This document shows, in pieces, positions 1 through 64,000 of a stretch of DNA of 64,000 nt (position 1 is the first letter of the stretch; each line of letters opens with the position of its first letter). The DNA comes from a virus. The stretch is from positions 62,001 through 126,000 of IMG/VR virus record IMGVR_UViG_3300033148_006964. One strand, written 5' to 3'. Under the pieces are notes generated by a model. That model was not told the origin of the DNA. It was given only the letters and a program-made list of their open reading frames with translations, and ran no database searches. Both the position numbers and the translations under genes were made by a program.

Positions 1-3000
1 ACCATTACGTGGAACGCAGCAGGGACGATAGCTGTAACTAATTATACTAATGGAGATTGGGATGGGGCAACCTTTGTTTCATCAACTCCAGATACTGCCT
101 ATACAATAACTAACCCGGCTGCAATGGCTGTTAGTGATATGACTGTCACTGATTCAACGGCGACAGAACGAATAGATGCTACAGATAATTGTGTAGATGG
201 TGGTGGAAATACATTATGGGATTTTGATGTATCAAGTTCTTCTAGTTCTTTAAATAGTTCTTCAAGTTCTTATAGTTCTTCAAGTTCTTATAGTTCTTCT
301 AGTTCTGAAAGTTCTTCAAGCTCATTGGGACATTCTAGTTCTTCTAGCTCTTCAAGCTCTTCAAGTTCTCAGAGTTCTTCAAGTAGCTCTCAAAGTTCCC
401 CAAGCTCTTCAAGTTCTCAAAGCTCTTCAAGTTCAGAAGGTTTTTGTCCTCGTCAATTTGGTGGTAATTGGCAACGTAAGATCTGGTACGATGGAACTTT
501 TACATGGAGAGGTAGATTAGATAGGGTTAATGATAGATTAATGTTTGAATATACAGATGATTATGAAGCAGATAATTGGATTGAAAATGTAAATGCCAGG
601 ATAGATGCTTCTGGATTTTCAGGTGTAGATGCGGATTTTACAGTAAGAGGTAATACTGCTGGTGGTGGTTTGCCTACAACTATTCATTACGGCACTGGCC
701 ATCGTACTTATATAGCAGAAAGCGATGAAGCTACAGCAGTTGGTTGGGCATGGGAAAATACTACTGTTGTATTTGATGCTGAAGAATCTTCTAGTTCCAG
801 TTATTATTCTGAAAGTAATAGTAACCCTGGCGATACATATCAAAGGGTTAATTTAGCGGCTAATAGAGACACAGGGGCAGTTAAACTTTGGGCTACTGCC
901 GTTTATGATGATGGAACTAATATATGGGTAAAAGCTAAAAAACAAACGGCTTCTTTAGATATAACTGGATGGAATGCTTCTGTAGATGTCAGTGATAATA
1001 CAAACACTTCAATGATATATGGTCAATCTGTAAGATCTATTGGCGAAGGTGGTGCACTTAAAAAGGATATGATATTTGGTTGGAAAGAAGGTGACGCTTT
1101 ATATTCAAGATTTAGTGATAACGATGCTTTTGAAGCTATTCAAACAATAGACCTAACAGTATTTTCAGGCAAATCGGCATTTGATTTTGAACATGGTTTA
1201 ATTGGGGACGTCAAACTTATTCAAATTATATATGCGGATGCTGATGAAACAGTAAAATGGAAAAAAAGAGGAGACGGAGATGCTGATGCCTGGTCAGCAG
1301 CTTTAACTTTATGTGATGATTGTGAAGGCACAAAAGGATTAGCAATAGTAGAACATGGTGATGCTCATTTTGATATGTTATGGAGTGAAAATGATGTAAT
1401 TGAATATCGACAATATGATTGGATTGAAGATACCTGGTCTCCAATTTTAGCAAATGACCCATATATATTTGATACATCTACTGAAGCAGTAGTTAATACT
1501 ACAACAGTATCTCAAGTTCAAACTGCTGATTATATGTCAGCTGGTACAAATGCTATTACATGTTGGATAGGTCAAATAGGAGATGTATATTGTCAAATTG
1601 GTTGGGGAGTTTTTGAAGAGGCTGTATCTTCAAGTTCAAGTTTAAGTTCTTCCAGTTCTTTAAATTCTTCAAGCTCTTCAAGTTCTTCCAGTTCTTCTAA
1701 TTCTTCAAGTTCTCAGAGTTCTTCAAGTTCTCAAAGTTCTTCCAGCTCTGAGAGTTCTTCAAGTTCTTTAAATAGTTCTTCCAGTTCCGAGAGTTCTTCA
1801 AGCTCTTTAAGTTCTTCAAGTTCTCAGAGCTCTTCAAGTACCTCTTCGAGTTCTCAAAGTTCCTCTAGTTCTCAAAGCTCTTCAAGCACTTCTTCAAGTT
1901 CTCAGAGTTCTTCAAGCCTTTCCAGCTCTTCAAGTTCTCAAAGCTCTTCAAGCTCTCAAAGTTCTTCAAGTTCAAAGAGTTCTTCAAGTTCTTTAAATAG
2001 CTCTTCAAGCTCTAACAGTTCTTCAAGCTCTCAAAGCTCTTCAAGCTCTGAGAGTTCTTCAAGTTCTTTAAATAGCTCTTCAAGTTCTAAAAGTTCTTCT
2101 AGTTCTTTTAGTTCTTCCAGTTCTCATTCTTCAAGTTCAAGCTCATCTAGCTCTCAGAGTTCTTCAAGTCCATCCAGTTCTCAAAGCTCTTCGAGTTCTT
2201 CAAGTCTTTCTAGTTCCTCAAGTTCTCAGAGTTCTTCAAGCTCTCAGAGTTCTTCGAGCTCTTCAAGTCTTTCTAGTTCCTCAAGTTCTTTAAGCTCTGA
2301 GAGTTCATCCAGTTCTCAAAGTTCTTCGAGTTCTTCTAGTTTTTCAAGTTCTTCAAGTTCTTCAAGTTCTTCAAGTTCTCAAAGTTCTTCAAGCTCTTCA
2401 AGTTTTTCAAGTTCAAGTTCTCAATCTTCTAGTTCTCAGAGTTCTTCCAGTTCAAGTTCTTCAAGTTCTAGTTATTCCAGTTCAAGTTCTTCAAGTTTAA
2501 ACTCCTCAAGTTCGTCAAGTTCTTCAAGTTCGAGTAGTTCTGGATTTGATCCTAATGCACCAATTAGGCCAGATCCTCAAGAAGTTATAGACATTGAACC
2601 ATGCCAGGAAGACGAAATAGTTACAGAAGGATTTTGGGATTATTTGACTACATTTTGGAATTATCTTGATAATTATAGTCGTGATCTTTTTGAAACATAT
2701 TGGGACGGACTTGTTAAAGCTGGTGGTTCAATGGTTAAAAAAGCTACTAGATTTTTTAATGCAACTGCTCCTGAAAATTCCGATACTTGCATTTTAGAGT
2801 CTTATTACGATTTACAGGTAGGACCATTATATTCAAAACCTTTAAATTTAGATCCTACTTTAATTGAACCGACATATAACATAGATCCAATAGGGACTTT
2901 GATCGTAGAACCTACATATTCAAATAATGAACCTGTTTATAGAGATCTTATAGAGATCTCGGCAGTTGATTATTATGCTATAAGAGAAGTCGGTCTTGAA

Positions 3001-4923
3001 TGTTATGTAGTTATTACTGATGATAATAATGAATTACCTGTTAAATATTTTAAAATTAATAATTTACTTTCATCGGAAGAGTCTAATGATAGGGCAGCTT
3101 TTGCAATTGCTAATGAAGATATCAATACAGATGCTACCAGACTATTAGTCGGCAGGATAGGCATAACAAGTATTAGAGCTTCTCTTGATGTAACTGAATA
3201 TACAGTTGAATTTAAATCTGGAACTTTAAAAGTAAATTGGGATAATGTTCATGGAACTCTTATAATAGCTTCTTCAGATACAGATACTATTGATGATATA
3301 ATAAATATCACTCCATCTGGAACTCCATGGGGTACGCTTACAAATATGTCACCAAAAAATAAAGTTCAAGCACCAGTATTTGATACAATAGAATTTGACT
3401 TATTACCAGGTTATTCTCAAGCAGAGCCTGCAAATGATAGGTATTATCCTAAATTAGGCAAAGTATGGCAATGGTATGATGGTTATTCTTCTAACGATGG
3501 AACAATAGGAGATTTAAGCTTTGGAAGATGGATTGATTCTTTTTCAAAATATAAATATATGATAGAAGTAAAAGGAAGTCTGACATATCTTGGTATAAAT
3601 TCTTTTTCAATATATTTAACAACGGGACGCGCTTATGACATTGACAAAGAAGTCTTGAGTTTAGATATATTACAAAATCATATTGTCCCTGGTGATGGAA
3701 CTGTATTTACTAATAATATAGATTTTACTTTTTATAATCATATAGTTGAGTTTAATACTGATCCTTTTGAATCAAATCAAATTAAATTTAATGATTTTTT
3801 ATATGGATATCAGGTTCCTGTTATAGAAAAAAACTTATATGATATGTATGGAACTTTAGTTGGAATATCAGATTGGACAGAATATAATTATAATAATTGG
3901 TCTGGGAAAGCAGCTATTAATGCATTATTAAAATCATTGCAGGAAGTTAGTAATAGTACCGAATACGAAAGAGCTTTAAATGTTTATTATGGACTTCCTA
4001 TTTCACCTGAAGATGGAAATATAGTAGGTTTGTATGAATCTTACGAATATGAAGTAACTGATATCAGTATTAATAAAATTACTTTAAGTATTCCTACAGA
4101 TGGGCTTCCAGATGAAGACGATCTAAGTAAGTTAATACAACCTGGTACATGGCTTATGTGTGAAGGTAAAAAAGAAGTTATAGTCTCTACTATTAATAAT
4201 AGAGAACTTGGCATCATTACATTAGAAGACGCATCTACTTTAGAGGTCGGTGATAAACTTCATATAAAACTTGTAAATAAATATATGATTAAAAGGCTTG
4301 TAGGAGAAAATAAAACTTTAGGAACACCTGGATATATAGATATATACTCATTTGAAGATGAAGGTGGAATAAGTAATTTAATCGATATTACTCAAACTAT
4401 ATCAGATGGTAAAAGATATCCTGAAATCATAGTATATGGTACTAAAGATCTTACCGAGGATTATGATGGAACATATCATATAACAAATGCAACTTTAATT
4501 AATACAACTGGTAATACCAGAGAGATTCAACTTACTGTTTATTTTAAAGACGAAGCTGAAGAACCATTGTATAATGATTATATAGGTTCTAATTCAGGAA
4601 TATTAGATAGTGGATATGTTCATATTTCCTGGCCTACTCATAAGTTTTTATACCTACTTCTTAATAGAGAAAAGTATTTTAAAGCATATATAGACGCTCC
4701 GATAGATACGATTTATAGCACTGGTGATGAAATAGAGAAATATGCTATAATAGCAAGAAACGCATCTATTGTAAATAGCACTATATTTCCTGGTTGGAAT
4801 CAATTTAATTTATTTAGGAAGCAAAATGGTATAAATGTTGAGTCTGATATATTACAATTGATTAGTTCTATGCCTAACGCTGAATTTGGTAAATATTTTC
4901 CAACTGATGCTGTATCTGTTTAA
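1..4923 (+). CDS. Giant polyserine-linked virion/tail protein (5'-partial)
   Basis: The reading frame is open from base 1, so the gene starts before the window; the first ATG at 124 is probably internal. At least 1640 residues are visible. They alternate globular segments with two polyserine tracts (bases 232-438 and 1627-2541) of about five Ser interrupted by Q, L, N, E, Y or K. A beta-rich globular domain lies between the tracts. After the second tract comes a roughly 790-residue C-terminal domain, rich in Tyr, Asp and Ile, that I do not recognise. It is followed 13 bp downstream by the next + strand gene in the same virion operon. Polyserine tracts are known as flexible linkers. A role as tail, baseplate or fibre component is inferred from length and neighbours only. 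Confidence 0.7.
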   Translation, partial: TITWNAAGTIAVTNYTNGDWDGATFVSSTPDTAYTITNPAAMAVSDMTVTDSTATERIDATDNCVDGGGNTLWDFDVSSSSSSLNSSSSSYSSSSSYSSSSSESSSSSLGHSSSSSSSSSSSSQSSSSSSQSSPSSSSSQSSSSSEGFCPRQFGGNWQRKIWYDGTFTWRGRLDRVNDRLMFEYTDDYEADNWIENVNARIDASGFSGVDADFTVRGNTAGGGLPTTIHYGTGHRTYIAESDEATAVGWAWENTTVVFDAEESSSSSYYSESNSNPGDTYQRVNLAANRDTGAVKLWATAVYDDGTNIWVKAKKQTASLDITGWNASVDVSDNTNTSMIYGQSVRSIGEGGALKKDMIFGWKEGDALYSRFSDNDAFEAIQTIDLTVFSGKSAFDFEHGLIGDVKLIQIIYADADETVKWKKRGDGDADAWSAALTLCDDCEGTKGLAIVEHGDAHFDMLWSENDVIEYRQYDWIEDTWSPILANDPYIFDTSTEAVVNTTTVSQVQTADYMSAGTNAITCWIGQIGDVYCQIGWGVFEEAVSSSSSLSSSSSLNSSSSSSSSSSSNSSSSQSSSSSQSSSSSESSSSSLNSSSSSESSSSSLSSSSSQSSSSTSSSSQSSSSSQSSSSTSSSSQSSSSLSSSSSSQSSSSSQSSSSSKSSSSSLNSSSSSNSSSSSQSSSSSESSSSSLNSSSSSKSSSSSFSSSSSHSSSSSSSSSQSSSSPSSSQSSSSSSSLSSSSSSQSSSSSQSSSSSSSLSSSSSSLSSESSSSSQSSSSSSSFSSSSSSSSSSSSQSSSSSSSFSSSSSQSSSSQSSSSSSSSSSSYSSSSSSSLNSSSSSSSSSSSSSGFDPNAPIRPDPQEVIDIEPCQEDEIVTEGFWDYLTTFWNYLDNYSRDLFETYWDGLVKAGGSMVKKATRFFNATAPENSDTCILESYYDLQVGPLYSKPLNLDPTLIEPTYNIDPIGTLIVEPTYSNNEPVYRDLIEISAVDYYAIREVGLECYVVITDDNNELPVKYFKINNLLSSEESNDRAAFAIANEDINTDATRLLVGRIGITSIRASLDVTEYTVEFKSGTLKVNWDNVHGTLIIASSDTDTIDDIINITPSGTPWGTLTNMSPKNKVQAPVFDTIEFDLLPGYSQAEPANDRYYPKLGKVWQWYDGYSSNDGTIGDLSFGRWIDSFSKYKYMIEVKGSLTYLGINSFSIYLTTGRAYDIDKEVLSLDILQNHIVPGDGTVFTNNIDFTFYNHIVEFNTDPFESNQIKFNDFLYGYQVPVIEKNLYDMYGTLVGISDWTEYNYNNWSGKAAINALLKSLQEVSNSTEYERALNVYYGLPISPEDGNIVGLYESYEYEVTDISINKITLSIPTDGLPDEDDLSKLIQPGTWLMCEGKKEVIVSTINNRELGIITLEDASTLEVGDKLHIKLVNKYMIKRLVGENKTLGTPGYIDIYSFEDEGGISNLIDITQTISDGKRYPEIIVYGTKDLTEDYDGTYHITNATLINTTGNTREIQLTVYFKDEAEEPLYNDYIGSNSGILDSGYVHISWPTHKFLYLLLNREKYFKAYIDAPIDTIYSTGDEIEKYAIIARNASIVNSTIFPGWNQFNLFRKQNGINVESDILQLISSMPNAEFGKYFPTDAVSV
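232..438 (+). repeat. Polyserine-coding tract 1
   Basis: Low-complexity DNA made of AGT/AGC and TCT/TCA/TCC codons, giving runs of about five serines separated by single Q, Y, E or L residues. The AGY and TCN codon classes alternate, so the DNA is only imperfectly repetitive. Confidence 0.9.
1627..2541 (+). repeat. Polyserine-coding tract 2 (about 305 codons)
   Basis: The longest polyserine tract in the window: about 305 codons, overwhelmingly Ser, punctuated by Q, E, L, N, K, F, H or Y roughly every fifth to sixth residue. Typical DNA units are AGTTCTTCAAGTTCTCAA-like. It separates two non-repetitive domains of the first protein. Confidence 0.92.
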
Positions 4924-4936
4924 AGAGGATTAAAAA

Positions 4937-5326
4937 ATGAAAATACCAGATAGTTTAAGAGCAGCTATGCTTAATGTTATTAAAAATGATATATTAGCCG
5001 GTACAAAAAAAATACAATTTTATGATGATTCTGCCGTAAAGTTAGCTGAATTTGATTTTTTAGCTATAGATACTTTTACTGCTGAACAAACATATCTATT
5101 AATTAAAAGATTAACGACTTCAACTAATTCAGATCTTATAAGCGCCGTAGATACGAGTGGTACTGTAACTAATTTTATAATACCTACAAATGCTTATGGT
5201 AATATAACAGGTACAGTAGGTGCTATCGGTACATCGACCGATATTCAATTTACAAGTACTACTTGGGTCGCTGATGCCGTTATTAGGATTAGTAATATTA
5301 AAATGATTCTTGAACAAGGATCGTGA
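4937..5326 (+). CDS. Small virion-associated protein, unknown
   Basis: 129 residues, starting 13 bp after the preceding giant protein behind an AGAGGA ribosome site. The protein is beta-rich, with many Thr, Ser and Ile, no signal peptide and no membrane segment. The pattern and the location between fibre-type genes resemble small phage tail accessory proteins. The visible N-terminal helix (residues 1-20) could be an attachment or oligomerisation segment. I do not recognise the family. The end (TGA at 5326) is 15 bp before the next ATG, so the genes are presumably cotranscribed and translated together. Confidence 0.75.
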   Translation: MKIPDSLRAAMLNVIKNDILAGTKKIQFYDDSAVKLAEFDFLAIDTFTAEQTYLLIKRLTTSTNSDLISAVDTSGTVTNFIIPTNAYGNITGTVGAIGTSTDIQFTSTTWVADAVIRISNIKMILEQGS

Positions 5327-5341
5327 AATTAGGAGTGAATT

Positions 5342-6967
5342 ATGCAAACGTCTGTCAAAACTACTATTTTAGACAACTCTATTAGTGGAGATAAAATTCA
5401 TGGTGGTGAATTAAGTGGAGGTGGAGTAGCGCCAGGTGTTACTGTGCTTGATCTTGACGACAAATCAATTGCTGTTACTGGTGGTTCTGTAGATGCAGTA
5501 GCATTAGGATGGACTTCGGCGTGTGTAAATCCGTTTTTTTCTGGTGGTATATTTCTTAATGATAGCGTTGGGTATGGTGCTTTGTATATACGCTATAATC
5601 TTGTAACTAGCGCTAAAATAGGCCAAAGTCTTGGATATGGGTATTTAGACTTAGGTATGCCTATGGTTGGCACAAGGATTTATCTTGATGCTAATAGCAG
5701 TAATAATAGTTATATAAATGTTAGCAAGTTAATTGTAGGCGGGACCACACAATATCATGCTGATACAAAACTAGATGTTAAAGGTAATTTCGGTGTTGGT
5801 GGAATCATAATGGCTGACGGGCTTAACTTATATGCCGCTACATTTATCAGGCTTTCAAATGCGGCAGAATTTGCCGATCCTTTAAACCCAGGAAGTTATG
5901 TTAATCTTCAAACTTTTTATACTGATTTTATAGCAGTAGAAACCGATATGAACCTTATTGATTCAAATGTACTTACTTCGTTACAGTCTTTTGGAACTAG
6001 TGGAAATCCTATAGATCAACTATCTAAAATGGGAGGTTCTTTAAGTATTCCATTAGCTAATTGGGGATATTTGGCTGGACTGGATCAACCCTTAGCTAAA
6101 GCGTCTAATCCAACATTTGGTGGCAACCAAATCTCTCATGTAGCTCGTATGGCATATACTAGAGGTTATATAGATGGGTTTATAACAAGATCAAGCAGCG
6201 TAAGTACTAAAAGAATAGATATTTATGCTGGAGAATGCGTTTTTGATCTTGGCGGTCAGACTTATGATAAAGGTGTATTAACTGCTATAAAAACAAAAGC
6301 ATGTATTAATGCCGCAGAAACTGGGTGGGAAAATTGGGTAGATGGTTGGTCTAATGGTGGCATGGCAGTGGGTGCTGACGCTATAGCGGAACATAGAACT
6401 GTGCATATCTTTATGTTGTTTAATCCAACAACACAAGCTGTAAACGCTGGATTTGATACAGATGAAACTGGAATTAATCTATGTAATGTGGGGACAGTTG
6501 CGTATGTAGCTGGATACACTAAGTGCAGACGTATAGGCTCGTTTACTATAGCTAATGCTGCTGCACCTTTTGAAGTGCGTCCTTATTATCAAGTTGGTGA
6601 TAAGTTCTTTTTAGCTTCTTCAGAAATGAGTACTCTTATTAATATGACATCGGCCTATACTGGGATTCGCTTAATAGGAGTGCCGATTGTAAGTGGTATT
6701 ATATTAGATTTATATACGTTCCTTTATAACACATTTGGAACTTCTACAGATGCGTCTTTAACTTTTGCTAACAATACTACTTCTCCTAATTATGAGACTG
6801 AATATCCTATATCTGGTTCGCCAAAAGTTGTAGAGTTCGGATTTTCAGTAAAAGTAGGCATTAATAGCTCTGGGCAGTTTGCGGTAAAGCAAAACGCATC
6901 AGCTAGTCCTTTTAACGCAAAATTTACTTTACAATCATGGACAGATTTACGTGGTAAAGATTTATAA
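5342..6967 (+). CDS. Tail fibre / receptor-binding type protein
   Basis: 541 residues behind a TAGGAGTGAATT-ATG start. The N-terminal half is rich in Gly, Asn, Ser and Thr with short repeating beta-strands (residues about 30-180), resembling the collar of phage side-fibre proteins. The middle holds a helical segment around residues 190-260. The C-terminal half (about 260-541) is a beta-sandwich-like region with conserved aromatic residues. No enzymatic motif is visible. Position among fibre-type genes and composition support a host-recognition fibre, but this is an inference from style, not from a recognised family. Confidence 0.6.
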   Translation: MQTSVKTTILDNSISGDKIHGGELSGGGVAPGVTVLDLDDKSIAVTGGSVDAVALGWTSACVNPFFSGGIFLNDSVGYGALYIRYNLVTSAKIGQSLGYGYLDLGMPMVGTRIYLDANSSNNSYINVSKLIVGGTTQYHADTKLDVKGNFGVGGIIMADGLNLYAATFIRLSNAAEFADPLNPGSYVNLQTFYTDFIAVETDMNLIDSNVLTSLQSFGTSGNPIDQLSKMGGSLSIPLANWGYLAGLDQPLAKASNPTFGGNQISHVARMAYTRGYIDGFITRSSSVSTKRIDIYAGECVFDLGGQTYDKGVLTAIKTKACINAAETGWENWVDGWSNGGMAVGADAIAEHRTVHIFMLFNPTTQAVNAGFDTDETGINLCNVGTVAYVAGYTKCRRIGSFTIANAAAPFEVRPYYQVGDKFFLASSEMSTLINMTSAYTGIRLIGVPIVSGIILDLYTFLYNTFGTSTDASLTFANNTTSPNYETEYPISGSPKVVEFGFSVKVGINSSGQFAVKQNASASPFNAKFTLQSWTDLRGKDL

Positions 6968-6987
6968 CAAATAATGGAGATTTTTTT

Positions 6988-7548
6988 ATGAAACAACCTC
7001 AAGTAGTAAACTTATTAGACGATACGGTAATTGCCATTAGTGGTGATAGCGTAATTGATGATAGCGATCAGCTTCCTCTTGGATCTGATCATAGTGTAAC
7101 TAATATTACTGTAAAAGTCGCGTTACTTAGTCTTAAATCTGGCGGTTCAATGTCAACTTTAACAAATGTTGCAATGACATATGATGGATTAACTGATTTT
7201 TGGGTTATTCAAATAGCAGATTTAGTAAGTACTTTACCAGGTTTTAGTACAGATAGGATTAAATATACAGGTAAAATTAGCGAACCTTCTGGAACAAATG
7301 ATATGAGAGATTTTAAATTAGAAGAGTTTTCTGTAGATAATGATTCATTTGAAGCGTCTTGGATGAGACTTCCTTATGAGGTAGTAGTAAGTGGTGGACA
7401 AGCATGGATGATCTGGTATGAGGATGGTTATATAGGGGTTGCAGGAAGAGAAAAATATAAAGCTCCTGCATATGAAGGTGGAACTGGGACCACTTATGCT
7501 ACTGATCCAGCCAGGATAACTCATCGTGGCGCTATAGTAGATTACTAA
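6988..7548 (+). CDS. Virion/tail accessory protein, unknown
   Basis: 186 residues, with a good Shine-Dalgarno (AATGGAGA) 8-9 bases before the ATG. The sequence is beta-rich and acidic, without cysteines, signal peptide or transmembrane segment. It lies 20 bp after the fibre-type gene and 14 bp before the 2704-residue giant gene, so it belongs to the same operon. It may be an adaptor or a capping domain for a neighbouring fibre. I do not recognise the family. Confidence 0.7.
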   Translation: MKQPQVVNLLDDTVIAISGDSVIDDSDQLPLGSDHSVTNITVKVALLSLKSGGSMSTLTNVAMTYDGLTDFWVIQIADLVSTLPGFSTDRIKYTGKISEPSGTNDMRDFKLEEFSVDNDSFEASWMRLPYEVVVSGGQAWMIWYEDGYIGVAGREKYKAPAYEGGTGTTYATDPARITHRGAIVDY

Positions 7549-7562
7549 AATAGGATACTTAA

Positions 7563-10500
7563 ATGATTCTAGGGTATACTCATAGTTTAGTTAATCCGGC
7601 AGCTGGAGCTGCAGCCTTTGATTTTGGAACAAAAGCTGTAAGCGAGTATATGGCCTTTTCTGTAGGAACACAATCTACAGACACTAATGGATATTTAAGG
7701 TTGGATCATGACGATTCAATGCCTAATATTAATATAGTAAATAGTGAAATAACTTTTAGTGTCCCTCAAGATAATTATTATGTTGGAATCGGCGATGAAC
7801 TAACTATTACTGACGGTACTACCGTTCAAATAATGTATCTTATCGAAAAAATAACGCCATGGAAGTGGAAAGTAAAAGATAAAAAAGGCTTACCAATAAA
7901 CGATATATCAAGCCTATCTGGATATTATGCAACTGATTTAAATAAAACGTTTAATCATATAAGAAAAGCTGTTGGGACAAATGGAGCTTCTTATAAATTA
8001 GAAACTTCTGATTTAGTAGATAAAGAATTAATACTTAAAATCGTATGTTATGAAATGACAGATACTCGTAATTTTACAATAGATGATAATTGGACTACAA
8101 GCGAAGAATATTATATACATATATTAGTCCCAAATAATACATCAAAAGATTGTAATTCTACGCAACGTCATAATGGAGTGTATGGTGATGGTTTTAAACT
8201 TGTTGTAGGGGCTGCTACTGCAATTGCTAATAATACAGCCGGAACGATAATTGAAGGATTACAGATATATGGATCTGGAGATTATGGAATTAGGCTTAAT
8301 ATAGATGAAGATGTAAAGATTCTTAATAATATTATTCATGGATTTGATCGTGGTATAAGTTCTGAAGTCGCAGAGTCTTCAAGTTCTCATTCTTCAAGTT
8401 CTTTAAATTCTTCAAGTTCCAGTAATTCTAGTTCTAGCTCTTTAAATTCTTCTAGCTCAAGCCTTTCAAGTTCTTCGAGTCCTTCAAGTTCCTCAAGCCT
8501 TTTAAGCTCTTCAAGTTCTTCAAGTTCACCTAGCTCTTCAAGTTCTTCGAGTTCTTCAAATTCTTCAAGTTCTTCAAATTCTTCAAGTTCTTCTGAATCT
8601 TCAAGTTCTTCAAGTTCTTCAAGTTCTTCAAGTTCTTCAAATTCTTCAAGTTCTTCTGAATCTTCGAGTTCTTTAAGTATTTCAAGCTCTTCAAGTTCTT
8701 CTAGCTCTAATTCCCATAGTTCTAGTAGTTCAAGCCCTTCCAGCTCTTCAAACTCTAGTAGCTCGGAATCTTCAAGCTCTTATGAATCAAGTTCCAATAC
8801 TATTATAGCCTGGAATACAATATACGACTGTTTAAATATAGGTATATATATAGGGACGTCTTTGATATATAATAATACAATTCAAAATTGTCCTATTGGA
8901 TATCAAATACATTCTCATAATTCAGAATTAGTTAATAATATAGGACAAGATTGTCTTACTAATGTATTTGATATAGGATCATATACATCTACTCTTGAAA
9001 ATTGTATAAGTGATGATGCGACTGCTATTGGAATTAATTGTTTTATTAATACAACCATATCATTTACAGATAAAACTAATAATAATTTTAAATTAGATAA
9101 TAATTGCAATGTGGCAATAGATAAGGGAAAAGACCTTTCTAATGATTTTGATTATTTATTCAAAGAAGATAATAGCGGAGAGATTCCTGATAACACTTGG
9201 AGCATAGGTTCTTTTCATTATACAAGAAATATAACCTTTTCAGTAGGAGATCTTGCATTAGATTTAAAGAGCGGTGGAAACGCTACTATATCTAATGGGA
9301 TTATTACTTTTTCTGTTCCACAAGTAGACACAGGACTATGCGTAGGTTGTAAAATAACTTTAGCAGCAGTTTCTGAAGATGTCTACCTGGAAGAAAAAAT
9401 AGACACATCTAATTGGAAGGTAAATAATGGAGTTGGAAGCCCTTCTTCCGATCAAGCAGTTCCAAAAGTAGTAAATAGTATAAAATATGCAATAGCAAAT
9501 TTATTAACTGGATTAGAAGATGACGGTTCTGGACACTGTGCTATTATTACACTTACAGGACATTATTATTTATCTTCGTCAGATTTAAAAATACAATTAG
9601 CTTGTGCTGAAGGGGCTTCAGTTGCTACTGTCACGGAAGACCTTCGTACAGATAGAACCAGATATGTTAAAATATTTACACCATATAATACTACAACTCA
9701 ATGCAATGCTACAATGCGACATAGTGGTATTTGGGATGATGATTTATTTAATTCATATCAGATTAGTGTTTCTATGGATAATTTTGTTATTGAAGGACTT
9801 CAAATAGATGGCGCTAGTCCGAGTAGTTATGGGATATATGCAATTGCCGGTAAAGATATTATTATTAAAAATAATATTATAAAAGACGCAGTAATAGCTG
9901 GTATTCGTTTTGATGACAATGATTCTGCAGGTAAAAATGTTATAATAAATAATATTATATATGATAATCAAGGTGATGGCATTAATATTATTCATAATTT
10001 TGGAATTGCAGCTATGGGTACTATGGGAGAACCTAGCGAATTAAGTTCTTCAAGTTCTGAGACATCAGCTCAATCTTCAAGCTCAAGTAGTAGTTCAAAC
10101 TCAAGTAGTAGTTCAAGTTCTTCTATTCTTTCAAGCAGTTCAAGTTCTTCAAGTTCTTCAAATTCCAGTAGTAGTTCAAGCGGTTCAAGTTCTAGTAGTT
10201 CTAGTAATAGTTCAAGTAGTTCTTTAAATTCTTTAAGTTCAAGTAATAGTTCAAGCAGTTCTCTTAATTCATCAAGTTCAAGTAATAGTTCAAGTTCAAG
10301 TAATAGTTCAAGTAGTAATTCCAGTTCATCTAAAAATTCCAGCAGCTCAAGTTCATCTAATAGTTCAAGTTCAGTTAGTTATAATGAATGGAGATTAACT
10401 GCACTGTATAAATCTGCGCTTCCTAACGATTATAGTATAAGTGTTATATCAGGATCGTCACCAGAAATTAATTGGAATTCAAATTCCCTTCAAATAATAT

Positions 10501-13500
10501 CTGATGGAAGAACTCCACAAAGTATTATTGATAACGCTACAGTTAATGGCGAACCATGGGGAACAATAGAAGCTATAGATAATACTACTAATATACAATT
10601 ATTTAGTAGTACTTTATTTAGTGACTTTAATAATTTTCGAGCTGGATCATACGGTTCAATTGATTCTCATTTTTATATATATAATAATACAGTTATTGGA
10701 TGTGATAACGGTATAAATATGGAATCTTTTCCAGAAAGAGCTTATACCAATCATATTGAAGTAAAAAATAATTATTGTGCAGATTCTACAGAATATGATT
10801 ATAAATCTAATTTAGTTAATCCTGCAACAATCAATATAGAATCTTCATGGTCTTCAGATGATACGTTATCAAAAAATTTTAATGGATCTTGGAATGATAT
10901 TAATAAAATTTTAAGATTTAGAGATTTGCCTTTAAAAGATTTTCATATTATACTCGCCGATTCTCTTAGTATGAATAGAGTTTTAAATCTTTCGGCAGAT
11001 ATATACTATAGTTTTGATTTTGATATAGATGATGAGTCCAGGTTATCTAAAAAATGGGATCTAGGAGCTGATAACTATTCCGCATTAAGCGGTAAAGAAG
11101 CTGCATTTTCTATAGGATCTGATTCTACTAATCTTGATGAAAATCCTTCTGGTAGACGGTTTACAGTAAAAGATAGTATAGTAATTTTTAATGAATCTTC
11201 ATTAGGAGATAAGGTCGGAGTTGGTGATAAGATAACATATAATTTTGATTTTTTAAGTTCTTCAAGTTCTTTAAATTCTTCAAGTTCTTCAAGTTCTTCA
11301 AATTCTTCAAGCTCTAATAATTCAGAGTCTTCAAATATTTATAGTTCAAGCAGTTCGCTTTCAAGCAGTTCAAATTCAAGCTCTTCAAGTCTTTCAAGTG
11401 CTTCTAGTTCTTCGAATTCTTCGAGTTCTTCCAGTAATTCTTCAAGTTCTTTAAGTTCTTCAGGATCTTTAAGTTCCTCAAGTTCTGAAAATAGTTCAAG
11501 CTCTGAAAGTTCTTCGAGTCTTGAAAGTTCTGAAAGTTCCAGTAGTGTAGGAACTGGTAGTTTTTATTTAGTAGAAAAAGGTACTGATTATAAATGGAAA
11601 GTTGCTGATAATACAGGTAATGATATTTCAGATATAGACACATTAGCCAATGTAAATCATATTAAAAGGGTAGCCTCCAGTCTTAACTCAGGAATGAATT
11701 TATCCGCTGGTTCCATACAAAATATTATAGGAAGCCAGGATTTAACAGCTGCTTTAATAAATATAGCCAGATTAAGTATTTACTGTTATACTGATACAGG
11801 AGCAGATCTAGGTAATGTTGAAATTAAAAATTGGACTACTGATACAAATCATAAGATAAAAATTGAAGCTCCGTATGATACTTATTCTCAGTGCAATTAC
11901 AGCCAAAAACATGCTGGAATATGGAGTTCTTTAGCTTTTAGAATAGAACCTACTGGAAGCGTAGCCGTAGTAGTAACTAATTCTTATGTATCTATTATAG
12001 GTATGCAGGTAGTACCAAACGACTCTACTGCAGATAACGGTATTATTATAGATGGTGGTTATTCAAATATTATTATAAGAAATAATATTATTAAAGAGGC
12101 TTTTATTGGAATAGCGCACACTACTAATGTAAATAATGCTTTTGTTATCTCTAATACGGTTTACGATACAGATGATCATGGTATAGAAATAAAAAAAGGA
12201 TATGGATTTAATAATACAGTTATTGGTTCGGGAAATATAGGAATTCAAACACCAGCTGCAGCAATTGATTTAATAAATTGTTTAGTTCAAGATTCTACTA
12301 CAACAGATTTTGGTGCGTCTACTTCAATATCTACTTGTATAAGCAGCGATGCAAGCGCTGGTATACTAAATGGATGCAAATCTAATGTAACTGCTGTATT
12401 TGCAGATAAAACTAATAAAGATTTTCATTTAGCTCGATCAGATATACAAGCGTTAGGAATTGGAACAGATTTATCAACTAATTCAAATTATGCTTTTGGA
12501 TACGATATAGATAATGAGCTTATAGACGATCCCTGGGATATAGGGTCTGATTTTAAATCTATTTCAACTATAGATCTATATTTTTCAATAAGTAGAAATT
12601 CTACAGCTGATTTAAAATCTGGAACAACCCCAAAAATAGATATATCAAATGGAATTGCTTATTTTACAGAAGATGGTGAAGAACTGCCTCAAGATGATAT
12701 TGGTTTAGGCGTTGGCAACGTAGTTACCTATGATACTACATTAAAATGTTATTTATATCGTAAGATAACCAGTTCTTCCTGGGAAGTTAGAACTAAATAT
12801 GGAGAAACACCAGACGCAACTGCAGCCCCAGTTGCTTTAAATTCTATAAAACATGTTTTTAATGTAGAAATGCGTTATGTATTAGATTCCAGTGCAAATA
12901 GTTTAAGAGTCTTTTTAGGTGACGCTTCTAACCCATTCGATAATTTATCTGCTGCAAAATATAGAGTATTTATTCCGACTTATCGTAATACTTTTTATAA
13001 TTTATTATCAGTTACTATTTCGGGCTTCACTACTGATCAATATAATTATTTACATGTATTTACTCCGGTTGATATTAATTCATATTGTAATACCTCTCAA
13101 AGGCATCCAGGGCAGTACATATCTTCTGCCACCGCTAGTCAAGCTAGAATAGATGTATCAAGCGGTACTCCTGGTCAGGCTGTTAATATAGCAGATGATT
13201 ATATAAAATTTGAAGGTTTAGAAGTAGTAGGTGGTGCTCCAAATAATGGATTTTTATTAAGTGCAAATTATTGTGTAATTATAAATAATTTAATAGTAGA
13301 TTGTAAAAGAGGGATGGAATTAAGCTCATCCTATAATATTATAATAAATAATATTATTAATAATACGAGCTCTCACGGCATTAATTCTGTTGGTAATAAT
13401 ATTTTTTATAATAATACTGTATATGGATGCACTGTATTTGGCTTTGTCAACCCATCAACTGATACTATTATTAATTGTATTACTCAAGATTGTGGGGCAG

Positions 13501-15677
13501 GTTTTGCTAATAAAACAACTATTGAATCTTGTGTTTCAGAAGACTTAACGGCTGGTAGTAAACGTAATAATTTATCAAGTGTATCTTTAAGTTGGTCTGG
13601 CACTTATCCAGATTTTGAACCAATTAAAACCGATGTGGATGTAAGAGGAAATGCTCAAGTCTTTTTAAATAATGCATATTGGGATTTTTTATTAGATTCT
13701 GTTGGATATATTCGTGGACGCTTATGGGATAGAGGAGCTGTTGAATATAAAACCGTTAAAAAAGTTGTATATGCAGTAGGCACAGACCCTTCAAATTTAA
13801 TAACAAGCGTTGAAACATTACAATGTTCAGTTGCACAAACTGATGGAAGAAGCATTATAACATTTTCTGAAAATCAAATTGATATTAGATTAGGAATAGG
13901 ATGTGTTGTTCAGGTATTAGATCCTTTAGTTTTTCCTGATGGATGTTTATTGCTTGAAAAAATAAGTACAAGTCAATGGTATGTGACCACTTATAAAGGT
14001 GAGATGGTTTCAGTTACAAATGATAAAAATGTGTATTATATTACAAGACCGTTTTCATATTTAAAGTTTGCTTTAACTCAAATCTTTTCATTAGCATACG
14101 GGTATTTAGATGCTACTAATTTAGTAAGCGAAGAGGTTCAGGTAAGTATAGCCTGTTATGATGATTCAAAAAATTATTCCGCTGATATATATAGAGTGGA
14201 TATTCCTGTCATATATTCTGATTGTGATTATTTTTTAAGAATATTTACACCTACTAATGCTAATACAGAATGTAATAAAACACAAAGACATTATGGTAAA
14301 TATTTAGAAACTGGATATAGAATTGATCCAATATACGATACAGTATCTTCATATCAAGATACTATTCGAGGAATAACATGTCATTATTTAGAAATTGAAG
14401 GCTTACAGCTTACGTCTTCATTTGAGCTTTCAGATGGTATAAACTTAACCAGATCTAAAAATATTTATATAAATAGTAATATTATTAAAGGATGTGTAGG
14501 ACATGGAATTAAAATTTTTCCTTCTTCATTACTTTTGAATATTACTAACGATGTTATTGTAAATAATTTAATATATGAGTGTTGGAAAGATGGTATTAAT
14601 TATGGTGCTGATTATTTGGCTTTAGGTGCAATTGCTTATGTTTATAATAATACTATAGTTGATTGTTATCGTGGTATAGTATTAATTAAAGATGATTCGA
14701 TACCTGGCAATTCATTAATAGGTAGAAATAATATATGTCAAAATCCAAATGGTTATGACTATGCTGTAGATTTATTTTCTGCTGGAGGTCAATTTAATTT
14801 ATATAATAATATCAGTATAGATGATTCTCTTGTTAATTATTTAGACTTATTTAATCAACCTGATATTTATATTAATTTTAGAAATAAAACAGAAGAAATT
14901 TTTGATCTTAACAGTACGGATGTAGCTGCTGTTGGAAACGCAACGCCATTGTTTGATGATACAATATCACCGTTTGGTGTTGATATTGCAGGACGTCCAA
15001 GAAGTGAAGATAATTGGGAAATAGGGGCGTTTGAAATAACTGATATAAATTGTGATGAAGCGAATTTAATAATAAATTCAGTTAAACTTGAATCAATAGG
15101 AACATATACAACAGATCCTGTTATTGAAACACTCTACCTTAGAGATGCTGTTGGCGTTGATCCTGATTATAAACCTGGAATAGATCATGGGGTTCAATTT
15201 AAAGCAATATCTGAAATTAATACGTATATTGCGGCAACGCCAGGACAAGACGCTTTTGACCTTATTATATATGTTCAAGGCGGGACTTCTCATGAGGGAA
15301 CTTTTGAATTAGATGATCGTGGAACCCGTACTGTTCTTATAGAAGCAGATCCTGATGATTATTCTTTAGGTATTCCAACTTTAATTTCTCCTGATAGTGA
15401 TGCGTTAATTGATGACGCATCAGTTCAAGATGAGATTACTTTTGAAAATTTAAAACTTAGAAATGTTAATATAGCAGAAGGGGTTGTTGGCACGGTACAA
15501 GACCTTCTCGTTAATAGCACTACAAGTACTACTAATATTATTTTAATTAATTCTATAGCTCAAATAGATGGAAATAAATTAATTAACGGGGCAGACAGAT
15601 GCGATATTGATGTTCTTAATTCTATACTTATATATAGGAATTCTAATAATAGTTCAACGTTGTATTTAACAAATTAA
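7563..15677 (+). CDS. Giant modular beta-helix virion protein with polyserine linkers
   Basis: 2704 residues in one uninterrupted frame behind TAGGATACTTAA-ATG. I see five tandem modules. Each opens with a beta-sandwich-like segment ending in phrases like EKI-x-SSWKV and carries a C-N-x-x-x-x-H-x-G signature (near bases 8152, 9700, 11897, 13085 and 14269). Each then continues into Asn/Ile-rich right-handed parallel beta-helix coils of the pectate-lyase/NosD style (NNI, GI-x-I). Modules 1-3 contain polyserine tracts; modules 4-5 do not. This is the architecture of tail spikes and long fibres that bind or digest surface glycans. No catalytic residues were identified. The C-terminal 250 residues form a shorter, sixth beta-helix-like region. 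Confidence 0.75.
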   Translation: MILGYTHSLVNPAAGAAAFDFGTKAVSEYMAFSVGTQSTDTNGYLRLDHDDSMPNINIVNSEITFSVPQDNYYVGIGDELTITDGTTVQIMYLIEKITPWKWKVKDKKGLPINDISSLSGYYATDLNKTFNHIRKAVGTNGASYKLETSDLVDKELILKIVCYEMTDTRNFTIDDNWTTSEEYYIHILVPNNTSKDCNSTQRHNGVYGDGFKLVVGAATAIANNTAGTIIEGLQIYGSGDYGIRLNIDEDVKILNNIIHGFDRGISSEVAESSSSHSSSSLNSSSSSNSSSSSLNSSSSSLSSSSSPSSSSSLLSSSSSSSSPSSSSSSSSSNSSSSSNSSSSSESSSSSSSSSSSSSSNSSSSSESSSSLSISSSSSSSSSNSHSSSSSSPSSSSNSSSSESSSSYESSSNTIIAWNTIYDCLNIGIYIGTSLIYNNTIQNCPIGYQIHSHNSELVNNIGQDCLTNVFDIGSYTSTLENCISDDATAIGINCFINTTISFTDKTNNNFKLDNNCNVAIDKGKDLSNDFDYLFKEDNSGEIPDNTWSIGSFHYTRNITFSVGDLALDLKSGGNATISNGIITFSVPQVDTGLCVGCKITLAAVSEDVYLEEKIDTSNWKVNNGVGSPSSDQAVPKVVNSIKYAIANLLTGLEDDGSGHCAIITLTGHYYLSSSDLKIQLACAEGASVATVTEDLRTDRTRYVKIFTPYNTTTQCNATMRHSGIWDDDLFNSYQISVSMDNFVIEGLQIDGASPSSYGIYAIAGKDIIIKNNIIKDAVIAGIRFDDNDSAGKNVIINNIIYDNQGDGINIIHNFGIAAMGTMGEPSELSSSSSETSAQSSSSSSSSNSSSSSSSSILSSSSSSSSSSNSSSSSSGSSSSSSSNSSSSSLNSLSSSNSSSSSLNSSSSSNSSSSSNSSSSNSSSSKNSSSSSSSNSSSSVSYNEWRLTALYKSALPNDYSISVISGSSPEINWNSNSLQIISDGRTPQSIIDNATVNGEPWGTIEAIDNTTNIQLFSSTLFSDFNNFRAGSYGSIDSHFYIYNNTVIGCDNGINMESFPERAYTNHIEVKNNYCADSTEYDYKSNLVNPATINIESSWSSDDTLSKNFNGSWNDINKILRFRDLPLKDFHIILADSLSMNRVLNLSADIYYSFDFDIDDESRLSKKWDLGADNYSALSGKEAAFSIGSDSTNLDENPSGRRFTVKDSIVIFNESSLGDKVGVGDKITYNFDFLSSSSSLNSSSSSSSSNSSSSNNSESSNIYSSSSSLSSSSNSSSSSLSSASSSSNSSSSSSNSSSSLSSSGSLSSSSSENSSSSESSSSLESSESSSSVGTGSFYLVEKGTDYKWKVADNTGNDISDIDTLANVNHIKRVASSLNSGMNLSAGSIQNIIGSQDLTAALINIARLSIYCYTDTGADLGNVEIKNWTTDTNHKIKIEAPYDTYSQCNYSQKHAGIWSSLAFRIEPTGSVAVVVTNSYVSIIGMQVVPNDSTADNGIIIDGGYSNIIIRNNIIKEAFIGIAHTTNVNNAFVISNTVYDTDDHGIEIKKGYGFNNTVIGSGNIGIQTPAAAIDLINCLVQDSTTTDFGASTSISTCISSDASAGILNGCKSNVTAVFADKTNKDFHLARSDIQALGIGTDLSTNSNYAFGYDIDNELIDDPWDIGSDFKSISTIDLYFSISRNSTADLKSGTTPKIDISNGIAYFTEDGEELPQDDIGLGVGNVVTYDTTLKCYLYRKITSSSWEVRTKYGETPDATAAPVALNSIKHVFNVEMRYVLDSSANSLRVFLGDASNPFDNLSAAKYRVFIPTYRNTFYNLLSVTISGFTTDQYNYLHVFTPVDINSYCNTSQRHPGQYISSATASQARIDVSSGTPGQAVNIADDYIKFEGLEVVGGAPNNGFLLSANYCVIINNLIVDCKRGMELSSSYNIIINNIINNTSSHGINSVGNNIFYNNTVYGCTVFGFVNPSTDTIINCITQDCGAGFANKTTIESCVSEDLTAGSKRNNLSSVSLSWSGTYPDFEPIKTDVDVRGNAQVFLNNAYWDFLLDSVGYIRGRLWDRGAVEYKTVKKVVYAVGTDPSNLITSVETLQCSVAQTDGRSIITFSENQIDIRLGIGCVVQVLDPLVFPDGCLLLEKISTSQWYVTTYKGEMVSVTNDKNVYYITRPFSYLKFALTQIFSLAYGYLDATNLVSEEVQVSIACYDDSKNYSADIYRVDIPVIYSDCDYFLRIFTPTNANTECNKTQRHYGKYLETGYRIDPIYDTVSSYQDTIRGITCHYLEIEGLQLTSSFELSDGINLTRSKNIYINSNIIKGCVGHGIKIFPSSLLLNITNDVIVNNLIYECWKDGINYGADYLALGAIAYVYNNTIVDCYRGIVLIKDDSIPGNSLIGRNNICQNPNGYDYAVDLFSAGGQFNLYNNISIDDSLVNYLDLFNQPDIYINFRNKTEEIFDLNSTDVAAVGNATPLFDDTISPFGVDIAGRPRSEDNWEIGAFEITDINCDEANLIINSVKLESIGTYTTDPVIETLYLRDAVGVDPDYKPGIDHGVQFKAISEINTYIAATPGQDAFDLIIYVQGGTSHEGTFELDDRGTRTVLIEADPDDYSLGIPTLISPDSDALIDDASVQDEITFENLKLRNVNIAEGVVGTVQDLLVNSTTSTTNIILINSIAQIDGNKLINGADRCDIDVLNSILIYRNSNNSSTLYLTN
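8374..8797 (+). repeat. Polyserine-coding tract 3
   Basis: About 140 codons, mostly Ser with interspersed N, L, E, P and H. It sits within the first beta-helix module of the giant fibre protein, between a beta-strand coil and its continuation, as if inserted into a loop of the helix. Confidence 0.9.
10042..10380 (+). repeat. Polyserine-coding tract 4
   Basis: About 113 codons, mostly Ser with N, L, G and K punctuation. This tract uses many more AGT-AGT and AAT codons than tracts 1-3, so it is not a simple recent copy of them. Confidence 0.9.
11254..11549 (+). repeat. Polyserine-coding tract 5
   Basis: About 98 codons, mostly Ser with N, L and E punctuation. It is inserted between the K-I-T-Y strand and the Y-L-V-E-K strand of the third module, which are adjacent in the equivalent positions of the other modules. 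Confidence 0.9.
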
Positions 15678-15702
15678 TTGTAAATTGAAAGTAAATTAAA
15701 AT

Positions 15703-15774
15703 ATGGCTAATTATTATGTAGATTTCAGTTCTGGCAAACCTGGATGCGCCAATATAGTTATCATTAATAAATAG
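15703..15774 (+). pseudogene. Remnant of a beta-helix gene start (23 codons)
   Basis: ATG followed by ANYYVDFSSGKPG and a stop after 23 codons. The phrase is the usual first beta-strand of phage and bacterial beta-helix proteins, but nothing follows. With the duplicated gene-end fragment just downstream (15784-15823), this looks like a collapsed gene between two intact fibre genes. Confidence 0.45.
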
Positions 15775-15783
15775 GCTATATTA

Positions 15784-15823
15784 GATATTATAATAAAGAT
15801 TTGGGATCAGTTGAGTTAAATTA
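15784..15823 (+). repeat. Duplicated 3' end of the 925-residue gene
   Basis: About 40 bases nearly identical (about three differences) to 20384-20423, the last codons of the 17642-20419 gene (ending I-W-D-Q-L-S, stop) plus its trailer. Here no coding frame leads into it, so it is a gene-loss or recombination scar. Confidence 0.7.
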
Positions 15824-15836
15824 AGGTGAGATTAAA

Positions 15837-17633
15837 ATGCCAATATCACAAGGAAGTTTTGAAATTGGAATTGATGGTGATTACGATAATTGGTATTTGT
15901 GGGCAGACGCTTTAGATGCTGGTTTAACAGACGATATGTCTGTTACAGCTATTTCTGCGTTCAATTCGCCAACAAGAGCCCAGATAGATACGTTAAATTT
16001 AAACGGCCATACATTAACTATTGATGGTGCAGGATTTTTAACTACAGCAATATCTTCAGATGCTGCAAAAACTTGTATAGAAATTTATAATATAACAGGC
16101 TTAGGAACTGTTAATGTTAAAAATCTTAATATGATAGCTACTTGTGATGCTACAACATCTCCAGATACTTGGTTTGAAGCTCTTCTAACTATTAGTGTTC
16201 TTGGAAATGTTGATCAAATATATAATATTCAAGATTGTAAATTTAATTGCAATAATTATAAAATGATTGGTATTACTATTAATGCAGAACCAACATTTCC
16301 TTATATTAATATTAGTAATGTTATTGCTATTAATAGTAGTGATAGACATGGATTTTATATATACGGGAGTAGTGATAATCTTATTATAGAAAATTGTAAT
16401 GCTATTAATAATGGTGGCAGTAATTTTTACAAGGATCTCGCAGGTACATTTAAAGCATGTATTTTAAGAAATTGCACAGCTTATAATGGTTCAGGTTATG
16501 TTAATTTTAATTTTGGTCATGCTACATTAATTAAATGTGCATCTTCTGACACTTCTGGTTCTGAGACAATTCTTAGAAACAGATCATTTAATAATGATTT
16601 TATTGATGATATTGACTATTTACCTAATGAAACCGGTATATTAATTAATAATGGTGTAAATCCAATTATACCGGGACATACAAAATATTATAACGATGTT
16701 GTAATCGTTAATGGTGAAGTTGATATTGGCGCAAATGGAGTGGATAAAATGAGTTCAAGTTCTAGCTCGTCTGGTGGCATTTTAAGTACTATTAAAAACT
16801 CTATTATTATATCATATAATAATAATGATATTGATTTTTCAATAGGAAGCGCAAGCGATTTAATTAATAATTGTCTTTCTTATAATTATGGTGCTGGAGA
16901 TCTTGATCTGTCTGCAACGAGTAAGATTGATTGTATAGAAAATGAAGGCCCTCAGTTTGTTGAAGTGTCAATTGATGAAAGGCTTTTTAATATTGATCTA
17001 TTAATGAGTTATGATTTTGTCCCAAAGATTACATCTCCAATCGTTAATAATGGTGACAATTCATTTATGAGCGGAATAGATGTTGATATTATTGGTAATA
17101 ATAGAATATATGATAATGGAATAGTAGATATTGGACCGTATGAATTAGAAACTCATAAAAAAATATTTGAACCTAATTCTATACAATCAATATTTCAAGA
17201 TAAACTTACAATTGATTATGCAAATAAAAAATATATTCCTACAAAAGGTGATAAAACTTATAATGATCTATGGTATCAATTTACAAATAATCCGGAAGAC
17301 CGAGAAGATTTTGTAAGAGAATCTAAAATTATTATAGAATTAAAAAATCTTGATAAAGGCTATAAATTATTAACTGATAAACAAAATACAGAAATAGGTT
17401 CTGTAGAAGCATATTTTGATAGTGGTACTTATTCTATTATTATATCAAAATCAAATAATCTATTAGGTAAGGTCTGGAATGATTTATTTTCAGGGAGATA
17501 CGTATTTTATTTTGATGAGTCAGTACATCTATTAAGGATATATTTAAATGATACTTATAGTAAGGGCCTTTCTGGTAATAGGAATCCAATTAAAAATGTG
17601 AAAATTGGCGGTTCGTCTATTGTTAACAAATAG
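15837..17633 (+). CDS. Parallel beta-helix fibre/spike protein
   Basis: 598 residues behind a clear AAGGTGAG ribosome site. Residues about 50-290 have repeated Asn-, Ile- and Gly-rich coils (NLIIENCNAIN-type) typical of right-handed parallel beta-helices. A short Ser-rich linker (MSSSSSSSGG) at bases 16749-16778 is followed by a second helix stretch (about residues 315-440). The C-terminal 160 residues are charged and globular, possibly a trimerisation or attachment domain. It is shorter than, but stylistically a sibling of, the upstream giant gene. Likely an appendage protein; the exact role is unknown. Confidence 0.65.
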   Translation: MPISQGSFEIGIDGDYDNWYLWADALDAGLTDDMSVTAISAFNSPTRAQIDTLNLNGHTLTIDGAGFLTTAISSDAAKTCIEIYNITGLGTVNVKNLNMIATCDATTSPDTWFEALLTISVLGNVDQIYNIQDCKFNCNNYKMIGITINAEPTFPYINISNVIAINSSDRHGFYIYGSSDNLIIENCNAINNGGSNFYKDLAGTFKACILRNCTAYNGSGYVNFNFGHATLIKCASSDTSGSETILRNRSFNNDFIDDIDYLPNETGILINNGVNPIIPGHTKYYNDVVIVNGEVDIGANGVDKMSSSSSSSGGILSTIKNSIIISYNNNDIDFSIGSASDLINNCLSYNYGAGDLDLSATSKIDCIENEGPQFVEVSIDERLFNIDLLMSYDFVPKITSPIVNNGDNSFMSGIDVDIIGNNRIYDNGIVDIGPYELETHKKIFEPNSIQSIFQDKLTIDYANKKYIPTKGDKTYNDLWYQFTNNPEDREDFVRESKIIIELKNLDKGYKLLTDKQNTEIGSVEAYFDSGTYSIIISKSNNLLGKVWNDLFSGRYVFYFDESVHLLRIYLNDTYSKGLSGNRNPIKNVKIGGSSIVNK

Positions 17634-17641
17634 GTTATTGT

Positions 17642-20419
17642 ATGGATAAATTTATTAATTCAAAAAAAGCTACATACCATCATAAAACTATTTCAGATTT
17701 TTCTAAAACAAATAGTTTTGTTTCTAGTGGATTATCTTATGGATATTCAGCAGAAGAATATTCATGGCTTGCTGATATGCTGTTTAAGCATCGATCTAAT
17801 ACATATACTAATGCACATATAGCTTATATTTCATTTTTTAGTAATAGAGAAATAATGAATCAGGAATATTGGAATGTATCTGGTATTTATGAAGAATATC
17901 CATTTTTAAAATTAAATAGTATTGAAAAAACATCTCCTCATACATTTGAATTATCTTCAAGGCAGTATGCTACAATAGGTCAAAAATCTGTAGAATCTGA
18001 TGTATTAGAATATATAAACGCAACAATGTTAGAAAATTTTGAATGGGGTGCCACAGGTTATGATACAGTTGAATTTAAATCTAATCATGAATATTATAAA
18101 GCTCCAGGATTTAGAGCTTTAGGTTTTAGATTAGATATGGAATACGTTTCAATTCCATATGAAAATCATTATCAATATTTATGGATATGGGATAGAAAAA
18201 CAGGAAGCGGTAGTACTTATAACCCTGAAGTTAGTTTAGATAATTATAGATATAATTTAACCGTTAAACCTTGGTTGGCTGATGCATCAAATATAGATCC
18301 AGATAATGATGCTATAGATATATTAACTGACTGGGATTATTATACCTATGGTAGTAGTATATTACGTATGATAAAATACCAATTAAATGTTAATAATCCT
18401 AAATATATATATTTTGAACCTATGAGCCAAATGGTTAATTATTATAATGATGAAGAACATTATGTATCTAATACATATGTTCCATATTTAGGAATTGTTG
18501 GCATTTATAATAATAGTTGGGAAGAAGTCCTTACTGGACATAATTCTACTTTTTTTCCTCAAGTAATTCAAGATGGTGTACTTGAACCCGCAAAAGTGAT
18601 AACGTCGTGGGAACTCCCTACAAGTGCTATACCTAAATCAAAAATTACATATAATCCAATTAATCATCTTCAAGAAGCAGATGATCAATCCAGGATTATT
18701 TATAGTGTATGCGAACATATGTTTAGTATCTTTGACCCGGCAAGCCCTTCAAGGAATTCTATTTATAAAGTTGTTGGTCTTGATGTAGTTTATGAAGGAA
18801 TAGATATTGATACTGAAAGAAATAGAAAATATTCAGCAACAGTAACAACTGAACCTTATTTTGTTAATAGCCCAATATCTAATGGGGAATTAATAAAATA
18901 TACATTTGTAGATTATAATAATACTCCAGTATCTTTTGATGACCCTGCAGATTTTAAATCAGCACCAGCCATGTATCTTAAAATTAAAGCATCTTCAGCT
19001 TTTATTAAAGAATTGGATAGAATATTATCATTAAAAGAATTTAATACTGATATTATTAATACTTTTGAAATGGAAGCCCCTCAAGATCATTTATCAAATT
19101 TATATAATAGTGGAAGTTCTTATTATAGAGATTTTGGTGGAACCGTTAATAAATTTTTTGAAAGACAAGATGATTGTATTGACAATTTAATTGGTGATAC
19201 TGTTGATGGCAGTAAGGTTGGGGCTGGTAGACACGTTAAATTTTGGGTAGATGGTGTTTCTGATTTAAGCTATAGATATACAGACGATGAAATGAAAATT
19301 AATGGTCTTGGGTATAGATGTAAGACAACTGTTAATTCTAATGGTGAAATACAATCTAGTTATGAAGATTCTTTGTTCTTTTATTGCAATAATTATATTG
19401 CAGAAGATGCCCCATTACCAAGTGGAGCTCCTGTGCCAGTTGAAACTCCTATTGAAATCTTAGATGATAAATCATTATTATCTGATGGTCTTAGATATGA
19501 ATTATTTAGACCACTTCTTAAACTTTCTTGTATCAATGGTTTTATAAAAATAATAGAACGTAATCCTCATTTTGAATTAAAAAGAGCCGCCGATGGTAAG
19601 TATGAAGTAATATATAATATCGAATTTCCATATTGTCCAGGATCATATACAGAAAGATCTACTATGGATTTTTCTGGTTCTGATCCGTATAAACTTGCTC
19701 AAATACTTTATAAAGAAAATTATATTAATTCCGGTTCATGGGAGATTGCAGATGAACGGTGTGAGGATCGCTATGATAAGACAAATGATAGGTATGCACC
19801 TTATGGAGACGATTCTTTTGTATATACTAATGCTTTGTTTGAATATGATACAGTAGAAGATAATGTAACAACAAATTCATTTAAAAAGAATGGAAGAATT
19901 ACTAGTGCTGATGGCAAACTTGGAGAGTTGATATTATATCCTAAATCTTTAATTTATTCTGTAAACAGAGATAAGTTACGTTTACTTAGTCTGATAAAAC
20001 CTAAAGCTAATGGTTATGAAAGATATGGGACTTATATAATCAACCTTGTACCATCGAGCAGCGGTCCTGCTGATATGAAGTTAATATCAATAGCTGATAA
20101 TCAACAATGGAAGTTTGATATAGATAAATTTAGTTCTTATATTGGAAGAGAAGTTCCAACTTATATTTTTGAAATAAACGCATCTACTTTATTTGAAGAT
20201 TATCTAAATTATCAAAAACATTATAGCGGAATACCAAATATGAAACGTTGGTTATATACTAACTTTTCAGGGTATGCGCATATGGTTTCATTGCCTAGCA
20301 TTGAAGAGGCAAATAATATTACATCTGAAGAGATAATTACTTTAGATAAAGTTAATTGGCTTACGTCAAAACAATCTGAATCAGATATTATAATAGAGAT
20401 TTGGGATCAATTAAGTTAA
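17642..20419 (+). CDS. Large structural protein, unknown (925 aa)
   Basis: 925 residues, 8 bp after the previous gene; the ATG at 17642 has only a weak ribosome site. The sequence is rich in Tyr, Asp and Asn, with many predicted beta strands, no low-complexity tracts and no signal peptide. The gene lies between the fibre genes and smaller tail genes, which fits a baseplate or tail-sheath/collar-like structural component, but no family is recognised. Its last codons are duplicated upstream at 15784-15823, showing recombination around this gene. Confidence 0.65.
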   Translation: MDKFINSKKATYHHKTISDFSKTNSFVSSGLSYGYSAEEYSWLADMLFKHRSNTYTNAHIAYISFFSNREIMNQEYWNVSGIYEEYPFLKLNSIEKTSPHTFELSSRQYATIGQKSVESDVLEYINATMLENFEWGATGYDTVEFKSNHEYYKAPGFRALGFRLDMEYVSIPYENHYQYLWIWDRKTGSGSTYNPEVSLDNYRYNLTVKPWLADASNIDPDNDAIDILTDWDYYTYGSSILRMIKYQLNVNNPKYIYFEPMSQMVNYYNDEEHYVSNTYVPYLGIVGIYNNSWEEVLTGHNSTFFPQVIQDGVLEPAKVITSWELPTSAIPKSKITYNPINHLQEADDQSRIIYSVCEHMFSIFDPASPSRNSIYKVVGLDVVYEGIDIDTERNRKYSATVTTEPYFVNSPISNGELIKYTFVDYNNTPVSFDDPADFKSAPAMYLKIKASSAFIKELDRILSLKEFNTDIINTFEMEAPQDHLSNLYNSGSSYYRDFGGTVNKFFERQDDCIDNLIGDTVDGSKVGAGRHVKFWVDGVSDLSYRYTDDEMKINGLGYRCKTTVNSNGEIQSSYEDSLFFYCNNYIAEDAPLPSGAPVPVETPIEILDDKSLLSDGLRYELFRPLLKLSCINGFIKIIERNPHFELKRAADGKYEVIYNIEFPYCPGSYTERSTMDFSGSDPYKLAQILYKENYINSGSWEIADERCEDRYDKTNDRYAPYGDDSFVYTNALFEYDTVEDNVTTNSFKKNGRITSADGKLGELILYPKSLIYSVNRDKLRLLSLIKPKANGYERYGTYIINLVPSSSGPADMKLISIADNQQWKFDIDKFSSYIGREVPTYIFEINASTLFEDYLNYQKHYSGIPNMKRWLYTNFSGYAHMVSLPSIEEANNITSEEIITLDKVNWLTSKQSESDIIIEIWDQLS

Positions 20420-20465
20420 ATTAAGTTTTTAGTATTTGTATAATAAAAACAGAGGATTAATAAAA

Positions 20466-21386
20466 ATGGATTTAAGTTCTTCAAGTTCCTCAGATTCTTC
20501 CAGTAGTTCTATGGGCAGTTCATATTTACAAGGAAATTGGCGCCCATTTAATGCTACAAGATTTGATAACAATAAAACTTGTGGAAATCTTCTTTTAGAC
20601 GATCTACATGCACGAGAAATATCAGCCCCATTTGAACCAACTAAAATTTTTGAAATAGATGGCGATATAGGAATTTATACGGTCAATCTAGGTACATGGG
20701 ATTTTGAAGGATCTTTTGTTTTTCCTAAAGATCTGAATGTTAAAGAAAGATTTAATGGGATGACAAATAAAGTATTATATGATATTGTTAATAAAAAGAC
20801 ATATCATATAGCTTATTTAGATTATGATTCCAGTGATATATTACAGCCTTTTTTATTAGCATATATATATTTCGACCCAAATGATACTGATAACTTTGAC
20901 GTGTGGGATATCGCTAATATTGCTGGATATGACGTAAACCCTCTTCAAATATTAGATTCTGGATTTAGATTAAGTAAAGATATATTAAATTCTTTTGATT
21001 CTAATAAGCATATTGTAGGTGTAGATGACTGTTCAGTTAAAAGGATGATAGATATTAGAGAGGAAGGTACGTATAGTGATTTATTAAGATATATTGATGA
21101 AAACAGTAAGATTTTCTTTAGAGTAAGGCCTGTAATCGCTAAAAACCTAGCGCCTGCCTCGTATGAAGACCAGGACACATCTTCACTTCAATATATTGGC
21201 GAAGAAGTTTTAGAGTCACCAGTTGATAAATGGGTTAATTATCCATGGAGTGATGATGGCGTTACTTATGAATATGGATTTGAGTGGGGCATTACTAAAT
21301 TAATAAATAGCATTAGAAGATCTATAAGACCTATAGAACTACCAAGAAAGTTTGGTATAACTTATTTTAAGTGTGCATCGAAATAA
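20466..21386 (+). CDS. Structural protein with N-terminal serine tract
   Basis: The preferred start is the ATG at 20466, which follows AGAGGATTAATAAAA; a TTG 30 bases upstream is open but lacks a ribosome site. The resulting protein is 306 residues. It starts with a short Ser run (DLSSSSSSDSSSSS) and continues into a beta-rich globular domain ending FKCASK. The Ser run is the same linker style as in the giant fibre genes, which ties this product to the same appendage. Function is unknown. Confidence 0.65.
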   Translation: MDLSSSSSSDSSSSSMGSSYLQGNWRPFNATRFDNNKTCGNLLLDDLHAREISAPFEPTKIFEIDGDIGIYTVNLGTWDFEGSFVFPKDLNVKERFNGMTNKVLYDIVNKKTYHIAYLDYDSSDILQPFLLAYIYFDPNDTDNFDVWDIANIAGYDVNPLQILDSGFRLSKDILNSFDSNKHIVGVDDCSVKRMIDIREEGTYSDLLRYIDENSKIFFRVRPVIAKNLAPASYEDQDTSSLQYIGEEVLESPVDKWVNYPWSDDGVTYEYGFEWGITKLINSIRRSIRPIELPRKFGITYFKCASK

Positions 21387-21438
21387 TTGCTTATTATAGT
21401 AAAATTATTATATATTGAATTCATGGGGGCTTGTCGCA

Positions 21439-22554
21439 ATGATTTCAAATTTAAGATCTAAATCAATACAAGGGCATATAACAGATAGCGCTGGTAATAT
21501 TTTACGTAATGCCACAATAGTTATTAAAGTAAATACTCCAACTAGTGTAAATGTTGTAGATTCAGCAATTTCAGATGATGATGGATACTTTATTAGCAAA
21601 CCGCTTCCTAATGGAATATACGATATATATGAATCAGGTATAAGAGTGTCACAAGTTATACATACAGCTGATAGAAATTCTATTCAAGTATTTAAAGCTG
21701 ATTCTGATAATTATAATACTACTATAATAGAATCGTTTTCTGATTTAATTGAAAATGATGCGACTAAACAACTTAATAAATTTAAAATGTTTCTTCAAAT
21801 AGAGCCAAATAGTATTGATGTAGCTCAATATGGGAATATTTTTCCATTATATGATGTTGATTTAACACAGTTAGAGAAAGCAAATGAAAGTTATTATGAT
21901 TTATCTCAATTTTTTGGATTTGAATCAGAATCTAGGATTACTATAACCAGATTTGATATAGAATATTATAGTCCATTAACTTCTATCTCTCAGTCTTATA
22001 AAAGAATTAGATGGTCAGGAGTTCCTGGAATAAGAAATAGTAGTGATTCTAAGCTAGTGTTACCGCTGGATTATTTTTCAATTGTAGCTAATCTTTCTAA
22101 GGTTGTACAACCTGTAAGTAATACAGCATTTACAGCTGGAACTATTGTATATGAATATGTTGCTGTTAGCGGTACATTGTTTATATCTCAGGCTGGGCTT
22201 GGCGACAGCGATTATGCTGCTGGGTTTTATCCATACGTTAATATTGGTGATATAGTAAAAGTAGAATTAGATATAGGTGATTGGTATGGTTTAGTTGTTA
22301 GTAAAACTGATGGATCAGGTTCGTTAAAAAAAATAGAATTAAAAAATTGGCTTACAAGTAGAAGTGAATATACGAGCGTAGCACTTTCACCACTTACTGG
22401 TGACGTAGAGAAAATTTCGGCATATAATGGGATGTTTCAAGCGATACCTAATATAGATGAAGAAACAAACGAATTATTTACTGTAGTTGAAAACGTATCG
22501 GCTCAAAATGGAGCAGATGAGCTATATACTTATATTAATGCTCCAATATCTTAA
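21439..22554 (+). CDS. Tail protein with N-terminal carboxypeptidase-regulatory-like (Ig-type) domain
   Basis: The chosen start ATG at 21439 follows a GGGGG stretch; the open frame extends to a TTG at 21415. The first about 75 residues match the pattern of CarboxypepD_reg-like beta-sandwich domains (I-x-G-x-I-T-D-S-x-G-N-x-L then D-D-G-Y-F). Such domains are common as carbohydrate-binding or scaffold modules in phage baseplate and fibre proteins. The remaining about 295 residues are unrecognised and beta-rich. The location in the virion operon supports a structural role. Confidence 0.6.
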   Translation: MISNLRSKSIQGHITDSAGNILRNATIVIKVNTPTSVNVVDSAISDDDGYFISKPLPNGIYDIYESGIRVSQVIHTADRNSIQVFKADSDNYNTTIIESFSDLIENDATKQLNKFKMFLQIEPNSIDVAQYGNIFPLYDVDLTQLEKANESYYDLSQFFGFESESRITITRFDIEYYSPLTSISQSYKRIRWSGVPGIRNSSDSKLVLPLDYFSIVANLSKVVQPVSNTAFTAGTIVYEYVAVSGTLFISQAGLGDSDYAAGFYPYVNIGDIVKVELDIGDWYGLVVSKTDGSGSLKKIELKNWLTSRSEYTSVALSPLTGDVEKISAYNGMFQAIPNIDEETNELFTVVENVSAQNGADELYTYINAPIS

Positions 22555-22584
22555 TCATAGCTGGGTGGCTATCTGGGGGTTGTT

Positions 22585-22989
22585 ATGGATGTATCTGGAA
22601 TGAATCAAAAACAAGCAGCAAGTATTGCTGTGGCTTATTTAGTAAAGCATAAAGAAGAAGCTCCGAAAGAAGCACATAAACTTTTAGAAAAGCTTGTTAA
22701 TTATGAAAATGCTGCTAAAAAAACACAAATGGCATTGCGTCAAGCTGAAGAAGCTATAAATCAACTTCAGGTACAAGATGCTAATATTTTTGGATCTATA
22801 TCAACTGTTGTAGAGTTAATAGCAGAAGATCTACCGAAAGATAAAGTTTTAGAATGGTGTGAGAAATATGAAATACCTGCTGGGATGCAGATGCCTTCAA
22901 AAGCTACTAGTGCGCCAAAACAACAGGTTCCTGATATGGCCGGACATACGGCTCAAAGTATAGAACCAAATTTGCAGACTTCTGAATAA
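22585..22989 (+). CDS. Small helical virion/chaperone-like protein
   Basis: 134 residues, behind GGGGGTTGTT-ATG. Residues about 5-65 are strongly helical with a Gln/Glu-rich coiled-coil (AKKTQMALRQAEEAINQLQ), then a short acidic helix, then a Pro/Gln-rich disordered tail. Small coiled-coil proteins in this position are often tail-assembly or head-completion accessories. I do not recognise it. Confidence 0.65.
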   Translation: MDVSGMNQKQAASIAVAYLVKHKEEAPKEAHKLLEKLVNYENAAKKTQMALRQAEEAINQLQVQDANIFGSISTVVELIAEDLPKDKVLEWCEKYEIPAGMQMPSKATSAPKQQVPDMAGHTAQSIEPNLQTSE

Positions 22990-23010
22990 GTTTAAATACG
23001 GAGTGTTATT

Positions 23011-23913
23011 ATGAGAAGAGTACAAGTTCGCCATGGTTTAAAACAAAGAATCAATGAGATTATGGGAACTGATTATACTGGAGGGGGACAAACTTCTCCT
23101 CCAGGTATTACCCCTTGGTCTCTCCAGGCGGCTATGATAGAAAATTTAAAACGAATAGTAGCTGGGATCTCTGGTAATGAAAAAGGCGTTCCGATGAATG
23201 GCCTTGTAATAACTGAAGAAGCAGGAAATGCTACTTATATCATTTCTCCAGGATATGGCTTTACAAATAATGGTAATATAGTTGTTATTGATAAAGCTAT
23301 TTCAGGTATATCTTTACCATCATCTGGAAGTGTTGTTAACATTTATGCAAAACATTCATTAGCTTATCTTGATGGTGACGGAGATGTCGCTGGTGGTAAA
23401 AAAACTGGATTTATTGGGCAAGAGGGTGAACAAAACATAGTTGAAGATGATCTTGGTGCCACGTTAGGTTCAGGTATAACTATTGATGATGATGTAATAA
23501 TTCAAGAAGTTGATGATACCCTTTCAGGGACTGATTTAGATAACCACGTATATTTAGGTCAGGTTGCTTTTAGTGGAGGTACTATTGATAGTATCACTCT
23601 TCATAATTTTACTCTTAATAACCTTTTAGTAAATCAAAATTTAGAAGTTAGTGATACTATTACAACTGATAATATTACAGTAACAGACACTATAGCATTA
23701 AAAGATGCTAATATAAGCGGGGCTGTTGCTATGGCCTCTGGATCATCTATGGATTTTAATGGTGGATCAGAATTAAATGTTAATAATTCATCAACTCTTA
23801 ATATAGCTGGAGCCGCAACGGTTAAATCTGGAGGTGTAACAGTATATACAGGAGCTGTTGGTGCTGCTCAAGCTTTTGTTGTAGAAAATGGACTAATTAA
23901 ATCGCTTTCTTAA
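23011..23913 (+). CDS. Short tail fibre-like protein
   Basis: 300 residues, ribosome site ACGGAGTG before ATG. The N-terminal 150 residues form a compact beta domain with GYGFTNNGNIVVID-type strands. From about residue 215 a repetitive Asn/Asp/Thr beta region (SDTITTDNITVTDTIAL) reads like a triple-stranded fibre shaft. It is consistent with a short trimeric fibre or a baseplate decoration, inferred from composition. Confidence 0.55.
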   Translation: MRRVQVRHGLKQRINEIMGTDYTGGGQTSPPGITPWSLQAAMIENLKRIVAGISGNEKGVPMNGLVITEEAGNATYIISPGYGFTNNGNIVVIDKAISGISLPSSGSVVNIYAKHSLAYLDGDGDVAGGKKTGFIGQEGEQNIVEDDLGATLGSGITIDDDVIIQEVDDTLSGTDLDNHVYLGQVAFSGGTIDSITLHNFTLNNLLVNQNLEVSDTITTDNITVTDTIALKDANISGAVAMASGSSMDFNGGSELNVNNSSTLNIAGAATVKSGGVTVYTGAVGAAQAFVVENGLIKSLS

Positions 23914-23929
23914 TATAGGAGAATAAATT

Positions 23930-24601
23930 ATGCATTATGCATTAAATGGGAAATACCCAATCGAAACTGAAGAACAGGTTAAAACTGCTTCAGATTATTT
24001 TTCAAGATATCTTCAAAGGTTTGCTCCCATGGATAGGGTTGCAGCAGCTACTAACATAGAAAAAAGGGCTACAGTCCTTGATATAAATGTTAATGAAGGA
24101 TGGATTACTAATTATTCGCGTCCATTAAAACCAGAGTCTACTTATTCACCAGATTTCGATGCTAATATTAAGCTTCGTAAAGAGGCGTGTGTTAGGACTA
24201 GTGCTAAAGTTGAAGTAAATGGTAAGATGATAAACGCTACAGAATTACTTAAAAAAGTAGCAATGCAACGAAAAGAACTTCCAGGCATAGCTATGATGAA
24301 ATCTTTACAAGAATTTGATAAACTAGCTAACCTTGAACAGTATTATGATAATGATGTTATCGATCCTGCTATGACGGTGTTTGGTAGTCTTAATAATCCA
24401 AGATTTGATTCTGTTAAAATTGCTAAAGACCTAACTAACTATGATTTGATAGAAGCGTCAAGAGATGTATTAGCTATGGAAAAGATCTCTAATACTTTTG
24501 GAGAAAGGTTTTCGGAAAAGTTTAAAAAAGAACCTATTAAAATAGCGTCAGATTTGGGGCCTCCTGAAAAATCTCTTTTATCAGAAACGATATCTAAATA
24601 G
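23930..24601 (+). CDS. Unknown protein upstream of portal gene
   Basis: 223 residues behind TAGGAGAATAAATT-ATG, mostly alpha-helical and charged. No membrane segment or catalytic motif is visible. Its TAG stop overlaps the GTG start of the next gene by one base (TAGTG), indicating translational coupling. It resembles nothing I can name. Its position between fibre genes and the portal-like gene suggests a head-tail structural role. Confidence 0.7.
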   Translation: MHYALNGKYPIETEEQVKTASDYFSRYLQRFAPMDRVAAATNIEKRATVLDINVNEGWITNYSRPLKPESTYSPDFDANIKLRKEACVRTSAKVEVNGKMINATELLKKVAMQRKELPGIAMMKSLQEFDKLANLEQYYDNDVIDPAMTVFGSLNNPRFDSVKIAKDLTNYDLIEASRDVLAMEKISNTFGERFSEKFKKEPIKIASDLGPPEKSLLSETISK

Positions 24602-25347
24602 TGGCTAAATTATCTGAACAGTTATTAGATGCTCATATGGTTAATGACCATAATGAGATTAATCGTATACAGGAGTTAATTGATACTAAACAATCTAAAT
24701 TAACTTCTAAAAAGAAAACTAATACGGTTAAAATTAATACTGTTCTTAATAATGAAAAGGCATCTGCTTCTAAAGTATATAATTTTTTAAATAAAGCGCT
24801 TGGAAGCGATTGGTGGGAATGGGAAATCGAAACTCTTGAACAAGTCTTATGGATTAAATATGGTGTTGCATTAGAAAGTATTAATAAAGATAAAGTTTTA
24901 GCAATAAGACATGTGTGTAGAAGCGATAATCCATTTGCTGATTGGTATGAATTTAATCAAGTTGCATTGTCATTTAGTGGAAGTATAGCTGATTTTGAAT
25001 ACCTTAAGTCTCCTTCTCCTGGGATGGTTATTAATTGTGTTAAAATTTTAAACCATATCAGACCTGATAGAGAGTCTTTTTTTAGTAATGATGTTATTAA
25101 GTATATATGTATAGTTTTATTAAACCATGGTATATATATTTCACCTCCATCAATAGTAAATATTATTGGTAAAAAAATGAAAGAAATGATATCTACAACA
25201 ACAGCGTTAAAATGGAGTGATATATTGCAGAAATATAAAAAAATTGTTTCTAATCCTAATTTTAAAATTGAAGAAGACGATATGGTTGATATTCAGGCAA
25301 AACGCTTAGTAAATGCTGAAGCGGCCTCTTTGGTTTTTGGTTCGTGA
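24601..25347 (+). CDS. Unknown protein, translationally coupled, upstream of portal
   Basis: 248 residues with a GTG start overlapping the previous stop by one base. The N-terminal 45 residues are charged and helical, followed by a mixed globular domain with Trp-rich motif GSDWWEWE (about residues 62-69). The stop TGA at 25345-25347 falls at the edge of a hairpin (25353-25372) that looks like an IS605-type end, so the C-terminus may have been set by an old insertion. Function is unknown. Confidence 0.65.
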   Translation: MAKLSEQLLDAHMVNDHNEINRIQELIDTKQSKLTSKKKTNTVKINTVLNNEKASASKVYNFLNKALGSDWWEWEIETLEQVLWIKYGVALESINKDKVLAIRHVCRSDNPFADWYEFNQVALSFSGSIADFEYLKSPSPGMVINCVKILNHIRPDRESFFSNDVIKYICIVLLNHGIYISPPSIVNIIGKKMKEMISTTTALKWSDILQKYKKIVSNPNFKIEEDDMVDIQAKRLVNAEAASLVFGS

Positions 25348-25380
25348 CTACTCCCATGAATAAATTCATGGGCTTTCTGG
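25345..25380 (-). mobile_element. Possible solitary IS200/IS605-type right-end remnant
   Basis: A perfect 9-bp hairpin (CCCATGAAT, loop AA, ATTCATGGG) read on the minus strand as AAGCCCATG...CATGGGAGTAGTCA. That is the common layout of TnpB/omega-RNA right ends and parallels the right end of the intact element at 60987-61018. No transposase is adjacent. It could instead simply be an attenuator in front of the portal gene. Confidence 0.35.
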
Positions 25381-25410
25381 TAAGAGGAATCGTAAATTGG
25401 AGTGTGAGAT

Positions 25411-27477
25411 ATGGCTAATGAAGGTCTTTCAGGCTTAACAACCCCTACAGTTGAAAGCGCGTCTAGTTCTGGGCAGTCTTTATTTGTAAGAGGGTCTATT
25501 AAATATGATTCTCCATTTTTAGATATGACCAGTACATTTATTCCCAAGACTATAAAAGGTATATTGAGATTTGTAGCAGCTTATGTCCTTGGTGATGGAC
25601 TTGTAGCTCAATGTATATCAAAATTATCTGAATATCCTATTACAGACTTATTATATAATGATAGTAACCCGTCTCATATAGAAGACGATAAAACTATTGA
25701 TTATTGGAAAAAGTTTTTAGAAAAACAACTTAATATAGTAAGATCATTAAAACAAGCTGGTATGGATTATTATGCTTATGGCAATTCTGTTATATCTATA
25801 AGTTATCCGTTTAAAAGAAGATTAAGATGCCCAAAATGCAAACAAGAACAAGCTATTGAATCTGAGAAAACTTCGTTTAAAGCTTTTAAATTTTATTCAG
25901 AATGTATATCTAAAAAATGTAAATATAAAGGTGAGATGGAAGCTTATGATTTAAACACCAAAGAACTTGATAAATTTAATATTGTACATTGGGATTTAAT
26001 GTGTTTAGATATTAAATATAATAGTATTACTGGAGATCATTTTTATTTTTATTCTCCTCCTATAGATATAGTAACCGCTGTTCGTAGAGGAGATATGGAT
26101 ATTATTAAAACTACAAGGCTTGAAGTTATAAATGCGATAAAAAAACGTAAAAAGCTTAAGATAATGGAAGACAATGTATTTCATCTTAAAAGACCTGCAC
26201 CGCAATATATCATCCCTGCAGAGCGTGGATGGGGAATCCCTGTAATAATGCCGGTTATGAAAGACATTTTTCATAATAAAATTCTTAAAAAAGGCAACGA
26301 AATGATAGCGTTTGATCATATTGTTCCACTAAGAATTCTTTTTCCTAAAGGTACTGGGGATATAAGTCCACATGCTACTGCCAATCTTGGTACATGGAAA
26401 ACTAAGATAGAAGATGAAATAAGAAAATGGAAAGCAGACTCTAACTACATTTCAATTGTACCCCTTCCAGTAGGTATTGAAAATATTAGTGGAGACGCTA
26501 AGATGTTAATGGTAACTCCTGAAATTAAAGTAACTGAAGATAATATTATAATGGGTATAGGTATTATTCCTGAGATCATACGTGGCGGCGCATCATGGTC
26601 TGGTAGTAACGTTTCGTTACGAGTTGTAGAAAATACCTTTTTAAATCATCGTAATGATATGCAGGAAATGATTGATTTTATAATTGAAAACATAGCCAGG
26701 TATTTAGAAAAACCCGCTATAGAAATCACAATGTCTGATTTTAAAATGGCCGATGATCTTCAGAAAAAAGAACTTATGTTAAAAGCATCTGCCGGACCTC
26801 CTTCAGAAGCATTAGTATCTAAACCTACAGTTACTAAAGAACTTGGTTTTGATCCTGATGAAGAATATAAACTTTCTGAAGAAGATCTTCAAAGACGAAT
26901 AGAGATGCGGATTAAAGAAGCAGAAGGATCTGCAGAAGCCCAAGGTTCTGCCACTCTTCTTAATGCTATGTATTCAGCAGACGCTCAAATGGAACAGCAA
27001 AATAGAATGGATATGCATGAGAGGGAGAATCAGTCTAAACGTGATGAATTTACTCAAATGCAGCATGAAGACAATGCTCAACAGGTTACTAAAGAAGTAA
27101 GCGCTTTAAGTGCTCAGCCTGAAAAAATATCTCTTCAAAATCTAATTTTAATATTAACCCGGAGATTTGCAAGACTTTTAAAAATTAATGTGGATGATTT
27201 TAAAATAAGAATGCTCGCCTTAAAAAATAGTATGCCAGCACTTTATAAGGAGATCTTTGATAATTTAAAAGAAATGAACCTAATAGAAGCTGATACATCC
27301 CCTGACCTTCAAGCTGTTCAAAGGTTTACTCCTGGTCAAATACCTTCTCATACTCAAGGAGAAGGTTCTGCCGAACAGCCTCCTACCCCTGCTGAAGCCA
27401 ATGCGGGAGTAGGTACAATAAATGCACCTCTACCAGAGGTAAGTCCTCCCAGATCAGCCGTAAGCTCTTCGGTTTAG
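25411..27477 (+). CDS. Portal-like protein with zinc-ribbon insertion
   Basis: 688 residues, the last gene of the plus-strand virion block, start ATG after TGGAGTGTGAG. The portal protein forms the dodecameric ring through which DNA is packaged and to which the tail attaches. Visible portal-like features are the MDYYAYGN segment (about residue 112), a central clip/stem-like region and the IIPEIIRGGASWSGSNV stretch followed by VENTFLNHR (about 385-415). A Gln/Glu-rich C-terminal tail follows. Unusually, a four-cysteine ribbon (CPKC ... CISKKC) is inserted at about residues 140-170. No terminase gene is adjacent, which is atypical. The portal assignment is by overall pattern, not by a diagnostic motif. 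Confidence 0.7.
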   Translation: MANEGLSGLTTPTVESASSSGQSLFVRGSIKYDSPFLDMTSTFIPKTIKGILRFVAAYVLGDGLVAQCISKLSEYPITDLLYNDSNPSHIEDDKTIDYWKKFLEKQLNIVRSLKQAGMDYYAYGNSVISISYPFKRRLRCPKCKQEQAIESEKTSFKAFKFYSECISKKCKYKGEMEAYDLNTKELDKFNIVHWDLMCLDIKYNSITGDHFYFYSPPIDIVTAVRRGDMDIIKTTRLEVINAIKKRKKLKIMEDNVFHLKRPAPQYIIPAERGWGIPVIMPVMKDIFHNKILKKGNEMIAFDHIVPLRILFPKGTGDISPHATANLGTWKTKIEDEIRKWKADSNYISIVPLPVGIENISGDAKMLMVTPEIKVTEDNIIMGIGIIPEIIRGGASWSGSNVSLRVVENTFLNHRNDMQEMIDFIIENIARYLEKPAIEITMSDFKMADDLQKKELMLKASAGPPSEALVSKPTVTKELGFDPDEEYKLSEEDLQRRIEMRIKEAEGSAEAQGSATLLNAMYSADAQMEQQNRMDMHERENQSKRDEFTQMQHEDNAQQVTKEVSALSAQPEKISLQNLILILTRRFARLLKINVDDFKIRMLALKNSMPALYKEIFDNLKEMNLIEADTSPDLQAVQRFTPGQIPSHTQGEGSAEQPPTPAEANAGVGTINAPLPEVSPPRSAVSSSV

Positions 27478-27522
27478 ACTTCGAGGAAAGCCACCCTAGC
27501 CTTCTACTCGTAGTCTCGCAAT

Positions 27523-27557
27523 ATCCAGCTTTTATTTATTTAAAAGTTGGATTTTTG
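27523..27557 (+). terminator. Rho-independent terminator ending the virion operon
   Basis: Inverted repeat ATCCAGCTTTTA / TAAAAGTTGGAT followed by TTTT, 46 bases after the portal stop. It faces the end of the + strand operon. Confidence 0.8.
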
Positions 27558-27572
27558 CGTTTGTGCTGATAG

Positions 27573-27598
27573 CTAAAAATAGCGCCCGTTAGGGCGTT
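27573..27598 (-). terminator. Rho-independent terminator (minus strand)
   Basis: On the minus strand, AACGCCC TAAC GGGCGCT followed by ATTTTTA. It closes the minus-strand operon that converges on the virion operon. Confidence 0.75.
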
Positions 27599-27625
27599 AC
27601 TTTAAGTAATCTGATTTTTTACTAA

Positions 27626-27964
27626 TCAGTTAATGGATTTGCTGCTGTTATTGTGCAACTGTTCTTCAACCGAAACGGTTACGAACGCATCTATAAATTT
27701 TTCAACTTCTTCGCTGGTAAAGGCTCTAGCTTTACCTTCTTTATCAATTATCTGCAAAGTAAGATGCGGCACAATGTTTACAAAAGTCCTTTCTCCAGAC
27801 TTATATAGTATTTCGAACGATCCTTCTTCTTCAATATCTAAGTCTCGTTCTTTTAAGTTTTGATATGAGTATTTAATTTCTGTTACTTCGTTCATAGAAA
27901 TAATATTAATATTAGTTGTTAAAGATTCATTATCCTTTGGCCTTTCTAAAATTTTTATAAACAC
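27626..27964 (-). CDS. Unknown protein at the end of the ubiquitin-like operon
   Basis: 112 residues, start ATG after GGAGGCAAGGTGTTT. It is mixed alpha/beta with strands around IKYSYQNL and GSFEILYKSG and an acidic helical C-terminus. A terminator hairpin (27986-28013) lies between it and the upstream ubiquitin-like gene, so it may be only partly cotranscribed. The family is not recognised. A beta-grasp relative is conceivable but not supported by a motif. Confidence 0.65.
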   Translation of the reverse strand: MFIKILERPKDNESLTTNINIISMNEVTEIKYSYQNLKERDLDIEEEGSFEILYKSGERTFVNIVPHLTLQIIDKEGKARAFTSEEVEKFIDAFVTVSVEEQLHNNSSKSIN

Positions 27965-27985
27965 CTTGCCTCCAAATAGATTAAG

Positions 27986-28013
27986 GTAAAAGAGGGAATT
28001 ATTAATTCCCTCT
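27986..28013 (-). terminator. Terminator downstream of the ubiquitin-like gene
   Basis: Nine-bp perfect stem GAGGGAATT / AATTCCCTC followed on the minus strand by TTTTACC. It separates the core conjugation genes from the 112-residue gene. Confidence 0.8.
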
Positions 28014-28032
28014 TAAATATAGCAATTAAAGA

Positions 28033-28509
28033 TTAAAGATTGCCCTTTGTTTTTTCTGAAAAAATCAACCTCATATTTCCATCATCATCTGGTCGTGTTA
28101 ATTCGGTTGAACCAGGAATACTCCCGCCACCTGTCGCAAGGCGATATTCATAAATTGGATCACCATTTTCTTTAAAAAATTCACTTCTTTGTTCGGAAGG
28201 AAGTTGATCAAGAAGTTGATTTATTGTGATGCCGTCTTCAACTGGAAGAGTAACATTAGCACCATTTCCAAATCTTATAATTGTAACATCCCATGGAACA
28301 TTACCTTTAGTCGGTTCTGCGATAAAAACACGCATTCCATCAGTAAGAATTTTATCAAGAGAAGCTGGAGATTGTCCTACAGTTACACATCCTTCAACAA
28401 ACTTTTCTTCAGCACGTTCTAAAAGATGTTTTATAGTAGCATCTTCATTAGTTTCAAAAGAAAACTCTCTATTAGCAGTACCCATTTTAATTAAAGTTAC
28501 ATCTAGCAT
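28033..28509 (-). CDS. Tandem ubiquitin-like (beta-grasp) modifier
   Basis: 158 residues, ribosome site AAGGATATTAAA-ATG. Two similar beta-grasp modules are visible: residues 1-70 (MLDVTLIKMG, then a helix ATIKHLLERA) and 72-158 (WDVTIIRFG, then ITINQLLDQL). Each begins with a beta-hairpin and a helix, as in ThiS, MoaD and ubiquitin, so the whole resembles ISG15 or BilA two-domain modifiers. Each module ends in the same tetrapeptide TKGN (67-70 and 154-157); the protein ends TKGNL, without a ready-made C-terminal diglycine. The encoded JAMM peptidase next door could expose a C-terminal TKG. The gene lies 31 bp after the E1 gene in one operon. The assignment rests on fold pattern plus neighbours. 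Confidence 0.75.
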   Translation of the reverse strand: MLDVTLIKMGTANREFSFETNEDATIKHLLERAEEKFVEGCVTVGQSPASLDKILTDGMRVFIAEPTKGNVPWDVTIIRFGNGANVTLPVEDGITINQLLDQLPSEQRSEFFKENGDPIYEYRLATGGGSIPGSTELTRPDDDGNMRLIFSEKTKGNL

Positions 28510-28540
28510 TTTAATATCCTTCTAAAATATTGTATAGAAT

Positions 28541-29311
28541 TTAAGATGTACACGTCTCCCGCATTGCCATTACGGGCTCTTCATTAAATTTTTTTAAATA
28601 AAAAGATTCTGGATACAATGAAAATTGAACTTCATTCCATAAATGAAGTCCTATTTCATCATCGTTTCGTAGATTATCATTACCATAATGACAATTAAAA
28701 TGTTGTATAATTCTACCTGCTGCAATGCTTGCAATAAACATTACTGTAGTAATTATAGATTCACTTGCTCCACATAACGATGTTTCTGCTTCCTCATCTG
28801 TATATAAAGTTTGCATCCATTGTTCTACTTCGTCTCGTGAATGAGGATTAAATGCGTAAATCCGACCATTTCGCAACCCCATTCTGGTTTCAATTACAAG
28901 ATCCGTATTAAACGAACGCTTTATACATTTTTCAAATATTTCTTTTCTACTGGACATAGTATCTGTTAATAGCATCACATAATTTGATTTTACTGATTCT
29001 TGATCAGTAACCATCTCATTATGAGCTTCAATTTTAAATCCACATTTTCTTAAAATAATTTCTTTAAGAGCTTCGACTTTTGGCATGCCGACATGTGATT
29101 GCTCATATATTTGATTTGCTAAATTATGTTCAGCTACTATATCTCCATCGAATACTTTTAAAACACCCTGTTTTAATGGAGTGTTCCCCCATCCAAACTG
29201 AGCCAGCATTGAAGCGATATAACTTCCAGTAGCACCAACCCCAACCAGTGAAATTGTTTTTTTCCCAATATCAGTTGGATTAAGCAATTTTTGTTGTCTA
29301 GTGTAATCCAA
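28541..29311 (-). CDS. ThiF/E1-like ubiquitin-activating adenylyltransferase
   Basis: E1-like enzymes adenylate the C-terminus of a ubiquitin-like protein and pass it on as a thioester. Visible family features are a Rossmann nucleotide loop G-V-G-A-T-G-S after strand TISLVGVG, the D-G-D-I-V-A-E-H-N-L-A-N-Q signature, and a downstream TDTMSSR segment. A Cys in SLCGASE is a candidate thioester site. The preferred start is TTG at 29311, two bases after the peptidase stop and preceded by AGGAGATTTTAAA. An ATG at 29350 is open but overlaps the peptidase gene and lacks a ribosome site. With the TTG start the protein is 256 residues, a single-domain E1. Confidence 0.82.
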   Translation of the reverse strand: MDYTRQQKLLNPTDIGKKTISLVGVGATGSYIASMLAQFGWGNTPLKQGVLKVFDGDIVAEHNLANQIYEQSHVGMPKVEALKEIILRKCGFKIEAHNEMVTDQESVKSNYVMLLTDTMSSRKEIFEKCIKRSFNTDLVIETRMGLRNGRIYAFNPHSRDEVEQWMQTLYTDEEAETSLCGASESIITTVMFIASIAAGRIIQHFNCHYGNDNLRNDDEIGLHLWNEVQFSLYPESFYLKKFNEEPVMAMRETCTS

Positions 29312-29312
29312 T

Positions 29313-30161
29313 TTAAAATCTCCTGTTATTGATATCGTGAACCATTTCATCTAATTCATAATCTTCTAACATTATCTTATTAAGCTTTTCATTTCTTATT
29401 TTAAACAAGTCTTCTTGATAATTTAAAAGATTATTTTTATATTTCCCATTTTTTTTACTATATGACTTATAATTTGTAAAATCTTCTTCGGGGAGATTTA
29501 TTTTTTTAAGTTCTTTAACTTTTTTCTTAATATTATTAGTTTTAATAACTTTTTCAATCTTTTGTATTTTTTTAGCTGTATCAATATTATCGGTAGATAG
29601 TATTAACGCAACATCTTTAAGCTTTGTTTCTTCAGAGTTTTGTAATAGTCCGTCTTCTTCAACCGTCCATTTTACGTTATCAAACTTAATTTGTTGATTA
29701 TAATCAAAAAACGATACAGACATTATTTCTTTTTTATTACATATACCTCTTAAAAAATAAGTTTTTCTTCGATTCATTTTTTCAATTGCTTCGTCTTCAT
29801 CTTGTTGAGACGGACTGACCCCCATAGTATGGTGAGAATGCCCCCAGAATCTAACTTTTCCAATATCATCTTCTCTATTACGATTAATTAACCAAACCCC
29901 CATATCAGATTCACCTTCAGTGGATATTTCACATGTACCACCATTAGCTTCTGAATGTTTAGGATAAAAAATCTCTCTTATAAAATATGTATCATTACCA
30001 CGTTCATCTACGATTCCAAAAAAACCAACTTCATCTGAATGAACGTCAACTAATGCTTCTATCCATTTGATAGCAGAGCTTGCAAAAATTATCTTTGGCG
30101 CTTCTTTTTTTTCTGGCTTTAAAATTGTATAGGTTGTAGCTTCATTTTTTTCGAATTTCAA
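29313..30161 (-). CDS. JAMM/JAB-family deubiquitinase-like metallopeptidase
   Basis: 282 residues. The JAMM zinc site is complete: catalytic Glu44 in HSDEVGFFG, then H108-S-H110, seven residues, S118, two residues and D121 (GHSHHTMGVSPSQQD). In ubiquitin-like systems this family trims precursors or removes conjugates. The C-terminal about 130 residues (from about 150) are a Lys/Glu-rich coiled-coil-like extension not usual for the family. The start is TTG at 30161, overlapping the upstream TGA stop (TTGA) and preceded by a GGGGGTGAAG ribosome site. So this gene is translationally coupled to the E2-like gene above and to E1 below. Confidence 0.85.
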   Translation of the reverse strand: MKFEKNEATTYTILKPEKKEAPKIIFASSAIKWIEALVDVHSDEVGFFGIVDERGNDTYFIREIFYPKHSEANGGTCEISTEGESDMGVWLINRNREDDIGKVRFWGHSHHTMGVSPSQQDEDEAIEKMNRRKTYFLRGICNKKEIMSVSFFDYNQQIKFDNVKWTVEEDGLLQNSEETKLKDVALILSTDNIDTAKKIQKIEKVIKTNNIKKKVKELKKINLPEEDFTNYKSYSKKNGKYKNNLLNYQEDLFKIRNEKLNKIMLEDYELDEMVHDINNRRF

Positions 30162-31261
30162 TCTTCACCCCCTACAATTGGCCAATTTTTTGCATTTCTA
30201 CCCCACTCATCTCCTAAATTTGGAGTTGTTACAAACCTGGTAAGTATATCCGTTAACATAAATAAATCTACATTAACAAAAGATTCAAATACACATTCCC
30301 AAGCAGATCCATAACAAGGAGTACCGCTTAAACAAACATGCGGACATTGAAATCCACCATCTGAATTATTAACTAAATATTCTCTTGTAAGATTTCTAAT
30401 TATAATAGGATTAGATGTATTAGCTTCTCCAAATAAAGTTTTTAATAAAACCCTAAACTCAATACGACCAATAAGTCTATTATTACCATCTATAGCATTT
30501 ACAGTCTGAAGATCTTTTGTTCTTATAATAAGATATCTTTTAGTAAATAATACATCATCAATTTTATTAGAATCATCTTCTATAAGCTCCTTAGCTTGTT
30601 CGATAATTTTTTTAATAAAAGGATGGTTTTCAATTGGAGTTCGAAGAACATCTATTTTATTTTTTAATTCTATTAAAATAGACATTTTTTTACTAAATAC
30701 ATTAACCTGTTCTTTTAATACCTTAGCTCTACTTGCAAGATCAGAGTTCATGCCTTCTGCTATGACTTCGGGTGCGTCATTTATATTTACAGTATTAAGA
30801 TTTTCATTAAACTTTTCAATCTTAGACCCTGAATCCTGGACATCTCTAAAGCTAAAATCATCTTCATCATAAGAATCATCTTCCACAGGCATTGCAGCAA
30901 GTATTGGTGGCTCTTGATCCGGTGGAATATCTTCTGGCGGTGCTTCGAGCGGTCCATCTGTAATTACCTGTTCTTCTAACGTCTCCGCTTGTGCTTCTGG
31001 TGCCGGACATTCATTAAGCTCTTGAACAATAGGTTCATGCAATTTACACGTAATTATATCTCCTGATATATCGTTTGTAATATGACACCCTCGTATTGTT
31101 GCGTCTTCAGTTATTAATTCAACTACCCTATCAGAGGATTGGTCTGCAACTTCTAATTCAAAAATACCATCTGATTCGTGAGATTTTAATATATAATCAA
31201 AAATCTCTTCATCAATATAATTAAGAGAGAAGTTTACAGCCGCATCTATTCTAATTTTCAT
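30158..31261 (-). CDS. E2-like (UBC/RWD-fold) conjugating protein B
   Basis: 367 residues. The C-terminal about 130 residues carry an E2-like signature: P307-H308-V, then Cys316-Y-G after eight residues, followed by a helix with an aromatic/acidic pattern and ending NWPIVGGED. The spacing PH-x7-C-(L/Y)-G is identical to that in the larger neighbour, so the two are paralogues. The middle is acidic and low complexity (Pro/Glu/Asp rich, residues about 85-150). The N-terminal about 75 residues are unrecognised. It starts 20 bp after the larger E2 gene and overlaps the peptidase gene by 4 bp. The terminal GG is worth noting. The E2 assignment is by signature and context. Confidence 0.65.
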   Translation of the reverse strand: MKIRIDAAVNFSLNYIDEEIFDYILKSHESDGIFELEVADQSSDRVVELITEDATIRGCHITNDISGDIITCKLHEPIVQELNECPAPEAQAETLEEQVITDGPLEAPPEDIPPDQEPPILAAMPVEDDSYDEDDFSFRDVQDSGSKIEKFNENLNTVNINDAPEVIAEGMNSDLASRAKVLKEQVNVFSKKMSILIELKNKIDVLRTPIENHPFIKKIIEQAKELIEDDSNKIDDVLFTKRYLIIRTKDLQTVNAIDGNNRLIGRIEFRVLLKTLFGEANTSNPIIIRNLTREYLVNNSDGGFQCPHVCLSGTPCYGSAWECVFESFVNVDLFMLTDILTRFVTTPNLGDEWGRNAKNWPIVGGED

Positions 31262-31281
31262 AAAAATTTTTTCCTTCCAAT

Positions 31282-33180
31282 TTAAGAATGAAGCGGAATC
31301 GCATCCGCTAAAATATTATCAAATTTTTTTTCTGCCTCAGATATTTTATTGAGGATCTTATTAATATCTTTATTTCTATCAGCATTGTTCGCTACTTCTT
31401 CACTTACTTCAGGCCACCTATCTATATAAGCTCCTGCAGCATCATCAGTGTTAGCTGTTTGCAAAAAAAGCATCAATTGAAAAATTATTTCATACAGATC
31501 TCTTCGTATGTAAGAATCGGCCATACTTTTTACTAAATTACCAAGACACATATGTCCATCTGAAAAAATATGTGGTGCTTGCATTTCTGTTTCAAGAGCC
31601 TCTATTTGATGTTTAGTGTTATAAATACGAATAGTGTTATTTTCATCATACCTTTCATCTAACATTCCAATTTTTATATGAAAAGTACCAATATCATGCC
31701 AACAGTTAGATCTATTATCTTGAGCATATAAATTATGAGTATATACATTAATTTTTCCATCTTTTATATTAATAGAACTTACTTCGTCAAGAGCTATGGT
31801 TTCGTTATAGTTATATAAAGCTTTTTCTTTTTCTTTTTTTTTCATATCAACTTCATCGAATGCGTCAATTTGATTCATATACTTCATCATCATCTTACCG
31901 CTTTCCATAGCTTTATTAAAATGCATTTCATAATCTTGTTTAGATTTTTCTTTTAATGTAGTAATCTCTTTCAAGATGCTTATGGCATTTTTAACTGAAA
32001 AATTTACATATTCCTCCTTATTCATTTGAGCTATATTATTATAATAGCCTAAATCAATCTTAAAAAGATCTTCATATTTAATATCATTATTAATTCTTCT
32101 TACAAATTCTTTAAATATTAACGATGAAGACTCATTTTCTCCAAAATAAACCATAGGATATAAAAATGTAATAAAGCATCTATCCTTAAGTGCCCATATA
32201 ACATTTGTAATAAAATCTTTAAAAATAAAATCAAATTTAGCATACGGTGAATTGGATTCATTTTTTAATATTTCTTCTATATCATTATATTTTTCAGTCT
32301 CTCTAAGCTCTTGAATTTCAGAATTTATTTCAGAAGAATGTAATACATGTAAATTTTTAATTGTATGACCAAAACATAATGCTTTACACCCAGGAGGCAC
32401 TTCTTTAAATTTAGAATTATCATACGGAACAAGAGATATTATTAACGTATGCTTTTCTATTTCTTTTAAATTAAATTCATTACTATCAAACAATGTTTTA
32501 AAATTATAAACTCCATTTGTAAGGAAAATAATATTTTTATTAGTTTTTTTTACTAAATTTACTACTTCCTTTTCTTGCGGGACATCACCAGTGCCGTATA
32601 TTATTACTTTACGATTTATTTTTTTTATTTCATCGTTACGTATAATAACCTGTGGACTTGCAAAATTTTCTGTAAACTTTACAAAAAATAAATCTATTTC
32701 TTTTTTTAATGGGTCTTCAAAAGTTGGTTGTTCTTCTTCATTTAATACCGCAGGAGTTGTATTAATTATATCACCTATTATATCCTCTTCTGAATCTTTA
32801 TGTTCATCATCAACAAAAAGATTTAATACAAAATCTTTAAAATCTGAAAGATCAAATCTGTTCGTTCCAATACCAAGATCTTTAATATTACGATATTGAT
32901 CGGTATTCTTTGTAGCTTCAGATGTTAATGCGTCTAATACATCGTCATCGGCATAATATTTATGTAACAATATCATCATTCCATTAATATTTGAAGCATA
33001 GTGCGTTGGACTAAGCACAGATAGATCATCTGACGCTACAAAATAATTAAGGATAATATCACTTATTTCATTAAAATCTTTTTCATTAATAGCAGCGGCT
33101 TCTCCACCATTATTCAATGCATATGGAATAAAATCAATATCAAGGAATTCTGCTAACCATTTTTCTATAAATCCATACAT
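31282..33180 (-). CDS. E2-like (UBC-fold) conjugating protein A, large
   Basis: 632 residues, first gene of the conjugation operon, ATG after TAGGAGTGCATTATT. The C-terminal domain (about 500-610) has P536-H537-I, then Cys545-L-G-N and a downstream W-P-E. This matches the active-site region of E2-like proteins in bacterial ubiquitin-like operons (P-H, S-D-G, H-x-C-L-G-N). The N-terminal about 150 residues are helical and acidic. A central Rossmann-like stretch (about 195-290; KVIIYGTGDVPQ) could be a partner-binding or regulatory domain. Whether it conjugates the tandem modifier is inferred. Promoter F (33243-33270) precedes it by about 60 bp. Confidence 0.78.
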   Translation of the reverse strand: MYGFIEKWLAEFLDIDFIPYALNNGGEAAAINEKDFNEISDIILNYFVASDDLSVLSPTHYASNINGMMILLHKYYADDDVLDALTSEATKNTDQYRNIKDLGIGTNRFDLSDFKDFVLNLFVDDEHKDSEEDIIGDIINTTPAVLNEEEQPTFEDPLKKEIDLFFVKFTENFASPQVIIRNDEIKKINRKVIIYGTGDVPQEKEVVNLVKKTNKNIIFLTNGVYNFKTLFDSNEFNLKEIEKHTLIISLVPYDNSKFKEVPPGCKALCFGHTIKNLHVLHSSEINSEIQELRETEKYNDIEEILKNESNSPYAKFDFIFKDFITNVIWALKDRCFITFLYPMVYFGENESSSLIFKEFVRRINNDIKYEDLFKIDLGYYNNIAQMNKEEYVNFSVKNAISILKEITTLKEKSKQDYEMHFNKAMESGKMMMKYMNQIDAFDEVDMKKKEKEKALYNYNETIALDEVSSINIKDGKINVYTHNLYAQDNRSNCWHDIGTFHIKIGMLDERYDENNTIRIYNTKHQIEALETEMQAPHIFSDGHMCLGNLVKSMADSYIRRDLYEIIFQLMLFLQTANTDDAAGAYIDRWPEVSEEVANNADRNKDINKILNKISEAEKKFDNILADAIPLHS

Positions 33181-33242
33181 AATAATGCACTCCTATTTAA
33201 ATAAAGGTTTAAAATTTTATGATAAATATTTCTATCATTGTA

Positions 33243-33270
33243 GTTATTACAGAAAAATGATTTGAATAAC
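33243..33270 (-). promoter_or_regulatory. Phage-type promoter F (drives the ubiquitin-like operon)
   Basis: Minus strand: GTTATT, 16 bp, AATAAC with TG upstream, then TACAATG. It matches the shared promoter architecture of the set, with AATAAC instead of TATAAC. It lies about 60 bp before the first operon ATG and 3 bp past the neighbouring nuclease gene. Confidence 0.7.
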
Positions 33271-33272
33271 TA

Positions 33273-33611
33273 TTAAACTGCATGATGAGCGCTTTTAATA
33301 GTTTCTTTTTCCATATTAAGTTTTTGTTTTATCGCTATCCACTCAGCCCATGAAAAACAAACCATAGCTTTTGTACCACATGAATTAAGTTTTTTAATTC
33401 TTAAAATTTGTAATCTAGAGGCTTTACCATTAAATCTTTTAGTTTCTATAAAAACTCCGCCAGTTAAAGCTGTTGAAAAGAATATATCTGGAAAGCCGTT
33501 ATCACTTGCTCTCATAATCTTAGTACATGTGCAATATTTTCCTAATGATCTTAAATCATTTAATATTTTTGTTTGGAGGTCTGATTCTTTTTCCATATTG
33601 TTGTAATCCAT
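33273..33611 (-). CDS. VRR-NUC family nuclease
   Basis: 112 residues. VRR-NUC proteins are PD-(D/E)XK-type nucleases that cut branched or mismatched DNA, often in phages as Holliday-junction-type resolvases. Visible core: E at the start of helix 1, G-F-P-D-I around residue 38, then E-T-K with the K-R-F pattern and a S-R-L-Q-I helix. The length fits the compact VRR-NUC domain. A second possible start is the Met at residue 6 (MEKESDL). A replication or recombination role is likely, given the nearby helicase and nuclease genes. Confidence 0.8.
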   Translation of the reverse strand: MDYNNMEKESDLQTKILNDLRSLGKYCTCTKIMRASDNGFPDIFFSTALTGGVFIETKRFNGKASRLQILRIKKLNSCGTKAMVCFSWAEWIAIKQKLNMEKETIKSAHHAV

Positions 33612-33690
33612 TTAATTAATTTAACTATATATGTGTAAGATGCATATTTTCCATTTCTAAGTCTTGGTTGATATTTATTTTTAAAGCTAT

Positions 33691-33981
33691 TCATTTTTTT
33701 CCTCTAAATTTTTGCGTAATACGACGTACTGTTGTGACTGATATTTTTAATCTTCTAGCTATTTCAAAACCTGTTAATCCTTGTTTGTTTAATTCTATAA
33801 TTTTTTTATTTCTTTGTTTTTTATTATTCGCAAGCGGTATAATACCTAATTCTTTTCTAACTCTATATACAGCTTGTCTGGTTACTCCAAGAATATCACC
33901 AATAGCTTTATCTGTACGATAAAGTGATTGCATTCTTTTTATATACATCGGTGTAACGATTCCAACTGTACCTAATTTCAT
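33691..33981 (-). CDS. Double helix-turn-helix protein (probable regulator)
   Basis: The annotated start ATG at 33981 follows GGAGATGCTGTC; an upstream ATG would begin inside a terminator hairpin. The 96-residue product has two helix-turn-helix units: AIGDILGVTRQAVYRVRKEL (about 25-44) and FEIARRLKISVTTVRRI (about 70-86), joined by a basic linker. This is the architecture of resolvase-type or small regulatory DNA-binding proteins. It may read promoters of the cluster, but no target can be assigned. Confidence 0.75.
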   Translation of the reverse strand: MKLGTVGIVTPMYIKRMQSLYRTDKAIGDILGVTRQAVYRVRKELGIIPLANNKKQRNKKIIELNKQGLTGFEIARRLKISVTTVRRITQKFRGKK

Positions 33982-33999
33982 GACAGCATCTCCTTCAAT

Positions 34000-34030
34000 A
34001 AAAACTACCCACATTAAAATGTGGGTAGTG
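34000..34030 (-). terminator. Rho-independent terminator
   Basis: Twelve-bp stem ACTACCCACATT / AATGTGGGTAGT followed by TTTTTATT on the minus strand, between the 103-residue gene and the HTH gene. Confidence 0.8.
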
Positions 34031-34055
34031 AATTTATTTGTAAAGCAAATTAAAA

Positions 34056-34367
34056 TTAACTCATATTTTTTAAATCTGAATTTTCTTTCTTTAACTGTTT
34101 AATTTCTTTAACTAAATCAGTCGGTGTAGGTTTTCTTAATTCGTCTTTTGTAATTAATTCATGATTACCTTTAATCGCTCCACAGCATACATCTTCAGGG
34201 CTTATTTTTCCATCTTTTATAAGATCACTTAAAGCGATACTTACTTTTGGAGATTCTGTATTTGTACTAATTAATTTAACTCCTTCACCATCCTTGATAA
34301 TAAAAGTTAGTAATCTTCCTTTTCCTCTTGTGTTTTTTACAGGTTCTTCTGAGTTACCATGTCCCAT
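34056..34367 (-). CDS. Small unknown protein with C-terminal helix
   Basis: 103 residues, with an AGGAGTAACACA ribosome site before the ATG. The N-terminus is basic and Gly-rich; the C-terminal third is a Lys/Glu helix (IKQLKKENSDLK) that could form a coiled-coil. No catalytic or membrane motif is visible. It is ended by the terminator at 34000-34030. Confidence 0.7.
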   Translation of the reverse strand: MGHGNSEEPVKNTRGKGRLLTFIIKDGEGVKLISTNTESPKVSIALSDLIKDGKISPEDVCCGAIKGNHELITKDELRKPTPTDLVKEIKQLKKENSDLKNMS

Positions 34368-34413
34368 TGTGTTACTCCTTCAATAAAGTTAAAAAAAATC
34401 CTATTATAGGATG

Positions 34414-34668
34414 TTAATTCTTTTTTCTTGCCCAACTTATTATAAGTTTGCGAGACCTAATGTTTAAATCGTTATTATTTTCAATTGCATTTATAGCATC
34501 CTGATCTTCAGCCATTGTAACAAAACCAAACCCTTTAGATTTTTTGGTTTCCTTGTCCTTAACAATAAAAGCCTCTTCTACAGATCCAACATTAGTTTCA
34601 AAAACTTCTTTTAATTCATTCGCAGTAGTATCATAAGGAATGTTTCCTATGTATAACTTTTTTGCCAT
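34414..34668 (-). CDS. RRM-fold RNA-binding protein
   Basis: The preferred start is ATG at 34668 after AAGGATGTAAAAAC, giving 84 residues: a single complete RRM domain. Both signature motifs are present: RNP2 (LYIGNIPY, residues about 4-11) and RNP1 (KSKGFGFV, about 42-49), with aromatic residues for stacking RNA bases. Small stand-alone RRM proteins occur in cyanobacteria and some other bacteria but are unusual in phages. The gene has its own promoter (C, at 34811-34838). Confidence 0.9.
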   Translation of the reverse strand: MAKKLYIGNIPYDTTANELKEVFETNVGSVEEAFIVKDKETKKSKGFGFVTMAEDQDAINAIENNNDLNIRSRKLIISWARKKN

Positions 34669-34696
34669 GTTTTTACATCCTTTAAATGAAGAGAAA

Positions 34697-34735
34697 GAAA
34701 AAGAGAGAGAAATTAAAACCTCTCCCTCTTCTTCT
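34697..34735 (-). terminator. Candidate terminator or leader hairpin upstream of the RRM gene
   Basis: On the minus strand a purine/pyrimidine stem (GGGAGAG / CTCTCTC) followed by TTTTTC lies between the promoter and the RRM start codon. It could be an attenuator in the leader rather than a full terminator. Confidence 0.45.
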
Positions 34736-34810
34736 AACAGCAAATGGCCAATTAAGACCAATTAGTACTTTTAAATAAAAAAAAATATGTTATTTATTTC
34801 ATTCAATATA

Positions 34811-34838
34811 GTTATATCATAAACATAGTAAAAATAAC
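34811..34838 (-). promoter_or_regulatory. Phage-type promoter C (RRM gene)
   Basis: GTTATT, 16 bp with TGA at the end, TATAAC, TATATTG on the minus strand. It is an exact match to the consensus hexamers and lies 143 bp before the RRM start. Confidence 0.8.
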
Positions 34839-34856
34839 ATATATTTTTTATTTTTA

Positions 34857-35468
34857 TTAAAGAAAACTTTTACTAACTCCATCAACAAGAGACCTTAATG
34901 TTCCAGGGACATATGCATTTTTACCATATGCTATTAACCTTTTAGCTGTCTTACAACCTTCGGGTGAAGTTGCTTTTTTAGCTAAAAGTTTTATGCAAAA
35001 ATTCATATCATCCGCTTCTCCAGCTGATAACGACATACGCGGTATAATAAAATTAGCAGCATCTTTACTTTTCATAGCCGACCTTTTAATATACCCCATT
35101 TCAATAGCGCCAAGAATACGATCAAACTCTTTAGGATTTTTATTAAATCTTTTCTTCATACGATTAATGACTCTTGGATTTATTCTAAATTCCAATGTTT
35201 TATCTTTTAATCGTTCGTTATAACGTTTTTCTTTATCTTTATTTGAAGTACCTTTGGCAATATACTTCATATCCTTCATAGTTAGAACTGAATCTGAAGG
35301 ATCACTATAAAAATATTCTACTCTTGCATAATCTTTTTGGATTAATTTTGTTATGTAGAATTTAGAATAACGGTTTGGATAAAGACTAACGAGCTTGGCG
35401 TATTCTTCAACTAGTTTATAAGGCATTCTTTCTCTTTTTAAACTAGAATCTTTTTTTTTAATCTGCAT
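34857..35468 (-). CDS. Unknown basic protein (203 aa)
   Basis: 203 residues, very basic N-terminus (QIKKKDSSLKRERMPYK), mostly helical, with no recognisable catalytic motif. The ATG lies 8 bases after the upstream gene's stop, behind a moderate GATAGGAGCA site. High lysine content suggests nucleic acid binding; this is only an inference. Confidence 0.7.
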   Translation of the reverse strand: MQIKKKDSSLKRERMPYKLVEEYAKLVSLYPNRYSKFYITKLIQKDYARVEYFYSDPSDSVLTMKDMKYIAKGTSNKDKEKRYNERLKDKTLEFRINPRVINRMKKRFNKNPKEFDRILGAIEMGYIKRSAMKSKDAANFIIPRMSLSAGEADDMNFCIKLLAKKATSPEGCKTAKRLIAYGKNAYVPGTLRSLVDGVSKSFL

Positions 35469-35476
35469 ATTTGCTC

Positions 35477-35953
35477 CTATCTGTTTAATGCTCCATTTAA
35501 ATAAGTGGTGATATCAAAAAGAGACGCCTTTATAGCAACAATATCATTGCTGGTTTTATTAAAGTTAGCATTATTTTCATCAATACTAGCTTTTATATTT
35601 TCAAAATCAGGCATCATAGGGATGATATCATCCTTCTTATTAAGCTTTGTTCCGGCAACTTTTTTTGGCCGAATTTTATTACGGTCTTTTCCTCTCCAAT
35701 ATTCACGATTATACATTGCAATTTGTTTTGCTGTATCTATAGTAGGTTTTACGGTATTCCATACATAACGATCGTTAACCTTTTTAACGATATTATGTTT
35801 AATAAGAATTGTGCCCTTTATATTATTAAGACCTTTAACAAATTTAGTTGTTGAACTAATCTTGTTAGCTGTCAACAACTTTACTAAACCTTTAAGTTGA
35901 GTTAATAATTCTTTTATTTTTTCAGGCTGGAAAGGCTTTTCTTTTGTAGTCAT
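35477..35953 (-). CDS. Unknown helical protein (158 aa)
   Basis: 158 residues behind AAAGGAGTCATATT-ATG, helical, with a basic central region and a C-terminal amphipathic helix (FNKTSNDIVAIKASL). It lies 8 bp upstream of the 203-residue gene in the same operon. The family is unknown. Confidence 0.7.
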   Translation of the reverse strand: MTTKEKPFQPEKIKELLTQLKGLVKLLTANKISSTTKFVKGLNNIKGTILIKHNIVKKVNDRYVWNTVKPTIDTAKQIAMYNREYWRGKDRNKIRPKKVAGTKLNKKDDIIPMMPDFENIKASIDENNANFNKTSNDIVAIKASLFDITTYLNGALNR

Positions 35954-35974
35954 AATATGACTCCTTTTTTTAAT

Positions 35975-36012
35975 AAAAAAAGCAAGCTAGTAAATACTAA
36001 CTTGCTTTTTAG
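35975..36012 (-). terminator. Rho-independent terminator
   Basis: Stem AAGCAAGTTAGT / ACTAGCTTGCTT (one mismatch) followed by TTTTTT on the minus strand. It ends the helicase operon 16 bases after the SNF2-like gene. Confidence 0.8.
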
Positions 36013-36028
36013 TTCTTAGATTAATAAA

Positions 36029-37831
36029 TTATTTTTGTTTGGTTAAAATCTTATCCATTTCTTTTGGACCCTTTTGTAGTACCCTGGCTAACTGTGAAAG
36101 ACTTATTGAAAGATCTTCTTTTAATATTAAAGCTTTAAGAATTATCTCATCAATAGTTTTACTTAATATTAAATCTATTATAGTAACCTTTTCTTTCTGC
36201 CCCTTTCTATGTTGCCTACTTTCGGACTGATCTCTTTCTCTCCAAGAGTAAGAATTGTTAAAATATATTTGATAATTTGAAAAATGTATGTTTAAACCAA
36301 CGCCCATCTTAGACGGGTTAGCTATCATATACGGAATATTTGGATTTTTAAATTTTTCGACTTGATCAAAAGCATCTTGAGTTTTATAACAAGTTAAAAA
36401 CTTATTAGCTCCAAACGCAAACGTAAAAGCCTTTGATAAAAGATCTATAGAATGAATATAACTACTCCATATTATCACTTTACGATTGCTTGGAATATTA
36501 TTTAAAACTTGTATTAATAATTTTATTTTTGGGTTTTCATTTAAAGTGATAATATTTGTATCATTTTTTTTACGCCCTTCATTGTCAACTTTTATACGAG
36601 TGTTCATATAAAATCCGCATGCGATCTGACGTAATTTACCTGCTAAAACTAACGCATTTTTTGCTATTAGTTCGTCTTCGCATGATCTATCACAATTTTC
36701 TTTTTTATTGCAATGATCACACATATTTTTTACAATACCTACTAAATCATCCTTCATTTCATTATAAAGTTTTGCCTGCCCCGGAGCCATATCACATTCA
36801 TACCGTTGATATATTATAGGAGGAAGGTCAAGACATTCTTCTTTTTTAAATGCTACCGATGCATTGCCTATAATTTTTTGTACTAACATTTCTGAACCAG
36901 GATTAGGAACCCAGATATATCCGTCAGGATCTACAGTGCGCATCGTTTGCCTTCTAAACTCATCAAACTTAGCATATGGCACAGTATCTGGCCCCATAAA
37001 TCTAAATGGCATATAAAATGACATCATATTATTAGCATGTAGTGTGCCGGTAACTATATATTTAAATCTACTATTTTCAAATTGTTTAATAATAGATTTT
37101 GTTTGTCTTGATCGTGGTGAACCTATTCTATGAGCTTCATCAAGTATTACTAAGTCAAAATATTTATCATTTATCATCTCTACTACACTAAACATAGATT
37201 CGTAATTAGCAATATAAATATCATAATCAATATTTTTACTTTTAATTTTATAAGTTTTATTTAATATATTATTTGATTGAACCTTTTTATTAAGAATTAC
37301 ACATTTTAAATGTGGAATTTGAATTTTAGCTTCAGCTAATATGTTTTTCTTTAAAGGAGATAGTGTTACAATAAGAGCTCTTTTAACTTTTCCTTGCTGT
37401 ATTTTTTTATCAATAGCCCATAAGTATGGCCCCGTTTTGCATGTTCCAGGATCAGCTAATATAGCTGCGATATTACAATTAGTCATAATATTATACATAA
37501 CAACTTGATGATCTAAAATTTTATCATACACACCTTTATAATCATAATTAAAATTATTAGGTTTCTTATAATCGTTTCTACATTTAATAATAGTAGCTTT
37601 ACGAGTTTTAATATTTTTAATAATATTCATTACAAGTTCTTTAACACCTTCGCCCCACTCAATGCCATATTTAGAATATCTAAATATTTTAGGGCCAGAT
37701 TTGAATGGAATTAAGATTTGATTAAGTCTATAAACCTTACTCCCATCCATCCTGGCTTGCATGTCCTCTAATAATTTTTTATCAGTACATGAGATTAACA
37801 ACCTTTTATCATCTGCAATTTTTATTCTCAT
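36029..37831 (-). CDS. SNF2-type superfamily II helicase/translocase
   Basis: 600 residues. Motifs seen: Walker A DPGTCKT (about residue 127), DEAH box (about 230), TGTLHANN motif III, and the C-terminal motif V/VI region GVGLNIHF then QSESRQHRKGQ (about 525-545), typical of SNF2 proteins. The Walker A has Cys where Gly is usual in GxGKT. A four-cysteine cluster at about 380-395 is a likely zinc insertion. Phage SNF2-like proteins act in recombination-dependent replication or chromatin-like remodelling; here the neighbouring recombination and primase genes support a DNA role. Confidence 0.88.
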   Translation of the reverse strand: MRIKIADDKRLLISCTDKKLLEDMQARMDGSKVYRLNQILIPFKSGPKIFRYSKYGIEWGEGVKELVMNIIKNIKTRKATIIKCRNDYKKPNNFNYDYKGVYDKILDHQVVMYNIMTNCNIAAILADPGTCKTGPYLWAIDKKIQQGKVKRALIVTLSPLKKNILAEAKIQIPHLKCVILNKKVQSNNILNKTYKIKSKNIDYDIYIANYESMFSVVEMINDKYFDLVILDEAHRIGSPRSRQTKSIIKQFENSRFKYIVTGTLHANNMMSFYMPFRFMGPDTVPYAKFDEFRRQTMRTVDPDGYIWVPNPGSEMLVQKIIGNASVAFKKEECLDLPPIIYQRYECDMAPGQAKLYNEMKDDLVGIVKNMCDHCNKKENCDRSCEDELIAKNALVLAGKLRQIACGFYMNTRIKVDNEGRKKNDTNIITLNENPKIKLLIQVLNNIPSNRKVIIWSSYIHSIDLLSKAFTFAFGANKFLTCYKTQDAFDQVEKFKNPNIPYMIANPSKMGVGLNIHFSNYQIYFNNSYSWRERDQSESRQHRKGQKEKVTIIDLILSKTIDEIILKALILKEDLSISLSQLARVLQKGPKEMDKILTKQK

Positions 37832-37834
37832 AAG

Positions 37835-38317
37835 CTACACCCAATTGAAGAAACCAGTTTTTAAATGATTATTTTCTACTATACCTACAAATTGTAGGGT
37901 TTTATCTATACTCCATCTTTTAATATCAACAGTAAATCTATATTCTGTGCCTCCATTACTATTTTTAGATGGTTCTGCTTTAAATTCTCCATTTTTTCTT
38001 GCGTTTGCTAATAAAGTTATTATAAATGATTTCATATTAGATGCTAAAAGTAATGATTCGCTTGGAGCATCTTCTTTAAAAACATCTTTATAAATAATGC
38101 TATATTCAAGAGCTAGTTTTTCTAACCGTTCATTAATTTGTTTAAAAGCATGAGCGGTAAACTCTATACCAAACCCTCCATCACTTTCTGGTGATACTAA
38201 ATTTTCTTTAAAATCTGCTATAAGTCTTTTTTTATTATGCAGTTCTATTTCTAAAGAAGCAATCCTGCTTATAGCTTCTGCATATTGAATATATAAATCT
38301 TCTAGTTCTATCATCAT
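37835..38317 (-). CDS. Unknown protein with N-terminal coiled-coil
   Basis: 160 residues. It starts with a long Leu/Ile heptad-like stretch (residues 1-45, MMIELEDLYIQYAEAISRI) and has a beta-rich C-terminal half. Its start overlaps the stop of the 235-residue gene by 4 bp, and its stop is 3 bp from the helicase start, so the three genes are translationally coupled. It may be a partner of the helicase; the family is unknown. Confidence 0.75.
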   Translation of the reverse strand: MMIELEDLYIQYAEAISRIASLEIELHNKKRLIADFKENLVSPESDGGFGIEFTAHAFKQINERLEKLALEYSIIYKDVFKEDAPSESLLLASNMKSFIITLLANARKNGEFKAEPSKNSNGGTEYRFTVDIKRWSIDKTLQFVGIVENNHLKTGFFNWV

Positions 38318-39021
38318 TGCTCCTCGAAAATAATAATTTCGTAGTCATATTCTTCACTTTTTAAGGTTCCGATATATTTATAATTAATAATAAGCTTTTG
38401 TCTACAACTAAGAAAATCAATTACCCCTTTTACAGGATGTGTCCTTACTCCATTTGGCATTTTTTCAAGTGAAAAAATAAATTTTGATGAATTTGCTTTT
38501 GGTGCTATATATGCATATAAAAATCCTTCTTCTACTACTAGATTATTAACTAAACCAAACGAAAGAGTAATGTTATTTATTTTTTTATCTAAATGTTTAT
38601 TTAAATAAGATTTAGGTATAACACATCTTCCGCTTAAAGTAAAATACGGTACTTGTAATTCAGATATTTTTTTAGTATGTATTTTAATTGGTAAAGAAAA
38701 ATCAAGTGGTTTTATTTTAAAAAGCTCATTTTTATTTAAGCTGATTCTATCAATATAATATTTTATTCGTTTTCCAACATAAGGTATTAAACATTGTGGG
38801 GTTCTTATTTTAACGCTTTTATTAATATTAATTTTAGACCATTTTCGGCCCAATGTTTCAAGCATTGAATTATCCGGTCTGTAAACACAGATACACGCAG
38901 AATCTTCTTGCTCTAATTCTACGTTAAATCTTAAGTAGCTTATTTTTAATAATAATATTTTTTCAATAATTTCTTGATCATATATTGTAAAATAGTGACT
39001 TTTAATTTTACATTCTTCCAT
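38314..39021 (-). CDS. Unknown protein (235 aa)
   Basis: 235 residues, beta-rich, with a KIRTP-x-CLIPYVGKRI segment and a hydrophilic N-terminus beginning with an acidic patch. Start at 39021 after GGAGGAAAT. It is the first gene of the helicase mini-operon that ends at the terminator near 36000. I see no diagnostic motif; it may be a nucleic-acid-binding partner of the helicase. Confidence 0.7.
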   Translation of the reverse strand: MEECKIKSHYFTIYDQEIIEKILLLKISYLRFNVELEQEDSACICVYRPDNSMLETLGRKWSKININKSVKIRTPQCLIPYVGKRIKYYIDRISLNKNELFKIKPLDFSLPIKIHTKKISELQVPYFTLSGRCVIPKSYLNKHLDKKINNITLSFGLVNNLVVEEGFLYAYIAPKANSSKFIFSLEKMPNGVRTHPVKGVIDFLSCRQKLIINYKYIGTLKSEEYDYEIIIFEEQ

Positions 39022-39043
39022 ATTTCCTCCGTAATTATAAAGA

Positions 39044-39071
39044 GGGGCGCTAACGTTTAAAACGGCGCCCC
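39044..39071. terminator. GC-rich hairpin, terminator candidate
   Basis: Seven-bp perfect GC-rich stem GGGGCGC / GCGCCCC around a 14-base loop, flanked by T runs on both strands (CTTTTTT on +). It sits between the small 42-residue gene and the 235-residue gene and can serve either direction. Confidence 0.6.
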
Positions 39072-39178
39072 ACTTTTTTAATTAGTTTACAAGCCAACTT
39101 GATAGCTTCATCTATTACAATTGAATACGTACATATAAAAGCAGATCTATAGGCCGTGTAAAATAATATAGATCGCAT
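39050..39178 (-). CDS. Small basic peptide (42 aa)
   Basis: An ATG at 39178 behind AAAGGGGAG encodes a 42-residue peptide with a hydrophobic middle (FICTYSIVIDEAIKLACKLI) and a strongly basic C-terminus (KKVGRRFKR). It could be a membrane-active or nucleic-acid-binding small protein. Its last codons lie inside the terminator hairpin. No homologue is recognised. Confidence 0.45.
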   Translation of the reverse strand: MRSILFYTAYRSAFICTYSIVIDEAIKLACKLIKKVGRRFKR

Positions 39179-39233
39179 AAACTCCCCTTTAATAGGCAAC
39201 ATTGCCTCGGGAGATAATATTGCTAATATAGAG

Positions 39234-41348
39234 TTATGCGTTTAAGAAATTACCTTTTTCAATCTCTTCTTTAGTAAAAGCATCGAACTTACCCTTCCTT
39301 TTAATTTTTGAAATTAAATCTAATTCTTCATTAGTTAATTCCATTTTTTTCCATTCTAATAAAGATTTCATTGAACTTTGTGAAATTGAAAAAAAAGCCA
39401 TTAATTCTCTTATATCAACTTTCTTTTTTAATAAAAGGGTAGCCGCTTTTGAAGAATCGAATTCACGAGATTCAGCAATGTAAAAATCAAGCGCAGCATG
39501 TTCATCTATTGAAATGCGATCAGAACAATTCTTAACAAATTTTTTACAAAGACTGGTTAATCTACTATTTTCAGCTTTATTAGCTTCAATTCTTTTCCAT
39601 GCAGCTTGGCAATCCTCAATATCACTTATTATAAACTTATAAGGATCATCGATATTGTTAATAAAGTTTTTATTAAATAACGGGCATCTTCCGTCCTCAC
39701 CTATATGACAATAATGACAATATTCATTTCTTATTGGTTGGAAAGCTGTACCGTCATCTTTTAACATTTCTTTTTCAATTTTTTGTATTGAATCGTCTAT
39801 CCATTTAAGAGCTCTTTCTTTTGCAGCTTCTACATTTGGGACTTCATATTCAACAGTTTTTCCGTATCTTATGTAATTAATACGTAAGATTATTTTATTG
39901 TATTTATTGTCACCAAGAAGTTTACTTACTAACAATAAATATACAAGCATTTGCATATCTTCCTGAAGTTGGCGTTGTGTCAACATAGTTCTGGACGACT
40001 TATAATCGGTAATTATTACATAATCACCATAATAATCTATTACATCAACTATGCCTCTAAAAAAAGTTTTATTAGAATAGAAGTCTTTTAATCTATTCCA
40101 ATCTTTATCAAATGCTAATTTCATTTCAGTTACATTTACATCGCCTGGAGTAAGCGAAAAATCATGAGTCTTAGCAAATTTATACATAATTACTTTAACA
40201 TCATTAATAATATCAGTATCTATACATTTAAATAAATTTAAAGCATCCTGTATTATAAAATCATATGATTCATAATCAGGCATAGATGGGATCTCGTATG
40301 AATCATGTTTTATATCTTGATCCATCTTATATGTCATATCAGCTAAACCTTTGGTATTTTCAAAGATTTTTTTTATTTCTTTTGGATTATCATATAAAAA
40401 TATTCCAAAATCTTTATTATTAATATCTTTTAAAGGTTTATTAAAATCATTAGAAAGTTCTTTTAAAACTTCAGCGTTTATAGATAATTTTCTTGAATTC
40501 GCAAAAGAAACAAACTTATTAGCAAATAATTCACGATTACACCACTTGCCTGCCCATTCTGCTATTTTATGACAAATTGATCCTGTGGTTAAATAATTTA
40601 TTTGTGGCTGTTTAATCTTTTTAATATATTGCATATACCATTTGAACGGACATTGATTAAATAAATTTATTCTTGAAAACGAATAAGCTTGAGTAGTAAA
40701 CATCTTTCTATCATTTTCATCAGGAATTATTCCCATACTTTTAAAATCACTACTTGATACCATTTGAACATTTTCTTTATCTTTTGAAATCATCATATTA
40801 GTAGTATTAGCCTGTGCAAAAAGAGGAGTTTCTTCATGGCGTTCTTTTTCTTTTGCTTCATTTGCCTTCATTTTTACAAATAACTCTATTGTTTTTTCAG
40901 TATCATATTCAGCACCATGAGATTTAGAGTCGTCCCATTTAATTCCATTTTTTTTACAAGCTGCTTTTAAATTATTTCTACCACGACTTTTTTTACGGCA
41001 CATAACTAATGTATCTTCAATATATTTTGGTTTTATTTTTAAAAATCCAAGATCAAATTTAATTATATTGTGACCAACAAGAGTTCTTTGATTAATAAAC
41101 TTTGCCACTTTCTGATGTACACCGTCTTTAAGATAACTTGGTTCATCTTTTACCATTTCATAAGTAATACCATGAATTTCAGTTACTTTATGAGGTATAT
41201 ATCCAGCAATAGGTCTGCATCTTTGAACTATTCTTTCTCCACAATTTCCATCTAAATCAAATTCTATTGCAGTTACTTCTACAATTTCATCTAATTCAGA
41301 TTGAAGTCCTGTTGTTTCTGTATCTGCAGCTACATAAGGATATCTCAT
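39234..41348 (-). CDS. DnaQ-like exonuclease fused to RecB-type (PD-(D/E)XK) nuclease
   Basis: 704 residues. N-terminal DEDDh exonuclease: DTETTG (residues 8-13), NIIKFDLGF (about 99-107) and YDTEKT (about 148). From about 225 a RecB/Cas4-like nuclease: SFSRINLFNQCPFKW, FFRGIVDVIDYY (about 430) and TDYKSSR (about 447, the DxK core). It ends in a cysteine cluster YCHYCHIG...C (about 541-553), as in iron-sulphur RecB-like exonucleases. Such nucleases supply 3'-5' and 5'-3' end processing for recombination and replication. The fusion is unusual. The gene overlaps the start of nothing and abuts the next gene's stop at 41348 (shared base). Confidence 0.85.
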   Translation of the reverse strand: MRYPYVAADTETTGLQSELDEIVEVTAIEFDLDGNCGERIVQRCRPIAGYIPHKVTEIHGITYEMVKDEPSYLKDGVHQKVAKFINQRTLVGHNIIKFDLGFLKIKPKYIEDTLVMCRKKSRGRNNLKAACKKNGIKWDDSKSHGAEYDTEKTIELFVKMKANEAKEKERHEETPLFAQANTTNMMISKDKENVQMVSSSDFKSMGIIPDENDRKMFTTQAYSFSRINLFNQCPFKWYMQYIKKIKQPQINYLTTGSICHKIAEWAGKWCNRELFANKFVSFANSRKLSINAEVLKELSNDFNKPLKDINNKDFGIFLYDNPKEIKKIFENTKGLADMTYKMDQDIKHDSYEIPSMPDYESYDFIIQDALNLFKCIDTDIINDVKVIMYKFAKTHDFSLTPGDVNVTEMKLAFDKDWNRLKDFYSNKTFFRGIVDVIDYYGDYVIITDYKSSRTMLTQRQLQEDMQMLVYLLLVSKLLGDNKYNKIILRINYIRYGKTVEYEVPNVEAAKERALKWIDDSIQKIEKEMLKDDGTAFQPIRNEYCHYCHIGEDGRCPLFNKNFINNIDDPYKFIISDIEDCQAAWKRIEANKAENSRLTSLCKKFVKNCSDRISIDEHAALDFYIAESREFDSSKAATLLLKKKVDIRELMAFFSISQSSMKSLLEWKKMELTNEELDLISKIKRKGKFDAFTKEEIEKGNFLNA

Positions 41349-41779
41349 TAAAACTCTCCTTCTTTCATATCATTTATAAAGCTTTGAATTTTATCATTTA
41401 AAACTACACATGCCTTAACATCATCAATAGATTTACTAGAACTTATTAGTTTAGACACTCCTGCTAACATAATCACCATTTCCAATTTATTAAAATCAGC
41501 TTTCACATTTGTAACTTCATTCCTTATTGAAACGCCATAACTTTTTTCTATTGAATTTTCAAGTTCTATCACTCTTTCATGAAAATTATTTTTTTCACTA
41601 CTGAGATTAGCGATTTGATTAAAATATTTATCTATAATATTAGTTTTTTGTTTAATTGTTTTGCACAAATCGTTAACATGCTCTTCCTTTTTTTTATTTA
41701 ATAAAATTAATCGTATGCAACTAGCTATAAGATAAATCAAAATTACTATGCTAAAAATTAAAATTAAATTATAAGGCAT
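41348..41779 (-). CDS. Membrane-anchored coiled-coil protein
   Basis: 143 residues. An N-terminal transmembrane segment (residues about 4-26, LILIFSIVILIYLIASCI) is followed by a basic turn and a coiled-coil (about 30-90). This is typical of Rz-type spanin-like or membrane-tethering phage proteins, but no proline-rich periplasmic region is visible. It shares one base with the downstream exonuclease start (ATGA-like coupling). Function unknown. Confidence 0.65.
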   Translation of the reverse strand: MPYNLILIFSIVILIYLIASCIRLILLNKKKEEHVNDLCKTIKQKTNIIDKYFNQIANLSSEKNNFHERVIELENSIEKSYGVSIRNEVTNVKADFNKLEMVIMLAGVSKLISSSKSIDDVKACVVLNDKIQSFINDMKEGEF

Positions 41780-41790
41780 CTTGTCCCCTT

Positions 41791-42048
41791 TTATTTTAGA
41801 CTATCAAGATAAAAGTTATTTTTTTTTATCTTTTTATTTTTTGTTTTTACACTTATTGTATCGTTATGTTTTATATCTTGAAATGTCTTTAAAATCATAC
41901 TTATAACTACTCCATCAGAATTTTTAGGTTCCCCTAACCATTCAGTGCTATTTTGTAAAAAATCTTTTAAATCAATTTCTTCATTAACTTTTATAACTAA
42001 ATGAAAATTTGCAGATATATTTAAAGTTTTACTTTTTTTATGTGACAC
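41791..42048 (-). CDS. Small unknown protein (85 aa)
   Basis: 85 residues behind GGAGGGACAAAGTGTC; mixed alpha/beta with a basic C-terminus (KNKKIKKNNFYLDSLK). It is the first gene after the structured RNA region (42.1-42.7 kb). Family unknown. Confidence 0.65.
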   Translation of the reverse strand: MSHKKSKTLNISANFHLVIKVNEEIDLKDFLQNSTEWLGEPKNSDGVVISMILKTFQDIKHNDTISVKTKNKKIKKNNFYLDSLK

Positions 42049-42069
42049 TTTGTCCCTCCATATTATAAT

Positions 42070-42097
42070 GATATGGGCGTGAATTTACGCCCATATC
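42070..42097. other. Perfect 11-bp hairpin next to the large RNA
   Basis: GATATGGGCGT / ACGCCCATATC inverted repeat around a six-base loop. No U-run follows on either strand, so it is unlikely to be a simple terminator. It may be the terminal helix of the structured RNA or a processing or binding site. Confidence 0.55.
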
Positions 42098-42124
42098 AAC
42101 CACAACTCGATAGATACATAAATA

Positions 42125-42661
42125 ATTCTTGTAAAAGTTCGGTGCTAGTGTCGAAAATATTATTGTGCGATCTTTTTTGAGCGCAAAATATTTTCGACAA
42201 CAGGCGCAAGAACTATTACAATTATTATGTTATGCATTAATACTAATGCATACATTTGGTGAAACACCAAACAAAATACTTGTGGAAAAATATAACTAAA
42301 GATAGAGAATTCCGAATAGGTAAATCAGGTTCTTCTCTAGGAGCTTCATCCATTGGCTGAGGAGATGTTTTTCCTCTTCATTTGCGATCGATAAAATCGA
42401 AGCAAATGAAGAAGGTCCAACATCTACTAAGACTCCTGGATGAGCTCACTAGGAAGTACCGGCCAATTTACCGTCCAGTTAAAACATGCAATGCTGATGA
42501 AACATCAGCTAACATTCTTATATTATGCTCCACTTTAACAAACACAACTAAAATTGATATATGATAAAACCCAATGTTACAACGGTCCAGCTCCGTCAAT
42601 ACCGACGGGCTGGAAGCCGGCAAGGTATTGCGGGCGCGGACCTTGTAACGTTTGGATTTTT
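42125..42661. ncRNA. Large structured RNA candidate (GOLLD/ROOL-like in size and style)
   Basis: About 540 bases without a credible ORF, packed with helices. These include 42129-42140 with 42210-42221; an 11-bp stem 42151-42161/42187-42197 with an inner stem 42163-42168/42181-42186; hairpins at 42231-42252, 42255-42271, 42376-42411 and 42493-42509. There is a long outer helix 42566-42588 with 42638-42660 enclosing two hairpins. Their loops AATACC (42598-42603) and GGTA (42624-42627) are complementary over four bases, a possible kissing contact. Two hairpins share the same G-AAA-C apex. The strand is unresolved: the 3' end on + has a U-run (ATTTTTAC), but the flanking genes are all -. The size matches large ornate phage RNAs, but I cannot match a consensus by eye. 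Confidence 0.7.
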
Positions 42662-42719
42662 ACAGATCCAATTATTTTGCAATATTCTTGTCGAAACAAC
42701 AAGTTAATTCTTGTGTTCT

Positions 42720-43826
42720 TTAGCTTTTAGCGTCATCCCCTTCTTCATCTAACAGAGCATTACTTGCTTCTAGTTTTACATCATTTCCAATATTTTTATC
42801 GGAATCTTCTGTAACTTCAGCTTCGTCAGAGTTGCTATCTGCTTCACTTGGAAAGTTTATAGCTAATTCTTTTTGATCATCAAGTTCCATAGGAACTGGA
42901 GTGTCAAGATCTGCGTTATCACCAACAGATTCTATTAATTTTGCACCAGCGTTAACTAACATGTTAACTTCGCCTTGAGCACCTGGTAGTAGAGCACTTT
43001 TACTTTTCTTTAAAAAGCCTCTTTTAATTGGTTCCATTATCATCGCGGTAAATTTAGGAGATGGTTTTAAATCTGTAATAAAAACGTCTTTACCACCAGA
43101 TTTTACCTTTTTATGTATAAGCATAAATTCTGCACCAAACAACCCTTCAAATGGAATGCTTTTATCAGCCTCTTGCTGTTTAACGGCATGGGCCGCACAT
43201 GTTAATGACCACAATTGATTTAACGCTGATTCTATGCCCATTATAGTATTAATAGATCTTGTTTCAAATCTATATGGGTTTGGATTTAAGTCAATTGATG
43301 GAAAACATTTTAACAATCCTACATGTTTGCATTTACCAGCTTTAAAATCTGGGCATTCTTTATATGGGCATCCAGTATTACCGTTAAATTCTCTAGTAAC
43401 CCATTTGCGCTTACCATCTGGATCAAATTCTAAAAATTTTGCCGGAGTATTTTCTCCATAACTTTTACAAAGAAGTCCTTCTGTTTTGGAATACATAGAT
43501 AATGAACTTTCCCACATCTCTTCAATAGTCTTGTATAAACTAACTACCTGAAGACATCTTGGAGATTTAGATCCATTATTATGTTTTTCTAATGCCTCTT
43601 GAACATCTTTATTTAATACCCATTCTTTTACTGCTTCTGGTGTTTGAGCAGTTCCAACTCTTTTGGTTTTTGTTATTTCTACTAACATTCTAAAAAATCC
43701 TGCTGCTACTGGATGGTTCGTGTTATTAGAACCTTCCCCAGCAGCAAAACCTGCACTTATTTTACCACGATATTTAGTAATTTGATTTATAATACCATCT
43801 TTATCGTGCGTAAGTCCCTTTATCAA
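42720..43826 (-). CDS. Gp3/RDF-like phage protein
   Basis: 368 residues. A cysteine-containing central segment (NGNTGCPYKECPDFKAGKC, then HVGLLKCFPSIDLNPNPYRF and a TRSINTIMGI stretch) matches what I remember of the phage 'Gp3-like / recombination directionality factor-like' family. Proteins of this family are associated with replication or integration control. An acidic C-terminal tail (about 300-368) follows. It sits just after the SSB-like gene in the replication block. The family assignment is by pattern and moderate only. Confidence 0.55.
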   Translation of the reverse strand: MIKGLTHDKDGIINQITKYRGKISAGFAAGEGSNNTNHPVAAGFFRMLVEITKTKRVGTAQTPEAVKEWVLNKDVQEALEKHNNGSKSPRCLQVVSLYKTIEEMWESSLSMYSKTEGLLCKSYGENTPAKFLEFDPDGKRKWVTREFNGNTGCPYKECPDFKAGKCKHVGLLKCFPSIDLNPNPYRFETRSINTIMGIESALNQLWSLTCAAHAVKQQEADKSIPFEGLFGAEFMLIHKKVKSGGKDVFITDLKPSPKFTAMIMEPIKRGFLKKSKSALLPGAQGEVNMLVNAGAKLIESVGDNADLDTPVPMELDDQKELAINFPSEADSNSDEAEVTEDSDKNIGNDVKLEASNALLDEEGDDAKS

Positions 43827-43852
43827 CTAAAACCTCCTTAATTGGTTTAAAA

Positions 43853-44608
43853 TTAATAATCCGGAGTTCCATCTTCCTCCATATGTGAAACATCAATTAC
43901 AGTTGACGCCATATCACTTGCTGCATCTTCTTCATTAGCGGCGTTATTAGCAACAGCGTCTTCTGTAGGTTGAACTACTTCAGAGTTTTCTTCTGATTTT
44001 TCAACTATATATGATACACTTTTATCGCCAGGCATTGCTTTAGATAGGCTTTTAATCTGATATTGCGATTTTCCTTCATATAAAGTTTCATCAATGACAG
44101 CCATAACTTCTTGATTCATTTTGTGCTCTTTTACAAGCTCAAACTTATCATCAACTTCTTTGTATTCTGTTACTAAGTGATCTTCAACCCAACCAATATT
44201 ACCAACATCAATTGAATCAAGACCAGTAAGAGCTACTAATTGAGGCTTCATAAGCCTTACTGTGTTTCCAACCTTTTCTTTCGTAGCGCCTTTTGCTGGA
44301 GTTAAAACAATATTATGAAACACTGTTGATCCAGCTGAAACTAAATCAGTTCCATCTACAACTGCTAAAGATAATTGCAACATCAAAGCTTTTGTCTTTT
44401 TAGCAATAGTTAATTTTGGAAACATATCCATCTCTTTAGTATCTTTATTACGCCACGCAAAAGATCTGGCTTTTACACGATATCGCCCAGGAACCTCTAT
44501 TTTTTGTGGAGTTCCTTCTGAACTTGCTTGATCAGTGGTAGTTCTGATCTCTTTTCTGTCTTCCTCGGTAAGACTGTCAAAATGGTCTCTAATTGTACCA
44601 TCAATCAT
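43853..44608 (-). CDS. Probable single-stranded DNA-binding-like protein
   Basis: 251 residues. The N-terminal two-thirds are beta-rich (GRYRVKARSFAWRN, then LQLSLAVVDGT) in the style of phage SSB-like or DUF669-type proteins. The C-terminal 50 residues form a strongly acidic tail, as expected for an SSB that recruits partner proteins. It is cotranscribed with the Gp3-like gene (27 bp gap) and sits beside the primase-helicase. Promoter G precedes it by about 40 bases. The function is inferred from shape and context. Confidence 0.55.
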   Translation of the reverse strand: MIDGTIRDHFDSLTEEDRKEIRTTTDQASSEGTPQKIEVPGRYRVKARSFAWRNKDTKEMDMFPKLTIAKKTKALMLQLSLAVVDGTDLVSAGSTVFHNIVLTPAKGATKEKVGNTVRLMKPQLVALTGLDSIDVGNIGWVEDHLVTEYKEVDDKFELVKEHKMNQEVMAVIDETLYEGKSQYQIKSLSKAMPGDKSVSYIVEKSEENSEVVQPTEDAVANNAANEEDAASDMASTVIDVSHMEEDGTPDY

Positions 44609-44647
44609 AATACTCCCTTGTTAAGTTAAAAGATTGCTACTATTATT

Positions 44648-44675
44648 GTTATTACAAGTTATCCCTCTAAATCAC
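44648..44675 (-). promoter_or_regulatory. Phage-type promoter G (weaker match)
   Basis: GTGATT, 16 bp, AATAAC on the minus strand, with TGT before the -10. It fits the set's geometry but has one mismatch in each hexamer. It lies about 40 bases before the 251-residue gene. Confidence 0.5.
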
Positions 44676-44676
44676 A

Positions 44677-45360
44677 TCAAAAAGGCAGGTCACCTTCAGC
44701 AATATATTCGGAAGGCTCTTCATCACACAATACAATAGTTTCATGCTGTGAAATCTCATCTTTTGTATCTATAGCCGTTTGACCTAACCTTTCAAAATCT
44801 ATATCTATAATTTGAATAGGATATGGATAATTTTTTTGCCACATTCCAAACTCTATACGAACAGGCTCCATTGTAACACCTATTGGTTTAGGATCAAATA
44901 TAGCTAATTTATTTATAATATCTTCAGGGACTTTTGGTAACAAAGTCATATTTTTTATTTCTTTATCTGTTGGACTTAACATTCTTAACATATACTGTAT
45001 AAACCAATCATGCTTTTTTCTTTCTATTTGAAAAACTCCATGCAATAATAGATATTTTCTTAATGCTGGAACTTGTTTAAAAATAGAATCTAAAATTAAT
45101 TCTCTTTTAGAATCAAAATTATGAATTGCTAAAAGAAAAACTTCAAATTGATCAGATAGATTTTTATATTCTTTACACCATCCAATTTCGATAAAAAAGT
45201 CACATAACGATTTAAGTTCATTCATTTTCCATTTACTTATACTAACTTGCGTTCCGCTTCTCAAGCTTGCCATCGCCCTCGCTAAGTATTTTTGCAGTTT
45301 CAATGATCTTAAGATGAGGTTCACTCGCTGTAAGTTCGAGGATATCAGATTGTTCGGCAT
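44677..45360 (-). CDS. Unknown protein overlapping the primase gene, SSB-like C-terminal tip
   Basis: 227 residues. The ATG at 45360 is chosen because it is preceded by an almost perfect Shine-Dalgarno (AAGGAGGGAG, then ATA), although 119 bases overlap the end of the primase-helicase gene in another frame. Later candidates at 45273 and 45225 have poorer sites. The body is helical; the C-terminus ends EGDLPF, the tip sequence used by SSB proteins to recruit replication partners. It may be a primase-helicase loader or partner; no family is recognised. Confidence 0.7.
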   Translation of the reverse strand: MPNNLISSNLQRVNLILRSLKLQKYLARAMASLRSGTQVSISKWKMNELKSLCDFFIEIGWCKEYKNLSDQFEVFLLAIHNFDSKRELILDSIFKQVPALRKYLLLHGVFQIERKKHDWFIQYMLRMLSPTDKEIKNMTLLPKVPEDIINKLAIFDPKPIGVTMEPVRIEFGMWQKNYPYPIQIIDIDFERLGQTAIDTKDEISQHETIVLCDEEPSEYIAEGDLPF

Positions 45361-48300
45361 TATCTCCCTCCTTCAATCTTTTTTCTAGCCAATTATTAAA
45401 CATTTTAGTCTTTTTATATCGACCATGTTTTGTACGTACAATACAATTCCTCGTGATTAAAGTACTTATTAATTTTTGAGATGCGTCACCTATAAACATA
45501 TCATTTGATTTAATTTCATCTGAATTAGCATTTACCATATATATAGTTCTATCTGCAACTCTACATAAATAGTCAATAAATACTTGCTTAATCCCACCAT
45601 CCGTAAGGTCTTCATCTTTAAATAGAATATCTATATTTATATATTTCAAAATATTCATCATAAATCTCATATCACCTAATGTTTCTGCTTTGCGTTTCAT
45701 TACAGAATAACTATCTAATTTCATATTAGGATGACAATATAATTCATTTAAAAATTCAACTATATAAGCTACATGCTCTTTTGTAACACTTACCTTATCC
45801 CAATCATTTGGCATATGAGAGTATAAAAGAGTAGCTAAAGACACCGACAATCTAACAAGTTTAGCTCGCATTTCTTGATTAATAAGTTCTGTTGATGAAT
45901 GAAATTTTTTAAGTAATTTTATATGAGCTTCATTAATATACTCTTCAAGACCTTCTTCAAAAATAAAATCTTCAGGTTTTCTGGAGTATGCCCACATAAT
46001 AAGATGTCTACATTGAAATTCAGTAAACTCAGTTGCTATAGGTTTATAAGAAGACGCAAAATCATTACTAGAAATATCATCTCTTCTAACTACAAAACCA
46101 AGATCAAATCTAGATAAAACCTCACTCTTATAACACAAGTCTTTTAAAAAATTAATACCATAACTATATCCTTCTTCTGTATCATCATGCATTACACGTT
46201 TGTTAGATAACATAATTTTCCTGGTACGTGCAGGTGACTTTCCAGATACAATTTTATTTATTTCAGCTATTCCACTTGATCTCATAGGAGTTAAATCATT
46301 AAGTTGATTTATGCTCAGATTCGCAAGTTCGTCTATAGTTAAAAGGCCGCCATCATTCATAGGTATTTTTCCCCATTTAATGGCATTTTGATTCATAAAT
46401 TTAACTATGCCTCCTAACAATCCAGTTCGTGCTACAGCATCAGAACAATCAACCTTTTCACCTATCTTATAATGATTATGGAAAAAATCAGCTACCAACG
46501 TCTTGCCGCAACGTGAGTCTCCAGCCACAATCGACTCTACCCATCCTCTAGTTACATTTGGAAGTAACCTTTTATTTCTAATTTCAATTGGAGAAAAGAA
46601 TGTTAAATCAAGCATCGCTATAAGTTCTCGACGCCCATCCAGCCCAATAGCGTTTCCAAACGCTTCATATCTTTTATATAAATGCTTTTTTATTGACTCA
46701 CCTTTAGCTGGCCTGAACACTTGAAACAGATCATGCGTTTTTTGATCCATTTGAAATTTTTCAATAGATGTAGCAATAGGTTCTGCTTCATCTAAAAACA
46801 ATACTACATATTGTCCATTCCAGGCGGTAGTTTGAATACCTTTAAAAATATAAGATTTATTTGGATACAAATCCTGTTCACCAATCATATAAGCATGAAT
46901 ATTAATATCAGATATTCCTGTTTTTTGAATATTTGTTTTCTTAAACTCAAATTCTTCAACATCTCTTGCAAGTTCAACATGAGATATTTTTTGTGGATTA
47001 AAATTTACTAATTTTACAAAAGGACAAGTCTTTGGTATTCTTAATAATTTTTTTTGCTGAGTATCCATATCTCTTGCTGGCGTCTCAATCATACCAAGAA
47101 TATCGTGTTCACTAAGCTCTATCATGTGAGGATTTTTTGTAACCGTTGGGTGAGTTCCTGCTCTAACAAAATTAAATACTACAGGTTGTTTTGCATCAAA
47201 TTCAGGCATACATGATAATACGCAATTACTACAACTTCTACGTCTTTCATTTTCATAATCTAATAAATTACATGTAGCTTTACATTTAGTCCAGTAAAAA
47301 TAAGATCTACTATCAAAATTAGAAACAGAAGCTATAAGTTCTAATTTTATATTACCATTTGGAGAATAATATTTTGCAGTTCTAGCCTCTTGAAGAGTAA
47401 CTTTACAATTTTTACAATCTTTTCTAGAAAAATCTTCTGTATATACAGGAGTGTCTTTAATTAATTGTAAATATCTACTTAGCGCTTGACTTTCATCAAA
47501 ACCATTTTTTTTCATAAAATCAGTAAAATCTGTTTCTTTTCTTTTTTGTTTTCCATTTACTTCTTTCATTAATTCTGGATCTAATCCATATTTATTAATA
47601 TCAGACTTATCAAGATCAATTATTTTAATTTGCTTAGCAAATGGATATAAAGAGTGAGCTAATTTTAAAGCACCATCTCTTCCAGCTTTATCTGAATCAA
47701 AACAAATAACAAAATCTTTATTACCAAATAAAGCTTGGCATTCTTTTTTGCTAAACATTTTTAAAATATTAGTAATAGACTTAGATCCCATTGTTACCGC
47801 ACCATCAATGCCAAACGCTAAAGCACAATAAGCATCAGGTTCACCTTCAAAAAATGTTATATGAGAAGCCATTAAACTACCTATAGGGGTAGCCTTCATA
47901 TCACGCCCTCTATGCTTATGCACCCATTTATAGGCTTGATTTGTATTCCATGGATCATATGATTTAAGATTAACTAGATCGCCATTACCATCTATAATAG
48001 GAAAAACAATTCTACGACGTTCATCAAGACCTATTTGATATTTATTAATCAAATCTATAGTAATATTTCTGGTGTTGTTTAAATACAACAACCGATCTTC
48101 ATCTTTAAGGAGTCTTTTAACACATACATCTAACTCTGACATTGGAGACGTGTTCATTTTTTTTACTAGATCTGCTAATTCTGATGGTAGTATGTAAGGT
48201 TTTCCTGTTTTTTGATAGTATTCGCTTTGAATAGAATCGTATAATTTTTGTATATTTTCACAATCATCTTCAAAGTTTGGATCATCTTTATTTGTTGGAA

Positions 48301-48658
48301 TGTCTTTAAATGTATTTTGAAGATTACAAAAATCAATAACGAAATCAGTATAATGTTCTCCGTATTCTCCACCCTTAAGATAATCACTCCAGTATGACTG
48401 GAAATTACCAGATATGCCGCAAGTGAAACATTGCCACTTGCCTGTATTATTATCAACTGATAATGAAGGGAAAGTATCAACTCCATCATTGTGGCCACCA
48501 GTATTCCAACAGTAAAAATTCCCGTCTCCCTTTTGTCGCCACCCCAACCTTTGATATACACTATGGAATTGATTTTCCATTGCTATTTGAGCTGCTGCGA
48601 ATAATGATTTTAGAGCGTCTTTTTTTACATGATACTTTCTAGTACTTTTGTTATTCAT
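45242..48658 (-). CDS. TOPRIM primase fused to MCM-like AAA+ helicase
   Basis: 1138 residues. The N-terminus has a zinc-binding C/H...CFTCG cluster (about 50-78). A TOPRIM domain follows, with FEGEPDAY (about 269) and CFDSDKAGRDG (about 319). A second cysteine cluster lies at about 415-480. The C-terminal AAA+ domain has Walker A GDSRCGKT (about 712), Walker B LLTIDEL (about 774) and an MCM-type LSRFDL arginine-finger motif (about 849). TOPRIM primases make RNA primers and MCM helicases unwind DNA ahead of them. T7-type phages use a different DnaB-like partner, so the MCM-like C-terminal half is notable. The last 119 bases overlap the next gene. Confidence 0.88.
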   Translation of the reverse strand: MNNKSTRKYHVKKDALKSLFAAAQIAMENQFHSVYQRLGWRQKGDGNFYCWNTGGHNDGVDTFPSLSVDNNTGKWQCFTCGISGNFQSYWSDYLKGGEYGEHYTDFVIDFCNLQNTFKDIPTNKDDPNFEDDCENIQKLYDSIQSEYYQKTGKPYILPSELADLVKKMNTSPMSELDVCVKRLLKDEDRLLYLNNTRNITIDLINKYQIGLDERRRIVFPIIDGNGDLVNLKSYDPWNTNQAYKWVHKHRGRDMKATPIGSLMASHITFFEGEPDAYCALAFGIDGAVTMGSKSITNILKMFSKKECQALFGNKDFVICFDSDKAGRDGALKLAHSLYPFAKQIKIIDLDKSDINKYGLDPELMKEVNGKQKRKETDFTDFMKKNGFDESQALSRYLQLIKDTPVYTEDFSRKDCKNCKVTLQEARTAKYYSPNGNIKLELIASVSNFDSRSYFYWTKCKATCNLLDYENERRRSCSNCVLSCMPEFDAKQPVVFNFVRAGTHPTVTKNPHMIELSEHDILGMIETPARDMDTQQKKLLRIPKTCPFVKLVNFNPQKISHVELARDVEEFEFKKTNIQKTGISDINIHAYMIGEQDLYPNKSYIFKGIQTTAWNGQYVVLFLDEAEPIATSIEKFQMDQKTHDLFQVFRPAKGESIKKHLYKRYEAFGNAIGLDGRRELIAMLDLTFFSPIEIRNKRLLPNVTRGWVESIVAGDSRCGKTLVADFFHNHYKIGEKVDCSDAVARTGLLGGIVKFMNQNAIKWGKIPMNDGGLLTIDELANLSINQLNDLTPMRSSGIAEINKIVSGKSPARTRKIMLSNKRVMHDDTEEGYSYGINFLKDLCYKSEVLSRFDLGFVVRRDDISSNDFASSYKPIATEFTEFQCRHLIMWAYSRKPEDFIFEEGLEEYINEAHIKLLKKFHSSTELINQEMRAKLVRLSVSLATLLYSHMPNDWDKVSVTKEHVAYIVEFLNELYCHPNMKLDSYSVMKRKAETLGDMRFMMNILKYINIDILFKDEDLTDGGIKQVFIDYLCRVADRTIYMVNANSDEIKSNDMFIGDASQKLISTLITRNCIVRTKHGRYKKTKMFNNWLEKRLKEGDNAEQSDILELTASEPHLKIIETAKILSEGDGKLEKRNAS

Positions 48659-48673
48659 ACGACTGCCTTCCTG

Positions 48674-48705
48674 AAAAAAAATATCCTTATATAAAATAAG
48701 GATAT
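48674..48705 (-). terminator. Rho-independent terminator
   Basis: Perfect 10-bp stem ATATCCTTAT / ATAAGGATAT, followed by TTTTTTT on the minus strand. It is placed after the 109-residue gene, before the primase gene. Confidence 0.75.
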
Positions 48706-48708
48706 TAA

Positions 48709-49038
48709 TTATAAAATATTACTTAATAAATCTTCATTATTATTATCGGTCTCGTAATTGTCTTGATCGTCATCTGAGGTTATATCATTAAGATTTGGAG
48801 TTATATCTGGTAACTTTTTTTTAGATTCTTCACTTTCAGGGATTAGCATTGCATAACTTTTCATTGGTCTACACATTATATTTTTAGTATTTTTTCTTTC
48901 TATTGCCAACACCAATACAACTACTTTTTCTATTTTTATTGCGATTTCACAAGCTCCTGCAAAACCAGCAGCTTCATGCAGTTCGCATTGAACCCCATTA
49001 GAGAGTTCGATTTTAAATAACATTGTATCTGCCGCCAT
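48709..49038 (-). CDS. Unknown protein with acidic C-terminal tail
   Basis: 109 residues, ATG after AAGAAGGCAAG. A compact N-terminal beta-rich domain is followed by an acidic tail (DITSDDDQDNYETDNNN) that could mimic DNA or bind an enzyme. It is the first gene downstream of the classical sigma70 promoter at 49069-49097. Function unknown. Confidence 0.7.
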   Translation of the reverse strand: MAADTMLFKIELSNGVQCELHEAAGFAGACEIAIKIEKVVVLVLAIERKNTKNIMCRPMKSYAMLIPESEESKKKLPDITPNLNDITSDDDQDNYETDNNNEDLLSNIL

Positions 49039-49068
49039 AATTGTCTTGCCTTCTTTGAAGATGTATTA

Positions 49069-49097
49069 AATATAGCATTAATTTATGATTATTTCAA
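49069..49097 (-). promoter_or_regulatory. Classical sigma70-like promoter
   Basis: TTGAAA, 17 bp, TATATT on the minus strand with an upstream TGC. It points towards the 109-residue gene and beyond it the primase operon. Its form differs from the GTTATT set, so it is a candidate host-RNA-polymerase early promoter. Confidence 0.7.
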
Positions 49098-49243
49098 TCA
49101 CAATATGTAGGATGTTTTTACCGTTTGTAAATAAAAAAGTATTTTAATTACTACTTATTTAACATGTTTAAACACAACGCAATGTACATAGCTACATTTT
49201 ATGTCTAACATATGGTACCACTATATATAGATATTTTTATTTT
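49098..49243. other. Gene-free spacer, AT-rich
   Basis: No ORF with a ribosome site and no strong hairpin were seen. The region is over 75 percent A+T and may act as an UP-element-like upstream region of the sigma70 promoter. Confidence 0.4.
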
Positions 49244-49477
49244 TTATTTTTTAAGGGATTCTAAACTTTTTTTAGCACTTTCTTTTACTATATTTAAAAA
49301 TTCTTCTTTTAAAGAGCCATTACTGAATATTATATCAGATGGGTCTAATATGTAAAGCTTTGTTGCTAAAATAATATTAAGCCTTGAAGAGTCTTTGTTA
49401 GCATTTATTAATTTATTCATTTGTTCTCTGAGTGAATTATTTTGTCTTAATAGCTCACGTCTTGATATTTTGTTCAT
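49244..49477 (-). CDS. Small coiled-coil protein
   Basis: 77 residues, ATG after AAAAAGGAAATGTTTT. A predicted N-terminal coiled-coil (about residues 5-35, LLRQNNSLREQMNKL) is followed by a hydrophobic helix and a second helix. It is probably an oligomerising accessory factor. It precedes the sigma70 promoter region and reads into the same minus-strand set. Family unknown. Confidence 0.6.
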   Translation of the reverse strand: MNKISRRELLRQNNSLREQMNKLINANKDSSRLNIILATKLYILDPSDIIFSNGSLKEEFLNIVKESAKKSLESLKK

Positions 49478-49494
49478 AAAACATTTCCTTTTTG

Positions 49495-50025
49495 TTAATC
49501 AACTTGAATTCCTTTTAAATCAAACTTATCTATCATAGTTAATAGAGCTTCAGCGTTTCCTTTTGCATCATCTACTGGGTTATGAGTATGTTTAGTTTTT
49601 CTAAGATGTTTAAAATTTTTCCTCATATTGCCAACAAGTCCTTTATAAAGGTCTCCTATATTTCTTGACGAATGACCAAACGGATCGTAACCAAGATGCT
49701 CTATAAAATAATAATGTGTGAACATCCAATCAAAACCATTATTGTCTGAATAATAAATAGGACGACCATTACTATTTTTTTGTATCCAACTATTGAATTC
49801 AGACATAGCTTTTAAAGCATTACAAGGGTAAAGCATTGTTTCAGCTCTTGTAGTTCCGATTGACTTTAAAGCTTCTGTTAACCAATTGTTAGTTTGAGGT
49901 ATTATTTTTCTATGAAAAGTTACATCTAATTCACCATGCTTTAATAATACAGCTCCAATTTCTATCATGTTATAAATTCCAGGCACTGGGCCGTCTGCTT
50001 CTATATCGATTATAAAATCACTCAT
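49495..50025 (-). CDS. DEDDh 3'-5' exonuclease (RNase T/DnaQ superfamily)
   Basis: The start ATG at 50025 lies behind AAAGTGGGGTGAG; an upstream ATG at 50133 lies inside the neighbouring gene. The protein is 176 residues with D-I-E-A-D-G-P at residues about 5-11, F-D-W-M in the middle (about 98-101), and H-N-P-V-D-D-A-K-G-N-A (about 148-158), the DEDDh catalytic set. It acts as a 3'-5' exonuclease on DNA or RNA; as a stand-alone phage enzyme it may proofread or process RNA. It is distinct from the nuclease fusion at 39234-41348. Confidence 0.85.
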   Translation of the reverse strand: MSDFIIDIEADGPVPGIYNMIEIGAVLLKHGELDVTFHRKIIPQTNNWLTEALKSIGTTRAETMLYPCNALKAMSEFNSWIQKNSNGRPIYYSDNNGFDWMFTHYYFIEHLGYDPFGHSSRNIGDLYKGLVGNMRKNFKHLRKTKHTHNPVDDAKGNAEALLTMIDKFDLKGIQVD

Positions 50026-50044
50026 CTCACCCCACTTTAAAAAA

Positions 50045-50377
50045 TTAATAATTAAAATGTTGTCTAATTTCTTCCTCAGTTTTTTTAGTTTTATTAAAAA
50101 ATTTTCCACATTCAACGCATACAAATATATCATCTAATTCAGTCAATCCATGTAACCCATCTGAACTATCTGGACATTCATCATTTGCCATAACGTTTTC
50201 AACAGATATATCAAATACACTATCAATTTTTGGCTCAAGTTTATTCAATGTTTTAGATATTAATTCAGATACAATTACCCAATCTTTTTTGCTAGCTGAT
50301 ATAGGTGCTGTAATTTGAATAAATGGTGTATCTATTTTTACTATATCTTCTATAAGTTTTTTATTAAAATATTCCAT
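50045..50377 (-). CDS. Unknown protein with CxxC pair
   Basis: 110 residues, ATG after AAAGGAATATTATAAA. The C-terminus has a cysteine cluster, one Cys in ANDECPD and a C-V-E-C-G pair, which could bind a metal. The N-terminal half is alpha/beta. It sits directly before the DEDDh exonuclease. No family recognised. Confidence 0.65.
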   Translation of the reverse strand: MEYFNKKLIEDIVKIDTPFIQITAPISASKKDWVIVSELISKTLNKLEPKIDSVFDISVENVMANDECPDSSDGLHGLTELDDIFVCVECGKFFNKTKKTEEEIRQHFNY

Positions 50378-50402
50378 TTTTATAATATTCCTTTTTTTTA
50401 GA

Positions 50403-50438
50403 TAAAAAAAAGACCTGTCATAATAACATGACAGGTCT
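50403..50438 (-). terminator. Rho-independent terminator
   Basis: Ten-bp stem AGACCTGTCA / TGACAGGTCT followed on the minus strand by TTTTTTT. It ends the single-gene transcript made by promoter A. Confidence 0.85.
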
Positions 50439-50458
50439 GCATAGGAAGTCGAGGTTTC

Positions 50459-50584
50459 CTACTTTGCTTCTTTTTTTGTTGTCTTTTTTGTTGTTCTGTT
50501 TTTTAGCTTTCCACCAAAAAACATCCCTGCTGCACCAGCTGCTGCTGTGACTACATATGAGCCAATTTTTATTGCGAGTGCCAT
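50459..50584 (-). CDS. Small membrane/Ala-Gly-rich protein (41 aa)
   Basis: ATG at 50584 behind a GAGGCCTTT site, 41 residues. A hydrophobic N-terminal segment (residues about 2-22, ALAIKIGSYVVTAAAGAAG) is followed by a lysine/threonine-rich tail (KKTTKKEAK). It resembles small phage membrane proteins that insert into the inner membrane. It has its own promoter (A) and terminator, forming a monocistronic unit, so it is probably strongly expressed. Confidence 0.75.
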   Translation of the reverse strand: MALAIKIGSYVVTAAAGAAGMFFGGKLKNRTTKKTTKKEAK

Positions 50585-50635
50585 AAAGGCCTCCTTTTTA
50601 AAGAAATATGATATCTACACTTCTATTCCATTATA

Positions 50636-50663
50636 GTTATACCACGTTTTTGTTAAAAATAAC
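50636..50663 (-). promoter_or_regulatory. Phage-type promoter A
   Basis: GTTATT, 16 bp with TGG at the end, TATAAC, TATAATGG on the minus strand. Exact match to the set consensus, 52 bp upstream of the 41-residue gene and the only gene before the terminator. Confidence 0.85.
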
Positions 50664-50671
50664 AAAAAATC

Positions 50672-50857
50672 TTATGCTTTAACTACCACGCCATCTTTTA
50701 ACAAATATCCTGGAAAATTAGTGTTTAAAACACCCTCTTTAGCGCTTTTTAAAAGAGCCTTATGAGCTCTTTTAACCTTTTCTTTGTTAGCGGATCTTGC
50801 AGCTAATTTTAAATCTTTGTGCTTCTTTAAATTTTCTCTCCACACATTGTCTGGCAT
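50672..50857 (-). CDS. Small basic protein (61 aa)
   Basis: 61 residues, ATG after AAAGGAAAATCATT. Lysine-rich, helical (LKLAARSANKEKVKRAHKALLK). Likely a small nucleic-acid-binding or protein-binding factor. It is followed immediately downstream by promoter A, so it is the last gene of a minus-strand set. Confidence 0.6.
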   Translation of the reverse strand: MPDNVWRENLKKHKDLKLAARSANKEKVKRAHKALLKSAKEGVLNTNFPGYLLKDGVVVKA

Positions 50858-50870
50858 AATGATTTTCCTT

Positions 50871-51122
50871 TCAATCTTTAAGAATGCTATCCATTTTTAT
50901 ATATTCTTTTTTAATAAACTCTTTGATGATATCAAAGTCAATCACCTCAGAATACCCACTTTTAACTTTAATGAGCAAACCCCCTGTTGTATACGATTCA
51001 ATACTATAAGAAACTTTATGAGGTATTACTTTGTATTTAACATACCCATATATCTCCTCTTGTTTTATATGAAAATTTTTAATTAATGTTATTTTATGCA
51101 TCTTATCTCCCTTTTCACTCAA
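50871..51122 (-). CDS. Small unknown protein (83 aa)
   Basis: 83 residues. A beta-rich small domain with a short basic N-terminus (MHKITLIKNFH, from the second Met) and acidic C-terminal helix. It overlaps the upstream DUF488-like gene's stop by 8 bp, suggesting coupled translation. Confidence 0.6.
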   Translation of the reverse strand: MSEKGDKMHKITLIKNFHIKQEEIYGYVKYKVIPHKVSYSIESYTTGGLLIKVKSGYSEVIDFDIIKEFIKKEYIKMDSILKD

Positions 51123-51531
51123 ACATATCGATTTGTTGAATTATTTGTCGAGGCTTCACGTTTAAAGTCTTATGGCCAAGCTCAGTTATCATTTCACCTG
51201 TATAACTAAATATCCATTCTTGAATAAATTGCCGGTGGCATGGCCTTCCTATCTTTTCATAACAACATAAAACACAATCTTTGTATTTTTTAAGAATAGT
51301 TTCAGGGTTAAGGCCTAGAAGTATAAGATTAGCAACATAAGATGCCTGATAACTTTCAACGTTAATTATATTAAGCTTAAATCTATCTAATAACTCTGAG
51401 TTTGGAGCCAACTCCGACGCCGTACTGTGGCGCCACCATTTAGGTGTCTTTGCTGCTATAGAAAACAGTTTAAGCTTTCCTGATTGAACTAATGGATGCC
51501 TTGTTGCTCTACTAAAATATGATACTTTCAT
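51115..51531 (-). CDS. DUF488-like protein
   Basis: 138 residues behind CAGGAGAATACT-ATG. The middle has the VESYQASYVANLILLGLN stretch and a CVLCCYEKIG-RPCHRQFIQEW pattern (about 88-110), which matches the conserved C-x-E-K ... CHR core of DUF488-family proteins. That family is small and of unclear function, possibly redox or nucleotide-binding. Promoter B lies about 40 bases upstream of its start. Confidence 0.6.
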   Translation of the reverse strand: MKVSYFSRATRHPLVQSGKLKLFSIAAKTPKWWRHSTASELAPNSELLDRFKLNIINVESYQASYVANLILLGLNPETILKKYKDCVLCCYEKIGRPCHRQFIQEWIFSYTGEMITELGHKTLNVKPRQIIQQIDMFE

Positions 51532-51540
51532 AGTATTCTC

Positions 51541-51580
51541 CTGGTATAAATAATTATATTTACTATCATAGTTATACCAG
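51541..51580. promoter_or_regulatory. Palindrome overlapping promoter B (operator candidate)
   Basis: Perfect nine-base inverted repeat CTGGTATAA / TTATACCAG separated by 22 bases. It overlaps the -10 of promoter B and is placed like a repressor site. Confidence 0.45.
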
Positions 51581-51598
51581 ATTTTTGTTTTTAATAAC
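51571..51598 (-). promoter_or_regulatory. Phage-type promoter B
   Basis: GTTATT, 16 bp ending TGG, TATAAC, TATGATAG on the minus strand. It lies in the last codons of the 69-residue gene and points at the DUF488-like gene. Confidence 0.8.
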
Positions 51599-51775
51599 TG
51601 TTTTTTTTATAAAATTAAATAAATCTTCAAATATAGTCGATATCATTAAAATAATTAATAAAATCCCCATAGATATGCATGCTATTATTACACACATTCC
51701 AATGTAACCATATTCTATTATTTTTTTTAAAAAAGATTGAATTGATTTTATGGCTTTATTTTTATTATTTGTCAT
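51572..51775 (-). CDS. Small membrane protein
   Basis: Start ATG at 51775 after AAGGAGTGTTA; an upstream GTG in the same frame is less likely. 67 residues with a predicted transmembrane helix in the middle (about 20-47, IGMCVIIACISMGILLIILMI) and a basic N-terminus. It sits between pncB and promoter B, and its stop overlaps the promoter B core. Confidence 0.65.
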   Translation of the reverse strand: MTNNKNKAIKSIQSFLKKIIEYGYIGMCVIIACISMGILLIILMISTIFEDLFNFIKKTVIKNKNLV

Positions 51776-51790
51776 TAACACTCCTTTTCT

Positions 51791-52969
51791 TTATTGTAAA
51801 AGTTTTTTTAAATATTGAAGATAACTATCGTTTTCACACATACATTTACCAGGAGAATCACTGATCTTAGCCACAGGCCTTCCATTGACCTCTACAAGCT
51901 TATATACGTTCTGTAGAGGTATTATACCAACATCATTGGTAAGGTTAGTGCCGATGCCGAAAGAACACTTTATTTTTCCTTTACAATAATCAGCGATCTC
52001 TATTGCTTTTGGGATAGTAAGGCCATCTGAGAATACAATAGTTTTTCCAAGCGGGTTTACTTTTAAAGACTTGTAAGACTTAATAATCTTTTTAGCAAAA
52101 GTAATTGGGTTTCCCGAATCGTGTCGAACGCCATCGTATACTCTTAAAAAGTATGGCTTAGAATCTTTAAGGAATTTATCAACCCCAAGTGTATCTGATA
52201 ACGCAATAGATAATTGACTCCCATAAAAATTACGCCAAATATCAAGTGCTTTTCGTTGAGAATCAAGAGGGTGACGAAACGCTTGATAATAGCAAACAAA
52301 TTCATGAGCGAAAGTGCCTACTGGTGTTAAATTAAAATCCATAGCAAGCTTAACATTGCTGGTTCCAGTAAAAATTTCTGACGGAAAAATTCCAGAAAGA
52401 TTCTTAATAACAGTTCTATGCCATTTTCTAGTAAACGCTCTTCTTGTGCCAAAATCTACAAATTTGAATTCATTATTTTCAGTGTAATCTACTATAAGCC
52501 TCATTTTTTCATTTAGCCTCTCCATACCAGTTTTACGCTCTACAGAGTAGTCGTAATGTTTATTATTATGAAGTGAGTATACTTCATGTACTATTTGAAG
52601 AAGATATATTTCCCACATCATAACTTGTAAGATTGGCCCTTCAGCCCATATTTCGAGACGTCCAAGATCATTACTAATATGAAGATATTGTTTATCAAGT
52701 TGGAATGTCTCAAGATAATTCAAGTATTCAGAGCAGAAGAATGATAAGTTTCTTAGATAATTAATTTCCTTTTTAGTGAACCTTAAATTACACAAGTTTA
52801 TTAATCTTTTATCAACTTCATCTTTACACTTATATAAATTTCTAGTTTCTTTAGATTCATTTTCATTTCTACATTTAAACCTGTATTTAGCTATGCTATC
52901 AGAATCTTGATAAAAAAATATCTGCTGCATAGTAAACTTGTACAGGTCATTATATAATAAACTTTGCAT
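51791..52969 (-). CDS. pncB: Nicotinate phosphoribosyltransferase
   Basis: 392 residues, close to the usual about 400. The enzyme makes nicotinate mononucleotide from nicotinate and PRPP in the Preiss-Handler branch of NAD salvage. The conserved GTFAHEF motif (about 214-220, with the phosphorylated His), FGTRRAF, the VYDGVRHDSGNP stretch and FSDGL are all present. Start ATG at 52969. The nicotinamidase gene stands 12 bp upstream, so nicotinamide can be recycled to nicotinate mononucleotide within one operon. Confidence 0.92.
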   Translation of the reverse strand: MQSLLYNDLYKFTMQQIFFYQDSDSIAKYRFKCRNENESKETRNLYKCKDEVDKRLINLCNLRFTKKEINYLRNLSFFCSEYLNYLETFQLDKQYLHISNDLGRLEIWAEGPILQVMMWEIYLLQIVHEVYSLHNNKHYDYSVERKTGMERLNEKMRLIVDYTENNEFKFVDFGTRRAFTRKWHRTVIKNLSGIFPSEIFTGTSNVKLAMDFNLTPVGTFAHEFVCYYQAFRHPLDSQRKALDIWRNFYGSQLSIALSDTLGVDKFLKDSKPYFLRVYDGVRHDSGNPITFAKKIIKSYKSLKVNPLGKTIVFSDGLTIPKAIEIADYCKGKIKCSFGIGTNLTNDVGIIPLQNVYKLVEVNGRPVAKISDSPGKCMCENDSYLQYLKKLLQ

Positions 52970-52981
52970 AATATTTTCTCC

Positions 52982-53617
52982 TTATAGATCACAAACGAGA
53001 TCTGTTTTTATTATAGATGCACCCATCTTGTTCATTTCTTTAATGGCAGTTTCATGGTTGTCTTCATTGCTAATAAATATTCCCGCCGTTGCGTCTTCAA
53101 CAACATAAACCTTATCTAAGATATGTCCCATTTCGTTAATTAAACCCTTGACTGCTGCTATAACACAAAAATTTGTAGCCACGCCAGAAACGACAACGCT
53201 GTCTATGCTATTAAGCACAAGTATTTTTGTAAGGTTGTCTGGTTGTCCAAGCTCTTTGTCCCATATGTCACACGTTGCCTTTTCAAAAATATAATTGCAA
53301 ACAGGTTCTACTATAAAGTTTGAAAGTTCACTTCCTAACTTACTTTTTATACAGTTACAAAAAACCATATTTGTTTCTGGAATTTTCTTATGCCCATCTG
53401 TATTAGCCATACAATGCGGAGGGAACCTATTAAACTCCGGGTCGTCATCTTTATGAGTGTCAACAGTAGCAACGATAGGAATTGAGTGATTGCAGCAATG
53501 AAAGGTTAAATCTCTAAGGTTTTTCTTAATATTTTTTGCGCCCGGAACGTACAATGCTCCATCCTCATTCATAAAATCATTTTGTGTATCAATGTCAAGA
53601 AATAAAAAGTTACCCAT
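52982..53617 (-). CDS. pncA: Nicotinamidase (isochorismatase-like hydrolase)
   Basis: 211 residues, ATG after AAAGGAATTATT. It hydrolyses nicotinamide to nicotinate. Key residues are D in DIDTQNDF (about 8-15), the metal-binding region DTHKDDDPEF then PPHC (about 53-69), and the nucleophile Cys in GVATNFCVI (about 150). The active-site Lys is in the expected region. It sits directly before pncB in the same operon. The pair converts the product of NAD-cleaving enzymes back towards NAD, with host NadD/NadE completing the pathway. Confidence 0.9.
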   Translation of the reverse strand: MGNFLFLDIDTQNDFMNEDGALYVPGAKNIKKNLRDLTFHCCNHSIPIVATVDTHKDDDPEFNRFPPHCMANTDGHKKIPETNMVFCNCIKSKLGSELSNFIVEPVCNYIFEKATCDIWDKELGQPDNLTKILVLNSIDSVVVSGVATNFCVIAAVKGLINEMGHILDKVYVVEDATAGIFISNEDNHETAIKEMNKMGASIIKTDLVCDL

Positions 53618-53654
53618 AATAATTCCTTTACTTTAAAAATTAAGATTGTTTATT

Positions 53655-53966
53655 TTATAGTTTATGTAGACGGCCATGACAGCCGTTTAGCCCACATTTC
53701 CTGTGGATATTTTCTTCAGGAAGAAAAAAGGCAGAATGACATCTGCCACACGTTAATACACATGATCTTGTACTATTCGTATCTTTTTCTTCCTCACATT
53801 TATCTTTGTTTAAATTGTTTTCAATGCGGGCTACGGCATTACTGGCACCCCCTTCAATAAAACATCCTTTGCGTATAGCTGTTTCTGCAGCAGTAGTTAA
53901 TAATGCTGGCGCATATGTCATAGGTGCATTTTCTATCGCTTCTTTGATCTCTTCAAATTTAAGCAT
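53655..53966 (-). CDS. Small zinc-finger-like protein (103 aa)
   Basis: 103 residues. A C-terminal four-cysteine cluster (C-G-R-C near residue 74 and C-G-L-N-G-C near 93) looks like a zinc ribbon; the N-terminal 50 residues are helical. ATG follows AAAGGAGTACAA. Promoter D lies about 65 bases upstream, so this gene and pncA/pncB downstream may share one transcript. Confidence 0.65.
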   Translation of the reverse strand: MLKFEEIKEAIENAPMTYAPALLTTAAETAIRKGCFIEGGASNAVARIENNLNKDKCEEEKDTNSTRSCVLTCGRCHSAFFLPEENIHRKCGLNGCHGRLHKL

Positions 53967-54033
53967 TTGTACTCCTTTATGATATTTTTAAATAGTTTTG
54001 TTGTAGTTAAATATAGAAATATTCTACACTATA

Positions 54034-54061
54034 GTAATATCAGATTATATGTGATAATAAC
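54034..54061 (-). promoter_or_regulatory. Phage-type promoter D (NAD salvage operon)
   Basis: GTTATT, 16 bp ending TGA, TATTAC, TATAGTG on the minus strand. One -10 mismatch. It sits directly before the zinc-finger gene and pncA/pncB. Confidence 0.7.
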
Positions 54062-54071
54062 GCCTATAGCT

Positions 54072-54101
54072 AAAAAAGCAAATCATTTTATAGATTTGCT
54101 T
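54072..54101 (-). terminator. Rho-independent terminator
   Basis: Nine-bp stem AAGCAAATC / GATTTGCTT followed on the minus strand by TTTTAGC-type U-run. It ends the gene at 54110. Confidence 0.75.
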
Positions 54102-54109
54102 ATTTTTAT

Positions 54110-54526
54110 TTAGTTTCCCATATATTCTGGACTACTTATAATTGTAATGCATTCTTTTACAAAAGCACTTATTATTAATGCACTTGAAGTTATAAGACAA
54201 ACCTCCTTTAAATTCTTTCTATTTTTATGATCTTCTATCTGACACATAAAAGATCGTTGTTCATGGACCGACATATGTCTTTCGGGAAATACAAACAGTA
54301 AACTTCCTTCAAGAGATTGTTCTTGTTTACCGAAAATATCTGATATTATAGCTCCACCTACATCACAAATATAGTCAAACCTTTCGTCTCTTGGTGGTAT
54401 ATTTCTAGAAATAATTACTTTACAATCAAACCCCAAGTCCATTTTTTCAGTAGCTATACTAATGTCTTCTTCAGTACGATCAAACCAAATATTGAAGATT
54501 TGATCTAATGTTTTTATTGTAGCCAT
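54110..54526 (-). CDS. Unknown protein (138 aa)
   Basis: 138 residues. Mixed alpha/beta with a RDERFDYICDVGGAIISDIF segment and a hydrophobic C-terminal helix (LITSSALIISAFVKECITI). ATG follows GAAAGGACAATT. No motif identifies it; a membrane contact through the C-terminal helix is possible. Confidence 0.65.
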   Translation of the reverse strand: MATIKTLDQIFNIWFDRTEEDISIATEKMDLGFDCKVIISRNIPPRDERFDYICDVGGAIISDIFGKQEQSLEGSLLFVFPERHMSVHEQRSFMCQIEDHKNRKNLKEVCLITSSALIISAFVKECITIISSPEYMGN

Positions 54527-54560
54527 AATTGTCCTTTCTTTTTATATTTCTTTTTTTTTA

Positions 54561-54761
54561 TTATGGTTCCTTTACACTTAGTTGATGTCTATGACATTCA
54601 TCAAACATTTTCTCGACGAAATTTAATTCACTGAATATTTGTCCAGCAACAAATTCATTATTAATCCCAATTGTCAGATCTATTTTATATTCATTTATGG
54701 CCTTTTTAACTTTGTTGTACTCACGCATTTTCCGTTTTACTTTTCTTTGCGTTGTTAACAT
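54561..54761 (-). CDS. Small basic protein (66 aa)
   Basis: 66 residues behind AAAGGATAGCGGACC-ATG, starting within the last codons of kdsA (7-bp overlap). A basic N-terminus (TTQRKVKRKMREY) is followed by a helical segment. Probably cotranscribed with kdsA. Function unknown. Confidence 0.55.
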   Translation of the reverse strand: MLTTQRKVKRKMREYNKVKKAINEYKIDLTIGINNEFVAGQIFSELNFVEKMFDECHRHQLSVKEP

Positions 54762-55564
54762 GGTCCGCTATCCTTTATTAAATTTAATAATTTGTGCAAT
54801 TCAATAAGCTTCGGTACTTCTTTTTCAAAAGTCTCAATAGAAATACTATTAGGCCCATCACATTTTGCATTATCAGGGTCAGGATGAACCTCAAAAAATA
54901 GTCCATTAACATTTTGACATATTGCAGCTTTAGCTAATGGAACCGCTAATTCTCTTTTACCGGATGAACACCCATTAGCACTTCCAGGACTTTGTACACT
55001 ATGAGTAGCATCAAATATAACAGGTACACCTATTTTCTTTAATTCATGAACGCCAGCAAAGTCAACTACAAGACGATTGTACCCAAAGAATGTACCTCTT
55101 TCAGTAAGCATACATCGATTACTATTAGCTTTAAAAATTGCATACTTCATATTTTCAGGTGACATAAAATTACCCTTTTTTATATTTATAGGTAAACCAG
55201 TTTCCCCGGCGGCTGCAAGTAAATCTGTTTGACGGCAAAGAAAAGCAGGTATTTGAAGAACGTCAACTACTTTTGAAATTATACTAGCTTCATTTGGAAT
55301 ATGAATATCCGTTAATATTGGAAGCCCAAATTTACTTTTGATTTTTTCGAGTATATTTAATCCTTTTAAAATACCAGGTCCTCTAAATGAATCTACAGAT
55401 GTACGATTAGCCTTATCATATGACGCTTTAAATATTATTTTTATATTATTTTTTAATGAAATGTCTACTAATCTTTCAGCAACCTTAAAACATAAACTTT
55501 TAGATTCTATAACACAAGGTCCTGCAATAAAAAACAATGAATCATTAAACAAAATTACCTCCAT
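54755..55564 (-). CDS. kdsA: 3-deoxy-8-phosphooctulonate synthase (metal-dependent type)
   Basis: KdsA condenses PEP and arabinose-5-phosphate to Kdo-8-phosphate, the committed step towards the Kdo of LPS. Conserved stretches: FIAGPCVIES (N-terminal), FKASYDKANRTS, PAFLCRQTD, FGYNRLVVDF, DATHSVQ, EVHPDP and CDGPNS. A Cys in the GPC motif, as in Aquifex-type enzymes, plus downstream His, Glu and Asp indicate the metal-dependent class. I use ATG at 55564 (269 residues); a TTG at 55552 is better placed after GGAGG, and an ATG at 55636 has no support. It is the clearest host-physiology gene in the window. Confidence 0.93.
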   Translation of the reverse strand: MEVILFNDSLFFIAGPCVIESKSLCFKVAERLVDISLKNNIKIIFKASYDKANRTSVDSFRGPGILKGLNILEKIKSKFGLPILTDIHIPNEASIISKVVDVLQIPAFLCRQTDLLAAAGETGLPINIKKGNFMSPENMKYAIFKANSNRCMLTERGTFFGYNRLVVDFAGVHELKKIGVPVIFDATHSVQSPGSANGCSSGKRELAVPLAKAAICQNVNGLFFEVHPDPDNAKCDGPNSISIETFEKEVPKLIELHKLLNLIKDSGPC

Positions 55565-55571
55565 TTGATTA

Positions 55572-55654
55572 ATAAAAAAGATGGATAGAGAAAAGGAATC
55601 AAAAATATAGGGAAAAGAAAAAAAACTATATTTCATCTAAAAATCTCTATCCAT
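55572..55654 (-). terminator. Hairpin terminator/attenuator in front of kdsA
   Basis: Ten-bp outer stem ATGGATAGAG / CTCTATCCAT around an inner stem (AAATATAG / CTATATTT), followed on the minus strand by CTTTTTTATT. It precedes kdsA by a few bases, so read-through or alternative folding could control its expression. Confidence 0.55.
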
Positions 55655-55689
55655 GGTTTAATTATATTTTTAAATTAAAAAAACTTATT

Positions 55690-56073
55690 TTATTTATTAA
55701 AACATTTCTTATATTTTTTTGAAACAGTATAAGCTTCTTGTAAAAATTTTACTCCAGCTACACTTTCTGGATCGCTACCTGAACTGTAACTACCAGGTTC
55801 TTTATGTTCATTTGATAGTTTAACAAGTTTTTTAAAATAAGAATGTAGAATTTTATTTTCTTTCAACAAATCCTCAGTTGAAATCTCAAAATCTACTATT
55901 ACTCCCGACAACTTGTACACATTTTTCCATGTACCACCGCAGTCGTAGCATTCAATACATTCAATAGCAACTCCATCGTCCTGTACTTCGATCTTAGATA
56001 GCGTGTTGATATTCTTGCTTTGACAGAATAGACAGATATTACCTTCTGATTTAAGATATTTTTCTTCATTCAT
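55690..56073 (-). CDS. Zinc-ribbon protein (127 aa)
   Basis: 127 residues. N-terminal CxxC pairs (CLFCQS ... CIECYDCG, about 15-42) form a probable zinc ribbon; the rest is helical and charged. No signal peptide. ATG follows AAGGAGCGTTAAATAAAA. Zinc ribbons of this type are common in phage small regulators; target unknown. Confidence 0.65.
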   Translation of the reverse strand: MNEEKYLKSEGNICLFCQSKNINTLSKIEVQDDGVAIECIECYDCGGTWKNVYKLSGVIVDFEISTEDLLKENKILHSYFKKLVKLSNEHKEPGSYSSGSDPESVAGVKFLQEAYTVSKKYKKCFNK

Positions 56074-56174
56074 TTTTATTTAACGCTCCTTATTTAAACA
56101 TTTGATTTTAAACTAACAACCGCAAAGATAGGTTAAATATTTTTGGCACCGCAGACGTTTAAAATTCTTATTTT

Positions 56175-56405
56175 TCAACGATTTCTATAACTACAGTATT
56201 TCCCCTTTGTCATAAATCGTAATGCAAAACGAAGTCCCCATTTTTCTAACATCCATGCGTACCATATTCCAACATCAATTATAATAAACGCACTATACTG
56301 CATAATGCAAGCTAAAGGTGATTTTGGCTCTGTTATGAACGCAAGAAGCATATGAATAAAAAAAGCTGCCAATAACGCGATGCACATACCATTTTTATTT
56401 ACCAT
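56175..56405 (-). CDS. Two-segment membrane protein (76 aa)
   Basis: 76 residues with hydrophobic stretches at about 7-27 and 31-53 (CIALLAAFFIHMLLAFI and MQYSAFIIIDVGIWYAWM) and a basic C-terminus. Likely an inner membrane protein; holin-like geometry is possible but unproven. ATG after AAAGGAAAAATGTT. Confidence 0.55.
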   Translation of the reverse strand: MVNKNGMCIALLAAFFIHMLLAFITEPKSPLACIMQYSAFIIIDVGIWYAWMLEKWGLRFALRFMTKGKYCSYRNR

Positions 56406-56423
56406 AACATTTTTCCTTTTAAG

Positions 56424-56579
56424 TTAAATTTTTTTGCCACAATTTACACGCCTCGCTTCATCATTACAACATTTTATACATTCATCTTCGTCTTTTGTGT
56501 GTACTTTATTTTTAAAATGTATTATATGATTAGTAGGTCTTTTGCATTTATCACACCATTCCCATATTATATTACTCAT
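56424..56579 (-). CDS. Zinc-ribbon miniprotein (51 aa)
   Basis: ATG at 56579 after AGGAGTAATT gives 51 residues with two C-x-x-C pairs (CDKC near residue 9 and CIKC near 34) plus a lone Cys. A compact zinc ribbon. It is the middle of three small cysteine-containing genes in a row. Confidence 0.75.
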   Translation of the reverse strand: MSNIIWEWCDKCKRPTNHIIHFKNKVHTKDEDECIKCCNDEARRVNCGKKI

Positions 56580-56600
56580 AATTACTCCTTTCATGTTTTA

Positions 56601-56771
56601 TTATTGTTTTCGCCATTCATGCAATCGGCACATCCAACATCCACAACTTTTATTTGGGGTTTTACCACAGCTACTTGATGAACTTGGGCCACTACCAGTT
56701 GGATACCTTTTATCATATTCTTTCCAATATTCTTGAATTGTATATTTAGATGTTTTATTATCAGAACTCAT
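56601..56771 (-). CDS. Small Cys/Ser-rich protein
   Basis: Start ATG at 56771 after GAAAGGAAAAATAAAC; an ATG 51 bases upstream lacks a site. 56 residues with SSSSSCGKTPNKSCGCWMC, a cluster of five cysteines after a Ser run. Likely a small metal-binding factor. Confidence 0.6.
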   Translation of the reverse strand: MSSDNKTSKYTIQEYWKEYDKRYPTGSGPSSSSSCGKTPNKSCGCWMCRLHEWRKQ

Positions 56772-56784
56772 GTTTATTTTTCCT

Positions 56785-56813
56785 TTCAACAAAATTGTTA
56801 TCTTAAATATAAT
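56785..56813 (+). promoter_or_regulatory. Sigma70-like promoter for the plus-strand small RNA
   Basis: TTCAAC, 17 bp, TATAAT on the plus strand. The predicted start falls at the base of the 8-bp stem of the downstream RNA. Confidence 0.65.
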
Positions 56814-56815
56814 AG

Positions 56816-56937
56816 TGGACACCTGACTTATCTACGCAGAAGGGCTTAGATTATACTCCCGTTTCAGAGTCCGGCTTTACTGTTTGCCGAAAAAATCGAC
56901 CCGTAGTTGATCATTAGTCAAGTGTCCACGTTTTTTT
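56816..56937 (+). ncRNA. Small structured RNA on the plus strand (about 122 nt)
   Basis: Bounded by its own promoter and an intrinsic terminator on a strand that carries no genes here. GUGGACAC (56815-56822) pairs perfectly with GUGUCCAC (56922-56929), followed by seven U. Inside are the helices UGACU/AGUCA (56824/56916), CUACG/CGUAG (56832/56902), GGG/CCC (56842/56858) and CGGC/GCCG (56872/56886). This is a self-closing multibranched RNA. No match to a known class is recognised. Confidence 0.7.
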
Positions 56938-56952
56938 CTCCATTTAATTTTA

Positions 56953-57036
56953 TTAAAAAAAATGGGGAGAGCAAATAAGTATTTACTCTCCCCCCATCAT
57001 CACACACATGTCCACGTCTCGTGGCATAACAAATCT
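56953..57036 (-). ncRNA. Orphan small RNA from promoter E (about 85 nt)
   Basis: Promoter E lies immediately upstream, and no ORF with a ribosome site exists in between. The transcript contains a CCACG-AGA-CGTGG hairpin and ends in a terminator stem GGGGAGAG / CTCTCCCC followed by a long U-run. Nine bases, ACGUGGACA, are complementary to UGUCCACGU in the 3' terminator arm of the plus-strand RNA next to it, so the two RNAs could pair. Confidence 0.65.
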
Positions 57037-57042
57037 ACTATA

Positions 57043-57070
57043 ATTATATCATATTAAATATGATAATAAC
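57043..57070 (-). promoter_or_regulatory. Phage-type promoter E
   Basis: GTTATT, 16 bp ending TGA, TATAAT, TATAGTAG on the minus strand. Exact geometry of the set; it drives only the orphan small RNA. Confidence 0.8.
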
Positions 57071-57079
57071 AGAATAACT

Positions 57080-57231
57080 TTTTTTATTGATATAACTAAA
57101 TCGATACTCTGCGGTGAAGAGAGAGTAGAAGCAGAGCAAAGGATACGTCGAGTTATTTAAAACGACGATCGGGCGTTTTAAATAATAAAGACCCGCCATA
57201 CTAAAAGTAAAAGAGCCGATGAAACACCGGC
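57080..57231 (-). ncRNA. Structured 3' region downstream of the lipoprotein gene
   Basis: No credible gene. It contains CTCTGC / GCAGAG (57111/57131), a 12-bp inverted repeat TTATTTAAAACG / CGTTTTAAATAA (57152/57173) and a terminator hairpin at 57215-57231 (GCCGG UGUUUCAU CGGC on the minus strand) followed by UCUUUU. The terminator ends the lipoprotein transcript; the rest may be an untranslated structured region. Confidence 0.5.
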
Positions 57232-57265
57232 CCATGTTTTGTTCTTATATCAACGTTATTTAAAT

Positions 57266-57637
57266 TTATTGTCGTGGATTATATTTCTCACGATAAGTCA
57301 ATGATTCGTTTTCCATATGATACTCATGATACATTTTCCAAACGTTACTATTAACGCTCTTGAGTCTAATAGTCTTAACATCACCTCCCAGGAATACTGG
57401 ATGATCAGTTTGATCAAGAAATAACCAACCATCACTACCTTCACAACTTTGTACAATAGCATTTGAAAGCTTATATACATCTACTATAACGCCACCGCTT
57501 TGGCTTATCACAATGTACGGTGCTTTCGAAGAAAATAACACACCACCTCGTGCATCAGCGCTATCCCAAAACTTTGCACAACCAACAAACAATAATAATA
57601 AAGATAAAACAAACAACAATACAAATAAGCGTTTCAT
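57266..57637 (-). CDS. Lipoprotein (probable)
   Basis: 123 residues, ATG after AAAAAGGAGCATTTT. The first 20 residues form a signal peptide (KRLFVLLFVLSLLLLFV) ending in the lipobox LFVGC, with the lipidated Cys at about residue 20. The mature part is a beta-rich globular domain. It is likely anchored in the periplasmic leaflet of the host envelope, where phage lipoproteins commonly act in superinfection exclusion. No family is recognised. Confidence 0.8.
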   Translation of the reverse strand: MKRLFVLLFVLSLLLLFVGCAKFWDSADARGGVLFSSKAPYIVISQSGGVIVDVYKLSNAIVQSCEGSDGWLFLDQTDHPVFLGGDVKTIRLKSVNSNVWKMYHEYHMENESLTYREKYNPRQ

Positions 57638-57698
57638 AAAATGCTCCTTTTTAATATTTAAAAATTTTATTTAGTTTTATATCAAAATCTAAAAAATC

Positions 57699-57965
57699 TT
57701 ACATTGTAGGAAGTTTCGAAGAACTAGAAGAAGCGGAACTAGTTGATGAATTTGTACCAAAAATATAACCACAAAGATCAATTTTTTTTATAGCAACTAA
57801 TTCTAACATTTGTTTTCCATCGTCATCGTTGCAAAAATAAGGAACTGCTTTTCCAAGATTTTTGTGGACAAACATTCCTAAATTAAAAATATCTTGGTTG
57901 GATTCGGGGGTAAATCCTACACAATCGTCTGCAATAATTTCGTCTGGCCTAGTTGATAATTTCAT
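57699..57965 (-). CDS. Small unknown protein with Ser-rich tail
   Basis: 88 residues, ATG after CGAGGAGAGAAGT. The body is mixed; the C-terminus has a Ser-rich stretch (NSSTSSASSSSSKLPTM), the same style as the virion linkers but short. It lies 35 bases from the tRNA gene. Function unknown. Confidence 0.65.
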   Translation of the reverse strand: MKLSTRPDEIIADDCVGFTPESNQDIFNLGMFVHKNLGKAVPYFCNDDDGKQMLELVAIKKIDLCGYIFGTNSSTSSASSSSSKLPTM

Positions 57966-57999
57966 ACTTCTCTCCTCGAATATTGTTTAAAGTTAAAAA

Positions 58000-58075
58000 C
58001 AGGGGTATCTGGATTCGAACCAGAGAAAATGCCAGCACCAAAAACTGGTGTGTTGAGCCGCTTCACCATACCCCT
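58000..58075 (-). tRNA. tRNA-Gln (anticodon UUG)
   Basis: A full cloverleaf is readable on the minus strand: seven-bp acceptor stem AGGGGTA / TACCCCT, a G discriminator (no encoded CCA), D-arm GTG...CAC, anticodon stem CCAGT / GCTGG with loop TTTTGGT (anticodon TTG at 58039-58041), and T-arm TCTGG TTCGAAT CCAGA. The layout matches bacterial Gln tRNAs such as that of E. coli. It is the only tRNA found in the window. Confidence 0.93.
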
Positions 58076-58117
58076 TTAAATATTTTTATATTATGATACG
58101 GCTGATTGATAGATATA

Positions 58118-58399
58118 CTACGCTTTCTCTTTTGTTATATACCAATAGGGTTCTTTTAGAGGATTGTCAATCTGTAAATAACTATATTTGGTTAAGTGTT
58201 CAGCTGCTTCAACAAATGTTTTCCCAAGCCTTATCATCATTCCATCGGAATTAATTTGTGTGAGATATATTATTCTATCTGAGTTCCCAAATTTTCCTTC
58301 AGCGTCGTCACCACTATCCCAAGATATAATTGATACTACATTTTTACATTTTATAAACATGCCGGATTTTATATCCGATGGTTCAAAAATATGTTTCAT
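58118..58399 (-). CDS. Unknown protein (93 aa)
   Basis: 93 residues, ATG after AAGGAAATATT. The protein is beta-rich, with an N-terminal FEPSDIKSGMFIKC segment and alternating hydrophobic strands. It lies just upstream of the tRNA gene and is probably cotranscribed with it. Function unknown. Confidence 0.65.
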   Translation of the reverse strand: MKHIFEPSDIKSGMFIKCKNVVSIISWDSGDDAEGKFGNSDRIIYLTQINSDGMMIRLGKTFVEAAEHLTKYSYLQIDNPLKEPYWYITKEKA

Positions 58400-58439
58400 A
58401 ATATTTCCTTATTAAAGTTTTAATTAAATTTAAAATTTA

Positions 58440-58643
58440 CTACCATCCTATTGATTTTGATATTTCTAGTGTCATACCACCCTTTTCTTCAAATCTTTTT
58501 ACAAAATGATCATATAAGCCTACGTTTGACATATCAAAATAAGGATGCCCAGATGGAGCAAATCTGTGAAGACTGGCTAGTTCTGTTTGGCTTAATTTAT
58601 CTATTTCTTCTTTTTTAGTTTGTATTTCCTTTTTTGTCAACAT
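58440..58643 (-). CDS. Small unknown protein (67 aa)
   Basis: 67 residues, ATG after AAGGAGAAAATATG. A lysine/glutamate-rich N-terminus followed by LHRFAPSGHPYFD. No recognised motif. It sits between the hydrolase-like gene and the 93-residue gene. Confidence 0.6.
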   Translation of the reverse strand: MLTKKEIQTKKEEIDKLSQTELASLHRFAPSGHPYFDMSNVGLYDHFVKRFEEKGGMTLEISKSIGW

Positions 58644-58664
58644 ATTTTCTCCTTAAATTATTAT

Positions 58665-59408
58665 TCACTCGTATAAATAATGAGTTTCAAGATACTGCTG
58701 AAATGTTATATTAAAATACAAAGGAAGTGTCATTGCTATTTCATCCATGTGGGCATGTTCTACTTTAAGTGGTATACGTTCAGCGTTTTCATAATGATCA
58801 TAATAAAGACCATTAACCTGATCTGGAGTTATTATCTTATTAACAACACCATATTCATTAGGCACACCAGCTAATAACCCTTTAAATCCTTTAGTCCTTT
58901 GAACAATATTAAATACATGGTCTATACTATTAGGAAGAGTTAATCTGCGCTCTTTTTTACCATTAATCTTATATTTCTTAGATACACTTCTTCTATGAAA
59001 ATAAGTAGCATATCCATCAATAAAAATAGCTAAACTAATATTTAGCCTTAGTTTCTTTTTTAACATTCTTAAAGAATCTATTACTCCAAAACTTTTAGCT
59101 ATTAAAATTATATTAGCATCAAGATCAAGCATTATTAATTTATTATATATTTCACGTTCAGTTCTTTTCCCAATACATCCTCTTGCGAAGATAAAATCAA
59201 TTTTTGATGGATCTGCACATCCACACATATTAACAGCACGAAGAGATTCATAAAATAAACAGCTATGGGTTTTCTCTCTATTAGTGACATTAGATGTAAA
59301 GTGAACATTATATTTGCTTAACATATTATCTATTGGAAATTTATTTTCAGTGATCCACTCAGAACTTCTATTGTTACCTAATATGGTTATCATAATAGTT
59401 TTTTTCAA
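58665..59408 (-). CDS. Alpha/beta-hydrolase-like protein (probable lipase/esterase fold)
   Basis: Start TTG at 59408 is preferred: it follows AAAGGTGAGAAATAAA at good spacing. That gives 247 residues (ATG at 59441 is possible but lacks a site). The pattern NIILIAKSFGVID (strand, G-x-S-like nucleophile elbow K-S-F-G, helix), a later Asp in IFIDGYAT and a His in HAHMDE fit a serine hydrolase triad. Upstream of its start, a near-copy of the first 45 bases recurs at 61018-61062 beyond the IS element. Function of the phage protein is unknown. Confidence 0.55.
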   Translation of the reverse strand: MKKTIMITILGNNRSSEWITENKFPIDNMLSKYNVHFTSNVTNREKTHSCLFYESLRAVNMCGCADPSKIDFIFARGCIGKRTEREIYNKLIMLDLDANIILIAKSFGVIDSLRMLKKKLRLNISLAIFIDGYATYFHRRSVSKKYKINGKKERRLTLPNSIDHVFNIVQRTKGFKGLLAGVPNEYGVVNKIITPDQVNGLYYDHYENAERIPLKVEHAHMDEIAMTLPLYFNITFQQYLETHYLYE

Positions 59409-59534
59409 TTTATTTCTCACCTTTCTGTATTTGTTAAGCATTGTAGATACCTATGTCAATATCATATTATTTTTTGCCCAAAATTTCGATATTCTGTTTT
59501 AAAAGGAAATGTTGAAACCAGCTTAAAAGAAATA

Positions 59535-59819
59535 TTGGTAGATGTTGCAAACAGGTATGAATATGAAATAATACAGATGGAAGTGATGTCAGACCATATT
59601 CATATATTTGTTGGGGCCAAACCGACGGTTGCTTCGATAGATATAGTAAGAGTTTTTAAAAGTATCACTGCTATTGAATTGTTCAAGAAATACCCAAAGT
59701 TAAAATCTTTTTATGGTAAATGTGGCTCTCTTTGGTCGGTAGGAAAATTCATATCAACTATTGGTAACGTTTCTGCTAAGACAATCAAAAAATATATTGC
59801 AGAGCAAAAGGGAAAATAA
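59535..59819 (+). CDS. tnpA: IS200/IS605 TnpA (Y1 HUH transposase), 5' end degenerate
   Basis: 94 residues from a TTG start. Homologous sequence continues upstream in frame to about 59436 (YHIIFCPKFRY), so the normal N-terminus is present as sequence but has no ATG, GTG or TTG in frame. The HUH motif H-I-H-I-F is intact, and a Tyr in KKYIAEQ is the expected catalytic residue. Either a start codon is lost or initiation is non-canonical; activity is doubtful. Confidence 0.7.
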   Translation: MVDVANRYEYEIIQMEVMSDHIHIFVGAKPTVASIDIVRVFKSITAIELFKKYPKLKSFYGKCGSLWSVGKFISTIGNVSAKTIKKYIAEQKGK

Positions 59820-59822
59820 AAT

Positions 59823-60983
59823 ATGTTGATACAAAGAGGCTACAAGTACAGAATTTTCCCGACTAAAGAGCAAGAAGAATCGTTGTTTCAATGTGGTGGT
59901 AATGCCAGATTTTTATGGAATTATGTTCTTAAAACAAATCAGGATTATTATAAAGAAACTGGTAAATTTAAGTTTTATTATGAATTAGCTATTTCATTAC
60001 CAACGCTCAAAGAAGAGTACCCCTTCCTTAAAGAATCATTTTCACAATCTTTACAAATGGTTTTACGGCAATTTGATAAAGCGTTAAAAGATTCCTTTAA
60101 AAAAGAAAAAGGATTTCCATCTTTTAAGAAGAAAATGTTGTTGAATGATAGTTTCTCCTGTCCACAAAAATGGCGATTGGGAAAAGGGTTTGTTTTCATA
60201 CCTAAAGTTGGAGAGATAAAATGGGCGAAACATAGGTCTATGAAAGGTAAACCTAAATCAATCACAATTTCACAAGATGGTAACAAATGGTATTGTTCTG
60301 TTTTGTGTGAATACAACATATCAGAACAAGAAAAAAGATATAATAATGTTGTCGGTTGTGATGTTGGTTTGAAAAATTTTGCCACGCTATCTGATAGTAT
60401 TATAATAAGTAATCCCAAGCATACTAAAAAGTATGAAAATAAGTTAGCAAAAGAACAGAGGAAATTGAATAGAAAACAAAAAGAAAGTAAAAACAGATTC
60501 AAACAAAGACTTAAGGTTAGAAAAATTCAAAACAAAATAAAAGATACTCGTAAAGATTTTCTTCATAAAACATCTAATTTAATAACCAAGAGTTATGATG
60601 GAATTGTGGTAGAGGATTTGAATATAAAAGAGATGATGAAAAATCATTATCTCGCTAAAGCAATCGGAGATGTTTCATGGTCAGAGTTTAATAGACAACT
60701 TGAATACAAATGCAGATGGAATTTTAAGCATTATATCAAAATTGGTAGATTTGAACCGACAAGTAAGATGTGCTCAAATTGTGGTTGTATCCAAGAAATG
60801 TCTTTGAATAAAAGGATATTTAATTGTTCTGATTGCGGAGTATCAATAGATAGAGATTTAAATGCATCTTTAAATATTAGAAATATAGGATTAAGTACCG
60901 TAGGGCATACGGGAAATTACGCTTGTGGAGATAGTTCGTCGGAATTGTCGTTGAGGCAAGAAAAAGAATGCTTAGTAAACTAA
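59823..60983 (+). CDS. tnpB: TnpB (IS605-type RNA-guided nuclease)
   Basis: 386 residues, ATG after GGGAAAATAAAAT. TnpB is the RNA-guided nuclease ancestor of Cas12 proteins. The three RuvC acidic residues are intact: D in GCDVGLKNF (about 182), E in VVEDLNIK (about 264) and D in SIDRDLNAS (about 341). The zinc finger CSNCG ... CSDCG lies just before the last. The length is normal. It is followed by the right-end hairpins (60971-61010), which in such elements form the guide RNA scaffold. Confidence 0.92.
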   Translation: MLIQRGYKYRIFPTKEQEESLFQCGGNARFLWNYVLKTNQDYYKETGKFKFYYELAISLPTLKEEYPFLKESFSQSLQMVLRQFDKALKDSFKKEKGFPSFKKKMLLNDSFSCPQKWRLGKGFVFIPKVGEIKWAKHRSMKGKPKSITISQDGNKWYCSVLCEYNISEQEKRYNNVVGCDVGLKNFATLSDSIIISNPKHTKKYENKLAKEQRKLNRKQKESKNRFKQRLKVRKIQNKIKDTRKDFLHKTSNLITKSYDGIVVEDLNIKEMMKNHYLAKAIGDVSWSEFNRQLEYKCRWNFKHYIKIGRFEPTSKMCSNCGCIQEMSLNKRIFNCSDCGVSIDRDLNASLNIRNIGLSTVGHTGNYACGDSSSELSLRQEKECLVN

Positions 60984-61018
60984 GCAGAAGCCACGGGGCT
61001 TGCCCTGTGGAGTGTCAC
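60930..61018 (+). ncRNA. Predicted omega-RNA region at the right end of the IS
   Basis: Overlaps the end of tnpB. Contains hairpins at 60971-60984 and 60991-61010, followed by GAGTGTCACTAT at the element edge. In TnpB systems the guide lies immediately beyond the right end, so the guide here would start near 61018. The boundaries are approximate. Confidence 0.4.
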
Positions 61019-61057
61019 TATAATAGTTTTTTTCAATTAGCTCCTACCTTTCTATAT

Positions 61058-61204
61058 TTATTTAAGCGTGCGCATATCTTTTGAAAACATTTCACGAAGG
61101 CCTTTTAGTTCTTGAACTCCGCATTCTAAACAATAAACTTCATTGCCTATTCCATAGTGGCCTTCATTTTTTTTAATTTTTCTTTTACATTTTTTGCATA
61201 TCAT
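61058..61204 (-). CDS. Small zinc-ribbon protein (48 aa)
   Basis: ATG at 61204 after AAAAAAGGTATTATT; 48 residues with two C-x-x-C pairs (CKKC near residue 3 and CLEC near 25) and a basic body. Its stop is followed immediately by the second copy of the hydrolase leader. It is one of several tiny zinc-ribbon proteins in this part of the genome. Confidence 0.7.
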   Translation of the reverse strand: MICKKCKRKIKKNEGHYGIGNEVYCLECGVQELKGLREMFSKDMRTLK

Positions 61205-61224
61205 AATAATACCTTTTTTAAAAG

Positions 61225-61596
61225 TTATTTTTTGCTTGTGTCTTCTGTGCCACGCGCTTTACATTTTAGAGGACGATGATTAAGCCAATGTATTGCTTCT
61301 TCAATCTTAGTGATGGCTATTGCATTTTCACGACAAGAAAAGTTACCATTTTGAAAATGCTGAAGACGATCAATTACAATTGCAAGAAGATCTTCCTGAT
61401 AGCAACCATTTGTTTCAAATTCTTTAACGTGGCTTTCATGGAAAGATATCTTGGCAAACTCATCGCCTTCTCCCATTGTTGTACCTTCTGGTTGAGTCGG
61501 TCTTATTTCATATTTATGGCAAGCACCACTCGCGCCAGGTTCGTCTAAACAAACTATTTGTGTAGATTTTTGAGTTCCAATTTTTAATACTCTCAT
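61225..61596 (-). CDS. Acb2/Tad1-like cyclic-nucleotide-sponge candidate
   Basis: Start ATG at 61596 after AAAGGTGGTAAAA (a GTG nine bases earlier is also open). 123 residues. The C-terminal half follows the hairpin-helix pattern of the phage Acb2/Tad1 family: LLAIVIDRLQHFQNG, then FSCRENAIAITKIEEAIHWL, then R-G-T. Acb2 and Tad1 proteins sequester signalling nucleotides used by CBASS and Thoeris defences. The N-terminal 50 residues (with SGACHKYEIRP) match the wider family layout as I remember it. Function is therefore probable but not proved here. Confidence 0.65.
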   Translation of the reverse strand: MRVLKIGTQKSTQIVCLDEPGASGACHKYEIRPTQPEGTTMGEGDEFAKISFHESHVKEFETNGCYQEDLLAIVIDRLQHFQNGNFSCRENAIAITKIEEAIHWLNHRPLKCKARGTEDTSKK

Positions 61597-61667
61597 TTTT
61601 ACCACCTTTGTTATAAAATTTAAAAAATAAAACTTATAAATGAATTTCCTTAAACCGTTTCAAAAAT

Positions 61668-61820
61668 TTAATATCTCCATATTTTATCAAAAATAGTTGA
61701 AATTAATTTAAAATGAGGAGAGCATATATAGCATCCATCGTTTTCTCCACAAGTACACTTTTCTCCAAATAATATAAACATAACAAAGGAGTTAAAACAA
61801 ATTTTAAGTTTTCGTATCAT
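61668..61820 (-). CDS. Small cysteine-rich protein (50 aa)
   Basis: ATG at 61820 after GAGGTAAAAAAA, 50 residues. The protein has a short hydrophobic stretch (FVMFILF) and a cluster of cysteines (KCTCGENDGCYICSPH) resembling a small metal site. Function unknown. Confidence 0.55.
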   Translation of the reverse strand: MIRKLKICFNSFVMFILFGEKCTCGENDGCYICSPHFKLISTIFDKIWRY

Positions 61821-61852
61821 TTTTTTTACCTCATTTTATATAAAATTAATGT

Positions 61853-61884
61853 TAAAAAAAAGGCCGACCTTTAAGACGTCGGCC
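61853..61884 (-). terminator. Strong rho-independent terminator
   Basis: Seven-bp perfect stem GGCCGAC / GTCGGCC with an eight-T run on the minus strand (downstream, TTTTTTTT). It ends the RNA2 transcript. Confidence 0.85.
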
Positions 61885-61885
61885 C

Positions 61886-62172
61886 AATAGCTGTAACTAA
61901 AATTGAAGGTTAAAGTGTTTGAAAAGAGGCAATAGTAAAATTTTGTAGTTCATTTCCCCGCAGGAAATGAGAATTTTACTAAGGCCGGTTTCACACACGA
62001 ATAACCTATCATGTTATCACCACCATCTGTCGAAACAACAGACAATATAACTTACAGCTTAAAAGTACAAACAGGAGGAGTCCAACGGACTAGTGGTTTG
62101 CGTCCCACAAAGTATAGATAATAGGTTCCTATTTGAACATTCCCTATTATATACCTAGACCATCCTCCTGTT
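61886..62172 (-). ncRNA. Structured RNA candidate 2 (about 285 nt)
   Basis: No ORF. Helices: nine-bp outer stem 62071-62079 with 62163-62171 enclosing GUCC/GGAC (62080/62087), GUGG/CCAC (62093/62105) and an eight-bp stem 62118-62125/62143-62150. Next to it are the hairpin at 62027-62041 and a nested hairpin 61934-61980 with an inner CAUUUCC/GGAAAUG. The hairpin at 62027 has the same core (GTCGAAACAAC on +) as one at 42688-42704 next to RNA1. It ends at the terminator 61853-61884. The class is not recognised. Confidence 0.6.
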
Positions 62173-62175
62173 TTG

Positions 62176-62409
62176 TTATTTAAAATTTTGTAATGTAATT
62201 ATAGTTGGCAATGTTTTTTTATTGTTTATACATTCTGCCAAATAGATCTCAGCCTTTATAAAAGATCTGACTTCTTTTAATCTTTCTTTAGGTACACCCC
62301 TAACAATAATTGTAAAATCGTCCTCAATTGTTATTATATCGTTTTTTGTATATTCAAAATCAGGAAACTGAGCTTTTAACATATCAATATATTTGTCTAA
62401 ATCATCCAT
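62176..62409 (-). CDS. Small unknown protein (77 aa)
   Basis: 77 residues; ATG after AAGGAAAAGAT. A compact alpha/beta domain (TIIVRGVPKERLKEV) of the size of a small regulatory or anti-defence protein. Its stop is 4 bases from the end of RNA2. Function unknown. Confidence 0.6.
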   Translation of the reverse strand: MDDLDKYIDMLKAQFPDFEYTKNDIITIEDDFTIIVRGVPKERLKEVRSFIKAEIYLAECINNKKTLPTIITLQNFK

Positions 62410-62421
62410 ATCTTTTCCTTA

Positions 62422-63093
62422 TCAATTCTCAGCTACTACTCCTTTATAAATGTAAATAAGACGTTTATACTCTTTCATAACTGATGTTTTATAATTTCCT
62501 ATATAGTTTTTAGTTTTTTCATTTACTTTTATATTTTTTTTATAATCAGGACCTCCCAAATATCTCCTAACGGCATGGGTAATTTTTGCTTGATGCGTAG
62601 TTTCATTACTAACAACATATCCATCTGAAAAATAAGATAATCCTATTACTAAGTTTAATAAATCATTCCAAAGAGTTTCGTTTTCTACATATTTAATATC
62701 AAGTTTTTTACATACCTCTTCAGCCGTACCTTCTAATATTTGAGCAATTCCTTTAGCTCCTCCTTCTGATTTTAATGTTGTTCTAAAATTAGATTCAATC
62801 CTTATAAGAGCGGCGTATACTTCCCAATCTACTCCCGTTGATTCTGCAAAATCATAAAATATTACACTATAGTATTTACCTTCCCAATGGGATAAACCAT
62901 AGGCAATGTGTAAAGTCTTTTCCATATTAATAATGGTCCGATCCTTTAGCTGATATTCTTTTATCAGTTCTTTACTAATTGCAAGATCAGTCTTAAGTGA
63001 TTTGTATCTTAACGTATAAATTTGATGAAATGCTATCATTCCAATAAAACTTATAAGTATAAAATGCGTTATAAATATTAAAAATTTTCTCAT
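62422..63093 (-). CDS. Lytic transglycosylase (SLT domain), membrane-anchored
   Basis: 223 residues. An N-terminal hydrophobic segment (about 4-25) is followed by a periplasmic-type linker and an SLT domain: catalytic Glu in ALIRIESNF (about 103), then GAKGIAQIL (about 118), then WNDLLNLVIGLSYF. SLT enzymes cleave peptidoglycan with formation of an anhydro end. A signal-anchor type N-terminus suggests export to the periplasm, as in signal-arrest endolysins. It may be the endolysin or an ejection/entry enzyme. Confidence 0.85.
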   Translation of the reverse strand: MRKFLIFITHFILISFIGMIAFHQIYTLRYKSLKTDLAISKELIKEYQLKDRTIINMEKTLHIAYGLSHWEGKYYSVIFYDFAESTGVDWEVYAALIRIESNFRTTLKSEGGAKGIAQILEGTAEEVCKKLDIKYVENETLWNDLLNLVIGLSYFSDGYVVSNETTHQAKITHAVRRYLGGPDYKKNIKVNEKTKNYIGNYKTSVMKEYKRLIYIYKGVVAEN

Positions 63094-63108
63094 ATATATT
63101 CCTTAATT

Positions 63109-63363
63109 TTATATTATTGAAACATCTATTAATTTTTTATCGACATTTAAACTTTCAAGTAAGACAACTATATTTCTTATGGTTTTACAATCAATAAATA
63201 TCTCTGTATTAATATCGATTTCAAAGTTATCTTCTATTTCCATAAAAAGTTCTATCTGATCAAGAGAATCAATACCAAGGTCAGATTCAAGATGACTGTC
63301 CATAATTATTTTTTCTTTTTTAATGGACAGTCTCTCAGATATTATATCAACTAGCTTTAACAT
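63109..63363 (-). CDS. acpP: Acyl carrier protein
   Basis: Start ATG at 63363 after AAGAGAAAATA; a longer frame has an unlikely start. 84 residues, the usual ACP length. The phosphopantetheine site is D-S-L within LGIDSLDQIEL (Ser about residue 37), followed by a helix-2 acidic patch. ACP carries acyl chains in fatty-acid or lipid A/LPS chemistry. A phage-borne ACP together with kdsA points to envelope lipid metabolism. It overlaps the next gene's end by 17 bp. Confidence 0.85.
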   Translation of the reverse strand: MLKLVDIISERLSIKKEKIIMDSHLESDLGIDSLDQIELFMEIEDNFEIDINTEIFIDCKTIRNIVVLLESLNVDKKLIDVSII

Positions 63364-63724
63364 TATTTTCTCTTGGTAACTTAAGCTTATTCCAGACATC
63401 ATCTTCTAAAAAAGCGACTCTTGATTCGCCAATATTATCACCGAATATTTCCTTAGCTGCCTTTTCTTTTATAAGCGCCCATCCCCCTGTACGATATGGA
63501 CTATCTTTATTTGTTCCATTTCTTACTGATATAAAGATAACCCCTTGTTTCATATATTCCTTGCATTTGTCACATGGTTCATAATCAAAAACACATTTTC
63601 TTGGAGCCTCTTCATCATTCTTTAAATGACCAAGTAATAGAACTTCTTTTTTGTCTTCTCCACAAAAAAAACATTTAGGTATAACTGGGTTAAGTCCATG
63701 TTTTTTACTTATTCTTAATGACAT
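63347..63724 (-). CDS. Zinc-finger protein (125 aa)
   Basis: Start ATG at 63724 is preferred; the longer frame starts at 63742. 125 residues with an N-terminal CFFCG and a later CDKC pair (a probable zinc ribbon), then a helical and beta domain (RVAFLEDDVWNKL). Function unknown; it overlaps the ACP gene by 17 bp and the partial gene upstream by 10 bp. Confidence 0.65.
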   Translation of the reverse strand: MSLRISKKHGLNPVIPKCFFCGEDKKEVLLLGHLKNDEEAPRKCVFDYEPCDKCKEYMKQGVIFISVRNGTNKDSPYRTGGWALIKEKAAKEIFGDNIGESRVAFLEDDVWNKLKLPRENNVKAS

Positions 63725-64000
63725 ACTATTCCCCACCCCCAACTTAAAAAGGTACTTATAGTTTTCTTATTACCACCAGTAATCGGTTTATGTTTAATAA
63801 TCATATAACCATTTTCCGTTGCTAATTTACAAAATCTTTTAAAATGAGATTTACTTTTCCATATTGGAAGATCTTTAGTGAGACAAATTTCTAAGTGTCC
63901 TTTTTTAGCATTTACTCTAACGCTATGATCAATATACTTTAAAAACGTTTGATATTCTGCTTCTGTAATTCCAATATCTTTACTTTCAGCAGTATTTGAT
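63715..64000 (-). CDS. Partial unknown gene running off the right edge
   Basis: An open minus-strand frame from 63999 down to the TAA at 63715-63717, with no start inside the window, so the 5' end lies beyond the edge. About 95 codons are visible, alpha/beta, with segments GHLEICLTKDLP and FLSWGWGIVCH at the C-terminus. It overlaps the start of the zinc-finger gene by 10 bases. Function unknown. Confidence 0.7.
   Translation of the reverse strand, partial: SNTAESKDIGITEAEYQTFLKYIDHSVRVNAKKGHLEICLTKDLPIWKSKSHFKRFCKLATENGYMIIKHKPITGGNKKTISTFLSWGWGIVCH

What the first reader, a model, noticed from the sequence alone, without database searches (positions are those of the whole stretch)
27626..33270. 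Complete ubiquitin-like conjugation operon carried by a phage
One minus-strand operon with coupled starts encodes two E2-like proteins, a JAMM peptidase with every zinc ligand (E44, H108, H110, S118, D121), a single-domain ThiF/E1 and a tandem beta-grasp modifier. Seen: motifs, gene order and start overlaps. Established: bacterial operons with ISG15-like modifier, E1, E2 and JAB (Bil and related systems) exist as anti-phage defence. Inference: on a phage it could modify its own virion, tag host proteins, or compete with host Bil. The operon has its own conserved phage promoter, so it is used as a phage function.
Basis: partly seen in the sequence, partly recalled or inferred. Interest (0 to 1): 0.95.

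Follow-up and report, generated by a model that had tools for sequence, protein, structure and literature searches.

The report
Ubiquitin-like tagging operon in phages
A large bacterial virus carries a complete, conserved set of genes for attaching and removing a ubiquitin-like protein tag, a kind of machinery best known from eukaryotes and from bacterial anti-phage defence, and its whole virus clade has kept this set as a core feature with unknown targets.

Summary
Five minus-strand genes (window 28033-33180) encode two paralogous E2-like enzymes, a JAMM peptidase, a minimal single-domain E1 and a tandem ubiquitin-like (Ubl) modifier. Sequence profiles, AlphaFold/Foldseek and invariant catalytic residues support every component: E1 matches UBA5 (4.6e-20), JAMM matches Rpn11 (7e-10), Ubl matches SAMP2 (1.5e-6) and linear di-ubiquitin/ISG15 by fold. 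The E2 fold's only leading matches are UbcH7/UbcH8, at modest scores. The same five genes occur in all 20 related phage records with enough sequence, nearly always next to the portal gene. They track portal divergence (Mantel r 0.72-0.91) and are under purifying selection, which indicates a vertically inherited core phage function. It is not a Bil operon: the E1 lacks Bil's extra domains and the E2s lack its CEHH motif. Both Ubl copies end in the same tail motif, which changes in step between copies (KGN/KGN, KGS/KGS, NAA/NAA, SAA/SAA), implying both ends are read by the same enzyme. Related cassettes occur in crAss-like, Flavobacterium and marine phages. Activity is inferred; targets are unknown.

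The parts
33236..33251 (-). promoter-like site TGTAATAACTACAATG, 56 bp upstream of E2a
   Evidence: member of a TGGTATAACTATAATG motif; the high-scoring sites in the genome are nearly all intergenic and on the minus strand; AATAACTATAATG upstream of E2a in L014 and L015
31282..33180 (-). E2a, 632 aa: N-terminal unknown region, long coiled coil (about 388-462), C-terminal E2 domain (about 465-600) with candidate catalytic Cys545 in APHIFSDGHMCLGN
   Evidence: AlphaFold pLDDT about 91 in the E2 domain; Foldseek top hits UbcH7/UbcH8, prob 0.94-0.99, E 0.04-0.09, TM about 0.48
31546..31548 (-). codon of E2a Cys545, candidate catalytic cysteine
   Evidence: invariant in 27 E2 domains (A3) and in 24 longer sequences
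30158..31261 (-). E2b, 367 aa: second E2-like protein, paralogue of E2a's C-terminal half, candidate Cys316 in CPHVCLSGTPCYG
   Evidence: E2 profile match 2.9e-26; Cys invariant among E2b orthologues; own fold not predicted
30314..30316 (-). codon of E2b Cys316
29313..30161 (-). JAMM/MPN+ peptidase, 282 aa, TTG start, E44 and H108-S-H110-x7-S118-x2-D121
   Evidence: ligands invariant in 44 homologues; profile hits Rpn11 7.3e-10, CSN5, archaeal JAMM1
28541..29311 (-). E1/ThiF adenylating enzyme, 256 aa from TTG (269 aa if from ATG 29350), invariant Cys193 (269-aa numbering)
   Evidence: Pfam ThiF 2.8e-20; profile to UBA5 4.6e-20 with the invariant Cys aligned to the Cys of UBA5 GVCAAS; start choice from homologues and RBS
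28772..28774 (-). codon of E1 Cys193, candidate thioester cysteine
   Evidence: invariant in 41 E1s
28300..28509 (-). Ubl domain 1 (residues 1-70), ends TKGN
28033..28299 (-). Ubl domain 2 (residues 71-158) plus stop, ends TKGN-L
27990..28014 (-). terminator-like hairpin, 11-bp stem, just after the Ubl stop
   Evidence: -13.5 kcal/mol, z -3.8; not listed by the consensus terminator scan

Best explanation
This is a phage-encoded, self-contained and reversible Ubl-conjugation system that serves the phage's own lytic programme. Inferred steps: the JAMM enzyme cuts the tandem precursor after the tail motif (KG|N or KGN|) at one or both copies and later removes the tag from targets; the minimal E1 adenylates the Ubl C-terminus and holds it on Cys193; it passes to Cys545 of E2a and/or Cys316 of E2b; the E2s attach it to target proteins, with the long N-terminal part of E2a as the likely substrate recruiter in place of an E3. 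Shown here: the parts, their folds (predicted), the invariant catalytic residues, the operon boundaries and clade-wide retention under purifying selection. Inferred: catalysis, order of transfer, targets. I judge enzymatic activity about 85% likely. For targets, phage replication or assembly factors are my first guess (about 45%) and host proteins the second (about 35%).
For: Profiles: E1 to UBA5/MoeB/ThiF/Cap2/BubCD, JAMM to Rpn11/CSN5/JAMM1, Ubl to SAMP2/MoaD. Folds: tandem Ubl to linear di-ubiquitin, FAT10, ISG15, and best TM (0.57-0.59) to the bacterial multi-ubiquitin protein 8u38; E2a to UbcH7/UbcH8. Catalytic residues invariant in 27 E2, 44 JAMM and 41 E1 domains. Same five genes in all 20 records with portal at least 44% identical and enough sequence (contig ends cut the cassette short in a few); the 7 lacking them all end shortly after the portal (L083's record has them elsewhere). 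Pairwise identities of all five proteins track the portal's (Mantel r 0.72-0.91, p 0.0005). dN/dS 0.08-0.19 where dS is measurable in the closest trio. Tail motifs change in step between the two copies although the copies differ from each other (27% identity) almost as much as non-equivalent copies of different proteins do (25%).
Against: No activity, conjugate or target is shown. E2 homology rests on a weak fold score (E 0.04) and a motif; sequence profiles reach known E2s only at E about 1 and no Pfam E2 family. The Asn after Gly in KGN is unlike the terminal GG of known modifiers. Wide occurrence of related cassettes in different phage groups is also what a mobile defence module would show. 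A core role in replication or assembly is inferred from retention, not from a partner gene.
Confidence: 0.55

Rival explanations
1. It is an inter-phage or superinfection-exclusion system: the phage tags structural proteins of competing phages, as bacterial Bil tags phage tails.
For: The module types are those of Bil (tandem Ubl, E1, E2, JAMM; PMC11354881). Related cassettes sit in several unrelated phage groups.
Against: Retained in every member of the clade and tracking the portal, unlike the patchy presence usual for defence modules. No PADLOC defence model beyond the E1 domain of CBASS E1-E2 proteins among the 25 shown. Bil-specific E1 and E2 features absent.
Confidence: 0.15
2. It is counter-defence: the phage's JAMM strips host Bil/CBASS-type conjugates, or its Ubl, E1 and E2 sequester or mis-direct the host pathway.
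For: The E1 is related in sequence to CBASS Cap2 and BubCD E1 domains; hosts use such conjugation against phages (PMC10097602).
Against: A stand-alone JAMM would suffice; full conjugation machinery with two intact E2s and a private modifier with its own tail motif argues for an autonomous pathway.
Confidence: 0.15
3. The cassette is active but its main role is to regulate proteins by degradation, delivering tagged proteins to a host Clp-type machine.
For: In two bacterial MAG contigs (L162, L163) the same cassette with a KGN-ending Ubl is directly followed by a Clp-family AAA+ unfoldase gene.
Against: No Clp gene seen next to the phage cassettes; the E1 link between L162/L163 and the phage clade is weakly supported (85/59).
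Confidence: 0.1
4. It is a sulphur-carrier pathway (ThiS/MoaD-like), as the usual annotation 'thiamine biosynthesis protein' of relatives says.
For: Ubl profile matches SAMP2, MoaD and ThiS; E1 matches ThiF and MoeB.
Against: No thiazole or molybdopterin genes near it; E2 domains and a JAMM have no role there; most tails end KGN rather than GG.
Confidence: 0.04

Closest known systems
Bil (BilABCD, bacterial ISG15-like defence)
   Same: tandem Ubl, E2, JAMM peptidase and E1 encoded together
   Different: E1 is a single adenylation domain without the inactive domain and about 80-aa Cys domain of BilD; E2s use a PH-x(n)-G-x2-C-x-G motif, not the CEHH motif of BilB; two E2s; gene order E2a-E2b-JAMM-E1-Ubl; carried and retained by phages (Bil features from PMC11354881)
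Bub and prokaryotic Ubl operons 6a-6e of Iyer et al. 2006 (PMC1779556)
   Same: E1, E2, JAB and Ubl gene sets; type 6e includes tandem Ubl repeats
   Different: there E1 is usually fused to JAB (BubCD in the PDB); here all are separate proteins, with two E2s on coiled-coil carriers
Archaeal SAMP2 / JAMM1 / UbaA and UBA5-UFM1
   Same: SAMP2-like Ubl, JAMM1-like peptidase, minimal UBA5-like E1 with the Cys in the same place
   Different: archaeal SAMP conjugation is described without E2 enzymes (PMC11354881); tail KGN instead of GG; the phage E1 scores far below the NCBIfam SAMP-E1 cutoff
Lambda-type tail assembly genes I and K (Ubl plus JAB)
   Same: phage Ubl next to a JAB peptidase
   Different: no E1 or E2 in that pair; recorded as tail assembly genes (PMC1779556)
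crAss001 gp76-gp79 region and Flavobacterium Fpv phages
   Same: Ubl, E2-like, JAMM and E1 cluster, Ubl tail KSG followed by more protein
   Different: one E2-like protein of other architecture; located by uracil-DNA glycosylase and primase; annotated only as thiamine biosynthesis and metalloprotease

Membership tests
Bil (BilABCD) | BilA: two consecutive Ubl domains | tested here: met
   AlphaFold/Foldseek and repeat alignment
Bil (BilABCD) | BilD: inactive plus active adenylation domain with about 80-aa Cys domain | tested here: not met
   256-269 aa, single ThiF domain
Bil (BilABCD) | BilB: CEHH motif (Cys, then Glu and two His downstream) | tested here: not met
   the invariant His precedes the Cys; no conserved His after it
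Bil (BilABCD) | BilC: JAMM peptidase | tested here: met
   ligands invariant
Bil (BilABCD) | anti-phage activity by tagging phage structural proteins | not testable with these tools
   needs an experiment
Bub | E1 fused to JAB (BubCD) | tested here: not met
   separate genes in this operon and in the relatives examined; PDB entry 9ea4 named BubCD
PRTRC cassette | ThiF of family TIGR03736 | tested here: not met
   39.1 bits against a cutoff of 144.75
CBASS type II (Cap2 E1-E2 fusion) | E1 and E2 in one chain, with a CD-NTase gene | tested here: not met
   E1 and E2 are separate; no nucleotidyltransferase in the operon
Ubiquitin-like conjugation systems (general) | Ubl + E1 with Cys + E2 with Cys + DUB in one unit | tested here: met
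Ubiquitin-like conjugation systems (general) | covalent conjugates on target proteins | not testable with these tools
   biochemistry or mass spectrometry needed

The most novel reading that the evidence does not exclude
Large lytic phages run a private, reversible ubiquitin-like signalling system as an inherited core function, with a polyubiquitin-like precursor whose modifier ends in Gly-Asn instead of Gly-Gly, and with substrate choice built into two coiled-coil E2 enzymes; related systems are spread through crAss-like and other phages under the label 'thiamine biosynthesis'.
Probability: 0.45. Interest if true: 0.92.

Novelty: new variant of a known kind. Interest (0 to 1): 0.82.

Why it matters
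Ubl conjugation in bacteria is known mainly as a weapon against phages. Here phages own the complete machinery and have kept it as a core trait of a clade, with related forms in cultured phages such as crAss001 and Flavobacterium Fpv phages. That makes 'what do phages tag?' directly testable. The lock-step change of the tail motif in both Ubl copies is a natural experiment on how E1 and JAMM recognise a modifier's C-terminus.

Tried and rejected
The single-sequence E1 search found no viral relative; the alignment query was needed. Pfam E2 families: no match for any of 27 members, so family membership there is not claimed. E2 profile against PDB sequences: only E about 1; replaced by fold comparison. 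The 112-aa ORF as a sixth gene: rejected. A BilD-like E1: rejected on size and domain content. Sulphur transfer: rejected because of E2 and JAMM. Generic sigma-70 scan: no excess over shuffles (39 against 35); the phage-specific motif was found by comparing upstream regions instead, and at its loose threshold it is near chance (20.6 expected), so only the high-scoring intergenic sites count. BFVD fold search for E2a: only unnamed phage proteins at the top. Literature: nine searches (the last was swamped by unrelated words) found no report of a complete E1-E2-JAMM-Ubl cascade in phages; subscription papers and preprints are not held, so absence is not proof. One record is annotated 'E1 enzyme family protein', so the E1 alone has been noticed by others.

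Full report
CHECK OF THE OBSERVATION. The window is bases 62001-126000 of a 180,926-base virus record. The five minus-strand ORFs are present: 632 aa (31282-33180), 367 aa (30158-31261), 282 aa (29313-30161, TTG), 269 aa (28541-29350) and 158 aa (28033-28509). The record is a phage: terminase large subunit (phrog_675, 1.5e-53), tail sheath, head protease, RNA polymerase beta-type subunits, helicase, exonuclease and primase. The gene next to the operon, at 25411-27477, matches the annotated portal of Salmonella phage Arash.

COMPONENTS. E1: Pfam ThiF 2.8e-20. A profile of 41 phage E1s finds UBA5 at 4.6e-20, then UBA6, MoeB, ThiF, Cap2 and BubCD. The invariant Cys (193) aligns with the Cys of UBA5's GVCAAS segment; from my own knowledge that is UBA5's catalytic Cys250. 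JAMM: a profile of 44 homologues finds Rpn11 (7.3e-10), CSN5 and archaeal JAMM1, and H-x-H, Ser and Asp are invariant. In five relatives the middle residue is Lys or Tyr, and the loop length varies in some. Ubl: AlphaFold from seven sequences (mean pLDDT 78) gives two beta-grasp units. Foldseek finds linear di-ubiquitin, FAT10 and ISG15 at about 1e-5, and the best superposition (TM 0.57-0.59) is 8u38, a bacterial multi-ubiquitin-domain protein. The single-domain profile finds SAMP2 of the JAMM1-SAMP2 entry 5lda at 1.5e-6. E2a and E2b: an iterated profile unites both with E2-like proteins of other phages. In 27 domains the His and Cys of PH-x(n)-G-x2-C-x-G are invariant. AlphaFold of E2a has pLDDT about 91 over the C-terminal domain (beta-meander, Cys loop, helices). 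Foldseek's top three PDB hits are all E2 enzymes (UbcH7, UbcH7, UbcH8; prob 0.99, 0.96, 0.94), but with E of only 0.04-0.09 and TM about 0.48. The E2 assignment is therefore likely, not proven. The N-terminal 380 residues of E2a have no assignment.

OPERON LIMITS. A promoter-like site 56 bp upstream of E2a belongs to a genome-specific motif TGGTATAACTATAATG. The high-scoring sites are almost all intergenic and on the minus strand, and the motif recurs upstream of E2a in L014 and L015. An 11-bp hairpin follows the Ubl stop. The 112-aa ORF beyond it has no homologue among the relatives and is excluded. The E1 start is better placed at TTG 29311, behind AGGAG and 1 nt after the JAMM stop, because homologues begin there.

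RELATIVES. With a five-member E1 alignment, 65 viral loci were found. L014-L019 carry the same five genes in the same order. Using the portal as an independent marker, 77 loci were drawn. Of those with portal at least 44% identical, all 20 records with enough sequence carry the cassette (two pairs are near-duplicates; a few are cut by contig ends), 19 near the portal and one (L083's record) elsewhere. The 7 without it end shortly after the portal. In the outer portal clade (28-37% identity) only 3 of 33 records tested have a strong E1 match and 3 a weak one. Identities of all five proteins track the portal (Mantel r 0.91, 0.90, 0.91, 0.87 and 0.72 for E1, JAMM, Ubl, E2a and E2b). In the closest trio dN/dS is 0.08-0.19 where dS could be estimated, though dS is high. 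This is vertical retention under constraint.

TAIL MOTIF. In 17 tandem proteins the end of each copy was compared. Most have KGN after both copies, one has KGS after both, one NAA after both and one SAA after both. The two copies within a protein are on average only 27% identical, close to non-equivalent copies of different proteins (25%), while equivalent copies across phages are 33-36% identical, so recent gene conversion is an unlikely general cause (the NAA protein, at 48%, is the exception). The same enzyme most likely reads both ends. Single-domain relatives in marine phages mostly end exactly in ...GAKGN; others carry 1 to about 36 further residues. The Gly of KGN aligns with the penultimate residue of the SAMP2 chain, so Asn occupies the place of the last Gly. 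Whether Asn is kept or trimmed is open.

WIDER OCCURRENCE. crAss001 gp79-gp76 and Flavobacterium phage genes encode a Ubl with a KSG tail, an E2-like protein, JAMM and E1, annotated as thiamine biosynthesis protein and metalloprotease or hypothetical; the Ubl and E2 assignments there are by sequence pattern only. 78 phage records match the crAss001 E1. The E1 tree puts the KGN-type phages, two bacterial MAG contigs and one Vicingus MAG contig in one supported group (99/96), apart from the crAss/Flavobacterium group; the window's clade is 100/98. Only nine cellular loci matched in one genome for each of 84,980 species at this sensitivity. In two of them the cassette is followed by a Clp-family AAA+ gene.

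COMPARISON. Bil as summarised in PMC11354881 has an E1 with inactive and active adenylation domains plus a Cys domain, and an E2 with a CEHH motif; neither is met. Bub E1 is fused to JAB; not met. PRTRC ThiF is far below cutoff. PADLOC shows only CBASS E1-E2 models, for the E1 domain. It works like a Ubl-conjugation system and belongs to that broad kind, but to no named operon type that I could test.

MECHANISM AND STATUS. Shown: gene content, predicted folds, invariant catalytic residues, operon limits, retention, tail covariation. Inferred: processing by JAMM, E1 activation, transfer to E2s, conjugation, reversal. Unknown: targets, and which Ubl form is mature. Retention next to virion and replication genes favours a function in the phage's own programme over a passenger defence, but this is an inference.

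Noticed in passing
L003 2253-6663; L002 2613-6624; L054, L044, L063, L060: crAss-like and Flavobacterium phages carry a Ubl (KSG tail), E2-like, JAMM and E1 cluster beside uracil-DNA glycosylase and primase, annotated as thiamine biosynthesis protein and metalloprotease.
   Followed up: partly
L162 4497-12102; L163 4380-12143: Bacterial MAG contigs with Ubl (KGN), E2, E2, JAMM and E1 directly followed by a Clp-family AAA+ unfoldase gene.
   Followed up: partly
L005 2796-6675: Xanthomonas phage PhiXhv-15: 141-aa protein ending in a Ubl-like stretch with -SGG, 892-aa protein with an E2-like motif and Cys-rich ends, then E1.
   Followed up: no
L054 3695-4898: In this crAss-like phage the Ubl ORF ends right after KSG and an HNH-type homing endonuclease-like ORF follows, with the rest of the usual protein as a separate ORF.
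   Followed up: no
window 51791-53617: Nicotinate phosphoribosyltransferase and an isochorismatase/nicotinamidase-like gene side by side: possible NAD salvage by the phage.
   Followed up: partly
window 54755-55636; L010 8705-9442: DAHP/KDO8P-type synthase and a cytidylyltransferase of the KdsB kind: possible lipopolysaccharide sugar genes on the phage.
   Followed up: partly
window 34414-34761; 63109-63402: A stand-alone RNA recognition motif protein and an acyl-carrier-like protein in the phage.
   Followed up: no
window 59535-60983: IS200/IS605-type pair: TnpA-like ORF next to an OrfB/TnpB with Cas12f1-like domain; similar ORFs elsewhere in the record.
   Followed up: no
L152 824-1666; G034 and G035 records (L157, L158): An E2-like protein and a Ubl ending in LKGA with E1 and JAMM in a more distant portal-bearing phage.
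   Followed up: partly
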